A DNA stretch of 64,000 nt from Halobellus clavatus. Lineage in GTDB: Archaea; Halobacteriota; Halobacteria; Halobacteriales; Haloferacaceae. Both the position numbers and the translations under genes were made by a program. Positions 1 to 64,000 of this stretch are shown here, piece after piece. Under the pieces are notes generated by a model. That model ran no database searches, was not told the DNA's origin, and saw nothing but the letters and a program-made list of their open reading frames with translations. The DNA is taken from NCBI RefSeq assembly GCF_900107195.1, contig NZ_FNPB01000002.1:124001-188000 (forward strand). Direction: 5' to 3'. How positions within the stretch are numbered: position 1 is the first letter of the stretch; each line of letters begins with the position of its first letter.

Positions 1-2
1 CG

Positions 3-68
3 GTTCACCGGCGCTCGTTCACAGACAAAGTCGTCGACCGTATCCTCGGCCTCTGGGACAGCTACTAA
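3..68 (+). CDS. 3' end of an unidentified gene entering the window
   Basis: An open frame runs from the left edge to a TAA at 66-68 and encodes 21 residues ending in RILGLWDSY. The stop overlaps the stop of the convergent cytochrome-like gene by four bases (65-68). The fragment is too short to assign a family. The frame choice rests only on its neat termination against the convergent gene and on the basic/aromatic composition of a plausible C-terminus. Confidence 0.4.
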   Translation, partial: VHRRSFTDKVVDRILGLWDSY

Positions 69-607
69 CCCGGGGTCGCGTTCGACGGAATCCCTCGAAG
101 CACCAACAGACGCAACAGGAGAACGTACACGAGAAACGCCACTGAGGGTCCCAGCAGAGGACGGATGAGTCCCGTTAGATCAGTCCCGATCGCTGCAGCA
201 TGGATTGTCCCGAACGCGAACCCAGCATATGCGAATGAGTGGACAACACGTGGGCCCCAGGGGCGCTGGAAGCGTTTTGCGTCAGTAAAGCCGAGCACCG
301 CGACGACGAGCATGAGCAGTGCCCCCGCACCTACGGCGATGCCGCCGAGAAAGTACGGCATCGAGTATGCCGGCGCTGGAACCTGTCCGGTGACGACGAA
401 CCACGTATCAAGGACACCGAGTCCCGCGTGTAGCAACGTGACGATCATCGCGAACACGGATAGTTCGATATGGATTCGTTGAGCGGCCTCGTGGAGCATT
501 CCAAACGACTCCGTGTTGTAGAGGATCCCCGTGAGAACTGCCAGATACAACGCCGGATACGTCACGAGTGCGGCGCCTCGGTCGAGGAGCCAGACGAGCT
601 GTGACAT
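65..607 (-). CDS. Five-helix heme-b-type membrane protein (ferric-reductase/cytochrome b561-like)
   Basis: The 180-residue product is mostly membrane. Hydrophobic segments lie near residues 12-30, 47-68, 84-107, 122-142 and 152-171. Histidines H46 and H60 sit 14 apart in helix 2, and H123 and H136 sit 13 apart in helix 4. This spacing is the usual arrangement for two axially ligated b hemes in ferric-reductase-like and MsrQ-like proteins. I chose the ATG at 607 because it overlaps the stop of the upstream gene (TGATG); the open frame extends 28 codons further without reason. It is the last gene of an operon with apbE. The inferred role is moving electrons across the membrane to or from flavinylated partners. 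No exact family is recognised. Confidence 0.7.
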   Translation of the reverse strand: MSQLVWLLDRGAALVTYPALYLAVLTGILYNTESFGMLHEAAQRIHIELSVFAMIVTLLHAGLGVLDTWFVVTGQVPAPAYSMPYFLGGIAVGAGALLMLVVAVLGFTDAKRFQRPWGPRVVHSFAYAGFAFGTIHAAAIGTDLTGLIRPLLGPSVAFLVYVLLLRLLVLRGIPSNATPG

Positions 608-894
608 CACGATGCCCCCGTCGTTTCGACGACATCGGGACAGCCGTCCACGTCCTGGAACCCGTTTTTCGTTTCCGGTCGTGTCGGACACGTATCCGCG
701 GAGTCGTTGATACCATCACCATCGTAATCGGCAGGGGCCTGTCGCGTCGAAACGGTCTGGTCGACGAGGTCGCTTTGTTTTTGTTCGGTCGCTTGGGCGG
801 CACGCACGTCTCCGATCTGCCAAAGAGCAGGGACAGCCACCACTAAGACGACCATCGCCACGACAGTGATTCGTTGCTTATGTGTCCAAGACAT
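607..894 (-). CDS. Membrane-anchored protein with thrombospondin type-3-like Ca-binding repeats and a C-terminal TGAS
   Basis: The product is 95 residues from the ATG at 894. Residues 9-26 form a single hydrophobic anchor, followed by a polar stretch and then an Asp-rich calcium-binding type segment at about 57-87 (DYDGDGINDSADTC and a shorter second repeat), with cysteines C69 and C85. The protein ends in VETTGAS. S/T-G-A-S/T is the core of the site to which ApbE attaches FMN in known targets, and apbE lies directly upstream, so this protein may carry a covalent flavin. That is inference, because the usual Asp three residues before the Thr is missing. The start overlaps the end of apbE by 17 bases; earlier ATGs at 909 and 930 are possible. 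Confidence 0.65.
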   Translation of the reverse strand: MSWTHKQRITVVAMVVLVVAVPALWQIGDVRAAQATEQKQSDLVDQTVSTRQAPADYDGDGINDSADTCPTRPETKNGFQDVDGCPDVVETTGAS

Positions 895-1756
895 GTGTCT
901 CAAAGCCATCTGTCGTATGGAAGACGCCATCGTGGATGATGAGCGCCTCTAGACCCTCCCATTCCGATGCTAATTCGCGTGCCTTGGCAAGCGGGAGTGC
1001 CGCGAGGGTCGTCGCCAGGGCGTCGGCTTCCATACAGTCTCGGCGCGCCACGACGGTGACCGATTCATGCCGAGAGCCGAGCGATTCGGCGGTCGGATCG
1101 TAGATGTGGTCAGTGCTGTTTCGCGACCGTCGGTATCCGCCGGATGTTGCGACGTACCAGTCCGTGTCGAGGACCTTCAGCGGTGTGTCGTCACCGTACG
1201 GGCTCTCGATGGCGACCGGTCCCGTCGGTGGGGACATGTCACCGCCACCACTGACGAACCCACGTCGGCCGAGTCCCGTGAGCGTCTCGGCGGTTCGCTC
1301 CACGATGTACCCCTTGGCGAGGCCATTCAGGTCGAGTTCGACGTCGGTCGTGACGTGCGACCCGCTGGTTCGGACAGTTCCGGCATCAAACTCTGTTGGT
1401 AGCGTTTCACTGTCACCGCGCAGGAATGTTTTGAGGGTGTGTTCGACGCGGCCCTGATGAATATCGAACACCCCCTCGGTCCGGTCGTTGTATTCCAGCC
1501 CACGGCGGACGATACGAGCGACGTGTTCGTTCATTACCTCCCCTTCACGGTTGAGCTGGCTGACGGCACTCGCCGCATCGAAGGCGTTCAGTTGGGCTTC
1601 GAGTGATTCAGCCGTTTTTCGGGCCGCAGTTGCCCCAGCCTCGGCCCGAACGCCCGTCGCCTGAATCCGAAACGTCGTGTCACAACACTCGAACTCGCGG
1701 TAGGTGTCCCCAAACCGTTCGTAGACCGATGCGAGCGATCCCATCATCTCGGTCAC
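878..1756 (-). CDS. apbE: FAD:protein FMN transferase (ApbE family)
   Basis: The 292-residue product has the ApbE family landmarks in order: FDIHQGRVEHTLK at about 97-109, LDLNGLAKGYIVERTAE at 141-157, VSGGGDMSPP at 168-177, a DHIYDPT segment at 216-222, and the metal-site region CMEADALATTLAALP at 241-255. Family members use FAD to attach FMN to a Thr or Ser of a target protein and need Mg2+. No signal peptide or lipobox is visible, unlike many bacterial ApbE proteins, so it may act inside the cell before target export. The GTG start at 1756 overlaps the stop of the preceding gene (GTGA); ATG codons four and five residues later are alternatives. It sits inside a four-gene operon with candidate flavin acceptors and a heme protein. 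Confidence 0.92.
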   Translation of the reverse strand: MTEMMGSLASVYERFGDTYREFECCDTTFRIQATGVRAEAGATAARKTAESLEAQLNAFDAASAVSQLNREGEVMNEHVARIVRRGLEYNDRTEGVFDIHQGRVEHTLKTFLRGDSETLPTEFDAGTVRTSGSHVTTDVELDLNGLAKGYIVERTAETLTGLGRRGFVSGGGDMSPPTGPVAIESPYGDDTPLKVLDTDWYVATSGGYRRSRNSTDHIYDPTAESLGSRHESVTVVARRDCMEADALATTLAALPLAKARELASEWEGLEALIIHDGVFHTTDGFETHVLDT

Positions 1757-2073
1757 TCGTCCTCTTCGTGTTCTTCGTCCTCGTGTTCCTCTTCGTCTTC
1801 ATCCTCGTCGTCTTCTTCATACTCCTCGTGTTCTTCGTCCTCGTATCCGGACTGGGTCTGGACTGCTGGGGTGAACTCCTGATTCGGCGTCGGCGCATCC
1901 GCAGTAACCTGTTGTGAGGATTCTGACGCGGGCGTATCTGGTGAGTTAGGTTGCTCGCCAGCCTGCGCGAGGCCGCCACCGGGCAGCGCAAGGGCCCCGG
2001 CGACACCAGCTGTGAGGAGCGCACCGACGAGCGTGAAGGCGACGAGTTTGTTTTTCGGGACGGGAACGCGCAT
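1753..2073 (-). CDS. Secreted acidic protein with a Glu/Asp/His tail
   Basis: The 106-residue product starts with a basic N-region and a hydrophobic signal-type segment (residues 9-37, ending ALALPGGGLAQA), then a Ser/Thr/Pro/Gln-rich linker. The last 30 residues are almost only Glu and Asp, with four His and a few Tyr (starting GYEDEEHEEYEED). The His-containing acidic tail could bind divalent metals or interact with the basic face of a redox partner; this is inference. It is the first gene of the apbE operon, and its stop overlaps the apbE start. I recognise no family. Confidence 0.65.
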   Translation of the reverse strand: MRVPVPKNKLVAFTLVGALLTAGVAGALALPGGGLAQAGEQPNSPDTPASESSQQVTADAPTPNQEFTPAVQTQSGYEDEEHEEYEEDDEDEDEEEHEDEEHEEDE

Positions 2074-2378
2074 GATTAGCTACCCCTCGGTCCACAACCA
2101 CTATCTTCGACGTGTCGGTCGTTGCGTTCTGCCATTGCAGATAGAGGGTTGAGACAGCCTTAGTAAGGCGTTCGCGTCCAACCATCGAATTTTCGTACAG
2201 CTATCGAATCGGTTCAGAGCGCGAGGTGGATTCTGAGTATGTCTGTGACTTCGTTATCGAGCAGCTGGCACTACTGGTGATCCCCTGTTTGCTCTGCGTA
2301 CGGAATGATTCGGCGGTTGTACGAGGATTCGATAGATGGACGCGAACGAACTTTTCGGCGTTGTATCTACGTATTTCT
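2074..2378. other. Divergent intergenic region of the apbE cluster
   Basis: About 305 bases separate the apbE operon (minus) from the cytochrome-like gene (plus). It is noticeably less GC-rich than the rest of the window. The plus-strand frame of the downstream gene stays open up to 2226, but residues encoded before 2379 do not look like part of the protein because a clean signal peptide begins at 2379. No RNA gene or clear palindrome was seen. It presumably holds promoters for both directions. Confidence 0.5.
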
Positions 2379-3089
2379 ATGCAGACTCGTTTACAGCGAG
2401 CAAGTCTGGTCGTTGTACTCCTGCTAGTCGTTAGTGGAGTCGGCACTGTTCAGGCGGGGGCATCACCAGTAGATGGTGATCATGCAGTTGTGGAAAATCT
2501 CGACGCAACAGAACAGTCACTCTCCCCTGTTTCGGACATAGGTGAATTGGATGGTGAGGAAAAAGAAGGTGAAGATGCAGAGGATTCGGACGAAGATGAG
2601 ACAGGCGCGAGTCTGATTGGAGATTGGTGGGGCCTTGGTGGCGAAGTGAGTGAAGCCCCGTATATTGGTGTAGTTGAAGCCGGCGTTGTCTTTCTCCTCG
2701 TCGGTGTCCTCGGGTACAGTCTCGCAAAGCGAAAGCGATTGCTGCCGGTGCAGTACCGTCGGTATCAGTTACAAACACACCAGTGGATCGTTCTCATCGG
2801 GACGGCACTAACGCTGCCACACTTCATTGCTGTCGAAGAGTGGGAAGGCCTCGGTCTCGCAGTTGCTGTCTTACTCGGTGTAGAGGTGGCGAGTGGCCTG
2901 TATGGTCGATATCTACATCGACACGTCGTCCGGCTTGGACGAGGCGATGAGACACCGTCAGTCGTTGGCCGTGTGCTGACTGTCACAAAAGAGACTCTCT
3001 TTTCACGATGGCGACGAATACACGTCTTGCTGACTGTTGTCACTGCCATCATCCTCGTCCTCCACATTATCACCGCAATCGGTGACTGA
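2379..3089 (+). CDS. Heme-b-type membrane protein with acidic ectodomain containing a TGAS motif
   Basis: The 236-residue product has a signal-type segment (residues 5-26, cleaving near VQAGA), then an acidic low-complexity region ending DEDETGASLIGDWWG, with T75-G76-A77-S78. Membrane helices follow at about 98-115, 132-150, 158-176 and 213-233. Histidine pairs H134/H148 and H215/H229 are each 14 apart, and H180/H182 lie in a loop, which suggests b-type heme ligation. The acidic segment precedes the first helix and should face outside, so TGAS is in the right place to hold a covalent FMN attached by the neighbouring ApbE. The ATG at 2379 was chosen because it begins the signal peptide. No named family is recognised. 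Confidence 0.7.
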   Translation: MQTRLQRASLVVVLLLVVSGVGTVQAGASPVDGDHAVVENLDATEQSLSPVSDIGELDGEEKEGEDAEDSDEDETGASLIGDWWGLGGEVSEAPYIGVVEAGVVFLLVGVLGYSLAKRKRLLPVQYRRYQLQTHQWIVLIGTALTLPHFIAVEEWEGLGLAVAVLLGVEVASGLYGRYLHRHVVRLGRGDETPSVVGRVLTVTKETLFSRWRRIHVLLTVVTAIILVLHIITAIGD

Positions 3090-3178
3090 CCTTCCCGTGG
3101 TCTCGACTCAGCCTGATAGTAGAGGAATGACAGCAAAGTTGGAATTGGCCCGTTTCGGACAGTGCCGCACATCTTTCG

Positions 3179-4736
3179 ATGGAGATGAGTCCGTACACGA
3201 GTCAGGGGTATGGAGTTCTAGTGGTCCCGAGTGATACTTCCCGCCGTGATGTCTTTCGACGAATCGCTCAACGCCCACACGTCGATTGGCCGGCCTACGA
3301 CTCGACGCCTCTGTACGACCAAAGTTCACTGACAGCGCTCACAGAGGATATTCGGACCGTCTCGGGGATCTGGTTCGAACACAGCGCTCACAACTCGGCC
3401 GAGGGGTTCGTCTGTCAGTATCCACTATCTTACGTGGAGTTCAATTCCCACGACCAGTCGACACTCTGGCGCAGTTGGAACAAGCGCTTCAGTGCTGACT
3501 TCCGTGAGGCAGTCGAGAGGACGGCGCGGACGATTCTCATCAACGCACAGAATGCCGGTGTTGCGATTTCTCGTGACCCAGAACGGAAGCTCCAGTACCA
3601 CAACGACGAATCTAGTGCGACCGATCCGGACGAACAGACTGTTTTGGAAGAAGCAGCGAAGATCACTGACCACGTCAGCCGTGTCGTCTTTCCGGCGTTC
3701 TCGCTGACCGTGGCGAGGGCTGTGAGATACACGAGAACGCCTACTGGGACTTACAGATGTATCTCGGACTCCGTGAGAGACTGGCTGCGAACGAAGGGGC
3801 TCGCAGTTTCATACATGAATCCACTCGGGATCGGACCCCACTGGGACACGCCCATCACAAACACATCCGTGACCTCTCGATTGAACAGCTTCGAGCGATG
3901 TACCGGCAGGCCATCACTCGGCTCCTGAACGAAGTTGCGGAGACAGAGCAGTTCTTTCGAGCAGGCATCGTCGCTATCGACATTACCGAAGCTGACCCGT
4001 TCACCGGTGATAGAACGGGCTACGAAGACGAGATTATCGGGACGAAGGAGAAAACCGACGAATACGCCTATTAGTGGGCGACGGTACAGTTGGTCGGGAA
4101 CGCTGTCCCACTCGTCCTCGATGCCCGCCCGGTACGGAAAGACGAGTCCCGACTAGAAATCGTCGAGGACTTGCTCAACTCCGCCGAGGACCTCGTTCAC
4201 GTCGATAACGTGCTGATGGACAGGGAGTTCGATAGCCAGCACGTCTTGGAGATGATCAGCCAGCGTGGGCTCTCCTACGTCGTTCCGAAGCGGATGCAGA
4301 CCAGCGAGAAAGCCCAGGCTAAGCGATTGCTTCGACGTGATCAAGACCGCTACGAGACCGACCGCAAGCTCCATCTCGGTAAGAACGAACGGCACGAAAC
4401 GACGCTGATCTACCGCCGGAAAGAAGACTCCGAGCACGACGACCACCGGCAGTACTCGGTGTTTATGACGAATCGGGGGAGCGGACATCTCACGGAGTAT
4501 GGCTATCGCTGGGAGATCGAGAGTGGGTACAGGTCGATCAAACGGTTTATGGCAGCGACGACATCGAAGGATTTCGGGCTTCGATTCTTCTACTTCGCGT
4601 TTGCGTGTCTGCTGTACTCGATCTGGCGATCGATCTGCTCGTGCCGGTTGAGTTGACTGGCGAGTATGAGCACTCACCGGTGATTACAGCGGACAACACG
4701 CTGACGCTGCTGAAGAAGGAAACTGGAATCGGGTAG
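3179..4736 (+). pseudogene. Decayed IS4-superfamily transposase (two frameshifts and an internal stop)
   Basis: Together the pieces give about 520 residues of a haloarchaeal DDE transposase. The N-terminal part is in one frame from 3179 to about 3710 and continues in another frame (EGCEIHENAYWDLQMYLGL). A TAG at 4072-4074 interrupts AYxWATV, and a second frameshift near 4630 moves IWRSI into IDLLVPVELTGEYEH, with the true end at 4736. Candidate catalytic residues are the Asp in AIDITEADPF, the Asp in VLMDREFDS, and the IS4 signature Y-2-R-3-E-6-K seen in YGYRWEIESGYRSIK. Three separate lesions make it inactive. I could not identify convincing terminal inverted repeats or a target duplication. 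Confidence 0.85.
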
Positions 4737-4887
4737 AGAGACTCCATCTGGGTTAGCGCGCCTCCTGAGTGGCTACACTATTGGCCATCTAAAAAATCTG
4801 CCCATACGGTTGGGGGTTTGACAAGAATGGCCGCTTGGAGAGTGATCTGGAGCAGTTTCCGCTGACCGAATCAGTCAAATTCGCGCA

Positions 4888-5157
4888 TCACAGCCCCGCT
4901 AAACCTGCTGTAGTCTCAACTTCCCAGCGACCCGTTCCGTATACCGATATGAGATTTATTACGGCGGTTGCGGCTTCGAGATCGTCGTCGGTGCAAGCAC
5001 CGCTGACGGTGCGCTTGACTTTTTTGCTCCCTCTCCCGGTCAGTGCAGGCCGACGTGCGTCCTCGCTACCGATGAGCAGTGCCTCGCTCTCATCGGTGAT
5101 CGCCCTGAATAAAGTGTATTCAGATATATCGAACACCAGCGATACTCGGAATCCCAT
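4888..5157 (-). CDS. Doubtful small hypothetical protein
   Basis: A minus-strand frame from an ATG at 5157 gives 89 residues beginning MGFRVSLVFDISEYTLF. The frame stays open upstream to 5202 through non-ATG starts. The composition is protein-like (a hydrophobic N-terminal strand, then mixed polar residues), but the frame also spans two DNA hairpins and a T-run that look regulatory. No family is recognised. It could be a remnant of a gene disrupted by the mobile element, or chance. Confidence 0.25.
   Translation of the reverse strand: MGFRVSLVFDISEYTLFRAITDESEALLIGSEDARRPALTGRGSKKVKRTVSGACTDDDLEAATAVINLISVYGTGRWEVETTAGLAGL
4994..5025 (+). terminator. Hairpin plus T-run, candidate plus-strand terminator
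   Basis: A perfect 6-bp stem with a CTGA loop (4997-5012), extended by CAA/TTG pairs, is followed within eight bases by six consecutive T residues. A structure followed by U-rich RNA is a plausible archaeal transcription stop for anything reading out of the transposase remnant. The T run alone could serve, since archaea do not strictly need the hairpin. Confidence 0.4.
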
Positions 5158-5210
5158 CACAGACCATCGCCGGGGGCTCGATAGTTTTTGACAAACCACC
5201 AAATCTCAAT

Positions 5211-5259
5211 AATATTTATGCCGAACCGGGAACAATTATCATCTGGAACCGAGGTGATC
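5211..5259 (+). promoter_or_regulatory. hsp20 promoter and Shine-Dalgarno
   Basis: An AT-rich TATA-type box (ATATTTAT at 5212-5219) lies about 45 bases before the start codon. GAGGTGATC at 5251-5259, an almost full match to the anti-SD of 16S rRNA, ends four bases before the ATG at 5264. The SD supports this start and a leadered transcript, in contrast to several leaderless genes in the window. Confidence 0.6.
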
Positions 5260-5263
5260 AGCA

Positions 5264-5635
5264 ATGGCGCTGCCGACTGATCCCACGAGTTCCTGGATGC
5301 AAGGGCTCGAGTTCCCGTCCCGAATCTTCGGCGATGGGCGTACCGACTACGAACTGTACGAGGAGGACGACGAGTTCGTCCTCGCCGTCGAGATGCCCGG
5401 ATTCACACGCGAGGACATCGACCTCACGTGGGACGACGGCGTCCTGAACATCGCGGCCGAACACGTCAACGAGGACCGCGGCCGCAGGCGGACGTACCAC
5501 CGACGCCTCCGCTTCCCCAAGGACGTCGACGAGGACGCCATCGCCGCGACGTATACGAACGGCGTCCTCGAGGTGACCCTCCCGCTCGAAGCGGAGGGCG
5601 ACACCCACGGGCAGACGATCCCGATCGAGGGCTGA
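5264..5635 (+). CDS. Small heat shock protein, Hsp20/alpha-crystallin family
   Basis: The 123-residue product is one alpha-crystallin domain. The first beta-strands start near residue 27 (YELYEEDDEFVLAVEMPGF), and the conserved G-V-L motif near the end of the domain is present as TNGVLEVTLPL at about 97-107. Such proteins form oligomers and hold unfolding proteins for other chaperones, without ATP. The N-terminal arm is short and the C-terminal tail lacks a clear I-x-I motif beyond TIPIEG. It stands alone after the low-GC segment and marks the return to normal high-GC sequence. Confidence 0.93.
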   Translation: MALPTDPTSSWMQGLEFPSRIFGDGRTDYELYEEDDEFVLAVEMPGFTREDIDLTWDDGVLNIAAEHVNEDRGRRRTYHRRLRFPKDVDEDAIAATYTNGVLEVTLPLEAEGDTHGQTIPIEG

Positions 5636-5782
5636 TCTCCCGAACCGGGTGAGTAGTCGGGTCGGCATCTGAGCGGAGCACCCGCTCCGGCCGATCTGTC
5701 GCCGTTCTTTGGGTGTCATTCGGATCGCTGAAGTCGTGTGGAACGAACAAACTCTTAGCGTCGAACGTCCCACGTTCAGCCG

Positions 5783-6835
5783 ATGCTTTCGGGGCTGTTC
5801 GTCCTCGGAATCACCGTCGCCGTCTTCGTCGGCATCAACATCGGCGGCTCCTCGACGGGGGTCGCGTTCGGTCCGGTGACCGGTAGCGGCCTCCTCTCGA
5901 TGCGGCAGGCGTCGGGGCTGATGGCGATCTTCGTGCTGCTCGGCGGCTTCACCGTCGGCACGAACGTCGTCGAAACGCTCGGGAGCGGGTTCGTCCCCGC
6001 GGAGTACTTCACCCTCAGCGCGTCGATCGGCATCCTCCTGTTCATCGGCCTCGCGATCCTGCTGGGGAACGTCCTCAAAGTGTCGACGAGCACCAGCCAG
6101 ACCGCCGTCGCCGCGGTCGTCGGGATGGGGGCGGCGCTCGGCGTCCTCAACTGGCGGACCGTCGGCGTCGTCGTGCTCTGGTGGCTCCTCTCGACGATCC
6201 TCGCGTTCTGGATCTGTGCGTTCATCGGGCGGTACCTCTACGACGCAGTCGTCGAGCGACTCGATCTGGAATCCCGAAACAGCCGTCTCGCCGAACTCGC
6301 CGTCATCGGTATCGGCTGTTATATGGCGTTTTCCGCCGGCGCCTCGAACGTCGCCAACGCCGTCGCGCCACTCGTCGGCTCGAATCAGTTGGGAATGCTC
6401 CCGGGGGTCGCAGTCGGGGGCCTCGCCATCGGGGTCGGCGCATTCGCCCTCGGGCACCGGACGATGGAGACAGTCGGAGAGGACATCACAGACCTCTCGC
6501 TGGAGGCGTCGCTACTCGCTGAATCCATCGCTGCTTCGATCCTCACCGGACTCAGCTGGGCCGGCATCCCGGCGAGCCTGGCCGTCGTGCTCACCGCGTG
6601 CGTCATTGGCCTGGGCTGGGGGCGTGCGAGTCGTCGCGTCCCGTTGCGGTCGATCGCGCGCCCCGACGGAACCACGGCGAGCGAGCGGTCGGTGCAGGCC
6701 GCCGACCGACTCGATCTGTTCGATCCGAGCGTCACGAAGCGGATCGTCACCACCTGGATCGCATCACCGACCGTCGCCGGCGTCATCGCCTTCGCGGCGT
6801 TCGAGGCCGCACAGCGACTCAATCTGCTGGCCTGA
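5783..6835 (+). CDS. Inorganic phosphate transporter, PiT family
   Basis: The 350-residue integral membrane protein has about ten helices. The two PiT signature regions are visible: GTNVVETLGSG near residues 59-69 with the TSTSQTAVAAVVG segment at about 101-113, and GASNVANAVAPLVG at about 190-203. The PiT family moves phosphate with Na+ or H+. No PhoU-like partner lies next to it. The downstream gene is separated by 74 bases. Substrate specificity within the family (phosphate or sulfate) cannot be read directly. Confidence 0.9.
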   Translation: MLSGLFVLGITVAVFVGINIGGSSTGVAFGPVTGSGLLSMRQASGLMAIFVLLGGFTVGTNVVETLGSGFVPAEYFTLSASIGILLFIGLAILLGNVLKVSTSTSQTAVAAVVGMGAALGVLNWRTVGVVVLWWLLSTILAFWICAFIGRYLYDAVVERLDLESRNSRLAELAVIGIGCYMAFSAGASNVANAVAPLVGSNQLGMLPGVAVGGLAIGVGAFALGHRTMETVGEDITDLSLEASLLAESIAASILTGLSWAGIPASLAVVLTACVIGLGWGRASRRVPLRSIARPDGTTASERSVQAADRLDLFDPSVTKRIVTTWIASPTVAGVIAFAAFEAAQRLNLLA

Positions 6836-6909
6836 TCGCCCCGACTCCCCGTTCAAATCGCCCGGCTCGACCCGGCGAGTCGCTTTTGGTGTCGAGACGT
6901 GAAGTGGCG

Positions 6910-7473
6910 ATGACGATGCTACTCAGCACGCTGAGCGGCCGCTTCCGCGGTCGGGAGACGCAGTTCCACATCGAACTCATCTACGGCGCGCTCTTCATCG
7001 TCGGCTTCGCTTATCTCATCTTCCGGATCGATCCGCGCGTCGCGGCGTTCGAGGGCGGTCTCGTCGTCGGCTACCTGCTCCGGGTCTGGGAGAAGATGTC
7101 CATCTACGAGCGGATTCTCGAGGAGGCCGTCTCTCAGGAGGCCGAGACGCAGGTGGAAGCCGAGGTCGAAGCGCAGGTTGAGGGGCAGGTGCAAGAGCGC
7201 GTCGGCGAAGAGGTCGACGAAGAAGTCCAAGAGCGCGTCGAGGAGACGGTCGACGAAGAGGTCCAAGAACAACTCGAAGCGCAGGTCGACGAGACGATTC
7301 CGGAACAGGTCGACGAACGCGTGCAAGAACACGTCGCAGAGACAGTCGACGAGGAAGTACAGGAACGCGTGGACGAACGTGTCGAGGAACGCGTCGACGA
7401 AGAGGTCGAGGAACGCGTCGACGAAGAGGTCGAAGAGCGCGTTGCGGCCGAGATGACTGACAACGCGGAGTAG
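6910..7473 (+). CDS. Membrane-anchored protein with valine-every-fourth-residue repeat
   Basis: The 187-residue product begins with a short N-terminal region and a hydrophobic hairpin (about residues 22-63), then a 105-residue segment of at least 25 uninterrupted tetrapeptides whose fourth residue is Val, Leu or Ile (for example DEEV, QERV, DERV, EERV). The other three positions are almost only Glu, Asp, Gln and Arg; there is no Lys. The ATG at 6910 is preferred over the far-upstream open frame because the membrane segment follows it. Strict period 4 is neither a heptad coiled coil nor a known hendecad. The role may be a membrane-tethered scaffold. No family is recognised. Confidence 0.7.
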   Translation: MTMLLSTLSGRFRGRETQFHIELIYGALFIVGFAYLIFRIDPRVAAFEGGLVVGYLLRVWEKMSIYERILEEAVSQEAETQVEAEVEAQVEGQVQERVGEEVDEEVQERVEETVDEEVQEQLEAQVDETIPEQVDERVQEHVAETVDEEVQERVDERVEERVDEEVEERVDEEVEERVAAEMTDNAE

Positions 7474-7489
7474 TCGTTCGGTTGCTGGC

Positions 7490-8455
7490 TCACTCGTTTG
7501 CGTCCGCTTGCCCGTCTCCGTCCGCCTGCTCGTCTGCGTCCACCTGTCCGTCTGCATCCGCCTGCTCGTCTCTATCCGCCTCCTCTTCCGCCCGGACAGT
7601 CAACACCGGCACCGACGACGTGCGGAGCAGTTTCTCGGTGACGCTCCCGAGCAGGTAGCGGTCGATCCCCGTCCGGCCGTGCGTCCCGACGACGAGGAGG
7701 TCGATGTCGTTCGCCTCGACGTACGCGTTGATCTCGCGGTATGGCGACGTGCCAGAGACGACGCCGGTCGTGATGCGGTCGGCCGCCACGCCCGCCGCGG
7801 CGGCGAGGTCGCTCCCGGCGTCGACAAACTTCGCTGCGTTCTCCTCGAGTTGGTCGATCTGCAGGTCGACGCGGGTGTCGAACCCGAGGTGGGCGACGTC
7901 GACGATCGAGAGCACGTCGAACCGGGCGTCAGTCGCGGCCGCGAGGCCAGCCCCCAGTTCGACTGCGGTCTCGGCGCACCTGCTGCCGTCTGTCGGCGCG
8001 AGCAGCCGTCGATACGGGTACTCTCTGCTGTCGTCAGTCGGGGGAAGCGCCAGCACGGGCGCGGGCGAGCGCCTGACGACGCGCTCGGTGGTGCTGCCGA
8101 GGAGGATCCGTTCGAGCCCCGTCCGGCCGTGCGTCGGCATCGCGATCAGGTCGATCCCAGCCTCCTCGGTGTAGTCGACGACGGCGTCCGACGGCGCGCT
8201 GCTCGCGACGCTCGTGACCGTCTCGACACCGCGTGCATCGGCGCGCGCTGCCGCTGCTGAGACAACGGAGTGGGCCCGCGATTCGATCTCGGCGGCGACC
8301 TCGGTGCGTCCGCTCGTGAGAGTCTCGTCGTCGACCCCCGCGGCCGAGAGCAGGTGGACCGTGGCGCCGTGCTCGGTCGCGAGATCGAGGACGTGGTCGA
8401 GGACCCGACTCGCCCCGTCGCTGCCGTCGGTCGGAAACAGGACGTCTTCGAACAT
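7490..8455 (-). CDS. Tandem universal stress protein (two UspA domains)
   Basis: The 321-residue product starts at the ATG at 8455 with [15 protein letters not shown], the normal start of a Usp domain. Domain 1 ends with [18 protein letters not shown] and domain 2 with [18 protein letters not shown], both the G-2x-G-9x-G-S/T ATP-binding signature, so both halves should bind nucleotide. After domain 2 an acidic tail is built from hexapeptide repeats of the D-A/E/G-Q type. It faces the valine-repeat gene with 16 bases between stops. The role is inferred from the family: stress tolerance through ATP-binding signalling. Confidence 0.92.
7501..7590. repeat. 18-bp tandem repeat in the 3' end of the Usp gene
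   Basis: About five units of 18 bp (7501-7518, 7519-7536, 7537-7554, 7555-7572, and a degenerate 7573-7590) share the core CGTCCGCCTGCTCGTCT. Because 18 is a multiple of three, the copies encode a six-residue repeat in the acidic C-terminal tail of the universal stress protein. Copy number could vary between strains without breaking the gene. Confidence 0.75.
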
Positions 8456-8530
8456 ACCCCTACATCTTCGCCAGGATACATATAGTTCGGTCCGCGGACA
8501 CAACCCCGGGTTCGGAACCGCCCGGCGATC

Positions 8531-9625
8531 TCACACCTCGTCGCTCGGGGGGCCGGGGTGGCTCTCGTCGGCGTCGGACTCGACGTCGAGCGGGTCCTCC
8601 AGTTCGCCCATCACGGCCTCGAAGGCGTCGGTCGCGGTCAGCAGGCCGACCACGGAGCCGTCCTCGACGACGAGTGCGAGCTCTTGATGCTCGACCTGAA
8701 ACTGGTCGATGGCGTCGCTGAGGCGCGTGTCCGAGGCGAGCGTCATCGGCGGCGCGGCGATCGTCTCGAACGTCGTCTCGCCGTCGCGGAGCGCGTCCAC
8801 GTTCGCGACGACCGTGGGGACGTAGACGATCCCGCGGAAATCGTCGGGATCCTCGCCGACGAGCGGCAGGCGCGTGTGGGGGTTCGATCCGATCCGGTCG
8901 AGATTCGTCTCGACGTCCTGGGCCGTCGAGAGAAACACGACCTCTTCGGCCGACGTCATCACCTCTCCGACCTCCCGCTCGCCGACGTCGAGGGCGTTGA
9001 TGACCTCTTCTCGGCGCTCATCGGAGATGTCGCCGCGGTCGAGGACCGAGCCGAGTTCGTGCCTGAGATCCGCCCGCGACTCGATCGCGTCGGTTTCGGC
9101 TTCCAGCCACGCACCCGTCATTTCCACGCCGAACAGCTTGAGTGTCCACTTCGCGACGCCGTCCCCCACGGCGATGATCGGTGAGATGCCCTTCGCGAAG
9201 TAGTACAGCGGCGTCGCGCCGTGGCGAGCGACGAACTTCGAGCGCTCGACGCCGAGGTACGTCGGCGTCTGCTCGCCGTGCGTGAGATGCAGGAGATTGA
9301 TGATGAGGAACGCGAGGATCCCGCCTGCGCCGATCGACGCGAGGACTGTCGACTGAAAGTACGGCTGGAAGAGCGCCGCTAACGCCGGTTCGGCCACGAT
9401 CCCGACCGCGATACTGGAGGCGGTGATCCCGACCTGACAGCTCGTGAGGTAGATCTCTAAGTCGTCGGTCATCTCCCACGCCCGCCGCAGGCCGGGTTCG
9501 TCGAACTCCGATTCGGTGTACTGTCGGACCCGCGTGAGCGCGAACTCGATGGCGACGAAAAAGCCGTTGGCGAGGATCAACGCGACCCCGGCGAACAGCC
9601 GGAGGATCAGCTCGAGGCTGTTCAT
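8531..9625 (-). CDS. DUF21 (CNNM-type) transmembrane protein with CBS domains
   Basis: The 364-residue product has an N-terminal CNNM/DUF21 membrane domain with helices at about 6-25, 60-80, 90-115 and 140-160 and the family segment ILANGFFVAIEFALTR at 17-32, followed by LTSCQVGITASSIAVG. The cytosolic part has two CBS motifs: about 215-275 (AEEVVFLSTAQDVETNL, HTRLPLVGED) and 285-345 (ELALVVEDGSVVGLLTATDAFEAVMGE, split across the domain). The family is linked to magnesium or other divalent cation efflux. An acidic tail ends the protein. I chose the ATG at 9625; an in-frame ATG six codons earlier (9643) is possible. It is divergent from the next gene. Confidence 0.88.
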   Translation of the reverse strand: MNSLELILRLFAGVALILANGFFVAIEFALTRVRQYTESEFDEPGLRRAWEMTDDLEIYLTSCQVGITASSIAVGIVAEPALAALFQPYFQSTVLASIGAGGILAFLIINLLHLTHGEQTPTYLGVERSKFVARHGATPLYYFAKGISPIIAVGDGVAKWTLKLFGVEMTGAWLEAETDAIESRADLRHELGSVLDRGDISDERREEVINALDVGEREVGEVMTSAEEVVFLSTAQDVETNLDRIGSNPHTRLPLVGEDPDDFRGIVYVPTVVANVDALRDGETTFETIAAPPMTLASDTRLSDAIDQFQVEHQELALVVEDGSVVGLLTATDAFEAVMGELEDPLDVESDADESHPGPPSDEV

Positions 9626-9752
9626 ACTGCCAGCGACGGTCATGTTCGCGACAAATCGAGGGCGCGTCAAATACGTGGGGGTCTCGTCCGGCGCTTGTGG
9701 ACTGTCGGCGTCACACAAAACCCGTATGTATCGCCGCGGGCCACACACAGGT

Positions 9753-10076
9753 ATGGCCGACTTCGATCCCGAGAAGTTCGAGGACAAGTACGCGAACTAC
9801 TTCCCCGAACTCCAGCGCGCGTACAAGAACGCCTTCGAGACGATGAACGACGCGTACGACTCCGAACTGATCCACGCGATCGACCAGCAGATCCTCAACG
9901 AATCCGAACCGTTCTACGAGGACGGGAGCTTCCGGATCGAACTCCCGGCGGACCCCGAATCGCGCCTGACGGCCGTCATCGTGGACGACGAGAAGCTCTC
10001 GACGGTCCTCGAGGAGTACGTCGCAGAACTCAAGCGCCAGCACCGACGTGTCTTCGGTCTCGACGACTCCGAGTGA
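9753..10076 (+). CDS. Small acidic conserved haloarchaeal protein (DUF5783-type)
   Basis: The 107-residue soluble product begins MADFDPEKFEDKY and continues with an amphipathic helical region (FPELQRAYKNAFETMND) and a short beta-containing middle (SFRIELP, RLTAVIVDDE). It resembles the haloarchaeal family I know as DUF5783, with no known function; the family name is from memory. The ATG at 9753 begins this conserved start, and the frame upstream of it is a chance opening across the promoter shared with the divergent DUF21 gene. It is followed after 13 bases by a small membrane protein. Confidence 0.7.
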   Translation: MADFDPEKFEDKYANYFPELQRAYKNAFETMNDAYDSELIHAIDQQILNESEPFYEDGSFRIELPADPESRLTAVIVDDEKLSTVLEEYVAELKRQHRRVFGLDDSE

Positions 10077-10089
10077 GCTGTAGTCACTG

Positions 10090-10293
10090 ATGGACGACTC
10101 TCTCGTCCGGTTCGGCACCGTCTTCTTCGCCGTCGTGATTGCGGCGGATCTCGTCGCCGCACTGCTGTTTCCGACCGATCCGTCCCGACAGCTGTTCGCG
10201 ATCGGTGTCGCTGCCGCTGCCGCGCTCCCCCTCGGCTACCTGTTCGTGTACCACGGCGGATACGAACGCCTCTCGACCCTCCTGGACCGATAG
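10090..10293 (+). CDS. Small two-helix membrane protein
   Basis: The 67-residue product has two hydrophobic helices (about 8-27 and 34-54), an N-terminal MDDSLVRF and a C-terminal polar YERLSTLLDR. It begins 13 bases after the preceding stop, so the two are probably co-transcribed. No family is recognised. The compact two-helix hairpin is a common form for haloarchaeal membrane proteins of unknown role. Confidence 0.6.
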   Translation: MDDSLVRFGTVFFAVVIAADLVAALLFPTDPSRQLFAIGVAAAAALPLGYLFVYHGGYERLSTLLDR

Positions 10294-10411
10294 CGGATGT
10301 CGTCTTCCTCCCCGGGGTCCGCACGCTCCGCTGACGCGGCCCCGCGCGAACCGCGGCCCCCCGGGCGGAGTCAGACGCAAGCTACAACTCCCCCGGGTTC
10401 GCTTCCCCTGT

Positions 10412-11443
10412 ATGTTCGCCAGCGTACCCGATATCCTCCGGTTGGTCGTCGTCCCCGTCCTGGGCTGGGCGGCGTGGCGCGACGTCGAGACTCGGCGGGT
10501 GCCGAGTCGGACCTGGCTCCCGCTCGTCGTCCTGGGCGTCGTGCTCCTGGCGTGGGACGCCGTCGGCCACCTCTCGCTCGCGACGTCGGCCGATCTCCTC
10601 TTCTTCGTTCGCGTCGGGATCAGCCTCTTTCTCGTCGCTCCGATCTCGTATCTGTTCTGGCGCCTCGGCGGGTTCGGCGGGGCGGACGCGAAGGCGCTCA
10701 TCACGATCGCTGTGCTCTTGCCGACGTTTCCGACTTACTTCTTCGCGGGCTTCACGCTCCCGGTCGTGGTGACGACGCTCGGCGTCTTCTCGATGACCGT
10801 CCTCACGAACACCGTCCTGCTCGCGGCCGCGTACCCGCTCGGGATCGCCGGACGCAACCTCCTCGACGGCGACTTCCGCTTCCCGGTCAGTTTCCTCGGC
10901 CGCCGGATGGACGTCGCATCGCTTTCGACGGCTCACGGCCGCCTCTATGAGACGCCGGACGGCTTCTCCCGGCACGGGCTCGACCTCGACGCGCTGCGGA
11001 TGTACCTCCGCTGGCGCGGCGCGTCGTTGTCGGACCTCCGCGCGGCTCCCGACACCTTCCGCGACCCCGCGAGCATCGACGAGACCTACCCCGCGACCGA
11101 CGGCGCTGTCGGTGACGGCGCCGGTGGCGATGGATCCCAGCCGACAGCCCCCGACAGTGCCGATGCGGCCGACGGGACCGATGCGGCCGATTCCGCCGCG
11201 GCGATCGCTGTCGACCCGGACGACGAGTGGGGCGCTGCGGCGTTCCTCGACAGCATCGAGGGAACGGCGTACGGCACGTCGCCGGAGAAACTCCGCGGCG
11301 GCCTCGACATCGTCGCCGAGCGCGACGACGTCTGGGTGTCGCCGGGGATCCCGTTCATCGTCCCGATGTTCGTCGGTACCGCCGTCGCGTTCACCTACGG
11401 CGACCTGGTCTTCGGGCTCCTCGGCGCGCTCGGAATCGTCTGA
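10412..11443 (+). CDS. pibD: Archaeal prepilin/preflagellin peptidase (A24 aspartic family, PibD-like)
   Basis: The 343-residue product carries an A24 peptidase membrane domain. The first catalytic Asp is probably in AWRDVETRRVPSRTW (D24), and the second in GGFGGADAKALI (about 84-95), which corresponds to the GxGD motif. Helices surround both sites, and a final helix is at about 315-340. Between them is a soluble insert of about 150 residues with a low-complexity Ala/Asp stretch. PibD removes class III signal peptides from archaellins and type IV pilins at the membrane. No pilin genes lie in the window. The start at 10412 gives the usual short N-terminus before helix 1. Confidence 0.85.
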   Translation: MFASVPDILRLVVVPVLGWAAWRDVETRRVPSRTWLPLVVLGVVLLAWDAVGHLSLATSADLLFFVRVGISLFLVAPISYLFWRLGGFGGADAKALITIAVLLPTFPTYFFAGFTLPVVVTTLGVFSMTVLTNTVLLAAAYPLGIAGRNLLDGDFRFPVSFLGRRMDVASLSTAHGRLYETPDGFSRHGLDLDALRMYLRWRGASLSDLRAAPDTFRDPASIDETYPATDGAVGDGAGGDGSQPTAPDSADAADGTDAADSAAAIAVDPDDEWGAAAFLDSIEGTAYGTSPEKLRGGLDIVAERDDVWVSPGIPFIVPMFVGTAVAFTYGDLVFGLLGALGIV

Positions 11444-11469
11444 GCGGTTCCGGGCGGTCCGCGCGGGAA

Positions 11470-11476
11470 TTTATAT
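11470..11476 (+). promoter_or_regulatory. TATA box of candidate small RNA, copy A
   Basis: TTTATAT lies in the gap between pibD and hisI. It is followed 31 bases later by TGATCTG, exactly as in the second copy at 20754-20760. An archaeal TATA box at this distance predicts a transcription start near 11500. Confidence 0.5.
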
Positions 11477-11496
11477 CCGATGACGGGGCCAGCGGT

Positions 11497-11580
11497 CGTA
11501 TGATCTGTGTGCTCCCTCGCGTCGGGCCGCGGTTGCTCGGCACGCCGGCGCGGGGTCGAATGGGGCGTGCCGACTGTCAG
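11497..11580 (+). ncRNA. Candidate structured small RNA, copy A
   Basis: From the TATA box to 11555 this region aligns without gaps to 20754-20839; I count 65 identical positions out of 86 by hand. Conservation is weakest in the ten bases between TATA box and predicted start and strong in the downstream core (CCGCGGTTG at 11527-11535, CGGCACGCC at 11538-11546). A 10-bp stem TCGGCACGCC/GGCGTGCCGA forms between 11537-11546 and 11564-11573. The RNA could be independent or a leader of hisI, whose ATG is at 11663. No known RNA family was recognised, and the 3' end is a guess. Confidence 0.4.
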
Positions 11581-11662
11581 CCACCGGCCGACCGCCGCAC
11601 GTCGTGCTGATCCGGGCTCCCTGGCAGCAAAAGACCTATCGGCCGTACACGCTTCGGACACA

Positions 11663-12034
11663 ATGATGAGTGAGGACGTCGCGGTCGATTTCGGCGATAG
11701 CGGGCTCGTCCCCGCCGTCGCACAGGACGCGGACTCCGGCGAGGTGTTGATGCTGGCGTACGTCTCGCCGGACGCGCTCGAACGGACCCGCGAGACCGGC
11801 CGGGCGCACTACTACTCCCGGAGTCGCGAGGAACTCTGGGAGAAGGGCGCGACGAGCGGTCACACCCAGGAAGTCGAGGAGATTCGCGTCGACTGCGACG
11901 CCGATACGCTGCTGTATCTCGTCGATCAGTCCGGCGGCGCGTGCCACACGGGCCACCGATCGTGCTTCTACCGGACGATCGACGGCGAGCACGTCGGCGA
12001 ACAGGTGTTCGACCCCGACGCCGTCTACGAGTAA
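11663..12034 (+). CDS. hisI: Phosphoribosyl-AMP cyclohydrolase, histidine biosynthesis
   Basis: The 123-residue product matches the whole HisI family. It has [30 protein letters not shown] split over residues 27-56, [20 protein letters not shown] at about 59-78 with the catalytic region, and the zinc cysteines in VDCDADTL and [14 protein letters not shown]. It opens the ring of phosphoribosyl-AMP in histidine synthesis and is the stand-alone form, not fused to HisE. Two ATGs occur at the start (11663 and 11666). It is followed after eight bases by a coiled-coil protein. Confidence 0.95.
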
Positions 12035-12042
12035 TCGCACCA

Positions 12043-13266
12043 ATGTCCGGATCCGACCCGCCGACGGCGAACGCCGACGCCGCCAGCGACGCGATCGCCG
12101 CCCGACTCGACGCGGTCGAGGAGCGCGTCGACGCGCTCGAAACCGCCCGCGAGCGACGCGACTCGGTCGAGGAACGCATCGATGCCGTCGGCGAGGAAGC
12201 CGTCGTCGACGCCGCAGACGCCTACCGGAAGGCGGTCCGACTGCTCGATCGGTACGAGGACTCCGCGACCGGAACCGGAGACTTTCAGGCGTACGTCGAG
12301 TTCCAGGACAAGTTCCTGGGGCTCGTCGAGGGCCTCGGCGAGTCGGTGCCGGCGCGCGAAGCCTTCGAGGCCGCCGCCGAGCGGATGGACCAGCGCCGCC
12401 TCAGCGACGCCGACTTCGAACGCGCTCGCGAGGACCTCGACCCGGCCGCGGAGTACGTCGACCTCTTGGACCGGCGCGAGGACGCGACGGAACGACTCTC
12501 GAAGGCCCGCCGGGACGCGAAGCTCCATCTCGATGAACTCGACGCGGATATCGAGGCCCGCTCGGAGATGTTGTCGTTCGCGGATATCGACCTCGACGCC
12601 CCGGTCGAAGCGCTTCGCGAGCCGATCCGAGCGTACGACGAGGCTGTCACCGCGGAGTTCGAGTCGTTCTACGAGTCGGCTCCGATCGCCGACGTCGTCG
12701 GCTTTCTGGAGCGCGCGGAGTCGTTCCCGCTCGTCGACTTCCGACCGCCGCCGCGGGATCTCAAATCGTTCGTCCGCGAGAGCCCCGACGCCGACGAGCC
12801 GATCCCGACCCTGCTTGAGTACGCCGAGTTCACCGGCTCGAAACTCGACCACTACGCCGAGGACCCCGCGGCGCTCCAGACCAACGTCGCGGTCCATCGG
12901 ACGTATCTCGAGCGCCTGTCGGCTGATCCGCTGACGGTGTCGGTGCCGCCGCCGCCAGCGGGCGAACTCCGCCCCTGGGCTGGGGAAGCGATCTCGCTCC
13001 TGAATCGGTTCGCCACGTCCGAGACGATCGCCCGCCTCAGAACGGTCCGAGACCTCACGCGCCGCGCCGACTACGCGGAACTCCGACTCGCCGCACGCGC
13101 TCACGAGGAACTCGATAGCGACGAACTCGAGCGCGTCCGCTCGGGCGCGGCGTCGACCGAACTGCAGCGCCTCCGCGACGCCCGCGGTCGGCTCTCGGCG
13201 GCGCTCGACGGCGACGTGGCTTCTTCGAGCCACAGCGAGCGCCATTCCGGGGACGAGGCGGGCTGA
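12043..13266 (+). CDS. Conserved haloarchaeal coiled-coil protein
   Basis: The 407-residue, very acidic, soluble product is predicted to be mainly alpha-helical. Residues about 10-60 form a heptad-like helix (AARLDAVEERVDALETARE), and further long helices run through the middle (YVDLLDRREDATERLSKARR) and the C-terminal part. A Pro-rich break, VSVPPPPAGELRPW, is near residue 310. There is no catalytic motif or membrane segment. It overlaps the next small membrane gene by one base (TGATG), so the two are translationally coupled. Function is unknown; it may be a partner or adaptor at the membrane through that neighbour. Confidence 0.8.
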   Translation: MSGSDPPTANADAASDAIAARLDAVEERVDALETARERRDSVEERIDAVGEEAVVDAADAYRKAVRLLDRYEDSATGTGDFQAYVEFQDKFLGLVEGLGESVPAREAFEAAAERMDQRRLSDADFERAREDLDPAAEYVDLLDRREDATERLSKARRDAKLHLDELDADIEARSEMLSFADIDLDAPVEALREPIRAYDEAVTAEFESFYESAPIADVVGFLERAESFPLVDFRPPPRDLKSFVRESPDADEPIPTLLEYAEFTGSKLDHYAEDPAALQTNVAVHRTYLERLSADPLTVSVPPPPAGELRPWAGEAISLLNRFATSETIARLRTVRDLTRRADYAELRLAARAHEELDSDELERVRSGAASTELQRLRDARGRLSAALDGDVASSSHSERHSGDEAG

Positions 13267-13526
13267 TGGTGGTCGTCTCGGCTCTCGCGTTCGCTGCCGG
13301 ACTGCTCTGCTTCTACTACGGCGCACGCGCCCTGCAGACCAGACAGGCCGTCGAACGGCTCCGCGCCGACGACGGCTTCGACGCGCTCGCGTGGCTCGAA
13401 CACCCGGCGGATCGACAGTCGCCGTCGACGATTCCGGACCCTCCCGAGGAGGCGTCGATCGAACGCGGATTCGTCCTCCTCGCGCTGGGGCTCTGTTGCT
13501 CGCTGCTCGCCGTGCTGGCGCTCTGA
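13266..13526 (+). CDS. Small membrane protein coupled to the coiled-coil gene
   Basis: The 86-residue product has a helix at residues 2-18 (VVSALAFAAGLLCFYYG) and another at about 68-86, with a soluble loop of about 45 residues between them. Its ATG overlaps the upstream stop by one base, a sign of coupled translation. No family is recognised. The pair suggests a membrane-attached two-protein unit. Confidence 0.65.
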   Translation: MVVVSALAFAAGLLCFYYGARALQTRQAVERLRADDGFDALAWLEHPADRQSPSTIPDPPEEASIERGFVLLALGLCCSLLAVLAL

Positions 13527-13541
13527 TCGGGCCGCGAGGAG

Positions 13542-14912
13542 TCACTCGGCCGCCGCGTCGCGTGCGTCCCGGAGCGACGCAGCGGCATCCGACGCCAGAT
13601 CGTCCGCCCGCGAGGGGTCGCCGGCTTCCGCGTAGACTCGCACTTTGGGCTCGGTTCCGGACGGGCGCACGAGCACCCAGGCGTCGCCGTAGTCGAGGCG
13701 GTAGCCGTCCTTCGTGTTCGGCTCGGCGTCGGCCGCCTCGGCGTACTGTCGGGCCGCCTCCAGCATCGCGTCGAGTTCGGCTTCGGTCTCGTAGCCGATG
13801 TTCACCCGGACGTTCTCGTAGTCGGTGTACGGTTCGATGACGTCGCTCGCGGGCCGATCAGCGACGAGTTCGAGGAAGCGTGCGCCGACGTACGCGCCGT
13901 CGCGGACGAGCCAGTGCTCGGGGAAGAAGATCCCGCCGTTGCCCTCGCCCGCGATGGGGACCCGCACGCAGTCGGCTTTGAGTTCGCGGATCCGGGTGAT
14001 GATGTTCGTCGAGCCGATCGGCGTCAGTTCGAGATCCGCGCCGATCGCCTCGCAGACGTCGACGAGTCGCTGGGAGACATTGACCGCAGCGACGGCCGCA
14101 TCGCTGGGTTCGAGTTCGGCGGCCGCGAGCGCCGCGAGCGACGCCTCTCCCGAAATGAACTCCCCGCGCTCGTCGACGAAGACGGCGCGATCGGCGTCAC
14201 CGTCGTGGGCGATCCCGAGGTCGGCGTCGGCCGCACTCACGAGCGATTTGAGGTCTCTCAGGTTCGGTTCGACCGGTTCGGACTGCCGCCCGGGGAAGTG
14301 CCCGTCGGGGTTGGCGTTGACCGTGACGACGTCGCAGCCGAGTTCGCGGAAGAACGTCGGGCTGGTCAGCGCGCCCGCGCCGTGCCCGGGATCGACCACG
14401 ACAGTGAGGTCGGCGGCCGCGATCGCCTCGCGGTCCACCGAGTTCAGCAGGTCCGTCACGTACTCGCGGTTGGCGGTGTCGATCGCTGTCGATTCCCCGA
14501 CGGTGTCCCACGACGCGTTCGAGAACTCCTCTCCGAGGACGTGGTTCTCGATCCGTTCGAGGTCCTCGACGGCCAGTTCGACGCCGTCGGCGCCGACGAG
14601 TTTCACGCCGTTGTACTCCGACGGATTGTGCGAGGCAGTGACCACGATGCCCGGCCGCCCGTTCTTGCCGGCGTACCGGACTGCCGCCGGCGTCGGCGTC
14701 GGCCCGAGTCGATCGACGTCGACGCCGACGCTCTCTAAGCCGCTCGTGGCCGCGTTCGCCAGCATCTCGCCGGTCGTCCGGGTGTCGCGGGCGACGACGG
14801 CCCGCTCTTCGTCCCAGACGGTCCCCGCCGCCTTGGCGACCCGGAGCACGAACTCGGGCGTGAGACCGTCCCCGACGACCCCCCGAGTCCCACTCGAACC
14901 GAACAGTTTCAT
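13542..14912 (-). CDS. glmM: Phosphoglucosamine mutase / phosphomannomutase family enzyme
   Basis: The 456-residue product belongs to the alpha-D-phosphohexomutase family. The N-terminal MKLFGSSGTRGVVG is typical. The active-site phosphoserine loop is GIVVTASHNPSEYNGVK (about 85-101), the metal loop is HDGDADRAVF (about 230-239), the sugar-binding loop is GEGNGG, and the phosphate-binding loop is VRPSGTEPKVRVYAEA near residue 430. Archaeal members include GlmM and phosphomannomutases; the start motif fits the GlmM-like group, but the substrate is not settled by sequence. I moved the start to the ATG at 14912, three codons inside the open frame, to match family members. Confidence 0.9.
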   Translation of the reverse strand: MKLFGSSGTRGVVGDGLTPEFVLRVAKAAGTVWDEERAVVARDTRTTGEMLANAATSGLESVGVDVDRLGPTPTPAAVRYAGKNGRPGIVVTASHNPSEYNGVKLVGADGVELAVEDLERIENHVLGEEFSNASWDTVGESTAIDTANREYVTDLLNSVDREAIAAADLTVVVDPGHGAGALTSPTFFRELGCDVVTVNANPDGHFPGRQSEPVEPNLRDLKSLVSAADADLGIAHDGDADRAVFVDERGEFISGEASLAALAAAELEPSDAAVAAVNVSQRLVDVCEAIGADLELTPIGSTNIITRIRELKADCVRVPIAGEGNGGIFFPEHWLVRDGAYVGARFLELVADRPASDVIEPYTDYENVRVNIGYETEAELDAMLEAARQYAEAADAEPNTKDGYRLDYGDAWVLVRPSGTEPKVRVYAEAGDPSRADDLASDAAASLRDARDAAAE

Positions 14913-14993
14913 CGTCGGCACCTCCTCGGCCCGTCGTGAAAGCGGTTGCGAACGCCCGCGGCGGGTGTCGGATGTGAGAGCCGCCCCGGACGC

Positions 14994-15251
14994 CTACGAC
15001 TCCCCGCTCGTGGCCGCTCTGAGCTCGGTCCAGGCGGGGACCACCTTGTCCGCCGCCAGGTAGTACGCAAAGTAGAGCGCGACGGCCCCGATGACGGCCG
15101 CCCACAACCCGAGTGTCGGTTCGCCGTGCTGCGCCGTCGTCAGTGCGAACTGCTCGATGTAGGCTCCGAGGACCGAGAGTCCCGCGGAGCCGAGGCCGAA
15201 CGCGAACAACTCGATCAGTTCGGGGGCGAGTTCCAGTGTCGTACTCGTCAC
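14994..15251 (-). CDS. Small two-helix membrane protein
   Basis: The 85-residue product starts MTSTTLELAPELIELF and has hydrophobic helices near 12-32 and 47-66 (LGLWAAVIGAVALYFAYYLAADK). Polar ends flank them. No family is recognised. It is divergent from the next small membrane gene at 15364. Confidence 0.6.
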   Translation of the reverse strand: MTSTTLELAPELIELFAFGLGSAGLSVLGAYIEQFALTTAQHGEPTLGLWAAVIGAVALYFAYYLAADKVVPAWTELRAATSGES

Positions 15252-15363
15252 AAGACCGAGTCACCGTCGCCTGTGGTGATTGTTTCGGTTCCCCGGCAAC
15301 TGTCCCGGCGCGTTCGACCGCGCGAACGAAAGCGATATTATGGGCATCGGCTATCTGCCGACT

Positions 15364-15594
15364 ATGGCAGGACGCTACGGCGATCTCGACTATCCGACGC
15401 TCACGAAGCGGGGCGTTCTCCTGGGACTCGGCCTGTTCGCAGTCGGTGCCTTCGGCGAATTCGCCCTCGCACACACTGGTGTCGCGGTCCCGGCGTGGGA
15501 GCACGCGCTCTTGGTGGACGCGGAGTGGCTCGGCGTGCTTCTCGCGCTGCTTTCGCCCTTCGTCTTCGGGATCCTCCTCCCCCTGACGGAGTGA
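15364..15594 (+). CDS. Small haloarchaeal membrane protein
   Basis: The 76-residue product begins MAGRYGDLDYPTLTKRG and has two helices at about 18-37 and 52-72, ending FVFGILLPLTE. The soluble N-terminus before helix 1 is conserved-looking. The ATG at 15364 is preferred; the frame continues 28 codons upstream without protein-like character. Function is unknown. Confidence 0.65.
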   Translation: MAGRYGDLDYPTLTKRGVLLGLGLFAVGAFGEFALAHTGVAVPAWEHALLVDAEWLGVLLALLSPFVFGILLPLTE

Positions 15595-15610
15595 ACGGCC
15601 GTTCGGGACC

Positions 15611-15706
15611 GCTTCGCTCTGGAGACATCGGAGCGCCTCGCTCAGGAGACTTCGGACTGCTCCACTCCGGAGACTTCGGACTGCCCCGCTCCGGAGACTT
15701 TAGGCC
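15611..15706 (+). repeat. Four 24-bp tandem repeats upstream of hisA
   Basis: The units are 15611-15634, 15635-15658, 15659-15682 and 15683-15706, with the common core CTCCGGAGACTTCGGACTG. They end 22 bases before the hisA start. The last unit drifts to ACTTTAGGCC, which creates a TTTAGG box near position -30 of hisA. The unit length keeps the reading frame of hisA, which happens to be open here, but there is no ATG and no HisA homology, so I treat it as non-coding. Confidence 0.75.
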
Positions 15707-15728
15707 ACTACCACGCCCAGTGGCGACT

Positions 15729-24315: not shown

Positions 24316-24756
24316 TCAGCGGCCTGCTTGGTGGTCGTAGCGCTCGACCAACACCTGGAGCCACCAGAGTTTCAGGCCGACGCTGACGGCGACGCCGAGC
24401 GTCGCTCCTCCCGGCGATTGTCGCCACGCAGCGTACAGCGCGTACACGAATCCGAGCGCACCGACAGTGTTGTACACGTTCGGGTGGCCGAGTCCGACCG
24501 TCCGGTTCGTTTCCTCCTCGATCCACCACTGCTCGGCGAGGACGGCGCGAGTCATCCACGCGTCTTCGGTTTCGGGCGGCGGGAACAGGAACGGATTGAC
24601 GACCGTCCACACGAGCGCGACCCCGAGCAGCCGCCAACTGCGGCGATAGATCGCGTAGACGATGAGGGCGCCTAACGGGATCCGGGTCCACCCGCTCTTC
24701 GGGTTCGAGTGACGGGCCCAGAACCGCTCGTCGAACTGCTCTGTGATACCACTCAT
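24316..24756 (-). CDS. Membrane protein, DUF6653-type
   Basis: The 146-residue product starts at the ATG at 24756 (MSGITEQFDERFWARHSNPK). The FW-RH-NPKSGWTR block followed by helices at about 28-55, 95-110 and 120-137 matches the haloarchaeal family I know as DUF6653; the name is from memory and the function is unknown. A TATA-like AGATTATG about 27 bases before the first ATG pair suggests a leaderless transcript. Its 3' end faces pssD. Confidence 0.7.
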   Translation of the reverse strand: MSGITEQFDERFWARHSNPKSGWTRIPLGALIVYAIYRRSWRLLGVALVWTVVNPFLFPPPETEDAWMTRAVLAEQWWIEEETNRTVGLGHPNVYNTVGALGFVYALYAAWRQSPGGATLGVAVSVGLKLWWLQVLVERYDHQAGR

Positions 24757-24984
24757 CATACTCGGCGCTTCGGCGGCCGCACACATAATCTTAGGCGGAA
24801 TCGGAGGCCTACCTACTCAGCAGTCGGCTGCAGGCGGATTTCCGGGAAGCGAGGAGAAATCCAGTTGCATAAGTGAGGCGTATCGCCCGGCGGCACCGTC
24901 GCTACCCTTTGCTCCGACTCCGAACACAACGGAGGTAGTCATCGCCTCCGTCGCCTGGTCGCGATCGGGCGGTACGCCGGTCGC

Positions 24985-25473
24985 TTACCGGTGCACCGTG
25001 TCCTCAGCGGACGGGAGCATCCACCGAAGTTCCTCGACGGGTTGCTGATACACGACGGTGACCGGCTTATCTACGAGCCGAATGACCTTGTCGGCGGTAC
25101 TGCCGAGCAGCATCTCTTCGACCCCGCCGAGCCCACGGGAACCGATCACCACGAGGTCGATGTCGTTCTCCTCGACGTAGTTTTGAATCTGTTTGTGCGC
25201 GATTCCGATGACGACCGCCGTCTCGACGTCGAGGCCGGCATCTCTCGCGACCTCCGCGGCCTCCTCGGTGATTTTCTCGCCGTACTCGCCGTACTCCTCG
25301 CGTTTGGCTTCCTGCTCGCCGGTTATCGGGACGATCTTCGCCTCGAACTCGTCCACCACGTGCAGCACGTGGACAGTGGCGTCGATCTCGGCCGCGAGTT
25401 TGATTCCTTCCTCGACCGCGTTTGCCGCCTGTTCGCTCCCATCGGTGGGAATCAGGAGGTTGTCGTAGCTCAT
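24985..25473 (-). CDS. Universal stress protein, single UspA domain
   Basis: The 162-residue product opens MSYDNLLIPTDGSEQAANAV and carries the nucleotide signature GSRGLGGVEEMLLGSTADKVIR near residues 112-133, here cut short in quotation. The complete G-2x-G-9x-G-S/T pattern predicts ATP binding. A very AT-rich region (25474-25505) lies immediately upstream and probably holds the promoter. The upstream open frame does not look like protein, so the ATG at 25473 is used. Confidence 0.93.
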   Translation of the reverse strand: MSYDNLLIPTDGSEQAANAVEEGIKLAAEIDATVHVLHVVDEFEAKIVPITGEQEAKREEYGEYGEKITEEAAEVARDAGLDVETAVVIGIAHKQIQNYVEENDIDLVVIGSRGLGGVEEMLLGSTADKVIRLVDKPVTVVYQQPVEELRWMLPSAEDTVHR

Positions 25474-25610
25474 ATTTAGAAATTTTAACAATAAACTAAT
25501 TAAATGTACTGCTCGGTTCGCAGCGGCTCGTAATGGCCGGGTACGCTCCGACACACAGAGCGAACGAGCGACGAATCGGTTGAGACGGGCTCGGTTCGGG
25601 CCGGCGCCGC

Positions 25611-26603
25611 CTACGCGCGTCTGAGGACGTGGACGTGGCGGTCGAGTGACCGGTGGACGCGTCGCTCGAAGCGGGCGTCGACCGCCCACCCGGCGTCTTC
25701 GGCCTCGGCGCTCCACGAGCGATCGGCGACGAGGACGCACGACGGGGCGATCCGCGCCGCCTCCTCCAGCGCCCCCGCGACCAGATCCGAGAGGTCGTGT
25801 CCGGCGATCTTCGACTGCCGGCCGTACGGGGCGTCGAAGACGACGGCGTCGGCGGCGTCGGCGGCGAACGGGAGTCCGGTCGCGTCGCCGCGGACGACGT
25901 GCCAGTCCGCGTCGGCGTCGAGGTAGTGGCCGAGGTTCTCGGTCGCCCCCGTCGCCATCTTCGCCTGCGCGTCGGTGCCGACGGCGCGCGCGCCGACGAG
26001 TCCGGCCTCGACGAGCAAGCCGCCGGTTCCGCACATCGGATCGACGACCGTCGCATCCGGGAGTGCGGGCCCCGCAGCGAGGTTGACGTACGCCCGGGCG
26101 TCCATCGGGGCCATACTGCCCGGCTGGAAGAACGGGCGGTCGGTCGGCGCGCGCGACCCGAAGGCTGCCTCGCGCTCGGCGACTGCCCAGCCGACGAGAC
26201 AGACGTCTTCGGCGAAACAGACCCGGAGCACGTGGTCGGGATCGTCGAGATCGACCGCGAAACCGCGATCGACGAGAACGGTTCCGAGGGCGCGTTCCGC
26301 GTCGGCCGTGCTCACGTCAGCAGTGGATCGGACGTTGCGGGCCCGAACCGCGACCGTCCCGGCGCGGTCGAACGACGCGGCTTCGAGCACCGCGACTGCG
26401 CTCGCGACGTCGGCGTCCGTCCGGCCGACGAGTTCGGACGCGCCGCGGGTGTACGCGAGCGTCGGCACGCCATCGACCCGGATCCCGCGGGCGGTCGCGA
26501 GGCCGGGTGCGACGCGCTCGACGGCCGAGGCGGCGGCCCGTTCGGCCTCGAGGGCCGCGAACCGCTCGTCGGTCGCCTCCCCCGCCAGTTCCAGGTAGTA
26601 CAC
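25611..26603 (-). CDS. tRNA (guanine(10)-N2)-dimethyltransferase, Trm-G10 family
   Basis: The 330-residue product has an N-terminal THUMP-type region (1-150) and a C-terminal SAM methyltransferase domain. Motif I is VVDPMCGTGGLLVEAGLVGA near residues 187-206, and the catalytic N/D-P-P-Y motif reads FDAPYGRQSKIAG near 253-265. The family makes m2,2G10 in archaeal tRNA. D-A-P-Y in place of D-P-P-Y is seen in members of this family. It is divergent from tbp with 185 bases between. Confidence 0.88.
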   Translation of the reverse strand: MYYLELAGEATDERFAALEAERAAASAVERVAPGLATARGIRVDGVPTLAYTRGASELVGRTDADVASAVAVLEAASFDRAGTVAVRARNVRSTADVSTADAERALGTVLVDRGFAVDLDDPDHVLRVCFAEDVCLVGWAVAEREAAFGSRAPTDRPFFQPGSMAPMDARAYVNLAAGPALPDATVVDPMCGTGGLLVEAGLVGARAVGTDAQAKMATGATENLGHYLDADADWHVVRGDATGLPFAADAADAVVFDAPYGRQSKIAGHDLSDLVAGALEEAARIAPSCVLVADRSWSAEAEDAGWAVDARFERRVHRSLDRHVHVLRRA

Positions 26604-26754
26604 GCTCGGACCTCGCGCTCGCCGTCAATCAGGGTATCGAAACGCGCACCCGCCACCGCTGGGTGCGGATTCGTCGAGGTCGCAACCGCGCGCTCGGACC
26701 CGGGATCGGTGTCCCCCGTGTGCCCGAACGAGTCGGTGACGCGGCGCACCAACC

Positions 26755-26782
26755 TTTTTAAACCTTAAATACGTCGTTTAAG
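26755..26782 (+). promoter_or_regulatory. tbp promoter with inverted repeat
   Basis: TTTTTAAA at 26755-26762 is the TATA box, about 27 bases before the ATG at 26789, giving a leaderless or nearly leaderless transcript. Between them lies the inverted repeat CTTAAA-N7-TTTAAG (26764-26769, 26777-26782). It overlaps the expected transcription start, so it may be an operator; the arms also resemble TATA elements and could bind TBP itself. Confidence 0.5.
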
Positions 26783-26788
26783 TCGTCT

Positions 26789-27352
26789 ATGAGCGATCCC
26801 AAGGACACAATCAACATCGAAAACGTCGTCGCCTCCACGGGGATCGGCCAGGAGCTCGACCTCCAGAGCGTCGCGATGGACCTCGAAGGCGCGGACTACG
26901 ACCCCGAGCAGTTCCCCGGCCTCGTCTATCGGACCCAGAACCCCAAATCGGCGGCCCTCATCTTCCGCTCCGGCAAGATCGTCTGCACCGGGGCGAAATC
27001 GACCGACGACGTACACGAGAGTCTCCACATCGTCTTCGACGAACTCCGGGACCTCCGGATCCCCGTCGACGACGACCCCGAGATCACGGTCCAGAACATC
27101 GTCACCTCTGCCGATCTGGGCCGGAATCTCAACCTCAACGCCATCGCCATCGGTCTCGGCCTCGAGAACATCGAGTACGAGCCCGAACAGTTCCCCGGTC
27201 TGGTCTACCGCCTCGATGAGCCCTCCGTCGTCGCTCTTCTCTTCGGCTCCGGCAAACTCGTTATCACCGGCGGCAAGGAGCCCGACGACGCCCGCGAGGC
27301 CGTCGACGTCATCACGTCTCGACTGAGTGAACTCGGCCTGCTCGAGGACTGA
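26789..27352 (+). CDS. tbp: TATA-box-binding protein
   Basis: The 187-residue product consists of the two direct repeats of TBP. Repeat 1 has INIENVVASTGIGQELDL and FPGLVYRTQNPKSAALIF, and repeat 2 has ITVQNIVTSADLGRNLNL and FPGLVYRLDEPSVVALLF, each followed by the SGKIVCTGAKS or SGKLVITGGKE strand. It binds the archaeal TATA box and recruits TFB and RNA polymerase. Full length, with the usual acidic haloarchaeal surface. Haloarchaea often have several tbp paralogues; this is a chromosomal-type copy. Confidence 0.97.
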   Translation: MSDPKDTINIENVVASTGIGQELDLQSVAMDLEGADYDPEQFPGLVYRTQNPKSAALIFRSGKIVCTGAKSTDDVHESLHIVFDELRDLRIPVDDDPEITVQNIVTSADLGRNLNLNAIAIGLGLENIEYEPEQFPGLVYRLDEPSVVALLFGSGKLVITGGKEPDDAREAVDVITSRLSELGLLED

Positions 27353-27367
27353 GGCGCTCGCTTCTCC

Positions 27368-27751
27368 ATGTCGCTTCCGCTCCAGTCTACGCCGGGGACG
27401 CCGCTGGCGATTGCCGGCACGTTCGCCTCACTCGCGGTCTTCCTCTCGATCACCGCACACATCGCCGCGCGAAACGTCCTCGGTGACGTCCCCGTCCGGA
27501 ACGCGTTCGTGGTCGGACCCGTCCCGGCGGCCGTGAGCTTCCTCGTGGCGACGTTCGCGCGCACCAACACGCCGGTGCTCTTTCTCGGCCTCGGTCTCGC
27601 GCTCGCCCTCGACGGGGTTGCGATCCACTACCTGTACGACCGCACGCCGCGGCTCTCGGCGTACATCACGCTCATCCACTTCGTCGTCAGCGTCATCCTC
27701 GGGACGGTCCTGTTCGGCATTCTGGCCATCATCCAGAGCGCCCCCGGGTGA
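27368..27751 (+). CDS. Four-helix membrane protein
   Basis: The 127-residue product has hydrophobic helices at about 12-34, 46-63, 67-85 and 97-122, with short loops. It follows tbp by 15 bases and is probably read with it. No motif is recognised. The frame and start (MSLPLQSTPGTP) are well supported by composition, but the function is unknown. Confidence 0.7.
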   Translation: MSLPLQSTPGTPLAIAGTFASLAVFLSITAHIAARNVLGDVPVRNAFVVGPVPAAVSFLVATFARTNTPVLFLGLGLALALDGVAIHYLYDRTPRLSAYITLIHFVVSVILGTVLFGILAIIQSAPG

Positions 27752-27778
27752 GGCGCGCGCCGCTCGCTCCCGATCGCC

Positions 27779-28624
27779 TCACTCGACGAGGCGCTCGATC
27801 TCGGTCACCAGAATCCCCGACGCCCCGACCTCCTTCAGGTCGTTGACGACCTCGAAGACGTCGCTCTCGTCGACGACGACGTGGACGGCGACGGTGTCGT
27901 CGCCGGCGACGTCCATCACCGTCGGCCCGCCGAGGCCCGGGATGACCTCGCGGACGGCGTCGAGTTTCTCGCTGGGGACGTTCATCATCACGTAGCGTTT
28001 GTCTTCGGCGTCGAGGACGGACTCGAAGGCGGTCACGAGCTGGGTCACCTTCGGATCGTCGACGTAGTCCGGATGGGCGTAGAGCCGGACCGACGACTCG
28101 AGCACCTCGTCGATCACCCCGAGTCGGTTCATCCGCAGCGTCGTGCCCGTCGAGGTGATGTCGACGATGGCGTCGGCCATCTCGACGTGCGGGGTCAGTT
28201 CGGTCGCGCCGGTCACCTCGACGACGTCGGCGTCGATTCCGTGCTCCTGCAGATACTCCCGCGTGATCCGCGGGAACTCGGTCGCGATGCTTCCACCCGC
28301 GAGGTCGTCGGGGGCTTCGATCGCCCCGTCCTCCGGCGCGGCCAGGACGAGTCGGCAGCGACCGAAGCCCAGATCGACCAGTTCGACCAGGTCGCGCCCG
28401 GATTCGACGACCTGATCGCGGCCGGTGATCCCCACCGCGGCGGCTCCGTCCCAGACGTACTCCGGGATGTCCGCTGCGCGGGCGAACAGGACGGTCACCT
28501 CGGGATCGACGGTATCGGCGTAGAGTTTCCGGCTCGCGGCGCTCTCGATGTGGAGTCCGGCACGTTCCAGAAGGTCGACGCTCGGATCGTGCAGGCGGCC
28601 CTTGTTGGGGACGGCGATGCGCAT
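27779..28624 (-). CDS. hisG: ATP phosphoribosyltransferase (long form), first step of histidine synthesis
   Basis: The 281-residue product has the HisG catalytic part with [11 protein letters not shown], the ligand-binding [12 protein letters not shown] near residues 66-77, and the PRPP loop in [16 protein letters not shown] at about 151-166. The last 75 residues form the regulatory domain that gives histidine feedback in long-form HisG. It acts alone, without HisZ. It is divergent from hisB with 220 bases between. Confidence 0.95.
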
Positions 28625-28844
28625 ACGTGCGCCTCACGCGCCCGCGACGTACCACTTTCGCTCCCCGGCCGTGTCCCTACCCAGCCGCGTCCTCCCCCCG
28701 CGTCACCCCGGCCGCGTCGATTCCGTCTGCTCCACGGTCGCTCTCGCGCCCGCGCGCTCGACGACTACGAGATCTGCGCTGCGGGCACAATTAGGTCTGC
28801 TTTCGAGGCACAACGATCATAGGCGCACGCGTCGATGCGCCACT

Positions 28845-29462
28845 ATGACCGACACCGACGGCGACGCGGACGGCGGCGCGACCCGTGAGGCCGCCGTCTC
28901 ACGCGAGACGGACGAGACGACCATCGACGTCACGCTCGCGATCGACGGCGACGGCGACAGCGCGGTCGAGACGGGCGTCGGCTTCTTCGATCACATGCTG
29001 GCGTCCTTCGCCAAGCACGGGCTGTTCGATCTGACCGTCCGCTGTGACGGCGATCTGGAGATCGACGACCACCACACCGTCGAGGACGTCGCGATCGTGC
29101 TGGGCGAGGCCTTCGCCGAGGCGCTCGGCGACAAGCGCGGGATCGTCCGGTACGCCGACCGACGGGTCCCCCTCGACGAGGCAGTCGCGGGCGTCGTCGT
29201 CGACGTGAGCGGCCGGCCGCACTTCGAGTTCGAGGGGTCGTTCTCCCAGCCCGAGATCGGCGACTTCACGAGCGATATGGCGCGACACTTCGCGTACTCG
29301 CTGGCGATGAACGCTGGCTTGACGCTACACGCCGAGGTCGACGGTGTCAACGCCCACCACGAGGTCGAGGCGCTGTTCAAAGCGCTCGCGCGCTCGCTCG
29401 ACGACGCCACGCGGCTCGACCCCCGGCGCAGTGACACCCCCAGTACGAAGGGCGAACTGTAG
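28845..29462 (+). CDS. hisB: Imidazoleglycerol-phosphate dehydratase
   Basis: The 205-residue product has all the HisB metal-binding blocks: [20 protein letters not shown] near residues 45-64, [30 protein letters not shown], and the second His-rich block [21 protein letters not shown] near the C-terminus. It removes water from imidazoleglycerol phosphate and is Mn-dependent. The ATG at 28845 gives an N-terminal Asp/Gly/Ala stretch before the fold. It is the single-function archaeal form without a phosphatase domain. Confidence 0.95.
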
Positions 29463-29464
29463 TC

Positions 29465-30361
29465 CTACACCCGGTAGAGTTTCTCGCCGTCGTCTTCAAG
29501 CAGGTCGCGCTCGACCGCGTACGCGATGATCTCGTCGACGTGGCTCGCCTCGATGTCGTACGCGCTCGTTGCGAGTTCGACGAGCTCGTACCGCTCGACG
29601 GGGAATTCGCGGTTCCCGAGCAGCCGCATCACCGTTCGGAAGTCCTCCGGTTCGTCGGCGTCGTCTGGAGCGGCGGGGGTCTCATCACTGGCGTCGTCTG
29701 GAGCGGCGGGGGTCACATCGTCAGCGTCGTCTGAATCGGCGGCGGCCACACCGTCAGCCTCCCCCGAGTCCCGCTCGGCGGCCGGCGCGTCGACTCGATC
29801 CTCGCTCGGACCGCCGCCCGCCTCCCGGCCGGGACTCCCGGGTGGGCCGTCTCCCGAGCGGTCGCCGTCGATCCCCGCCGGCTCCTCGACCGCCGACCGC
29901 GTCCGTCCGTTCGCTGGGCTTCCCGTCGCCTGATCGCTGTCGTCCGATTCGGCGTCGGGATCGCCGTCTGGACCTTCCCATTCCCCGCTCGCTCGCTCTT
30001 CACTCCCGTCGTCGTGCCCGGAGCCGACGTCGGGTATCCTGCCGGCCCCCTCGGACATCGACGTTCCGCGCGGGTCGTCGTCTGCGAACGAGTCCGTCGG
30101 ATCCACGTCCGATCCCGACCTGACCGGGTCGTCGGCCGGCGCGTCCCGACGCCCGGCTCGGTGTTCGCTCTCGTCCGGTTCGACGCCGAGCCGGGACAGC
30201 AGCGGCGTGAGCACGGCCTCCAGGGTATCGAGACAGTCGTCACAGAGGACGACGCGCCGCTGTTCGGCCTCCGTCGGCGACAGTTCCGGGGGCACGACCT
30301 CGTAGATGCCCGCCGCCTCGCCGTCGCAGAAATCGCACGTTCGGAGTTGACGCATCGGCAT
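29465..30361 (-). CDS. Zinc-ribbon protein with long acidic linker and C-terminal helical domain
   Basis: The product is about 298 residues from the ATG at 30361 (MPMRQLRTCDFCDGEAAG). The N-terminal domain has CDFC and, about 40 residues on, LCDDC, a four-cysteine zinc ribbon. A 175-residue disordered acidic linker rich in Asp, Gly, Pro and Ser follows, with three 33-bp DNA repeats near its end. The last 60 residues (FRTVMRLLGNREFPVERYEL onward) look like a small winged-helix-type domain. No family name is assigned. It ends two bases from the hisB stop. Confidence 0.75.
   Translation of the reverse strand: MPMRQLRTCDFCDGEAAGIYEVVPPELSPTEAEQRRVVLCDDCLDTLEAVLTPLLSRLGVEPDESEHRAGRRDAPADDPVRSGSDVDPTDSFADDDPRGTSMSEGAGRIPDVGSGHDDGSEERASGEWEGPDGDPDAESDDSDQATGSPANGRTRSAVEEPAGIDGDRSGDGPPGSPGREAGGGPSEDRVDAPAAERDSGEADGVAAADSDDADDVTPAAPDDASDETPAAPDDADEPEDFRTVMRLLGNREFPVERYELVELATSAYDIEASHVDEIIAYAVERDLLEDDGEKLYRV
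29660..29758. repeat. Three 33-bp tandem repeats in the linker of the zinc-ribbon gene
   Basis: Units 29660-29692, 29693-29725 and 29726-29758 share GTCGTCTGGAGCGGCGGGGG; the third is diverged. They encode an 11-residue Asp/Ala/Pro repeat in the disordered linker. Frame is preserved, so repeat number can change freely. Confidence 0.75.
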
Positions 30362-30458
30362 ACGTCGTTTCTCTGCGGGCGCGCCGATAAAACCCGCCGG
30401 CAGGCGTTCGGTCCGCGCCTCGGGACCGGGCTGTGCCACCGCCGCCGATCCACCGCGA

Positions 30459-31247
30459 CTACGCGGTCTCGACAGGGCCGCCGCGCTCGGTCCACTCCGT
30501 CAGGCTCCCCTCGTAGAAGCCGACGTCCTCGTACCCGAGCGACCGCAGGACGACGTAGGTGTGACTGATCCGCCGCGCGGTGTTACAGTACAGCAGCACC
30601 CGGCGAACGGGCGTGATTCCGGCATCGTCGAGGATCGAGCGCAGTTCGGCTTCGGGCTTCAGGCCGCGGGTCTCGTCGTCGACGAGGTCGCGCCAGTCGA
30701 CGTTGACCGCGTCGGGGAGGTGCCCCTCGTCGTACTCGCGGGGCTCGCGCGTGTCGACGATGACTGTGCCGTCGTCGTCGAGCGCCTCGGCGACGGTCTC
30801 GTACTCGACGAGCGGGGAGTGCGCGGGTTCGCGGACCACGTAGTCAGTCGTCGCGCGCGCCGGCGCGTCCGACGTCGTCTCGTGCGCCTGGTTCCACGCG
30901 CTGTAGTCGCCGTCGAGGAGGTGGAGTCGATCGGGCGGATGGCCGTACAACTCGGCAGTGACCAGAAACCGGGCGGCGAAGACGCCGTGGGTGTCGTCGT
31001 AGGCGACGAGGTGGTCTTCGGGGCCGACGCCGGCCGCAGACAGGAGCGACTCCCAGGTCTCTGCTCCCGGGAGCATCCCTTCGTCGCCCGTCTCGCTGCG
31101 GAACTCCGCGAACGGCACCGACGCCGCCCCCGGCACGTGGCCGATGCCGTCGAACTCCCAGCCGTCGCGGACGTCGATCACGCTCGTCTCTTCGTCTCCG
31201 AGCCGGTCGGCGAGCCACGCGGCCGACACGACGACGTTCTCGTACAT
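30459..31247 (-). CDS. Sulfurtransferase with two rhodanese domains (TssA/B type)
   Basis: The 262-residue product has an inactive N-terminal rhodanese domain (VIDVRDGWEFDGIGHVPGAA, with a Tyr-Asp-Asp where the catalytic Cys would be) and an active C-terminal domain (VIVDTREPREYDEGHLPDAV, catalytic Cys in LLYCNTARRISH). The family moves sulfane sulfur from thiosulfate or 3-mercaptopyruvate to acceptors. ATGs at 31247 and 31253 are both usable. It is divergent from a second rhodanese, so the pair shares a promoter region. Confidence 0.88.
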   Translation of the reverse strand: MYENVVVSAAWLADRLGDEETSVIDVRDGWEFDGIGHVPGAASVPFAEFRSETGDEGMLPGAETWESLLSAAGVGPEDHLVAYDDTHGVFAARFLVTAELYGHPPDRLHLLDGDYSAWNQAHETTSDAPARATTDYVVREPAHSPLVEYETVAEALDDDGTVIVDTREPREYDEGHLPDAVNVDWRDLVDDETRGLKPEAELRSILDDAGITPVRRVLLYCNTARRISHTYVVLRSLGYEDVGFYEGSLTEWTERGGPVETA

Positions 31248-31500
31248 ACGCATCCGTTCGAGAGACCCGACCTTCAACGTGGCCGATTCGGCCACTGCTC
31301 GCCCGGTGTCAGAGAAACCAGAAAATATTGCCTTATATTTGCCACGTGCGTTCACCGTCACCTTCCGAGGCGACGCCCATCCACCGCCGGGAGTGGGCCG
31401 GAAGGTTTTCACCGGCAAAATTTTCTTGATAATGGGAGGACGGGCAGTACGCGCCGTAGTTGTGGGGATTATACGGGATGGGGCCATAGAAGGGAACGCA

Positions 31501-32367
31501 ATGACAGACGACGGCTACGCGAAAGACGTGCTCGTCTCCCCCGAGTGGGTAGAGGAGCGACTCGACGAGTTCCAGAGCGACGACCCCGCCCACCGACTGG
31601 TGGAGGTCGACGTGGACACCGAAGCGTACGATGAGAGCCACGCGCCCGGCGCGATCGGCTTCAACTGGGAGAGCCAACTTCAGGATCAGACCAACCGTGA
31701 CATTCTCGACAAGGACGACTTCGAGGACCTGCTGGGCAGCCACGGGATCTCCGAGGACTCGACGGTGGTCCTCTACGGCGACAACTCGAACTGGTTCGCC
31801 GCCTACACCTACTGGCAGTTCAAGTACTACGGCCACGACGACGTCCGACTCCTGAACGGCGGTCGCGACTACTGGATCGACAACGACTATCCGACCACCG
31901 ACGAGGTCCCCGACTTCTCCACCGTCGACTACACGGCGAAGGGGCCGTTCGAGTCGATTCGCGCGTACCGCGACGACGTCGAGCACGCGGTCGACGAGGG
32001 ACTGCCGCTCGTCGACGTCCGCTCGCCCGAGGAGTTCCGCGGCGACATCCTCGCCCCGCCGGGACTGCAGGAGACGGCCCAGCGCGGCGGTCACATCCCC
32101 GGTGCGGAGAACATCTCGTGGGCGGCGACCGTCAACGACGACGGGACGTTCAAGACCCGCGATGAACTCGAAGAACTCTACGCCGACCAGGACATCGACG
32201 GCTCCGAGACCACCGTCGCCTACTGCCGGATCGGCGAGCGCTCGTCGATCGCGTGGTTCGCGCTGCACGAACTGCTCGGCTACGACGAAGTCGTCAACTA
32301 CGACGGCTCCTGGACCGAGTGGGGCAACCTCGTGGGCGCACCGATCGAGACCGGCGACGCCGAATAA
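31501..32367 (+). CDS. Thiosulfate sulfurtransferase, two rhodanese domains
   Basis: The 288-residue product again has two rhodanese domains. The first carries VVLYGDNSNWFAAYTYWQ at the position of the active loop and lacks the Cys; the second has LVDVRSPEEFRGDIL and the active loop VAYCRIGERSSIAW. An insert DILAPPGLQETAQRGGHIPG is typical for the longer TST-type enzymes. The ATG at 31501 follows an AT-rich promoter region (31325-31345 and 31415-31475). Pairing of two divergent paralogues is common in haloarchaea. Confidence 0.9.
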   Translation: MTDDGYAKDVLVSPEWVEERLDEFQSDDPAHRLVEVDVDTEAYDESHAPGAIGFNWESQLQDQTNRDILDKDDFEDLLGSHGISEDSTVVLYGDNSNWFAAYTYWQFKYYGHDDVRLLNGGRDYWIDNDYPTTDEVPDFSTVDYTAKGPFESIRAYRDDVEHAVDEGLPLVDVRSPEEFRGDILAPPGLQETAQRGGHIPGAENISWAATVNDDGTFKTRDELEELYADQDIDGSETTVAYCRIGERSSIAWFALHELLGYDEVVNYDGSWTEWGNLVGAPIETGDAE

Positions 32368-32427
32368 CCGGGGAGACGGTCCCCTGAGGCACCGGTAGCG
32401 ACTGTTTTATTTCTTCTCCGTACTCCG

Positions 32428-34038
32428 TCACCCTCCGAGGACGACCGACGCGATCGCGGGCGTGAGGAACGCCTCCACGAGCGCGGCGACGACGAACAGC
32501 GGAACCAGGCCCAAGAGTACCCGGTACGCGTGGCGGATGGCCCGGGCGACCTCGCCGTCGTCGCGACGGCCGCGGAGTGCGCCCACGCCGACGAAGCCCA
32601 ACCGGAGTCCCACGGCCCCGCCGACGACGATCGACGGGATCTCGATCACGCCGTGCGGCGCGACCAGCGCCAGGAAGGCCACCGGTTCGAAGACGCCGCC
32701 GACCGCGCCCACGATCAGCCCGTTGAATCCGAGGTTCACGACGGCTGGAATCCCGGCGGCGAGGCCGCTGTAGGCCAAGCCCACCGCGACCAGCCAGTTG
32801 TTCACCGCGAGGTTCACCGCGGTGCCGAGGGGGCCGAACGCCCCGCTGCCGAAGACGTTGCCCACGTCGCCGCCGACCGGCAGCGCGACGCCGATCGAGG
32901 CGGTCGCGAGCCAGCCGATCACGCCACCCGCGACGACGCACCCGAGCGAAACGAGGTTGGCGACCGGACGGTCGCGCACGAATCCGCCGACGGCCCGCAG
33001 GCCACCCCCGAACGCCGCACGTGCTCTGTCACCCAGTGGCGTCGGATCCGGATCGGGCGGGAGCGTCGTCTCGGCGTACAGCGAGGTCTTGACTCCGTCG
33101 AGGATCGGCGGGACGACCACGACGCCGAGGAGTCCGGTCACGCGGTTCGCCCCCACGACTGACCCGATCGCGGCGGCAGTCACAGTCAGGACGACGGTGC
33201 CAGCCCCGACCGCGACGTAGCCGAGGAACGCGACCGGGCGAGCGATCGGGAACTGGACGCTCGCCCGGACCGCAGCGAGCGCGCCGGCGTCGTCGACGAC
33301 GACCGCCTGCTCGGCGAAGGCGAAGAGCAGCACGACCGCGAGCACGAGCAGTGCACCGATCAGCGTCCCGAGCACGGCGATGCCGACCGCGACGAGCGAT
33401 CCGCCGATCGAGGCCGCATTCGCCGATCCGCTCGCGGACGCACCCAGGACGGCACCGGCCGTTCCGGCAACGACCCCTCCCACGGGGACGACGACCGCCG
33501 CGAGCGCGAGGAGGAACAACACCCGGACGCCGAGGATCGAGCGCCAGTACGTCCGCGCGCTCTCTACGGCCGCTCTGACGCCGTCGCGGTCGCGGAGCAG
33601 GCCGAGGATCCCACCGACTGCGGCCGCGCTCCCGAGCGCCGATGCGACGAGACCGAGCACGATCGCCACGAGCACGCCGACGAGCACGAGTGCGACGGTT
33701 TCGGGCATCAGAAGGCCCGCGACGGCGTCGCCGAGTTCGCTATCGATCATTTCGGGGCTGAGTTCGCCGGGGGCGGCCACGTCGCCGCCGCGCTCAGCGT
33801 CCGGCGCTGACTGGATCTGGCGCAACAGGTCGGCGAACGGATCCAACCGACCACTCGCGGCTGCCAGCCACACGGCGATCAGACCGGCCAGCAGTAACGG
33901 GACGCGGGCGACGCCGTAGAGACCGCTCACGAGGAGATACACCGGGAGTACCGACGCCGACCGCTCGGAGAGCAGCCGCCAGCCGGTCCGGAGGGCGTTG
34001 GAGGGCTTCACGTCAGACGAGTGGGGGGCGAGCGGCAT
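32428..34038 (-). CDS. Large membrane protein: repeated helix domain plus SpoIIM-like C-terminus
   Basis: The 536-residue product has about 12 helices. Residues about 20-310 resemble the membrane part found in glycerophosphodiesterase-linked haloarchaeal proteins (several GxxG-rich helices with short loops). Residues about 350-530 match the stage II sporulation M/DUF95 family, with the characteristic LVAPHGVIEIPSIVVGGAVG near residue 470. The SpoIIM family has no proven activity in archaea. There is no partner ATPase nearby. The start at 34038 (MPLAPHSSDVKPS) is uncertain by a few codons. Confidence 0.75.
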   Translation of the reverse strand: MPLAPHSSDVKPSNALRTGWRLLSERSASVLPVYLLVSGLYGVARVPLLLAGLIAVWLAAASGRLDPFADLLRQIQSAPDAERGGDVAAPGELSPEMIDSELGDAVAGLLMPETVALVLVGVLVAIVLGLVASALGSAAAVGGILGLLRDRDGVRAAVESARTYWRSILGVRVLFLLALAAVVVPVGGVVAGTAGAVLGASASGSANAASIGGSLVAVGIAVLGTLIGALLVLAVVLLFAFAEQAVVVDDAGALAAVRASVQFPIARPVAFLGYVAVGAGTVVLTVTAAAIGSVVGANRVTGLLGVVVVPPILDGVKTSLYAETTLPPDPDPTPLGDRARAAFGGGLRAVGGFVRDRPVANLVSLGCVVAGGVIGWLATASIGVALPVGGDVGNVFGSGAFGPLGTAVNLAVNNWLVAVGLAYSGLAAGIPAVVNLGFNGLIVGAVGGVFEPVAFLALVAPHGVIEIPSIVVGGAVGLRLGFVGVGALRGRRDDGEVARAIRHAYRVLLGLVPLFVVAALVEAFLTPAIASVVLGG

Positions 34039-34073
34039 AGTGGTTCGGCCGCAGTCGACCCACCGCTCGGGGC

Positions 34074-36116
34074 TCAGAACTTCCGGAGCAGACGCTCGTA
34101 GAACGCCGACTCGGACTCGTCGGCGTCGGCCAGTTTCTCCACGATGAGTTCCGGCGTCGAACGCGCGAGGTGGTCTTTCACCGGCGAGCGGTTCACGACC
34201 AGTTCGCCGTCCTCGAGGCCGAGCGCTTCGATCCCGTCGACCGCGACGTCGAAGTCGGCGGCCTCGCGGATCTCTCCCGCCAGGTGCGAGACGAAGACGG
34301 CCGTCGCGTCCTGCTCGGCGAGCGCTTCGAGGATCCCGGCGACGATCTTCGCGGATGCGCCCGGTTCGGTGATGCTCTCGAGTTCGTCGACGAGGACGAG
34401 GCGGTCGGCAGCGCCGTCGGCCAGCCCCCGGAAGTCCCGGAGCGTACTCTCGAACGCGCCAGCGTCGAGCGTGCCCTGGGTCTTCGCGTAGTAGTGCAGT
34501 TCAGAGAACCGCTGGAGTTCGACCCGTTCGGCCGGCACCGGGAGCCCCATCTGTGCGAGCACGACCACGAGCGCGACGAGATCCAGCGTCGACGTCTTGC
34601 CGCCGGAGTTGACCCCCGAGAGGAGCGTCGCGCCCGCCACCTCGTAGTCGACGGGATCGACCGCCTCGAAGGGGACGTCGAGCAGCGGCGACCGCCCACC
34701 TTCGATGGCGAAGCCGTGGCCGTCTTCGTCGCCGGCCCGGCCGCCCTCGTCGGTGTCTCCGAACGCGGGCAGCGTACAGTCGAAATCGGCCGCGAACCGC
34801 GCGACTGCGAGTTCCACGTCGAGTTCGAGCGCGTCGCGGACGAGCGTCTCCACGGGCTCGCGGAGCGCCGAGAGATCCGCGGCGAGTTCGCGTTTCAGCC
34901 GCGCGGCCCGACGGTCGCGTCCGGCGGTGAGTTCGGTCCGGAGCCGCGAAACCACCGCCTCCTGGTGTTCGACGGGGAAGGAGGGATCGTCGGGGAACGC
35001 GCGCTCGGCGAAGTCCGCTTCCTCGGGGCGGAGCGCCAGCGCTTCGACCAGATGCTCACGGGCGGCCGCGACGGCGTCGTCGTACTCGTCGGCGAGTTCG
35101 CGGTCGAGCAGCGAATCCACACGCGCTCCCTGCTCGACCAACGACAGGAAGTCGGTCCCCTCGATGGTCACGTCGCGTTCGCGGATCGCGTCGCGGAGGC
35201 GGTCGTTGGCGACCGACTCGGCGGTCGAGACGGTGGCGTCGAGGTCGTCGACCGCGGTCGAGAGGCGGTCGAGTTCTGCGTCGCCGACGACTGTTCCGTC
35301 CTCGTCCAGCCGCGTCAGCGCGTCGCGCAACGCCGCCAGATCGCACGGCGGCTCCATCCCGGCCGTCTCGTGGACCTCCGCGGCCGCGAGGATGCGGTCG
35401 CGGTTCTCGGCGAACCGCGCCAGCACTCGCTCGGGCACGATCTCCGCCTGTGCCGCCAGTGCGTCGGGCCGAACGCGGACGTCGCCCTCGACGTCGACGC
35501 CGGCGAACTGCTCGTCGAGGGCGACGACCGTCGCGTACGAGCGAGCGAGTTCGGCGAGGCCGCGAGCGTCTTCGACGACCTCGACGGAGAGTTCCGGGAA
35601 CGCCTCCTCGGCCTCGGCGTAGCGCTCGGCGTCGGCCGTCGCGAGACAGCGGTCGCGAACCCGCCGCGTCGGTGGCGGCGCGAGCGGTTCCACGCCCTCG
35701 AGGGCCTCGAGCACGTCGGAGTCGGCGTCGCGGTCGGTCGCCCGTTCGACGAACTCCCGCACCTCGTCGATCCGCGACGCCGACCGCGTCGGGTAGAACG
35801 TCTCGATCCGTCGAGCGGCGTAGTCGGTCACGGTGCGCTCGCGGAGGAGGCCGAGCACGTCGTCGTAGACCTCCCGCGCTCGATCGGTCGCGAGAAATCC
35901 GCCCCCGTCGTCGTGCCGCCGCCGGATCGCCCCGCGCGCGACCGCGGCGGCCCGGCCCTCCGAGAGTCCCGGTGCGCTGGCCAGCGTGGCCACGTCGCCC
36001 TCTCTGAGCGCCCGCTCGGCATCGTCGAGTTCCGACAGCGCCGCCGCCGTCTTCTCGCCGACGCCCGGAATCGCCTCGAACTCCATTCGCAGAGGGGTTG
36101 GCTCGCCATCCGACAT
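34074..36116 (-). CDS. MutS-like ATPase with N-terminal helix-hairpin-helix (archaeal MutS5/MutS2-type)
   Basis: The product is 680 residues from the ATG at 36116. An N-terminal HhH-type DNA-binding motif (FEAIPGVGEKTAAALSELDD) is followed by another at about 48-60, then a long helical core. The C-terminal ABC-type ATPase of the MutS family has Walker A LLSGVNSGGKTSTLDL, Walker B RLVLVDELESITEPGASAK and the H-loop VFVSHLAGEI. No mismatch-recognition domain (Phe-X-Glu) is present, so it is not a classical MutS. It may act on branched or recombination structures; this is inference. It is divergent from the larE-like gene. An ATG at 36086 is an alternative start. Confidence 0.82.
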   Translation of the reverse strand: MSDGEPTPLRMEFEAIPGVGEKTAAALSELDDAERALREGDVATLASAPGLSEGRAAAVARGAIRRRHDDGGGFLATDRAREVYDDVLGLLRERTVTDYAARRIETFYPTRSASRIDEVREFVERATDRDADSDVLEALEGVEPLAPPPTRRVRDRCLATADAERYAEAEEAFPELSVEVVEDARGLAELARSYATVVALDEQFAGVDVEGDVRVRPDALAAQAEIVPERVLARFAENRDRILAAAEVHETAGMEPPCDLAALRDALTRLDEDGTVVGDAELDRLSTAVDDLDATVSTAESVANDRLRDAIRERDVTIEGTDFLSLVEQGARVDSLLDRELADEYDDAVAAAREHLVEALALRPEEADFAERAFPDDPSFPVEHQEAVVSRLRTELTAGRDRRAARLKRELAADLSALREPVETLVRDALELDVELAVARFAADFDCTLPAFGDTDEGGRAGDEDGHGFAIEGGRSPLLDVPFEAVDPVDYEVAGATLLSGVNSGGKTSTLDLVALVVVLAQMGLPVPAERVELQRFSELHYYAKTQGTLDAGAFESTLRDFRGLADGAADRLVLVDELESITEPGASAKIVAGILEALAEQDATAVFVSHLAGEIREAADFDVAVDGIEALGLEDGELVVNRSPVKDHLARSTPELIVEKLADADESESAFYERLLRKF

Positions 36117-36200
36117 AACGTTACGGGTGTCGTGGGGCCGTCTCGGCCACACCGCCTCACACGACAACGCACTTTTGCGACTGCGACGGGAAGGGCGCGT

Positions 36201-37124
36201 ATGCCCACCCGATCGGACGCTGGCGACGGGACGGTTCGTGACGCCGACGTCGCCGCCAAGGCCGACGCCGTCCGCGATTCGCTGGCCGACTGCGACGGCG
36301 TCTTGATCGCCTTCTCGGGCGGCGTCGACTCGTCGGTCGTCGCCGCGCTCGCGCACGACGCCCTCGGCGACGACGCCGTCGCGTGCACCGCCAAATCCGA
36401 GACGCTCCCGGACGCCGAACTCGACGACGCCCGGCGCGTCGCGAACGAGGTCGGGATCCGCCACGAAGTCGTCGAATTCTCCGAACTCGACGACCCGAAC
36501 TTCGTGCAAAACGACGGCGATCGGTGCTACCACTGCCGGACGATGCGCCTGGGACGGATGTACGACGCGGCCGACGAGTTCGGGATCGGCACGGTCTGTG
36601 ACGGCACCAACGCCTCTGATCCCGGGGAGGGCCACCGACCGGGGCTCCGCGCGGTCGAGGAGCTGGAGGTCCGCTCGCCGCTGCTGGAGGCCGGTATCGA
36701 GAAGGACGAGGTCCGCGAGATCGCCGAGGCCGCTGGACTCTCGGTCGCCGACAAGCCCGCGATGGCGTGTCTCTCCTCGCGGATTCCGACAGGCCTGGAA
36801 GTGACTGACGAGCGACTCACGCGGATCGAGAAGGCCGAGCGCGTCCTGCGCGAGTGGGGCTTCTCGCAGTTCCGCGTGCGCGACCACGACGGCCTCGCGC
36901 GCATCGAAATCGCCCCCGACGAATTCGAAGGCGCGCTGAATCACGACTTCGTCGTCGCGGCCCGCGAACACCTCTCGGATCTGGGCTTCGAGCACGTGAC
37001 GCTCGATCTCCACGGCTACCGGACAGGGAGCGTCAGTCCAGACTCCGAGCGCGAGACGTCCGACGACGCCGACGGTGAACCGGTCGTCGACGACGTTTTC
37101 GACGCCGAGTATCCGACCCAGTAG
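36201..37124 (+). CDS. larE: LarE-like ATP-dependent sulfur transferase / PP-loop enzyme
   Basis: The 307-residue product has the PP-loop VLIAFSGGVDSSVVAALAHD at about 34-53, the conserved DRCYHCRTMRLGRMYD at about 111-126, DGTNASDPGEGHRPG, and MACLSSRIPTGLEVTD, the region that holds the sacrificial Cys in LarE. Known LarE uses ATP to activate a pyridinium dinucleotide carboxylate and gives up the sulfur of its own Cys to build the nickel-pincer cofactor. No larB or larC gene is nearby, so the archaeal role is open. An acidic tail of about 30 residues ends the protein. Confidence 0.88.
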   Translation: MPTRSDAGDGTVRDADVAAKADAVRDSLADCDGVLIAFSGGVDSSVVAALAHDALGDDAVACTAKSETLPDAELDDARRVANEVGIRHEVVEFSELDDPNFVQNDGDRCYHCRTMRLGRMYDAADEFGIGTVCDGTNASDPGEGHRPGLRAVEELEVRSPLLEAGIEKDEVREIAEAAGLSVADKPAMACLSSRIPTGLEVTDERLTRIEKAERVLREWGFSQFRVRDHDGLARIEIAPDEFEGALNHDFVVAAREHLSDLGFEHVTLDLHGYRTGSVSPDSERETSDDADGEPVVDDVFDAEYPTQ

Positions 37125-37190
37125 GGGTAGGTGGGTGCCGTCGCCCGCACCGTCGGAGCCGGCCGTTCTCCGGGGCCGCCCGGGTGCCGA

Positions 37191-39044
37191 TCACTCGGTG
37201 CCCGTCCACCGCAGCGCGAGGAGCGTCCCCTCGAAGAGGACGATCATCGTCAGCGCGATGATGATCGGGGCCATCCCCGTCGGGTCGGGGCTCACGAGGA
37301 ACGCCAGCCCGAGGAAGGTCCCCCAGAACAGCAGCCGACGGTCGACCATCCACTGCCGCGTGACGAGATTCATCATAATCGCCAGCATCACGAAGAGCGG
37401 GATCTGGAAGATGATGGCGTTGTAGCCCATCAGGATGAGGATGAGGTTGAACGTCTCTTTCAGGCCGAACGCCACCAGCGCCGTGCCGGTCGTGTAGGAG
37501 GTGAAGTACGCGAAGATCGCGGGCAGGACGATGAAGTGCGCGAACGCGATGCCGACGAACGCGAGGATCAGACTCGTCGGGACCGCCGCGAGGTAGTATC
37601 GGCGCTCTTTCGGGTACAGCCCCGGCCGCATGAACAGGTACGTCTCGTAGACGAACGCGGGCAGACCGACGACGAGGCCGCCGAGGGCCGCGACTTTCAG
37701 TTCGGTCAACACCAGTTCGAGCGGGCCGTACACGCGCGGTCGACGGTCGACCATCTCCGGCGCGCCGGGGATGTGCTTGTTCCACAGGAAGTCGATGACC
37801 TGCGTCGAACTGACGAGGTCCATCCCGAACGCTGAGTTGACGAGGTCCGCCCCGGGGTACAACAGCAGCGTCACGAGGCCGCCGATGCCGAGGACGACCG
37901 CCAGCCGGCGGATCATCTCCTCGATGTGCGCCGCCAGCGGCATCTCCTCGTCGGTCTCGGGTCCCTCGGAGACGATCCCGTCGTCGATCGCGGGATCGGC
38001 GACGCCGACGCCGCCTGCGCCGCCGGCATCAACTGACGCGCCGCCGTCCGTCCCGGTCACGACGTCGCCATCTGCGTCGGGGCCGGCGTCGACGGCCGGG
38101 GCGTCGGCTCCCCCGGTGATGTCGACGCCGTCCGACGGCGGATCGACGCCCGCAGTCGCCGGCTCGGCGTCGACCGGGTCGTCGTCGGTCGCGGTCGAGT
38201 CGTCGGCGTCTCCATCGCTGCCGTGCTCGGCGTCTCTGTCGCCTTCACCCTCGGCATCTGCTTCGGCAACGTCTTCGGTATCCGCTTCAGCCACATCTTC
38301 GGTATCCGCTTCAGCCACGTCTTCGGTATCCGCTTCAGCCACGTCTTCGGTATCCGCTTCGGCTACGTCTTCGGTATCCGCTTCAGCCACGTCTTCGATA
38401 TCCGCTTCGGCTACGTCAGCGGCTGCGCCCTCGACGTTTCCATCACCGCCGTCCTCGTCTGCGGTCGTCTCCGCACCCTGGTCGTTCTCGTCGTCCGCCG
38501 CCGGATCGTCGTCGCGGGCTGCAGCCGACGCATCCGGATCGGTTTCGCCGAAATCCACGTCGTCAGCAGTCGCTTCGCGGGCTTCCGGTCGACGCGCCGG
38601 CGCCGATCCGACCGCGTCGTCCTCAGCGCTGGTCGTCGACGCCGCCTCGTCGTCACTCGAGTCACCGTCGGGGCCGTCTGTCGGCTCCTCATCGGTCCTG
38701 GCGGCGTCGGTCCTGTCGGTCGCGTCAGTCGCGTCAGTCGTGTCAGTCGTGTCGGTTTCGTCCGGTGACGACTTCTCGGTCGCGGACGACCCGTCGTCGG
38801 CTCGGCTCTCGGCTGCTGACTCGGGAGTCTCGTCGCTATCGGCGCCGCCGCCAGACGAGTCGGCCCCGGTGTCCCCGTCTGCAGACGACGCCGGCTGGGG
38901 CGTCTGGTCCGTCGCGTCCGCCCCGGTTTCGTCCGTCTCGGAGTCGGTCGGCTCCGGCTCGCTCGGCTCCGCGTCGGACTCAGGAGCGCTGGACGCAGGC
39001 GCGTCTTCGGGCGTCCGGTCTGCGTCCTCCGAGTCGTCGGCCAT
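37191..39044 (-). CDS. tatC: Sec-independent translocase TatC (single) with very long acidic N-terminus
   Basis: The 617-residue product has two parts. Residues 1 to about 350 are Asp/Glu/Ala/Ser/Thr-rich and without hydrophobic segments, including six 8-residue repeats at 211-258. Residues about 355-617 are a full TatC domain with six helices, starting ETDEEMPLAAHIEEMIRRL; conserved family features include VYGPLELVLTELKVAALG, the periplasmic-side loop MRPGLYPKERRYY, and LKETFNLIL. It recognises twin-arginine signal peptides, the main export route in haloarchaea. It is divergent from the double TatC. The start (MADDSEDADRTPED) has a TATA box about 30 bases upstream. Confidence 0.92.
   Translation of the reverse strand: MADDSEDADRTPEDAPASSAPESDAEPSEPEPTDSETDETGADATDQTPQPASSADGDTGADSSGGGADSDETPESAAESRADDGSSATEKSSPDETDTTDTTDATDATDRTDAARTDEEPTDGPDGDSSDDEAASTTSAEDDAVGSAPARRPEAREATADDVDFGETDPDASAAARDDDPAADDENDQGAETTADEDGGDGNVEGAAADVAEADIEDVAEADTEDVAEADTEDVAEADTEDVAEADTEDVAEADTEDVAEADAEGEGDRDAEHGSDGDADDSTATDDDPVDAEPATAGVDPPSDGVDITGGADAPAVDAGPDADGDVVTGTDGGASVDAGGAGGVGVADPAIDDGIVSEGPETDEEMPLAAHIEEMIRRLAVVLGIGGLVTLLLYPGADLVNSAFGMDLVSSTQVIDFLWNKHIPGAPEMVDRRPRVYGPLELVLTELKVAALGGLVVGLPAFVYETYLFMRPGLYPKERRYYLAAVPTSLILAFVGIAFAHFIVLPAIFAYFTSYTTGTALVAFGLKETFNLILILMGYNAIIFQIPLFVMLAIMMNLVTRQWMVDRRLLFWGTFLGLAFLVSPDPTGMAPIIIALTMIVLFEGTLLALRWTGTE
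38271..38414. repeat. Six 24-bp tandem repeats in the acidic region of tatC
   Basis: Six units begin at 38271, 38295, 38319, 38343, 38367 and 38391, each close to GTCTTCGGTATCCGCTTCAG plus four bases. They encode the octapeptide ADTEDVAE on the minus strand. The copies differ by one to three bases, so the expansion is fairly recent. There are no spacers, so this is not a CRISPR array. Confidence 0.9.
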
Positions 39045-39200
39045 TCACCTGACGTTCGCCTCCGGGTTCTTATAGGCCTTTCCGCATCGCCTCGCCGTCG
39101 CGTTCGGCTGCGCCACCGACGGACTCCGGACGGTCGGCTCGGTCACCAGCGAGCGGTCAGGTCGAAAAGATTGATAACTGCGAGCGGGTTCACATTACCT

Positions 39201-41435
39201 ATGTCCAGCGCGCTCGACGACGACACCAGAGAGACGCTCGACGCCGGCCGGGAGACCGCCGGCGCGATGCTTCGAGCCGCGCAGAAGGACCTCCAGAAGG
39301 TATTCATCGTCTTCCTGATCGGCTTTCTCGGTTCGTTCTACGCCCTCCGGCTCTACATCTGGGATTTCTTCAAGGGAGTCACCCGCGCCCAGATGTCGGC
39401 GCAGGTGAACGACGAGGTCTCGATCATCGCGCAGACGCCGTTCGACGTGATCCTCCTGCAGGCGAAGATCGGGCTCGTCGTCGGTATCATCCTCGCACTG
39501 CCGGTCTTCGTCTACTTCGCGAAGGATGCGCTCATCGAGCGCGGGCTGTGGCCGTCTGCGCCGATTCCGATCTGGAAGGGCGCACTCATCGTCACCGGAA
39601 TGGCGCTGCTCTTCGTGCTCGGCGTCGGCTACGGCTACTACGTCTTCTTCCCGTTCACGTTCGCGTTCCTCGCGCAGAACGCCATCGCCGCCGGCTTCGC
39701 GCCGACGTACTCGATCGTCAAGTGGGCGCAGTTCATCTTCCTGCTCACCGTCTCCTTCGGGCTCGCGAGCCAACTCCCGCTCGCGATGACCGCGCTCTCG
39801 TACGCGGAGATCGTCCCCTACGAGACGTTCCGCGACAAGTGGCGCCACGCCGTCGTCGGCGTCTTCGCCGTCGGCGCCCTGTTCACGCCGCCGGACCCGT
39901 TCACCCAGATCATGTGGGCGATCCCGGTGATGGCGCTCTACGGCTTCAGCCTCTATCTCGCGAAGGTCGTCACCGTCGCGCGGCGGGGGAGCGAACAGAT
40001 GGACGTCCTCGGGACCACTCGAGCCCACTGGAACGTCGTCGCCGGCGTGGGCGTCGTGGGCGCGCTCGCGATCTACGCGTTCTTCGAGCGCGGTGGCGTC
40101 GGACTCTTCAACGAGGGCCTCGCTGCGCTCGGCAGCGATTACTTCGTGTACGCACCGTCGTCGACGCTCCTCCTCGCTGTATACGTCCTCGTCACGGCGG
40201 TTCTGGCGGCGGTCGTGGCGATCGGCGCACTCGTCTACCGCGACCTCGACGAGCTCGCCGTCGTCGAAGCCGGCGTCGGCGACCCGGCAGCCATCGACCT
40301 GGCCGATCTCGACGCCGCCGGCGTCCGTGCCGCGCCGCCCGAAGTGTTCGCCGCGCTGGACGAAGACGAGGCGATGGCCGTCGCCGGCGACGCGCTCGAC
40401 GCGGGCGACAAGGCGAAGGCTCAGGCCATCGTCGACCGCTTCGATGCCGACGGCGGTTCCGCGGACGATGGCGACGCGGACGCCTCGGACGGCACCGCGG
40501 CGGCCGCCGGGAGCGACGCCGCCGGCGGGGGATCGATCAGCGATCGGGCGCGACGGGCCGGCAGCACGTTCTTCGATGAGTTCACCGACGACGACGCCGA
40601 CGCGGAGGCGGCCGCCGACCTCGGAGACGGGGAGGACGAGAGCGACGAAGGCGAGATCGAGGGGTACTACACCGACCTCCGGTTCATCCTCGACTCGGTC
40701 ACGTCGAACGCCTTCCGCATCGTGGCCGTCTTTATGGCCGTCCTGGCACTCACGTTCGGCTGGCTCTACACCGGCGGAATCAAGCGCGTCTACGAGGATT
40801 TCCTCAGCCGACTACCCGCACAGGTGACGCCCGCGGAAGTCCTCAACGTCGTCGCGCTGCACCCGATGGAGGCGCTCGTCTTCGAGGTGAAGTTCTCGAC
40901 GATCATCGCAGCGCTCGTGACGCTGCCGCTCGTGGCGTTCTACGCGTGGCCCGCGCTCAGAGAGCGGGACATCATCCGTCAGCGCCGCCAGTCGGTCTTC
41001 GTGTGGACTGGCGCGCTCGTGGCGGGCCTCCTCGGTGGATTCGCCCTCGGGTACACCACGATCGCCCCCTCGGTCATCTCCTGGCTGGTCAACGACGCCG
41101 TCGCGGCGGAGATGGTGATCGCCTACCGCATCACCAACTTCTTCTGGCTGATCTTTTTCACCACTGCCGGCATCGGCCTCCTGGCGGACGTGCCGATCCT
41201 GATGATCCTCCTCAACAGTGCAGGGGTCGGCTACGAGACGATGCGAGGTCGCTGGCGCGAGGTGACAGTCGGTATTCTCGCGGTGGCGGCGCTGTTCACC
41301 CCCGCTGACATCCTCACAATGTTCCTCGTGACGATCCCGCTGATGGCCGCTTACGCGATCGGTCTCGGGGTTCTCTTCGTGATCACGCTCGGCGGCCGTC
41401 GGGACCTCGCGCCGTCGCGCGGCGCCGAGATCTAA
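39201..41435 (+). CDS. tatCt: Sec-independent translocase TatC, tandem fusion (TatCt)
   Basis: The 744-residue product is a fusion of two TatC domains, known so far from haloarchaea. Domain 1 (about 25-270) has AQTPFDVILLQAKIGLVVGI and YETFRDKWRHAVVGVFAVGA. A linker with two extra helices and a disordered acidic stretch follows (about 285-490). Domain 2 (about 495-740) has LHPMEALVFEVKFSTIIAAL and YETMRGRWREVTVGILAVAA. Both carry the Phe/Glu/Lys region of TatC (P-x-E or P-x-D near the first long loop). It probably works with the divergent single TatC and with TatA encoded elsewhere. The ATG at 39201 begins MSSALDDDTRE. Confidence 0.93.
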   Translation: MSSALDDDTRETLDAGRETAGAMLRAAQKDLQKVFIVFLIGFLGSFYALRLYIWDFFKGVTRAQMSAQVNDEVSIIAQTPFDVILLQAKIGLVVGIILALPVFVYFAKDALIERGLWPSAPIPIWKGALIVTGMALLFVLGVGYGYYVFFPFTFAFLAQNAIAAGFAPTYSIVKWAQFIFLLTVSFGLASQLPLAMTALSYAEIVPYETFRDKWRHAVVGVFAVGALFTPPDPFTQIMWAIPVMALYGFSLYLAKVVTVARRGSEQMDVLGTTRAHWNVVAGVGVVGALAIYAFFERGGVGLFNEGLAALGSDYFVYAPSSTLLLAVYVLVTAVLAAVVAIGALVYRDLDELAVVEAGVGDPAAIDLADLDAAGVRAAPPEVFAALDEDEAMAVAGDALDAGDKAKAQAIVDRFDADGGSADDGDADASDGTAAAAGSDAAGGGSISDRARRAGSTFFDEFTDDDADAEAAADLGDGEDESDEGEIEGYYTDLRFILDSVTSNAFRIVAVFMAVLALTFGWLYTGGIKRVYEDFLSRLPAQVTPAEVLNVVALHPMEALVFEVKFSTIIAALVTLPLVAFYAWPALRERDIIRQRRQSVFVWTGALVAGLLGGFALGYTTIAPSVISWLVNDAVAAEMVIAYRITNFFWLIFFTTAGIGLLADVPILMILLNSAGVGYETMRGRWREVTVGILAVAALFTPADILTMFLVTIPLMAAYAIGLGVLFVITLGGRRDLAPSRGAEI

Positions 41436-41473
41436 GTCGTACTCGACGAACGGGTCGTCGACAGACTGCGATC

Positions 41474-43690
41474 CTATCGTTCCTTTCGCGACCGCGACTC
41501 CTCGGTATCGAAGAGGTGCTTCAGCAGCGCGTCTTCGGCTTTCCGGAGGTGTCCCTGGAACGTCGGCCGGGAGATGTCGAGCGTCTCAGCCACCTCCTCG
41601 GCCGAACTCTCTCGCGGCCACTCGAAGTAGCCAGCCCGGTACGCCACCTCGAGTGCCTCCCGCTGCCTGTCGGTGAGCTCATCGACCGCGGTCTCGGAGA
41701 GTGCCTCACCGTCGTCCAGCGACTGTGTCGGGTCGCGCTGGCGTTTGGCCTCCAGTCGCGTTTCGGGGAACGCGCGCTGGAGTTCGTCGACGAGCCGGCG
41801 CACCTCGCGCTCTGAGGGCACCTCGATGGTGTATTCGATGCGGTCCTCGGTGGCAGTCAGTCGGAGGACGTTGAGGCCGCGGCCGGCAACGATGCCGATC
41901 AGCGACCGCTCTGGGACGATCCACTCGACGATCCCGCCCTGGTCGTCGGCCTGAACGACTCTGCACCCGCCGTCGGACGATTGCTTGAGCGCGTCCGCCA
42001 CACGGTTCGGACGGCCAGCAGTCTCGATGTACGCGGTGTCGCCGCGGTGGCCGTCAGTGACGATCGCGTTGAGTTCCAACGAGTGGCCCGTCTCCAGTGT
42101 CGCACGCAGCAACGGGGCGTTCTCGTCGCTGCTCTGGAGCTCCAGTTCGACTGTCGTCCCGTCGCTGAGGAGCTGGCGGTTCTCGACGGCGTTGATTGCG
42201 TGGCCGATCGTCAGGCCGAGTTCAGTGAGGACCTCACGTTCGTGCATCTCGGTCTCGGCCGAGAGTTCGCGGTCCGCGCGCAGCCCCAGCACGCCGTAGA
42301 CGGTCCGACGGTAGACCAGCGGCACGACAGCCCAACTGCCGGCCTCGTCCTCGGCGGAGATTTCGATCGCCGATCGACCCCCGTCTTGGATGTCGTCGCC
42401 GCTCAGCAGGGCTGAAAGCTCCCGGGGATCACCCTGGTCGCCCGCGATGGTCCACCGGTCGGCGTCGCCGCTCCAGGTCGGGATATCGGCGATACACGCC
42501 GTCTGATAGAGGCCGCCTTCCGCCAGGCGGTTGCACACCGACCGCTCGATTTCCTCCCGCGAGGTCGCCGAGGCCAACACGCGGTTGACGCCGCGCAAGA
42601 CCGAGTTCAGCTCTTTGAGCCACCGGAGCTCGTCGCGCTGGCGCTTCAGCTGGCGCTCTCGACGCTCGCGTTCCGTGATATCCGAGATCAAGAGCGTGTG
42701 CCCCACGAGGTCGTCGCGTCGGTTCCGGATCGGCGACGTGCGCACCTCGTACACTGAGCCGTCGCGCTCGAACGTCGAGAGCGCGTCGTCGGTGTCAAAG
42801 TCGAGCGACTCCGTCCTGACGACCGACTGGATCGACTGCCCCAGGACCTCGTCCGGCGTGGCGTCCAACAGCTCCGACGCCGTGGGGTTGCAGTAGATGA
42901 CGCGCCGGTCGGTGTCGACGATGACGACGCCTTCGTCCAGGTCCTGAATGGCGGAGCGACGCCCGAGCTGACGGGTCGCGGGCACGATATCGAACAGCCG
43001 ATATCGGAAGATCGCGTACCCGAACGTGCTTCCCGAGACGACGAACGCGTACGGCGTCATATCGAGCGTCGGGTTCTGCAGCGGCGACAGCCCAGAGACC
43101 GTCAGTACGCTGGCGATCATCGGCGCGACGGCACCGACAAAGAGGAGGATCGACTGGTCCAGATACAGTTGTTCGGACACCCAGGCCAAGCGCACGAGGA
43201 GCGCCGTCCCGACGAGTATGAGCCCGTAGGTGTAGACGACGTATACCCAGAACCACGGGCCGAACTCCTGGTCGAGGAGCGCCAGGCCAGCGGCCGGTTC
43301 GAGGGCGTTGCGGACCCACATCAGACCGTGCCACGGATTGGTCAAGACGATCAGGATGGTCAGCACCGGCACGACCGATAGGAGCCCGATCGATCGTTTC
43401 GTCGCCAACTGTTCGGAGCCGGTGTACTCCAGCGCGAACAGTATCCAGAAGAGCGGCACGAGCGCGGTCCCGATCCACTGGACCTTGTCGATCAGCAGCC
43501 GGAGGGGCTCATACAGCGCTAACAGTCCGATGAGGTGCGCGCCCGAGTATAGGGTGAACACCGCCATCAGCGCGGCGAACGAGCGCGTTCCGTGTTCGGA
43601 CCGTCGCCAGGCGTACCCCGCGAGGATGGCCGTGACGACGGTCGTGACGGCGAGCACGAGAACGTGAAACACGACCACGGTATCGTTCAT
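41474..43690 (-). CDS. Membrane-bound sensor-regulator: 7TM, PAS, GAF, BAT-associated and HTH-10 domains
   Basis: The 738-residue product starts with seven helices (residues 1-225) of the histidine-kinase N-terminal 7TM type. A PAS domain follows (about 240-350, AIQDLDEGVVIVDTDRRVIY and ISDITERERRERQ), then a GAF domain (about 365-510), a BAT-associated domain (about 515-670), and a C-terminal HTH-10 DNA-binding domain (LTDRQREALEVAYRAGYFEW, then ISRPTFQGHLRKAE). Domains after the membrane are those of bacterio-opsin activator proteins, but no kinase domain is present, so signal may pass directly from membrane sensor to DNA. It may regulate the giant surface protein upstream gene pair; that is a guess from position. 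Confidence 0.88.
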   Translation of the reverse strand: MNDTVVVFHVLVLAVTTVVTAILAGYAWRRSEHGTRSFAALMAVFTLYSGAHLIGLLALYEPLRLLIDKVQWIGTALVPLFWILFALEYTGSEQLATKRSIGLLSVVPVLTILIVLTNPWHGLMWVRNALEPAAGLALLDQEFGPWFWVYVVYTYGLILVGTALLVRLAWVSEQLYLDQSILLFVGAVAPMIASVLTVSGLSPLQNPTLDMTPYAFVVSGSTFGYAIFRYRLFDIVPATRQLGRRSAIQDLDEGVVIVDTDRRVIYCNPTASELLDATPDEVLGQSIQSVVRTESLDFDTDDALSTFERDGSVYEVRTSPIRNRRDDLVGHTLLISDITERERRERQLKRQRDELRWLKELNSVLRGVNRVLASATSREEIERSVCNRLAEGGLYQTACIADIPTWSGDADRWTIAGDQGDPRELSALLSGDDIQDGGRSAIEISAEDEAGSWAVVPLVYRRTVYGVLGLRADRELSAETEMHEREVLTELGLTIGHAINAVENRQLLSDGTTVELELQSSDENAPLLRATLETGHSLELNAIVTDGHRGDTAYIETAGRPNRVADALKQSSDGGCRVVQADDQGGIVEWIVPERSLIGIVAGRGLNVLRLTATEDRIEYTIEVPSEREVRRLVDELQRAFPETRLEAKRQRDPTQSLDDGEALSETAVDELTDRQREALEVAYRAGYFEWPRESSAEEVAETLDISRPTFQGHLRKAEDALLKHLFDTEESRSRKER

Positions 43691-44278
43691 AGGACGTTCC
43701 GGCGCGCCGTGTGACCCACCGGCGAAGGTAGTGAAGTGTTAGCATTTATGGACAAAAATTTTGCTGTTTGGGGGTCACCTGGGCGAGCACGCAGCGTCGA
43801 TAGCGGAGACTGGGGGCGCGTCGTCGACTATATCGGGGATTAATTCGCGGTGGTGTGTCGCTAATAGCCCGTTAAGCGGCGTCTGATGAGTTTTCTCCGA
43901 GAAACGGGGATACTGATTTCGGCCTCTAGAGTGCGTGTTATCCGGGTCTGCTCACAGGGAGTCGCGATACACCGCATCCGGTTCCGTTCATCGGAGCCAC
44001 TCTCGCGGGACCGAACAGCACACCGCGAGCCGATCGGTCGGAGCTGCTCGCGAGAATCGGCCGAACGCGGTCTCGTGGACCGTCTCTCAGACGCTACCTG
44101 TGTAGCGATTGGTACTATTGACGTATACCGACCAGTCGGGGGATATGACAGACTGTGGCAGGGTAATTCCGAAAGAGTGCGCACGCGCGCTGGACGAGTG
44201 CGCTAATGGGGGGCACAGCAGGAGTGGGACCTTTCGATCGCGGATCAGGCGTGGTACACCAGCGACGGAGGAGACGGC
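43691..44278. other. Long divergent intergenic region before the giant surface-protein gene
   Basis: The 588 bases between the HTH-10 regulator and the giant gene hold no convincing gene. Near 43743-43765 an AT-rich stretch (CATAAATGC and AAAATTTTTG on the minus strand) probably is the regulator promoter. Short frames of about 100 codons occur on both strands at 43861-44206 but are basic or Ser/Arg-rich and unlike haloarchaeal proteins. No strong TATA box was found close to the giant gene start; a long leader is possible. Confidence 0.5.
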
Positions 44279-47200
44279 ATGAGTCGTGAGCGGCGGACCG
44301 CGGGCCGTGCAGTGTTCCTCGCTACGGTGATGCTGTGTTCGGTGATCGCCGGCGGCGTCGGATTCGCGGGGGGCGCCGATGCCTCACAGAGTAGTTCGGC
44401 CGCAGTGGATCTTACGGCAGCTGGGGACGTGGCTGCACAGGTCGATGTCTCAGCGAGTAGCCTCTCGGGGAGTGGAACCGCGGACGATCCCTACGTGATC
44501 AATAACTCCTCACAGTTGCAGGCGATGGAGGACAACCTGGACGCTCACTACCGGCTGGGCAGCGACATCGACGCCTCAAACACCTCCACGTGGAACGGCG
44601 GGAACGGGTTTGACCCAGTTGGTAACGACACCGACCGATTCATCGGATCACTGGATGGGAACGGCCACACGATCACGGGACTCACGATTGACCGTCCAAA
44701 TGAGGAGCACGTCGGGCTCTTCGGTGGTGTCGGGGAGTACAGTGCCGGAAGCGGCACCTCCGCGACGATCGTGAACGTATCGCTCACGAACGTCTCAGTC
44801 GTCGGAGATAGGCTCGTAGGGGGAGTCGCAGGACAAAGTGAAGGTACCGACGATCGCTTAAACCCGACTGAGATTCGGAACGTAACGGTGTCTGGCAACG
44901 TTACAGGTCAGAACAACCTCATTGGGCTGCTCGTCGGAAAGAGCAGCGGGGAAATAAGCGACGTGACAGTATCGGGCAAAGTCAAAGGCGACTTCAGGAT
45001 CGGAGGGCTGGTCGGATTCAACACAGGTGATATAACCAACGTGGCGACAAGTGCCACCGTTACGACGGTAGCTGGAACAGAGCAGAACGGCGGTGATATG
45101 GGCGGGGTCGTTGGGCTCAATCAAGACGGACGTGTGATAAATGCGACGGCGTCCGGGGACGTCATCAGCGATAGCAACGATGTCGGTGGGATTGCGGGAC
45201 GTAACGTCGAGCAGTATTCCGATGCCGCCGTCGTCCGTAATACGACCGCCTCTGGTGAGGTTGAGGGCCTCAACGGAGTCGGTGGGCTTGTTGGGACTAA
45301 TGGTGGAACCGTAGCGCGCTCGACGGCCACGGGCAATATCACCAGCGTAACTCTGTCCTCCGAAGCCACCAACGATGAATTCGGTGGCCTCGTGGGGGGT
45401 AACGGAGGTTCAATAATGAACTCGACGGCGTCGGGTGATGTCAATTCGATGTCGGTCGGTGAAGACAACACAGATGAAGATACGGGCGGACTCGTTGGGT
45501 TGAACACCGGATCGATAGCGAACACGAAAGCGTCCGGCACTGTGAACGGTGAAAAGAACGTCGGAGGATTGGTCGGACGAAACGGAAATGGAGATACGAT
45601 CCGAGATTCGTTTGCTGTCGGCCTCGTAGTCGGAGACGAAAACAAGGGAGGGGTGGTTGGTAACAACCTCGGAACAGTTGAGGATGCGTACTGGGATACG
45701 AAGACAGCCAACCGCTCTGACAGTAATGCGTCGAGGCTGCTAACCGCACAGATGCAGGGAGACGCTGCGCGGACGAATATGCCTGGACTCGACTTCGACA
45801 CGGTCTGGCAGACCCAGCCGAGCGACTACCCGGCGTTGCGCAGTATGGATCAGCTAAATGCCGTTAACGATACCTTCACCACAGCGGAGAACACGACGCG
45901 AACTGTCTCCGCACCGGGCGTATTAGAGAACGATTCGGATCCAAACGGCGATCCGCTTACGGCTGCTGTGGTAAGCGGTCCGGCGAACGGGACATTAATA
46001 TTCAACGCCGATGGAAGTTTCGAGTACACACCGGATCCGGGCTTTTTTGGGACGGACTCGTTCACCTACAACGCCAGTGACGGCACGTCAGCCGACACCG
46101 CGACGGTGATAATAAATGTTAGTGAGAGCGACGAGAAGGACTCACAGCGGGTCGACGTATCACCGAACGACCTCACAGGAAACGGGACCGAAGGTGATCC
46201 GTACGTAATCACCAACGCCTCGGAGTTGCAGGCGATGGAAGACGATCTGAGCGCCAACTACACGCTCGAAAACGACATCGACGCCTCGAACACATCGACG
46301 TGGAACGGGGGCAAGGGGTTCGATCCGGTCGGGGGGGTCGACGACAAAACCAACACGCCGGGGAGTTCGTTCAGTGGAACATTTGATGGAAACGAGTACA
46401 CGATTACCGGACTTACCATCGCCCGCCAAAGCGAAGATTACGTGGGACTATTCGGCAATACCAGCGATAGCACCATCAAGGCAGTGACGCTGACAAGTGT
46501 CAGTGTGACTGGAAATGAGAACGTTGGGGGACTCGTCGGGGACCACAACGGAGGGACGATCCAAAACGTGTCGATAGGCGGAACCGTCACCGGGAAAGGT
46601 GCAGGCGTAGGGGGCAACCCGGGTGATGTCGGTGGATTAGCTGGCATCACAACCCGATCAACGGTCAGTAACGTTTCGGCAAGCGTGACTGTAACCGGTT
46701 TCAAACGCGTCGGTGGAGTGGTCGGTGTTACCGGCGACGATGTGGAAGTCAGAGACGTTTCTGCGACTGGTGATATAAAAGGGGAGAAATATGATGGTGT
46801 CTTCCCCGAGCATATCGGCGGGCTGATCGGCCTCAACAGGGGGTCAATCAGGACTGCTTCAGCGAGCGGAAAAGTCAACGGGTCTGATCGCGTCGGCGGA
46901 TTAGCCGGGTGGAATGACGGTAACGGCAAAATCCGAAACGTTTCTGCGAGTGGTTCCGTTGAGGGTTTCCTCCAAACTGGCGGACTGGTGGGACTCAACA
47001 GTGGCACTATTGAGAAGGCATCCGCTTCAGGCGATGTCTTGGCAACATCTTCAGGTGGTGGCCTTGTTGGTATCAACAGCGGCAACATTACCAATGCGTG
47101 GGCCTCCGGGGCGGTCACGATCGAAGAAGACGGTCAGAATTTAAATACAGATTTCGCAGGTGGACTCGTCGCCGAGAACGATGGGACGATTGAGGACACG

Positions 47201-50200
47201 TTCGCCGTCGGGAAGGTCAGTTCCCAGGAGCCTCCGTCAAATGTGAGCGTCGGCGGCCTCCTCGCACAGAACTATATCACCACATACCCGCCCAAAGGAA
47301 CCGTACGAGACTCATACTGGGATAGAGAAACGACCAATCGGTCGACCTCAGCCGAGAACGCTACAGCCCTAAATACTTCTCAGATGACCGGCGAGGCGGC
47401 ACGCAGCAATATGTCGGGGCTGACGTACGGGGAAGTCTGGACGATCCGAACGAACGACTACCCGGTGTTGATCGACGATCCGAAGGGGCCGACTGCGAGT
47501 GACGATACGTACAGTACACCCGAGGACACGACGCTCACCGTCTCGGCATCGGCAGGCGTACTCGACAACGACTCGGATCCAGATAACGACACGCTCACCG
47601 CTGCGGTGGCGACGCGACCAACGAACGGCTCGCTGACGCTCTATGCGAACGGGAGCTTCATTTATCAGCCGGATGCCGACTTCGCCGGCACCGACTCGTT
47701 CACTTACAACGTCAGCGACGGAACGATCACGGACACCGCGACCGTCACGATCACCGTCACGCAGGTCAACGATCCGCCGACGGCAGTCGACGACAGCTAC
47801 ACCACGCCCGAGAATTCGACGTTGAGCGTCTCCGCGTCGGGCGTGTTGGCGAACGACTCGGACCCGGAAAACGACGTGCTCAACGCGACGCCCGTGAGCG
47901 ATCCGACGAACGGATCGCTGACACTCAATGCTAGCGGAAGTTTTGAGTACACACCGGATCAGGGCTTTTTCGGGACGGATTCGTTCACCTACAACGCCAC
48001 CGACGGTGAACTCAATAGCACGGCCACGGTCACTATCACGATCACCGAGCGCAACGATCCACCGACGGCAGTTGAGGACAGTTACACCACGTCCGAGAAC
48101 ACGGCGTTGAACGTCTCTGCGCCGGGCATATTGGATAACGATTCAGACCCGAACGGGGACACGCTGAACGCGACGCCCGTGAGCGATCCGAGGAACGGCT
48201 CGCTGACACTCAACGCCGATGGAAGTTTCGAGTACACGCCAGATACGGATTTCACCGGCACGGACTCGTTCACCTACAGCGCCACTGACGGCGAGCTCAC
48301 CGACACGGCCACGGTGACGATCAACGTAACCGCCAAAGACGACACTGCGCCCGTGCTGAGCGATGCGGAGGCCGTGGCACGCGACGATCGGAGGTCCGTC
48401 GTCCGTGACGACGACGTGGTTGAGGTGAGTGTGAATGTGACCGACCCCGGAGGCAGTGTCATCACGTCCGTGACGGCCGACGCCAGCAGGTTCGGCGCAG
48501 GCACGGTGAGCCTGTCCGAGACGACCGTCGAAGGCGTCTACCGCGGCAGTTTCACCGTGAACGCGAGCAAACCACAGGCCAAGGACGGCTCAGAGTTGCT
48601 CAAGATCACCGCCACCGACGGTGCGGAGAACTCGGACTCGACCACGACGGGGTTCGCACTGACGCTCGACACGCAACCACCGGTGGCGAGGGCGACTGCC
48701 AACCAGACGAAGATAGACCCGGGCGACACTATCCGGTTCAACGCGAGCAGCTCCACCGACAACACCCGTCTCAACGAGCACCGGTGGGACATTATCGACT
48801 CGAACGATGATTTCGAGCGGCGGGGGTTCTTTGGCCTCACGAAGAGCGTCACGTACAGGTTCGCGTCGGCTGGGACGTACACGGTCGATCTCAACGTCTC
48901 TGACACCGCCGGCAACACGAACACAACGTCGATCACGGTCGATGTGGGTGAGACGAACCAGGCACCGACGGCGGCCGACGACACGTACACCACGCCGGAG
49001 AACACGACGCTGGACCCTGCATCGGATGTTCTCGAAAACGATTTCGATCCGAACGGCGACGTGCTGAGCGCAACGCTCGTGACCGGCCCGACGAACGGGA
49101 CGCTTTCGCTGGCCGCGAACGGGAACTTCTCGTACACACCGAACGCGAACTTCACCGGCACCGACTCGTTTACCTACAACGCCACCGACCGCGAGTTCAA
49201 TAGCACCGCCACGGTGACGATCACAGTCACCGCGGTCAACGACGCGCCGATCGCGCGCAACAACAACTACACGGTCAACGAGAGTACGGATCGGGATCTC
49301 TCCACGCTTGACGTCTCGGCACCGGGTGTCCTCGGCAACGACTCCGATCCCGACGGCGATAGCCTCTCGACGAGCGTGGTGAGCGGCCCGACGAACGGCA
49401 CGCTCTCACTTGCTACCAATGGGAGCCTCTCGTACACCCCCTACCAAGGCTTCACCGGGACTGACTCGTTCACCTATGAAGCAAGCGACGGGGGTCTGAC
49501 AGATACGGCGACGGTTACTATCACCGTGACGGAGACTAATCAGGCACCGATAGCGCGCAACGACAGCTACATCGCCTCCGAAAACCGGACACTAACAGTC
49601 TCGGCACCGGGGGTCCTGGACGACGATTCGGATCCGGACGGCGATTCGCTCACGGCCGATATCGTGAGTAGCCCCGATAACGGGACGCTCACGCTCGCTG
49701 CCAACGGGAGCCTCTCGTACACGCCTGCACCCGGTTTCAACGGCTCCGACTCGTTCACCTACGAGGCTAGCGACGGCAGTCGGACCGATACGGGGACTGT
49801 CATCATCACCGTTGAATCGGCAGGTTCACCCGATGGGACGGCGCCGACGCTCACGAATCCGGCGCTCACCGACGTGACTGACAGCGACGGGGTCGTCACC
49901 GGTGGCGACCGGATCGAAGCATCAGTAGCGGTCACCGACACCGGCGGGAGCGGACTCGCCGACGTGCTCCTCAATGCCAGCGGGTTCGGTGCCAGCAACG
50001 TCCCACTCACTGACGGCGACGACGGGATCTACAACGGAACGTTCACCGTCGACGCGGTTCGCGCTGGCCCCGACGGGACGGTCACGCCTCGGTTCGGTGC
50101 CGTCGATACTGCGGGCAACCGCAACCGGACGGTCGGACCGTCGCTGACGCTCGATACGACCGCTCCGGGCGTGTCGATCGACGCCAACAACACGACCGTC

Positions 50201-53200
50201 GGGGTCGGCGAGACGGTCGAATTCGTCGCGAACGCGGACGATGCGACCTCTTCGGTCGTGAGCTACACCTGGCAGCTCGGCGACGGAACGACCGCCAGCG
50301 GACCGACGGTGAACCACTCGTACGCCAGTACGGGGACGTATGCGGTCGAGGTCACGGTGACGGACGATGCCGGGAACACGAACACCACGACGGCCGCGAT
50401 CACGGTTTCGCCCGAGGACCAGGCAGCGCCACCGGCCGATCCGGTCATCAGGGCACCCGAAGACGGGATCTACGCGCCCACCCGGAGCAGTACCCCCCAG
50501 ATCAGCTACAACGCTACAGGCGTCATTGACTCCGGGGACGTCGGGATCGTAGTGAGAAACGCCACCGCGGGTAATGGCACCGTCGTCGCGAGCGAGGCGC
50601 CCGGAAGCGCCGAGGGAACTGAAGAGGTGCTCGTCCCCGCCGGATCGCTCTCCGGAGACGTCACGCTGAACGTCACGCTCGTGAACACTACGGAGGACAG
50701 GGTCTACGCGTCCGATCTAGTGAATCTCACGGCGGTGACCGCTCCGGCGATCCTCACGCCCGCGGACGACGCCTACGATCCGACGGCCGAGACCACCATC
50801 GGTACGTTCCACAACGCCGACGGCGTCATCGCGCCCGGTGACGTCGGCGTCCGTCTCCGGAACGTCACTGGGACGAACGACACGGTCGTCGCGAACAACG
50901 CGTCTACCTCCCTGCCCGTGGTCGGGACCGTCAACACGACGATCCCGACCGGAGCGATCGACGGCAACGTCACGCTGCGAGCCGAACTGTACAATACGTC
51001 TAACGGAACCACAGAAGCCGCCGGGCTCGTGAACCTCACTGCGCCAACGGACGGAGACGACGGAACGGACGAGGGGTTCGCCGAGCCCGCGCCGGTCGTC
51101 CTCGTCCCGAGTGACGGGACGTACGACCCCACCGAGGAGTTCACTGCCAGTATCGGGTACAACGCGACCGGGTTTGTCGCACCCGACGACGTCGAGATCC
51201 GCTTCCGGAACGCGACTGCGGGCAACGGCACGGTTGTCGCGACCGCGACCCCCGGAAGTCCGAGCGGCAACGCGGGAGTGACGATCCCCGCCGGCACGTT
51301 CGTCGGCGACGTCACGATCAACGTCACCCTCGCGAACGGTACGACAGACGCCGTCTACGCGTCCGAGCTGGTGAACCTCACCGCCGAGACACCCGACGAT
51401 GATGGGGACAGCGCCCCGCCTGCGCCGGCGATCTTCGCGCCTGCGAACGCCACCTACGATCCGGACGCCAGGCTCAATTTCACCACGTTCCACAACGCCA
51501 CTGGCGTCATCGCGCCCAGTGATGTCGGCGTCCGCCTCCGAAACGTCACCGGAACGAACGACACGGTCGTCGCCCGGAACACCTCCCTGCTCGTGGACGG
51601 CGAGGCCGACCTGCGAGTCGAAGCCGGGGCGCTCGACGGCAACGTCACCGTGCGAACCGAACTCTACAACACGTCGAGCCCCGGCGCCACGGCGGCCGAA
51701 ACGATTACCAATCTGACCGTCGATTCGGCAGACGCGCCGCCGACTGCGGTGCCGTCCGTCGTCGCTTCGAACGTTAGCCACGCCGGCGGCACGCAGCCCG
51801 ATCTTTCGAACGTCAGTCTGCACGCGGAGTTCTCCGGTGGCCTCCTTCAGGTCCAACTCAGAAACGAATCGTATGTGGGACTGAACAACGGTGGCGAACC
51901 GGGCGGTAACTACGAACTCGAAGGGGTCGGCGTCGACGACTCCACCCGGATTCGGGTGAACGTCACGGTCGCGAACTTCACGCCGCGGGTCCTGATCGGG
52001 TCGGCGCGCGACGTGAACTGGTCACGGACGCGCACCGCCGACGGCGACTGGACGCTCTCGATCACGGGGTCGCCGGTGGAGGTCCACTCGTACTTCGGTA
52101 ACAACAACAATCCCCCGGACGAGTGGACTGGTTCGCTGACCGCGACGCAGTCCCAGAATCAGACTATCACGTACGCCGTCGACGGCCTCTCGACGGTCTC
52201 GCCGACGTACCGTGAGCGGCTGAACGGCAGCGTCTTCCTCACCGACGCCCAGCGGTTCGGAGCGCCGACGTACAACGCCTCGGCGACGCCCGACCGAGTC
52301 GAACTGGAGGTCGCGGCGCCGCACTACGAGACTGACGGCAAGACAGTCAACGAGGGCTTATTCGAGGCGTACATCCCGCCGTCACTGCTTGACGAGTGGG
52401 GCGTGAGCGCCTCGGACCTCGTCGGAAAGTTCGACGGCACGCGAAAATCGACCACCGTCTCGACGACGCCGGACGGCGGGGCGCGCGTCTCCTTCGACGT
52501 CACCTACTCCGAAGAGACCGCCGTAGTGACGTACAACGGATCCGATTCGACCGCGCCGACGGTTCTCGCCCCCGGTGATAGCGGATACGTTCCCAGTGAG
52601 CGCACGAATCTATCACTCGACTATAACGCCACGGGCGTCATCGCGCCCAGTGACGTCGAGATCGTGGTGAGAAACGCCACCGCGGGCAACGGCACCATCG
52701 TCGGAAACGCGACTCCTGGAAGCGTGAACGGAACGACGAGAATCGCGATACCCGCCGGCACGCTCTCCGGAGACGTCACCCTGAACGTCACGCTGGTAAA
52801 CGCTACGGATCGCATAGTCTACGCGTCTGATCCCGTAACCCTCACGGCTGAGACGGTGGATGACGGCGGTGGACAAGAAGGCGGGGGAGAGGGCGGCATC
52901 GCCCTGCCCCCCTCGCCGGGTGTCACACTCACGACGAGCGACCTCGCGGCGGAGACGCTGTCGAGCCTCGACGTGACATTCAATGTGTCCGGTGAATCCG
53001 TCGATGCGAGCGACGTGGAACTGTGGCTGTACAACGCGAGCGACGGTCGGGAACTGGTCGGTAAGACGACGCAGGTCGGGACGAAGAGCGGACTCAGTGC
53101 GGTCACCGTGCCGGCGGACGAACTCGGTGGCGGCGCGTTCACTGCCGAGATCCAGGTGGTTGCCAACAGCACGGGCTCACCACTCGTGCTGGCGAACAGC

Positions 53201-55561
53201 TCGAGCATCGTCTTCGCATACGAGGGCGTCTCGACGAGCGTCGGCGCACAGACAGTGACCGATGCGGAAGGCGAGGGGATCGAAGTCACGTACGATCTCG
53301 GCAATATCGCCCCGGAGAACGCGACGATCCGGCTGGCGGAGACGACGATCGGCTCCGGATTGGGAACCAGATCGGTCCCCGTGAGCGATTCATCGGGAAC
53401 GGCGACGGTCGAGGTGAACGCGTCTGAACTCAACCGCAACGCGACCTTCCAGGCGTACATTCTGGACGAGAACCGCGGTCGACCGGTCCAATCCTCGATC
53501 AGCCACGGAGCCGTCGGTTTCGACGGCTCACCGACGCCGTCGATCACCGACGCGTCGGTCTCTTACGCGAACGGGAGCGATGTCTCGGGGGTGGAAGTGA
53601 ACGCCTCATTCGACTTCCAGCACAAGGCGGTGGACTGGTACCTCCATCCGGACGGCCAACCCGATACGCGCGAGATTGGTACCGCCGCAGGGATCGACAG
53701 CGACACCCGTCTGCGCGTGAACGTGACTGTCGAGAACTTCGATCCGCTGTTCGCCGTCGGTACGGCGAACGCCACGGACTGGGAGACGACGCAAATCGAC
53801 GGGAACACGACCCGGATCACGTTCGCCCTGACGCCCGCCGAAGCGGACTGGGACGAACGGATCACGAATCCCGATCCCAGGGAGTGGCCCCTCGTGAACG
53901 GATCGGCGACCGTCTCCTACGACGCTATCGTCGATATCACGACTTTCTCGCTGGAGGGTCAGCAGACCGGCCGGGAGCGTCTCCGCGGCGGACTCATCGC
54001 CAGCGACGCGCAAGCGTTCGCCCCACCACAGTACACGCTCCCGTCGAACGGCGACCCCGGAGCGCTGGAGATCGCCGTGGCGTCACCGCACTACGAGCCG
54101 GACGGCCGAACCGTGAGCACCGGGTTCTACCGCGCGATCATCCCCGACGCGATCATCGCCGACTGGGGCGTCTCACCGAGCCAGCTCACCGCGACGTACC
54201 AGGGCAAGCGCGCCCCGCTGACTGTCAGGCAGCTGCCGAGTGGCGGCGTGCGCGTGTTCACGCCGATCGGGTACTCCTCGGGGACAGTGTCGGTGACAGG
54301 CAACACCTCTGCGCCACAGGTGACGACCTTCGAGGCGATGAACCCGACCGGACGGGACGTCAATCTCACAATCGAGGTGGACAGAGAGCTCGACGAGATC
54401 GCGGTGAATCTGAGCGGACCTGAATCCGCCGTTCTCACCGAGGCGGACTTCGAAGAGACGCAGCACTCCGACGGTTCGTACACCTACAACGCGTCGTATG
54501 CGGCCGGCACAGACGGGACCTACGAAGCGGCGCTCGAGACCGCCGTCGATACGTCCGGAACCGGGATTACCGCGACTGTCGAAGACAGCGTCTCGGTCGA
54601 GGGCAGCACGGCCAACTTCACTGCGTCGATCGCCGGGACGAACGAACCAGTCGTGGCCGGCGAGACGCTAGAGATCACGGCGACGATCGAGAACGTTGGG
54701 AACGAGTCGGGGACCCAGCAGGTGTCGCTGAACGCTGGCGGCCAGGAACGCGACACGGAGTCGGTACAGTTAGATCCGGGTACCAATACGACGGTTACAC
54801 TCAGTTGGACGACTGCAGAGAGCGAAGACGGCACGTACCAAGCGACAGTCGCGACCGAGCACGACACGGCCTCGACTGCGGTTCAGGTCCGAGAACCCGC
54901 GTTCGTCGACATCACGATCGACTCGACGAATGCGCCGGTAGTCGTCGGTGAGCACCTCACAGTCACCGCGACGATCGAGAACACCGGAGACGTGAGCGGG
55001 ACCCAGACGATCAGGCTGTCGGTGAACGGCACAGAACGGAACAGCACGACACGCACGCTCGGCCCTGCGGAGTCGCAGGAAGTCCAACTGACGTGGAATA
55101 CGACCGGTGTCGACGCTGAACGGTACACCGTCGAAGTCGCGAGCAGCGACGACATAGCGACCGGGACCGTGAGCGTTCAGGCCGCGGCGGCAAACATCTC
55201 CGTCGATTCGTCGTCGCTCTCGACGGACACGACCACGGCCGGAGGGACAGTCACCGTCACGGCGACGGTGAACAACACGGGAGCGGTCGCCGGCACGGAA
55301 ACGATCGCACTGTCCGCAGGCGATACGCAGCTAGCGATGCAGGAAGTGACGATCGACGCCGGCAACACGACCGAGATCACCTTCGCTGAGTACGGCGCAT
55401 CGCTCGACCCCGGCACTTACGAAGTCCGCGTCGGGAACCGAAGTGCGGGGACGCTCACCATCGAGGAATCGTCGTCGGGGACCGGAGCGCCCGGCTTCGG
55501 CGTCGGGACCGCGGTCGGGGCGCTGGTCCTCGTCGCGCTGTGGGCGCGCAGGCGACGCTGA
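44279..55561 (+). CDS. Giant (3760-residue) modular cell-surface protein with PGF-CTERM anchor
   Basis: Modules in order: signal peptide (1-36, ending GGADAS); GLUG-repeat block 1 (about 55-530); cadherin-like repeat 1 (about 530-620, N-D-S-D-P-N-G-D and G-T-D-S-F-T-Y signatures); GLUG block 2 (about 624-1070); cadherin-like repeats 2-4 (1071-1354); Ig-like region and PKD domain (to about 1560); cadherin-like repeats 5-7 (1561-1846); Ig-like and second PKD (to 2048); four repeats of about 100 residues (2051-2484); unrecognised module 1 (2491-2756); a fifth repeat and related beta domains (to 3085); module 2 (3085-3345); three CARDB-type domains (3442-3728); and the tail APGFGVGTAVGALVLVALWA plus four Arg, a PGF-CTERM signal. 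Many N-x-S/T sites suggest heavy N-glycosylation. It is probably an adhesin or S-layer-associated filament processed by archaeosortase. Confidence 0.93.
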   Translation: MSRERRTAGRAVFLATVMLCSVIAGGVGFAGGADASQSSSAAVDLTAAGDVAAQVDVSASSLSGSGTADDPYVINNSSQLQAMEDNLDAHYRLGSDIDASNTSTWNGGNGFDPVGNDTDRFIGSLDGNGHTITGLTIDRPNEEHVGLFGGVGEYSAGSGTSATIVNVSLTNVSVVGDRLVGGVAGQSEGTDDRLNPTEIRNVTVSGNVTGQNNLIGLLVGKSSGEISDVTVSGKVKGDFRIGGLVGFNTGDITNVATSATVTTVAGTEQNGGDMGGVVGLNQDGRVINATASGDVISDSNDVGGIAGRNVEQYSDAAVVRNTTASGEVEGLNGVGGLVGTNGGTVARSTATGNITSVTLSSEATNDEFGGLVGGNGGSIMNSTASGDVNSMSVGEDNTDEDTGGLVGLNTGSIANTKASGTVNGEKNVGGLVGRNGNGDTIRDSFAVGLVVGDENKGGVVGNNLGTVEDAYWDTKTANRSDSNASRLLTAQMQGDAARTNMPGLDFDTVWQTQPSDYPALRSMDQLNAVNDTFTTAENTTRTVSAPGVLENDSDPNGDPLTAAVVSGPANGTLIFNADGSFEYTPDPGFFGTDSFTYNASDGTSADTATVIINVSESDEKDSQRVDVSPNDLTGNGTEGDPYVITNASELQAMEDDLSANYTLENDIDASNTSTWNGGKGFDPVGGVDDKTNTPGSSFSGTFDGNEYTITGLTIARQSEDYVGLFGNTSDSTIKAVTLTSVSVTGNENVGGLVGDHNGGTIQNVSIGGTVTGKGAGVGGNPGDVGGLAGITTRSTVSNVSASVTVTGFKRVGGVVGVTGDDVEVRDVSATGDIKGEKYDGVFPEHIGGLIGLNRGSIRTASASGKVNGSDRVGGLAGWNDGNGKIRNVSASGSVEGFLQTGGLVGLNSGTIEKASASGDVLATSSGGGLVGINSGNITNAWASGAVTIEEDGQNLNTDFAGGLVAENDGTIEDTFAVGKVSSQEPPSNVSVGGLLAQNYITTYPPKGTVRDSYWDRETTNRSTSAENATALNTSQMTGEAARSNMSGLTYGEVWTIRTNDYPVLIDDPKGPTASDDTYSTPEDTTLTVSASAGVLDNDSDPDNDTLTAAVATRPTNGSLTLYANGSFIYQPDADFAGTDSFTYNVSDGTITDTATVTITVTQVNDPPTAVDDSYTTPENSTLSVSASGVLANDSDPENDVLNATPVSDPTNGSLTLNASGSFEYTPDQGFFGTDSFTYNATDGELNSTATVTITITERNDPPTAVEDSYTTSENTALNVSAPGILDNDSDPNGDTLNATPVSDPRNGSLTLNADGSFEYTPDTDFTGTDSFTYSATDGELTDTATVTINVTAKDDTAPVLSDAEAVARDDRRSVVRDDDVVEVSVNVTDPGGSVITSVTADASRFGAGTVSLSETTVEGVYRGSFTVNASKPQAKDGSELLKITATDGAENSDSTTTGFALTLDTQPPVARATANQTKIDPGDTIRFNASSSTDNTRLNEHRWDIIDSNDDFERRGFFGLTKSVTYRFASAGTYTVDLNVSDTAGNTNTTSITVDVGETNQAPTAADDTYTTPENTTLDPASDVLENDFDPNGDVLSATLVTGPTNGTLSLAANGNFSYTPNANFTGTDSFTYNATDREFNSTATVTITVTAVNDAPIARNNNYTVNESTDRDLSTLDVSAPGVLGNDSDPDGDSLSTSVVSGPTNGTLSLATNGSLSYTPYQGFTGTDSFTYEASDGGLTDTATVTITVTETNQAPIARNDSYIASENRTLTVSAPGVLDDDSDPDGDSLTADIVSSPDNGTLTLAANGSLSYTPAPGFNGSDSFTYEASDGSRTDTGTVIITVESAGSPDGTAPTLTNPALTDVTDSDGVVTGGDRIEASVAVTDTGGSGLADVLLNASGFGASNVPLTDGDDGIYNGTFTVDAVRAGPDGTVTPRFGAVDTAGNRNRTVGPSLTLDTTAPGVSIDANNTTVGVGETVEFVANADDATSSVVSYTWQLGDGTTASGPTVNHSYASTGTYAVEVTVTDDAGNTNTTTAAITVSPEDQAAPPADPVIRAPEDGIYAPTRSSTPQISYNATGVIDSGDVGIVVRNATAGNGTVVASEAPGSAEGTEEVLVPAGSLSGDVTLNVTLVNTTEDRVYASDLVNLTAVTAPAILTPADDAYDPTAETTIGTFHNADGVIAPGDVGVRLRNVTGTNDTVVANNASTSLPVVGTVNTTIPTGAIDGNVTLRAELYNTSNGTTEAAGLVNLTAPTDGDDGTDEGFAEPAPVVLVPSDGTYDPTEEFTASIGYNATGFVAPDDVEIRFRNATAGNGTVVATATPGSPSGNAGVTIPAGTFVGDVTINVTLANGTTDAVYASELVNLTAETPDDDGDSAPPAPAIFAPANATYDPDARLNFTTFHNATGVIAPSDVGVRLRNVTGTNDTVVARNTSLLVDGEADLRVEAGALDGNVTVRTELYNTSSPGATAAETITNLTVDSADAPPTAVPSVVASNVSHAGGTQPDLSNVSLHAEFSGGLLQVQLRNESYVGLNNGGEPGGNYELEGVGVDDSTRIRVNVTVANFTPRVLIGSARDVNWSRTRTADGDWTLSITGSPVEVHSYFGNNNNPPDEWTGSLTATQSQNQTITYAVDGLSTVSPTYRERLNGSVFLTDAQRFGAPTYNASATPDRVELEVAAPHYETDGKTVNEGLFEAYIPPSLLDEWGVSASDLVGKFDGTRKSTTVSTTPDGGARVSFDVTYSEETAVVTYNGSDSTAPTVLAPGDSGYVPSERTNLSLDYNATGVIAPSDVEIVVRNATAGNGTIVGNATPGSVNGTTRIAIPAGTLSGDVTLNVTLVNATDRIVYASDPVTLTAETVDDGGGQEGGGEGGIALPPSPGVTLTTSDLAAETLSSLDVTFNVSGESVDASDVELWLYNASDGRELVGKTTQVGTKSGLSAVTVPADELGGGAFTAEIQVVANSTGSPLVLANSSSIVFAYEGVSTSVGAQTVTDAEGEGIEVTYDLGNIAPENATIRLAETTIGSGLGTRSVPVSDSSGTATVEVNASELNRNATFQAYILDENRGRPVQSSISHGAVGFDGSPTPSITDASVSYANGSDVSGVEVNASFDFQHKAVDWYLHPDGQPDTREIGTAAGIDSDTRLRVNVTVENFDPLFAVGTANATDWETTQIDGNTTRITFALTPAEADWDERITNPDPREWPLVNGSATVSYDAIVDITTFSLEGQQTGRERLRGGLIASDAQAFAPPQYTLPSNGDPGALEIAVASPHYEPDGRTVSTGFYRAIIPDAIIADWGVSPSQLTATYQGKRAPLTVRQLPSGGVRVFTPIGYSSGTVSVTGNTSAPQVTTFEAMNPTGRDVNLTIEVDRELDEIAVNLSGPESAVLTEADFEETQHSDGSYTYNASYAAGTDGTYEAALETAVDTSGTGITATVEDSVSVEGSTANFTASIAGTNEPVVAGETLEITATIENVGNESGTQQVSLNAGGQERDTESVQLDPGTNTTVTLSWTTAESEDGTYQATVATEHDTASTAVQVREPAFVDITIDSTNAPVVVGEHLTVTATIENTGDVSGTQTIRLSVNGTERNSTTRTLGPAESQEVQLTWNTTGVDAERYTVEVASSDDIATGTVSVQAAAANISVDSSSLSTDTTTAGGTVTVTATVNNTGAVAGTETIALSAGDTQLAMQEVTIDAGNTTEITFAEYGASLDPGTYEVRVGNRSAGTLTIEESSSGTGAPGFGVGTAVGALVLVALWARRRR

Positions 55562-55600
55562 CCGCCGCCCTTCCGAGTGCCGACGGAAGCCGAGAGCAAA

Positions 55601-55633
55601 TATCTATATATTCCTGCGATAATCCCGGAATAT
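55601..55633 (+). promoter_or_regulatory. Promoter and palindromic operator of the RHH/transporter operon
   Basis: A TATA-type stretch (TATCTATATA at 55601-55610) lies about 25 bases before the ATG at 55632, so the transcript should be leaderless. The inverted repeat ATATTCC-N12-GGAATAT (55608-55614, 55627-55633) covers the region between TATA box and start codon. RHH proteins bind such short palindromes as dimers of dimers, and the first gene encodes one, so autorepression is the simplest reading. Confidence 0.55.
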
Positions 55634-55808
55634 GCCCAAAATAAGCGTGGAGATCCCACAAGAGCTTCTTACTGACCTCGACGAACACGTCGGGGACGAC
55701 GGAAAGTTCGTCAACCGGAGCGACGCCGTTCGAGCGTCGATCCGCAAGACGCTGGATATGCTCGACGAGATCGATTCCCGCCACGGCCGCTTAAACGACG
55801 ATGAGTGA
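55632..55808 (+). CDS. Ribbon-helix-helix (CopG/Arc-type) regulator
   Basis: The 58-residue product starts MPKISVEIPQELLTDLDEHV, a typical RHH beta-strand and first helix, followed by GKFVNRSDAVRASIRKTLD, where S/D-A-V-R-x-x-I is the second-helix signature. It is short because it is just the DNA-binding fold. The stop overlaps the start of the transporter gene (ATGAGTGA, eight bases), so the two are translationally coupled. A palindrome at the promoter suggests autoregulation. A small nickel- or metabolite-sensing tail is absent, so any effector is unknown. Confidence 0.85.
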   Translation: MPKISVEIPQELLTDLDEHVGDDGKFVNRSDAVRASIRKTLDMLDEIDSRHGRLNDDE

Positions 55809-56514
55809 GACGCGAAGCCAGATCGGCTCCGTCGCGCTCGTGGCACTGTTCGTGACGGCGCTGACGACGGCGCAGCTCACGGCATCGAAACTGTTGGCCT
55901 TCGGGCTCCCCGTCGAGGTACCTGTGACCGGGGCGACGATCATCCTCCCGGGGGCCGCGCTGGCGTACGCGCTGACGTTCTTCGCCTCCGATTGCTACTC
56001 CGAACTGTACGGGCGCCGCGCGGCGCAGGTGATGGTCAACGTGGGATTCGTGATGAACTTCGTCCTCCTGGCCCTCGTGTGGAGTACGATCCTCGCGCCC
56101 GCGGCGAACCCAGAGAGCGCCTCGCAGTACCGCGCGGTGCTCGCCCCGGGGACGAACATCGTCATCGGCAGCCTCCTGGCCTACGTCGTGAGTCAGAACT
56201 GGGACGTCCTCGTCTTCCACCGCATCCGCGACGCCACCGGCGAGTCGATGCTGTGGCTCCGTAACATCGCCTCGACGGCCACGAGCCAGGCGATCGATAC
56301 GGTCATCTTCGTCGTCGTCGCGTTCTACGTCGCGCCGCGGGTGCTCGGCTTCGGGGACCCGTTCTCCGTTTCGGTCGTGCTCTCGCTGATCGTCGGGCAG
56401 TACCTGTTGAAGCTCCTCATCGCACTGATCGACACGCCGTTCGTCTACGCCGTCGTCGGCGCGCTCGGCGGGTCGCAGATCTCGGGCGGCGAGGACGCCT
56501 GGGCAGCGAAATAA
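55801..56514 (+). CDS. Queuosine-precursor-type transporter (YhhQ/DUF165 family)
   Basis: The 237-residue product has about six helices. Family landmarks are LTTAQLTASKLLAFGL near residues 21-36, the ASDCYSELYGRRAAQVMVN segment near 62-80 and SQNWDVLVFHRIRDATGE near 130-147, followed by RNIASTATSQAIDTVIF. Bacterial YhhQ imports preQ0/preQ1 for queuosine. Archaea use preQ0 to make archaeosine in tRNA, so import of a 7-deazaguanine is likely. It is coupled to the upstream RHH gene, which may control it. Its stop is eight bases from the stop of the convergent methyltransferase. Confidence 0.9.
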   Translation: MSETRSQIGSVALVALFVTALTTAQLTASKLLAFGLPVEVPVTGATIILPGAALAYALTFFASDCYSELYGRRAAQVMVNVGFVMNFVLLALVWSTILAPAANPESASQYRAVLAPGTNIVIGSLLAYVVSQNWDVLVFHRIRDATGESMLWLRNIASTATSQAIDTVIFVVVAFYVAPRVLGFGDPFSVSVVLSLIVGQYLLKLLIALIDTPFVYAVVGALGGSQISGGEDAWAAK

Positions 56515-56521
56515 CCGCGGT

Positions 56522-57298
56522 TCATTCCTCGTCGACGACCTCTGCGAACCCGTAGTCGGACTTGACGTCCGTGATCCGGATCCGGACTGTATCGCCCGTC
56601 TCTACCCCCGGAACGAACACGGTGTAGCCGTCGATCTTCACCACGCCGTCGCCCTCGCTGCCGACGTCGTCGACGACAGCGTCGCGTTCGTCGCCCTCCG
56701 AAACCGGGGCCGTGACGCGGTGCTTCCCGACCAGATACAGTTCCGAGGAGGAGTCGCGGGAGGCCTCGGGACGGATCGACCGGACGTACTCGAACTCGTC
56801 GTCGACGTCGTCTTTCAGGTCGTCGAGGTCCTGTCCGTCGAACACCTTCGCGACGAAGTCGCCGCCGGCCGGGAGCAACTCCAGCGCCACTTCCAGCGCC
56901 TGTCGCGCGAGGTGCACCGAGCGCGCGTGATCGACGGAGTACTCGCCGGTCATATTCGGGGCCATATCGGAGATCACCACGTCCGCCCCGTCCTCGCCGA
57001 CTCGCTCGCGGACTTCAGCTTTCGTCTCCTCGTCGGTCATATCGCCACGGATCGTCTCGACGTTCTCGCGCTCCAGTTCCCGAATCCGCTGGAAGTCGAC
57101 GCCGACGACGGTCCCCTGCTCGCCGATCGCCTCGCTGGCGACCTGGAGCCAGCCGCCGGGGGCCGCACCGAGGTCGACGACTGTGTTCCCGGGACCGAAC
57201 AGGCCGGCGTCCTCGTCCAGTTGTTTCAGTTTGTACGCCGAACGAGCCCGGTAGCCCTCCTGTTTGGCCCTGTTGTAGTACTCGTCTCGATCAGTCAT
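56522..57298 (-). CDS. rlmE: 23S rRNA 2'-O-ribose methyltransferase, RlmE/FtsJ type, with TRAM domain
   Basis: The 258-residue product starts MTDRDEYYNRAKQEGYRARS at the ATG at 57298. RSAYKLKQLDEDAGLF contains the catalytic Lys, VVDLGAAPGGWLQVASEAIG is the SAM motif, and VVISDMAPNMTGEYSVDHAR holds the catalytic Asp; VAKVFDG supplies the second Lys. The last 55 residues are a TRAM domain (VPGVETGDTVRIRITDVKSD), which adds RNA binding and is typical of haloarchaeal members. The target in E. coli is U2552 of 23S rRNA; in archaea this is inferred. Confidence 0.92.
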   Translation of the reverse strand: MTDRDEYYNRAKQEGYRARSAYKLKQLDEDAGLFGPGNTVVDLGAAPGGWLQVASEAIGEQGTVVGVDFQRIRELERENVETIRGDMTDEETKAEVRERVGEDGADVVISDMAPNMTGEYSVDHARSVHLARQALEVALELLPAGGDFVAKVFDGQDLDDLKDDVDDEFEYVRSIRPEASRDSSSELYLVGKHRVTAPVSEGDERDAVVDDVGSEGDGVVKIDGYTVFVPGVETGDTVRIRITDVKSDYGFAEVVDEE

Positions 57299-57503
57299 AC
57301 GGTTCTCACCAACTCCGCTGATGTGCTCCGCGTTGATACCGGAGGCGAATTCGCGCTCATACCCCACGGGACGCCGCCGACCCGGAAAGGGACATCGGAT
57401 GGGGGCGGCCGCCTCGACTGTACTCGCCGTTGGACCGATACCGGGTATCTCACCCCGACGATCCGCGGGCGAGCCTGAACGAGGCTGCCACGCGTCGAAC
57501 GAC

Positions 57504-58172
57504 TTACCCGCGGAGCAGCCTGACGACCTCGTCGGTTACCCCCGTCCTGACAGCGAGGATATACGCTCTGCCGGGTTCGAACACCGTGTCCGGTCCCGGG
57601 AACTGATCGCTCTCGTTGTCGGCGACGACGACCGCGCCACGCGGTAACGAGACGGCTTCGAGCGTCTTTCCGGCAACAGGGGCGTTCTCGCTGACGGTGA
57701 TCTCCATCAGTTCGAGGTCGTCGGTTATCTCCTCGATCGTTCTGACGCCGCCGTCACTGATCTTTATGACCTCGTTGGCGGCCGCATACGCGGCCAGTTC
57801 CTCCGGGTAGACCACCGCATCGACCATCTCTTCGTACTCCTCGTCGTCACCGTGATCGATCCGAGCGACAGTTCGGATATCCGGCGCGATCCGCTGGCCG
57901 GTCATACAGATCCCCAGGTTCGTCATCGCCCCGTAGCTCGTCAGCGAGGCCAAGACGTCGCTGCGCGCTAAGTCAGCCTGGCGGAGAATACTCGGTCGGC
58001 CGCCGTCACCGTGAATGACACTCGCGATGTACTGGTCGCTCAGAAAGTCCGCACGGTCCTCGTCCTTCTCGATAATGACGACGTCGTGACCACGGTTGTC
58101 TAATCGGCGCGCTGTGTGGTAGCCGACGTGCTTGCCACCGACGATCACGACCCGGAGGTCATTGACCGGCAT
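57504..58172 (-). CDS. Stand-alone RCK/TrkA protein (K+ transport regulator)
   Basis: The 222-residue product has an RCK-N Rossmann domain, starting LRVVIVGGKHVGYHTARRL with a glycine-rich loop, IEKDEDRADFLSDQ for the acidic ribose-binding position, and VIHGDGGRPSILRQADLARS. Residues about 140-222 are the RCK-C domain (LMEITVSENAPVAGKTLEAV). It has no membrane part. Such proteins gate K+ channels or Trk/Ktr transporters by binding NAD(H) or ATP. A K+ channel that lacks its own RCK domain is the next gene upstream on the same strand, 356 bases away. Confidence 0.9.
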   Translation of the reverse strand: MPVNDLRVVIVGGKHVGYHTARRLDNRGHDVVIIEKDEDRADFLSDQYIASVIHGDGGRPSILRQADLARSDVLASLTSYGAMTNLGICMTGQRIAPDIRTVARIDHGDDEEYEEMVDAVVYPEELAAYAAANEVIKISDGGVRTIEEITDDLELMEITVSENAPVAGKTLEAVSLPRGAVVVADNESDQFPGPDTVFEPGRAYILAVRTGVTDEVVRLLRG

Positions 58173-58528
58173 CGTCTCAGATAACAGCCCCCTCGGTACT
58201 GAGTGTTGTGGGTGCGGGCTCCGCTGTTGGCCGCGGTCTCGCTCTCGGAACTGGCGACCGGAATGCCGAAAGCCGACCAGCGTTACTCCCACGCGAATCG
58301 TACTCTTGGTCCCTTCTTTGGGAGTATCGTCGGCTAGGAGCTCCGGGCCAGGCCGCCGTTCGCGTCGGCGTTCTGTATGATCTGGTCCGGCCGGCCCTGT
58401 TTTCGGGACTCTGACAGTACGTCGACTCCCTCGCCTGGGGCCGGATCGGGATCACTGTCGCCGCGCTTCGCACTCCGGCACTGCGTGTACGGCACGCTCC
58501 GCGTAACCCACCTCCCCGGCCGATTCCC
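58173..58528. other. 356-base gap between the K+ channel and the RCK gene
   Basis: No convincing frame, RNA gene or tandem repeat was seen. Frames that cross it are open only through GC bias and have irregular composition. It probably contains the promoter of the RCK gene. Confidence 0.45.
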
Positions 58529-59374
58529 TCACTCCGCCCTGGAATCGAATTCCTGGTACACGACGTGCCCGCAGGCCTTGCAGTGCGACGCGTCCCGATC
58601 GTGGTACTCCAACCCACACTGGGGGCACGTCACGTTGATCTTCTCCTTGGACGTCCACTCCTTGACGAACGTACTCGCCTGCCGCGGGATGACGATGATC
58701 GCGGCCAGTATCGACCCCACGGAGACCCACCTGCCGGCGGTCGTGACGGGGATGATATCGCCGAACCCGGTCGTTGTCAGGGTGATCACGGCGTAGTAGA
58801 AGGCGTCGCCGAACGTCGTGACGTTGGGGTTCGCCGCCTGCTCGACGCTGTAGAACACGCCGGCGGAAACGAACAGGAGAATCACAATCGTCAGCAGGAG
58901 TCTCCCGGCGCGCAACGTGTTGTCGGTGACGGTCCCGAAGAAAAACTCCGCATCGTCGGTGAATCGGTAGAACCGCAGCACGCGGATGACTCGAAGCGCC
59001 CGTAGAAAGCCAATCTCTAACGCGCTAATCGAGACCGGCGACAGGAAGACCAACAGCGTCGGGACAATCGCAATCAGGTCAATCAGCATATACCCGTTGA
59101 GAAATTCTGCCCGCCGGTCTGGGGCTCCGTACAGTCGGAGCAGGTATTCTCCGGCGAAGATGAACGCAACGCCGACTTCGAGGTTCCACAGGAGCGCTCG
59201 GAGCGAGGCGGCAATCGGGTACGTTTCGGCGACGACGACGCCGACGAACAGCAGATTCAGTCCCAGCAGGCCGATATCGATCGCCTTTCCGAGGACTGTC
59301 TCGTGATCCAGGAGGTAAAACTGAACCAACTCACGACGGTCCCGTTCGCCCGGAGCGGATACATCGGGGCCCAT
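58529..59374 (-). CDS. Voltage-gated-type potassium channel with C-terminal zinc ribbon
   Basis: The 281-residue product starts at the ATG at 59374. Six helices run through residues 30-240. An S4-like segment FLRALRVIRVLRFYRFTDD has Arg at every third position. The pore reads AFYYAVITLTTTGFGDIIPV, where TTGFGD replaces the usual TVGYGD filter. The C-terminal 35 residues form a zinc ribbon (CPQCGLEYHDRDASHCKACG). No RCK or cyclic-nucleotide domain is fused. The altered filter keeps the Gly-Phe-Gly form used by some K+-selective channels, so selectivity is probable but not certain. Confidence 0.87.
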   Translation of the reverse strand: MGPDVSAPGERDRRELVQFYLLDHETVLGKAIDIGLLGLNLLFVGVVVAETYPIAASLRALLWNLEVGVAFIFAGEYLLRLYGAPDRRAEFLNGYMLIDLIAIVPTLLVFLSPVSISALEIGFLRALRVIRVLRFYRFTDDAEFFFGTVTDNTLRAGRLLLTIVILLFVSAGVFYSVEQAANPNVTTFGDAFYYAVITLTTTGFGDIIPVTTAGRWVSVGSILAAIIVIPRQASTFVKEWTSKEKINVTCPQCGLEYHDRDASHCKACGHVVYQEFDSRAE

Positions 59375-59636
59375 ACGGAGTAGTGGGCAATCGGACGTAA
59401 AGAAGCGGGCCACCGCCGACGTCGTCGGCCCGCTCCCGACGACGGACGGTAGCATCCACCGGAATCGTTCTCACCGTCCGTCGGGGCGGTTCGCACCGTG
59501 CCCGGCCCGGACTTCCGCGCAGTGCGATCGCTCCGTCACACGGTGAGGGCCCGGACGCGAACGCAGCGTCCGATCGGACCCAATCTTTACTCTCTCAGTG
59601 TCCTATGGTACGATTTGTCAGCGCCGCTGGCCGTCT

Positions 59637-61952
59637 ATGAGAGTCTCCCGTCTCACGAGCGCGCTCCGACCGCACCGCCGAACGCTCGCGTCCGCCCGAT
59701 CCGCGTGGCCCCGAGTGCTCGCGTTACTGGCCGGTGTGGGCCTCCTCAGCGCCGTGCTCTCCGTGCTCTACGGCATCACGAACGTCGTCGGCGGGACCGC
59801 GTGGCTGGCCCTCGCCGCTCTGCTCGCGTTCGTCGGTGCGACGGCGGCGCGCGACCGCTCTCTCGAGACCGGACTCGGGGTCGGCGGCGTCCTGCTCGTA
59901 CTCGGAGTCGGCGGGCATCTCCTCTCACTGCCGGACACGTACGCGGCAGTCACCTCGCTCCGCGTTCTGCGGGACCTCGTCGTTCTGGTCTTCGGCGACC
60001 TCACCTTGCTGCGGATCGTTCGCGCCGACCTCTGGGCGGTCGGGATCGCTCCTGCCCCGATTTTCGCCACCTGGTACCTCCTGCTCCGCCGGCAGTACGC
60101 CCTCGCTGCCTGGATCGGCGGACTCACGCTCGGATTCTTCTTGCTCACCGGCGACGCCGGCCGTACCGCCGCCCTCGGTGGCGTCACGAGCGCGCTCGCG
60201 GTGCTGGGCTTTGGAACGCTCGACCGGTCGGGGGCGTCGTGGACCCAGATCCGCGAACTCGGGATCGTCCTCGCGGCCGCCGTCGTGCTCGCCCGGGTGG
60301 CGCGCCCCGTCACCGCCGCGGTGTTCTCGCCGTCCGGAGACGCGTCGTTCTCCGGGGGGACGAACGCCGCTGGACTCACGACGGTCGAGGGGAGTCTCAA
60401 CGAGGCAGCGGGTCGGATCGACATCCGCGGGACGCTCTCGCTCTCGTCGACGGTCCGCTTCACCGTGACGGCAGACCGCGCCGCGCTCTGGCACGTCGCC
60501 GCCTACGATCGGTTCACCGGCGACGGGTGGGTCCGCTCGGGCGATCCCAACGACTACGACGATTCGCTGCGTTCGCCCCCCGGCGAAACCGAGACGATCG
60601 AACAGCGGTTCGAGGCCGAGACGGCAGTTGAGACGATGCCGGCCGCCTGGAACCCGGTCAGCGTCGGCTCCGACGTCGCGTCTCGGACCCGGGTTACGGC
60701 CCTCGGCGGACTCCAACCGACCCAGTCGTTCGCCGCAGAGGAGTCGTACTCGGTCACGAGCGAACGGCCGATCCGGGACCCCGCTGCGCTCCGGGACGCG
60801 ACGGGGTCGATCCCGGATGAGATCCGCGACCGCTACCTCCAGCTCCCGGCCAACACGCCGGGCCGCATCGGCCGGTTCGCGGCCGAACTCACCGCGGACG
60901 CCGAGACGCCGTTCGAAAAAACAGTCACGATCGAGCAGTGGCTCGAAGACAACCGGGAGTACTCTCTCGACGTCACTCGCCCGGACGGGAACGTCGCGGA
61001 CGCGTTCGTCTTTCGGATGGACCGCGGCTACTGCGTCTACTTCGCGACGGCGATGACGGTGATGCTCAGAACGCTCGACGTGCCGGCGCGGTTCGCGGTG
61101 GGGTACTCGACGGGACAACAGGTCAGCGAGACCGAGTGGGTGGTTCGCGGCTTCAACTCCCACGCGTGGGTCGAAGTCTACTTCCCCGAGATCGGGTGGG
61201 TCGCCTTCGATCCGACGCCCAGCGGGCCGCGGCAGACGGTCCGACAGCGCCGGCTGCAGACCGTCCGCCAGTCGAACCGCAGCGGTGTCGACACCGCCCG
61301 AACGCGTCTCAGCGCGGCGCGGTCGACTGCCACCGCGTCGGACAACGCGACACCCACCCCAGCGGCCACCGGTTCCGCCACCGAGCGCGCGACGACGACG
61401 TCCACCCCCCCGAATCAGAGCCGGATCGACGAGCAGCGCGGCGCGGTCGCGGCCGACACCGCCCCGGTCACGCTGACGCCCGACTCGTCGTCCGGCACCG
61501 AGTCCGAATCCGCCGTCACTCGGCGCTCACTCCTCACGGACCTTTCCGGGCCCGACGGACTGGCGCTCGCGGCCGGAGCCGTCGGCCTCGCACTCGGTGC
61601 GTCGAAGGTTGGCCTCCTGCAGCGCGGCCTTCGAGCCGTCGACCGGTACTGGCAACCCGCCACGGATTCGCCCCGACAGGACGTCGAACGAGCGTTCGAC
61701 CGCGTCGAGGCCGTCCTCGGGCGGCAGTACCGGTCTCGACGGGACGGCGAAACCCGCCGCGAGTACGTCGCGGCCGTCCAACAGCGCGGCACGCGGGACG
61801 ACCGGCTGGACCGGCTGGTCCACCTCTACGAGCACGCGGTGTACAAAGGAGCCGTCTCACGGCAGCGCGCGGACGAGGCACGGGAGATCGCGACCCAGAT
61901 CAGCCGGGAGGCCTCCCTCCTCTGGCGGCTCCGTCGCGGGACGGACCGGTAG
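59637..61952 (+). CDS. Transglutaminase-like membrane protein (DUF3488-type helices, DUF4129 tail)
   Basis: The 771-residue product has six helices in residues 25-215, a large external region, and another helix near 625-645. The transglutaminase core carries the Cys in DRGYCVYFATAMTVMLRTL, the His in RGFNSHAWVEVYFPEIGW and the Asp in AFDPTPSGP, a full Cys-His-Asp set. A Ser/Thr-rich linker follows (about 550-610), then the C-terminal DUF4129-like helical domain after the last helix. This is the architecture often found next to MoxR and DUF58 genes, which are absent here. It may cross-link or cleave surface proteins. The ATG at 59637 is used because the membrane part follows it. Confidence 0.85.
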   Translation: MRVSRLTSALRPHRRTLASARSAWPRVLALLAGVGLLSAVLSVLYGITNVVGGTAWLALAALLAFVGATAARDRSLETGLGVGGVLLVLGVGGHLLSLPDTYAAVTSLRVLRDLVVLVFGDLTLLRIVRADLWAVGIAPAPIFATWYLLLRRQYALAAWIGGLTLGFFLLTGDAGRTAALGGVTSALAVLGFGTLDRSGASWTQIRELGIVLAAAVVLARVARPVTAAVFSPSGDASFSGGTNAAGLTTVEGSLNEAAGRIDIRGTLSLSSTVRFTVTADRAALWHVAAYDRFTGDGWVRSGDPNDYDDSLRSPPGETETIEQRFEAETAVETMPAAWNPVSVGSDVASRTRVTALGGLQPTQSFAAEESYSVTSERPIRDPAALRDATGSIPDEIRDRYLQLPANTPGRIGRFAAELTADAETPFEKTVTIEQWLEDNREYSLDVTRPDGNVADAFVFRMDRGYCVYFATAMTVMLRTLDVPARFAVGYSTGQQVSETEWVVRGFNSHAWVEVYFPEIGWVAFDPTPSGPRQTVRQRRLQTVRQSNRSGVDTARTRLSAARSTATASDNATPTPAATGSATERATTTSTPPNQSRIDEQRGAVAADTAPVTLTPDSSSGTESESAVTRRSLLTDLSGPDGLALAAGAVGLALGASKVGLLQRGLRAVDRYWQPATDSPRQDVERAFDRVEAVLGRQYRSRRDGETRREYVAAVQQRGTRDDRLDRLVHLYEHAVYKGAVSRQRADEAREIATQISREASLLWRLRRGTDR

Positions 61953-62017
61953 TCAGCGGTCCCGAGACGACGTCGCGCTCCCCCGACTCCATCGCGCGCG
62001 TGAACAAGAATCAGGAG

Positions 62018-62027
62018 TATTTTTAAG
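62018..62027 (+). promoter_or_regulatory. TATA box of the PCNA gene
   Basis: TATTTTTAAG lies about 27-30 bases before the ATG at 62051, a strong archaeal TATA box that predicts a very short leader or none. Confidence 0.6.
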
Positions 62028-62050
62028 CCCGCTGTCGTACCTGCGCGCAT

Positions 62051-62794
62051 ATGTTCAAGGCCATCGTGGGCGCGTCTACGCTCCAGGACGCACTCGACTC
62101 GGTGAGTGTGCTGGTCGACGAGTGTAAGATCCGGCTGAACGAGGACGAGCTGTCGATTCGCGCGGTCGACCCCGCGAACGTCGGGATGGTGGATCTCTCG
62201 CTCGATGCGGCCGCGTTCGAGTCCTACGAGGCCGACGGAGGCGTCATCGGCGTCAACCTCGCGAAGCTCGAAGACTTCGTCGGGATGGCCTCGGGTGACG
62301 AACTGGTCGAACTCGAACTCGACGAGGAGACGCGGAAGCTCAACATCCGGATGGACGGCCTCTCCTCGACGCTGGCGCTCATCGATCCCGACTCGATCCG
62401 CCAGGAGCCCGACATCCCCGACCTGGACCTCTCCGCAGAGATCGTGCTGGAGGGGGCCCAACTGGACCGCGGGATCAAGGCCGCCGATATGGTCTCAGAT
62501 CACGTCCGCCTCCGCGTCGACGCCGCCGACGAAGCCTTTCACATCGAGGCCGAGGGCGACACCGACGACGTGGACTTCGAACTCGACGCCGAGGACCTGA
62601 TCGCGCTCACCGCCGGGTCGGCCGATTCGCTGTTTTCGCTCGACTACCTGAAAGATATGAACAAGGCGATCCCGAAAGACGCCGAGGTGACGATCGAACT
62701 CGGTGAGGAGTTCCCGGTGAAGATCCACTACGCGGTCGCCGAAGGACAGGGCAACATCACGTACATGCTCGCGCCGCGGATCCAGAGCGAGTAA
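62051..62794 (+). CDS. pcnA: DNA polymerase sliding clamp (PCNA)
   Basis: The 247-residue product is the whole PCNA fold. The N-terminal domain has [20 protein letters not shown] and [18 protein letters not shown], the interdomain connecting loop is near [20 protein letters not shown], and the C-terminal domain has [20 protein letters not shown] and a final MLAPRIQSE. The clamp forms a trimer around DNA and binds polymerases through PIP boxes. The RFC small subunit at 22.5 kb and the primase large subunit at the right edge are functional partners. Confidence 0.97.
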
Positions 62795-62825
62795 CCGTCT
62801 CGGCTCACCAGCACCGACCCGAGGC

Positions 62826-63416
62826 TCACCCGCGGTGGCGATCGATGACGCGCTTTGCCGCCTCGGCCTTCTCCTTCCACCCGTACCCCGACTCGTAGAC
62901 GTGGCGCTTCGACTCGACGAGCGCCTCCGGGGAGGACTCCTCGAAGCCGCCGCGAGCCCACGCGCCGCTCTCTTCGAGCCACTCGACCACGTTCGCTTTC
63001 GTCTCCGACCACGAGAGCCCGACCATCTCGTACCACGCGACCATCGCGAACACCGCGTTGTCGTGGCAGCCGGGGACGCTCCCGTTCGTGTATATGGTCC
63101 GCATCGGCTCTCTGGTCGGCTCGGAGACCTGCTCGCGGAACTCGGCGGCGGTCCGAAGCCTGAGGACCTCGTTGCGCTTCGTGACGCGCTCGTCGCGCGT
63201 GAGGCGATCGAGCGCTGCGCGGTGGAGCGCCCCCCACTCGCCATCGACCGCGTCGTAGAGCGCCGTCTCGGCGACCGGACCGGCCGAGAGCTCCGCGATG
63301 ACGTCGGTGTAGGCCTTCTCGACGTCCGGCCAGGGCGTCCCCTCGAACTCGCAGCCGGCGTCGTGGAGGCTGTTCGTGGCCCGGCAGTCGGGACACGGGT
63401 AGTCGAACTGCGGCAC
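62826..63416 (-). CDS. Conserved zinc-finger-containing protein between pcnA and priL
   Basis: The 196-residue product starts at a GTG at 63416 (VPQFDYPCPDCRATNSLHDA). CPDC and a third Cys in DAGCEFEG form a partial zinc site. Then comes a winged-helix-like region (KAYTDVIAELSAGPVAETALY), a middle segment with PGCHDNAVFAMVAWYEMVGL, and a C-terminal part FEESSPEALVESKRHVYESG. No known family name is certain. Its place between two replication genes is suggestive but may only be genome order. Confidence 0.7.
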   Translation of the reverse strand: MPQFDYPCPDCRATNSLHDAGCEFEGTPWPDVEKAYTDVIAELSAGPVAETALYDAVDGEWGALHRAALDRLTRDERVTKRNEVLRLRTAAEFREQVSEPTREPMRTIYTNGSVPGCHDNAVFAMVAWYEMVGLSWSETKANVVEWLEESGAWARGGFEESSPEALVESKRHVYESGYGWKEKAEAAKRVIDRHRG

Positions 63417-63526
63417 AGCCACGAGAACGCCGCCTGCGGTCTTAGGTGCCACGGTGTCCCCGCCGTCGCTTCCGGCCGTCACCCTGACCGTCGTGTTTAT
63501 TCGGCGGCGGTCGAAACAGATGGGCG

Positions 63527-64000
63527 ATGCCGATCGATCCGCTCTACGCCCGCTATCCCTTCTTCGACGGGGCGCGTGAGGCCGTTCGCGAGGCGGATCT
63601 CTCCCCGGCGGCACTCATCGCCGAGGACGCGCCCGCCGTCGAGCGCGGCCGCGAGCGGGTCGAACGCGCGCTGATGGAGGGCACCGTCGCGGCCGAGGAG
63701 CCGGGACGCTGGGACCGACGCGAGCAGTTGCTCTCGTATCCGATCGCGCGCATCCTGGTCTCGCTGATCGATACGCCCGCCGCGGTGGACAAGTACGCGA
63801 CGGCGGAGGCGACGACCGCGCGCGAGCGGTTCCGCGCGGACTTCTCGGAACCCGACGAGGGCCCCGCGAGCCGACGGACCGCATCGCTCGAAACGGTCCT
63901 CCGGGAGTTCGACCTCGAAGGAACCGTCCGTCCGGACCGGGGCAACGGGCCGGGCGACCGCCGCGAGCGAACGGGCGCCTCCCGGTCGCCGTCGCACTAC
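63527..64000 (+). CDS. priL: DNA primase large subunit, N-terminal part (runs off the window)
   Basis: The frame is open from the ATG at 63527 to the end of the window, 158 codons, starting MPIDPLYARYPFFDGAREAV and containing QLLSYPIARILVSLIDTPAA and ATAEATTARERF, which match the N-terminal helical domain of archaeal PriL. The large subunit supports the catalytic PriS and contributes to initiation of RNA primers; its iron-sulfur domain would lie past the edge. An upstream ATG at 63520 is in another frame. It is 732 bases from the pcnA stop, on the same strand. Confidence 0.85.
   Translation, partial: MPIDPLYARYPFFDGAREAVREADLSPAALIAEDAPAVERGRERVERALMEGTVAAEEPGRWDRREQLLSYPIARILVSLIDTPAAVDKYATAEATTARERFRADFSEPDEGPASRRTASLETVLREFDLEGTVRPDRGNGPGDRRERTGASRSPSHY

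Follow-up and report, generated by a model that had tools for sequence, protein, structure and literature searches.

Two elements of an RNA family that is widespread in Halobacteria and undescribed so far were found in the 64,000-nt stretch of Halobellus clavatus DNA analysed here (the window). The predicted RNA is of ~85 nt, is read from the + strand, has its own archaeal promoter and folds as an H-type pseudoknot. The family itself is solid at the level of sequence, and its mechanism is what we infer. A first alignment was built of 18 copies from the H. clavatus genome. In the 5′ part of the family the order is CGAnGG-TTTATAT (BRE and TATA), nnCGA, CGnGGCCA(G), 8 nt, an RTG, one codon and a stop. 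A spacer of 6-7 nt separates the stop from the 5′ strand of the stem P1 (~10 bp), which is followed by a loop of 11-12 nt containing an invariant GCGG. Next is the 5′ strand of the second stem (7 bp), 1-2 nt ahead of P1′. A variable loop, of 6-36 nt in most copies with extremes of 0 and 51 and frequently harbouring its own hairpin, leads to the 3′ strand of the second stem, after which the tail CTGTTCGCC follows. Every copy has the BRE/TATA promoter, the CGnGGCCA motif, a predicted +1 at the RTG, the H-type pseudoknot and the invariant CUGUUCGCC tail. The features of the two copies, with the evidence in brackets, are as follows.

11464-11584, + strand: copy A, whole element, promoter and RNA (covariance model R1, 117 bits, E 5e-28)
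11464-11478, + strand: copy A, BRE/TATA CGGGAATTTATATCC (sequence; position profile of ~156 copies)
11484-11492, + strand: copy A, promoter motif CGGGGCCAG, also found at pilus-like genes (position profile; promoter-pattern search)
11500-11508, + strand: copy A, predicted +1 and mini-ORF position ATG-ATC-TGT, stop lost (profile, codon counts)
11516-11525, + strand: copy A, 5′ strand of P1 CTCGCGTCGG (covariation)
11545-11554, + strand: copy A, 3′ strand of P1 CCGGCGCGGG (covariation)
11537-11543, + strand: copy A, 5′ strand of the pseudoknot stem, TCGGCAC (covariation)
11567-11573, + strand: copy A, 3′ strand of the pseudoknot stem, GTGCCGA (covariation)
11574-11582, + strand: copy A, conserved tail CTGTCAGCC, family consensus CTGTTCGCC (family alignment)
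20748-20862, + strand: copy B, whole element (covariance model R1, 104 bits, E 8.7e-25; synteny)
20748-20762, + strand: copy B, BRE/TATA CGAGCGTTTATATCC (sequence; position profile)
20768-20776, + strand: copy B, promoter motif CGAGGCCAT (position profile; promoter-pattern search)
20784-20792, + strand: copy B, mini-ORF GTG-ATC-TGA at the predicted +1 (codon counts, orthologous loci)
20800-20809, + strand: copy B, 5′ strand of P1 CCCGCGCCGG (sequence)
20829-20838, + strand: copy B, 3′ strand of P1 CCCGCGCGGG, one mismatch (sequence)
20821-20827, + strand: copy B, 5′ strand of the pseudoknot stem, CCGGCAC (sequence)
20845-20851, + strand: copy B, 3′ strand of the pseudoknot stem, ACGCCGG, 5 of 7 pairs (sequence)
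20852-20860, + strand: copy B, conserved tail CTGTTCGCC (family alignment; sequence)

A sequence-only reading of this DNA had already paired the two sites as a candidate small-RNA family. The gapless alignment of 11470-11555 with 20754-20839 that it gave does hold exactly 65 identities in 86 bases, and in a gapless scan of the whole window copy A matches 24 positions on average (sd 4.2), the runner-up having 44 as against 65 for copy B. A covariance-model search returned exactly two strong matches in the window, namely copies A and B. The interval it proposed for copy A (11470-11580) lies within the element, the true span being a bit wider (11464-11584). Copy A does have the 10-bp stem that it drew between 11537-11546 and 11564-11573. 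Of this stem the family keeps just the first 7 pairs (11537-11543/11567-11573), as the second stem of the pseudoknot; the other three are private to copy A. The main stem (11516-11525/11545-11554), the mini-ORF, the size of the family and the common promoter had been overlooked. The proposal that two promoters each drive a conserved structured RNA is supported by plentiful compensatory changes.

Such changes, which had been named as a check on the stem, are abundant in the stems of the family, as is expected of a structured noncoding RNA with a conserved fold. Among 48 copies from other genera, 95.8% of the cells pair and 14 of the 17 pairs are doubly changed (134 cells); the same covariation was seen in 0 of 500 shuffles of these copies, and shifting the strands abolishes it. 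The 45 copies of the H. clavatus genome gave 96.7% pairing with double changes at 12 of the 17 pairs. For the second stem the covariation is independent of the alignment, since model R1 was made without that stem. In the paired columns G.U is found 56 times versus 9 for A.C (46 versus 1 in P1 alone), and therefore it is as RNA of the + strand that the element functions; this asymmetry rules out a DNA cruciform or a function of the opposite strand. A protein-coding repeat was also rejected, the frame not being kept and the third codon being a stop. An additional helix between the GCGG loop and the tail shows no covariation, its pairs being invariant or broken, and enrichment of T-runs past the tail, as for a terminator, was absent in the family alignment. 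Single-sequence folding of copy B gave a z of 1.6, a value from a method that cannot model a pseudoknot. As a complement of rRNA the tail gave nothing convincing. It may be noted that CUGUUCGCC (11574-11582, 20852-20860) has UGUUCGCC in common with the A-loop of a 23S rRNA (L260, ~5241), a likeness that may be due to chance; the draft genome of H. clavatus itself is without rRNA.

A search of the H. clavatus genome with copy A gave dozens of further sites, and many more were found in relatives of the same genus. At E<1e-7 the genome holds ~45 copies, and genome G013 holds 40. On counting at E<=1e-5 with strict filters over 391 Halobacteria genomes, 225 genomes and 48 of 86 genera were positive, the named matches being Halobellus, Haloferax, Haloarcula, Halogranum, Haloarchaeobius, Halomarina, Haladaptatus, Salinigranum and Halegenticoccus. 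In a sample of the phylum all 43 positive genomes fall in the order of the window, and no match was found in other classes among the genomes listed. Rfam 15 gave no match at the gathering threshold within the window, and eight loci compared with it up to E 5 had none either. Viral and phage sequences gave none, and the plasmid collection gave a single record, from Halobellus limi (a replicon of 398 kb). One of 45 pattern matches, in a Rhodobacteraceae MAG (L175), is unsupported by the covariance model, which illustrates that pattern matches alone may mislead. Five genomes of the same genus (G001, G008, G010, G012 and G016) have none or one marginal copy each; their far smaller first-look candidate counts suggest that they are of lower G+C. 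In the papers searched on haloarchaeal sRNA, pseudoknots, minimal ORFs and the regulon described below, nothing matching was found.

The distance from TATA to +1 and a pyrimidine-purine step place the predicted RNA start at the RTG, which is present there in 201 of 203 distinct copies (GTG 182, ATG 19). The third codon of these 201 is a stop in 193 (TGA 155, TAG 24, TAA 14), TGG in 1 and another codon in 7. Under independence ~20 TGG would be expected (Fisher 7.5e-20, which is not a true probability, the copies being phylogenetically dependent). Since the copies are related, change along loci is the better test: over 27 orthologous pairs in two species, the identity of the stop has switched at 9, always staying a stop, and codon 2 differs at most of these loci. 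In 160 of 192 copies a spacer of 6-7 nt lies between the stop and the pseudoknot. Two properties complicate a plain reading of the mini-ORF. It starts with GUG in 91% of the family copies, as against only 6% of leaderless transcripts in Haloferax volcanii (PMC4983044), which could mean weak initiation or some other use of the G; and TAG and TAA are mostly paired with the codon ACG, so the stop signal could partly be a sequence motif. Copy B is canonical (GTG-ATC-TGA) and copy A is without a stop (ATG-ATC-TGT). This loss opens a reading frame of 36 codons from the predicted +1 of copy A (window 11500-11610), which is probably without function.

The promoter is not confined to the RNAs. A promoter-only pattern also matches at protein genes without a leader, whose start codon lies exactly where the RNA has its RTG (CCA plus 8 nt to the ATG), and the reversed-pattern control gave 0 matches in all nine genomes. 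The genes that have it are a T2SSE (TadA-like) secretion ATPase with DUF7283 and DUF7310 of the same cluster, and further DUF7382, DUF7857, two MinD/ParA-like ATPases, a NucS_N/zinc-ribbon protein and a zinc protein; in other genera or families it is found at orthologues of DUF7382, DUF7857, DUF7283 and the ATPase, and at a DUF7311 protein. The sites are:

L286, L288, L291-L294, L296, L299: promoter TTTATnnnCGAnnnCGnGGCCA-N8-ATG, H. clavatus genome and G013
L305-L307, L311, L314, L318-L320, L325: promoter TTTATnnnCGAnnnCGnGGCCA-N8-ATG, other genera

This leaderless gene set is a candidate for an undescribed haloarchaeal regulon. As the promoter of the RNAs matches that of the pilus-like genes, the RNAs and the type IV pilus-like secretion genes very probably belong to one regulon. 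In being leaderless, the pilus-like genes would follow what is usual in haloarchaea (in H. volcanii this applies to 72% of protein-coding transcripts, PMC4983044), which supports the predicted +1. At L321 (G102, Haloferax-like) this promoter motif precedes a gene with a leaderless GTG start, whose protein has clustered cysteines and by eye looks like a Cas4-type nuclease; its first 75 residues gave no Pfam match. The upstream neighbour of copy A (10139-11443) is a prepilin peptidase-like protein (Peptidase_A24), which is possibly tied to the pilus-like regulon, yet copy A is a recent gain at that place.

Taking these results together, the best combined reading, to which we give an even chance, is that the RNAs are co-regulated small RNAs engaging the ribosome in trans. 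The promoter, fold, strand, mini-ORF constraint and shared promoter come from the sequence; we infer the transcription, the ribosome loading and the consequence in trans. On switching on of the regulon, the many dispersed RNA loci would fire together, and a ribosome would load on the leaderless 5′ end of each RNA, make a dipeptide at most and come to the stop codon. With the stop in the A site, the pseudoknot, 6-7 nt downstream, would then sit at the mRNA entry. A ribosome so placed would be occupied, delayed or sensed in trans by the RNA, which may thereby damp or monitor translation in that state. Against this count the bias in orientation and position described below, which is not required of a purely trans-acting RNA, and the absence of the stop in copy A itself.

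Among known systems, the minigenes of the phage lambda bar type have peptidyl-tRNA drop-off and tRNA starvation as their hallmark. As far as they are described in literature cited in PMC8012679, they share with our family a short RNA in which a start codon and a single sense codon are followed at once by a stop, and a proposed action on ribosomes or tRNA. The two-codon ORF of this type is present in the family and not in copy A; the bar RNAs are bacteriophage transcripts without such a promoter or pseudoknot, whereas the haloarchaeal RNAs are leaderless, archaeal, multicopy and vertically inherited. The LhrC sRNAs of Listeria have far fewer copies. They are likewise several paralogous sRNAs under common control (PMC4132741), but without homology to our family and without such an architecture. 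Recoding pseudoknots (stop-codon readthrough, -1 frameshifting) are similar in having an H-type pseudoknot several nt past the decision codon, with a typical spacer of 6-9 nt (PMC3835772), a range in which the spacer of our family falls; unlike them the family has no downstream frame to enter, none being kept since the spacer (6 or 7 nt) and the variable loops differ in length. Finally, H. volcanii has sRNAs with ribosome occupancy and no detectable product; the likeness of these haloarchaeal sRNAs on ribosomes is by description, and a mini-ORF or pseudoknot is not described in the parts of the source consulted (PMC12482152).

Less likely is that the mini-ORF has no role but to protect the fold. 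With a promoter of the leaderless type, an early stop would free the ribosome before the pseudoknot is unwound, and the RNA would act by binding a protein or a partner RNA via two invariant parts, the GCGG loop and the CUGUUCGCC tail. Pairing indeed leaves this loop and tail unexplained, and the RTG has the spacing of the start codons in the protein genes of the regulon. Yet losing the RTG, which nearly all copies retain, would be simpler than keeping both RTG and stop, and the tight fixing of the spacer also argues against mere protection.

The genomic context bears on whether the elements act where they lie. They are intergenic, and 35 of the 40 copies of G013, copy B among them (L160), are at the same locus as a copy of the H. 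clavatus genome; certain loci are common to different genera, and the DUF460-side neighbour of copy B also flanks a copy in Halegenticoccus. On comparing orientation, 148 of 202 copies are directed towards a convergent gene, from its 3′ side and at a median of 31 bp to its stop codon, and tandem-antisense cases number 103 versus 24 tandem-sense. This bias means either that the RNA acts on the convergent gene or that read-through into downstream genes is selected against. Conserved loci and orientation would both suit an antisense or boundary role in cis, in which the RNA tunes or terminates the transcript of the convergent gene, a reading that we hold to be unlikely. The neighbours are unrelated housekeeping genes, a plain antisense RNA needs no fold so constrained, the same bias is expected from avoiding read-through, and the orthologues have no copy-specific conservation (71% identity versus 67% among paralogues, with flanking DNA mostly at 75-92%). 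Only the shared architecture is kept, and therefore the copies look interchangeable and not like guides. A guide RNA with a variable 3′ guide was rejected as the flank and loop are not kept between orthologues, and a TnpB omega/reRNA as the 3′ flanks are unconserved between them and the inspected neighbours are housekeeping genes.

Two copies at unrelated loci of the H. clavatus genome (L060 and L068) have an identical variable hairpin of 26 nt with the remainder diverged, which suggests gene conversion or recent copying. Copy A is, by its absence upstream of hisI in 11 related genomes, a lineage-specific gain. These two observations and the number of copies are what a dispersed non-autonomous mobile element or repeat would have in its favour, a reading that is largely refuted by synteny and covariation and is now very improbable. 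The sequence-only reading would have taken many copies with inverted ends as a sign of mobility; the copies are many, but no inverted ends were seen, nor conserved ends beyond the promoter and tail, and the loci are syntenic, therefore not those of a transposon. The terminal inverted repeats, target duplication and non-syntenic sites of a MITE or IS-derived element are not the pattern found, the compensatory evolution concerns the + strand RNA, and outside chromosomes there is the lone plasmid record from Halobellus limi, with nothing in viruses or phages. Least credible, to the point of near dismissal, is a riboswitch-like leader of hisI, which copy A precedes by 79 bp in the same orientation: in 11 other Halobellus-clade genomes hisI has no element upstream and lies behind its own conserved promoter core AAAGACCTATCGG, and copy B and most others have no co-directional gene downstream (present in 54 of 202 copies, not constantly as for a cis-leader).

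For the reading in trans, the RNA family looks built for meeting the ribosome. We have here a structured RNA family across a whole archaeal class, with up to ~45 genes per genome and outside Rfam, in which the placing of a mini-ORF right before a pseudoknot gives rise to a prediction on archaeal leaderless initiation and termination that can be tested directly, and whose shared promoter is a handle on an uncharacterised haloarchaeal pilus-like regulon. A tentative extension, possible though with less than an even chance, is a class-wide regulon in which dozens of dispersed genes for a ribosome-capturing RNA would fire along with a type IV pilus-like, possibly DNA-handling, machine. If true, this would be a state switch by which translation is braked or sensed globally in step with the activity of the pilus or with DNA transfer.
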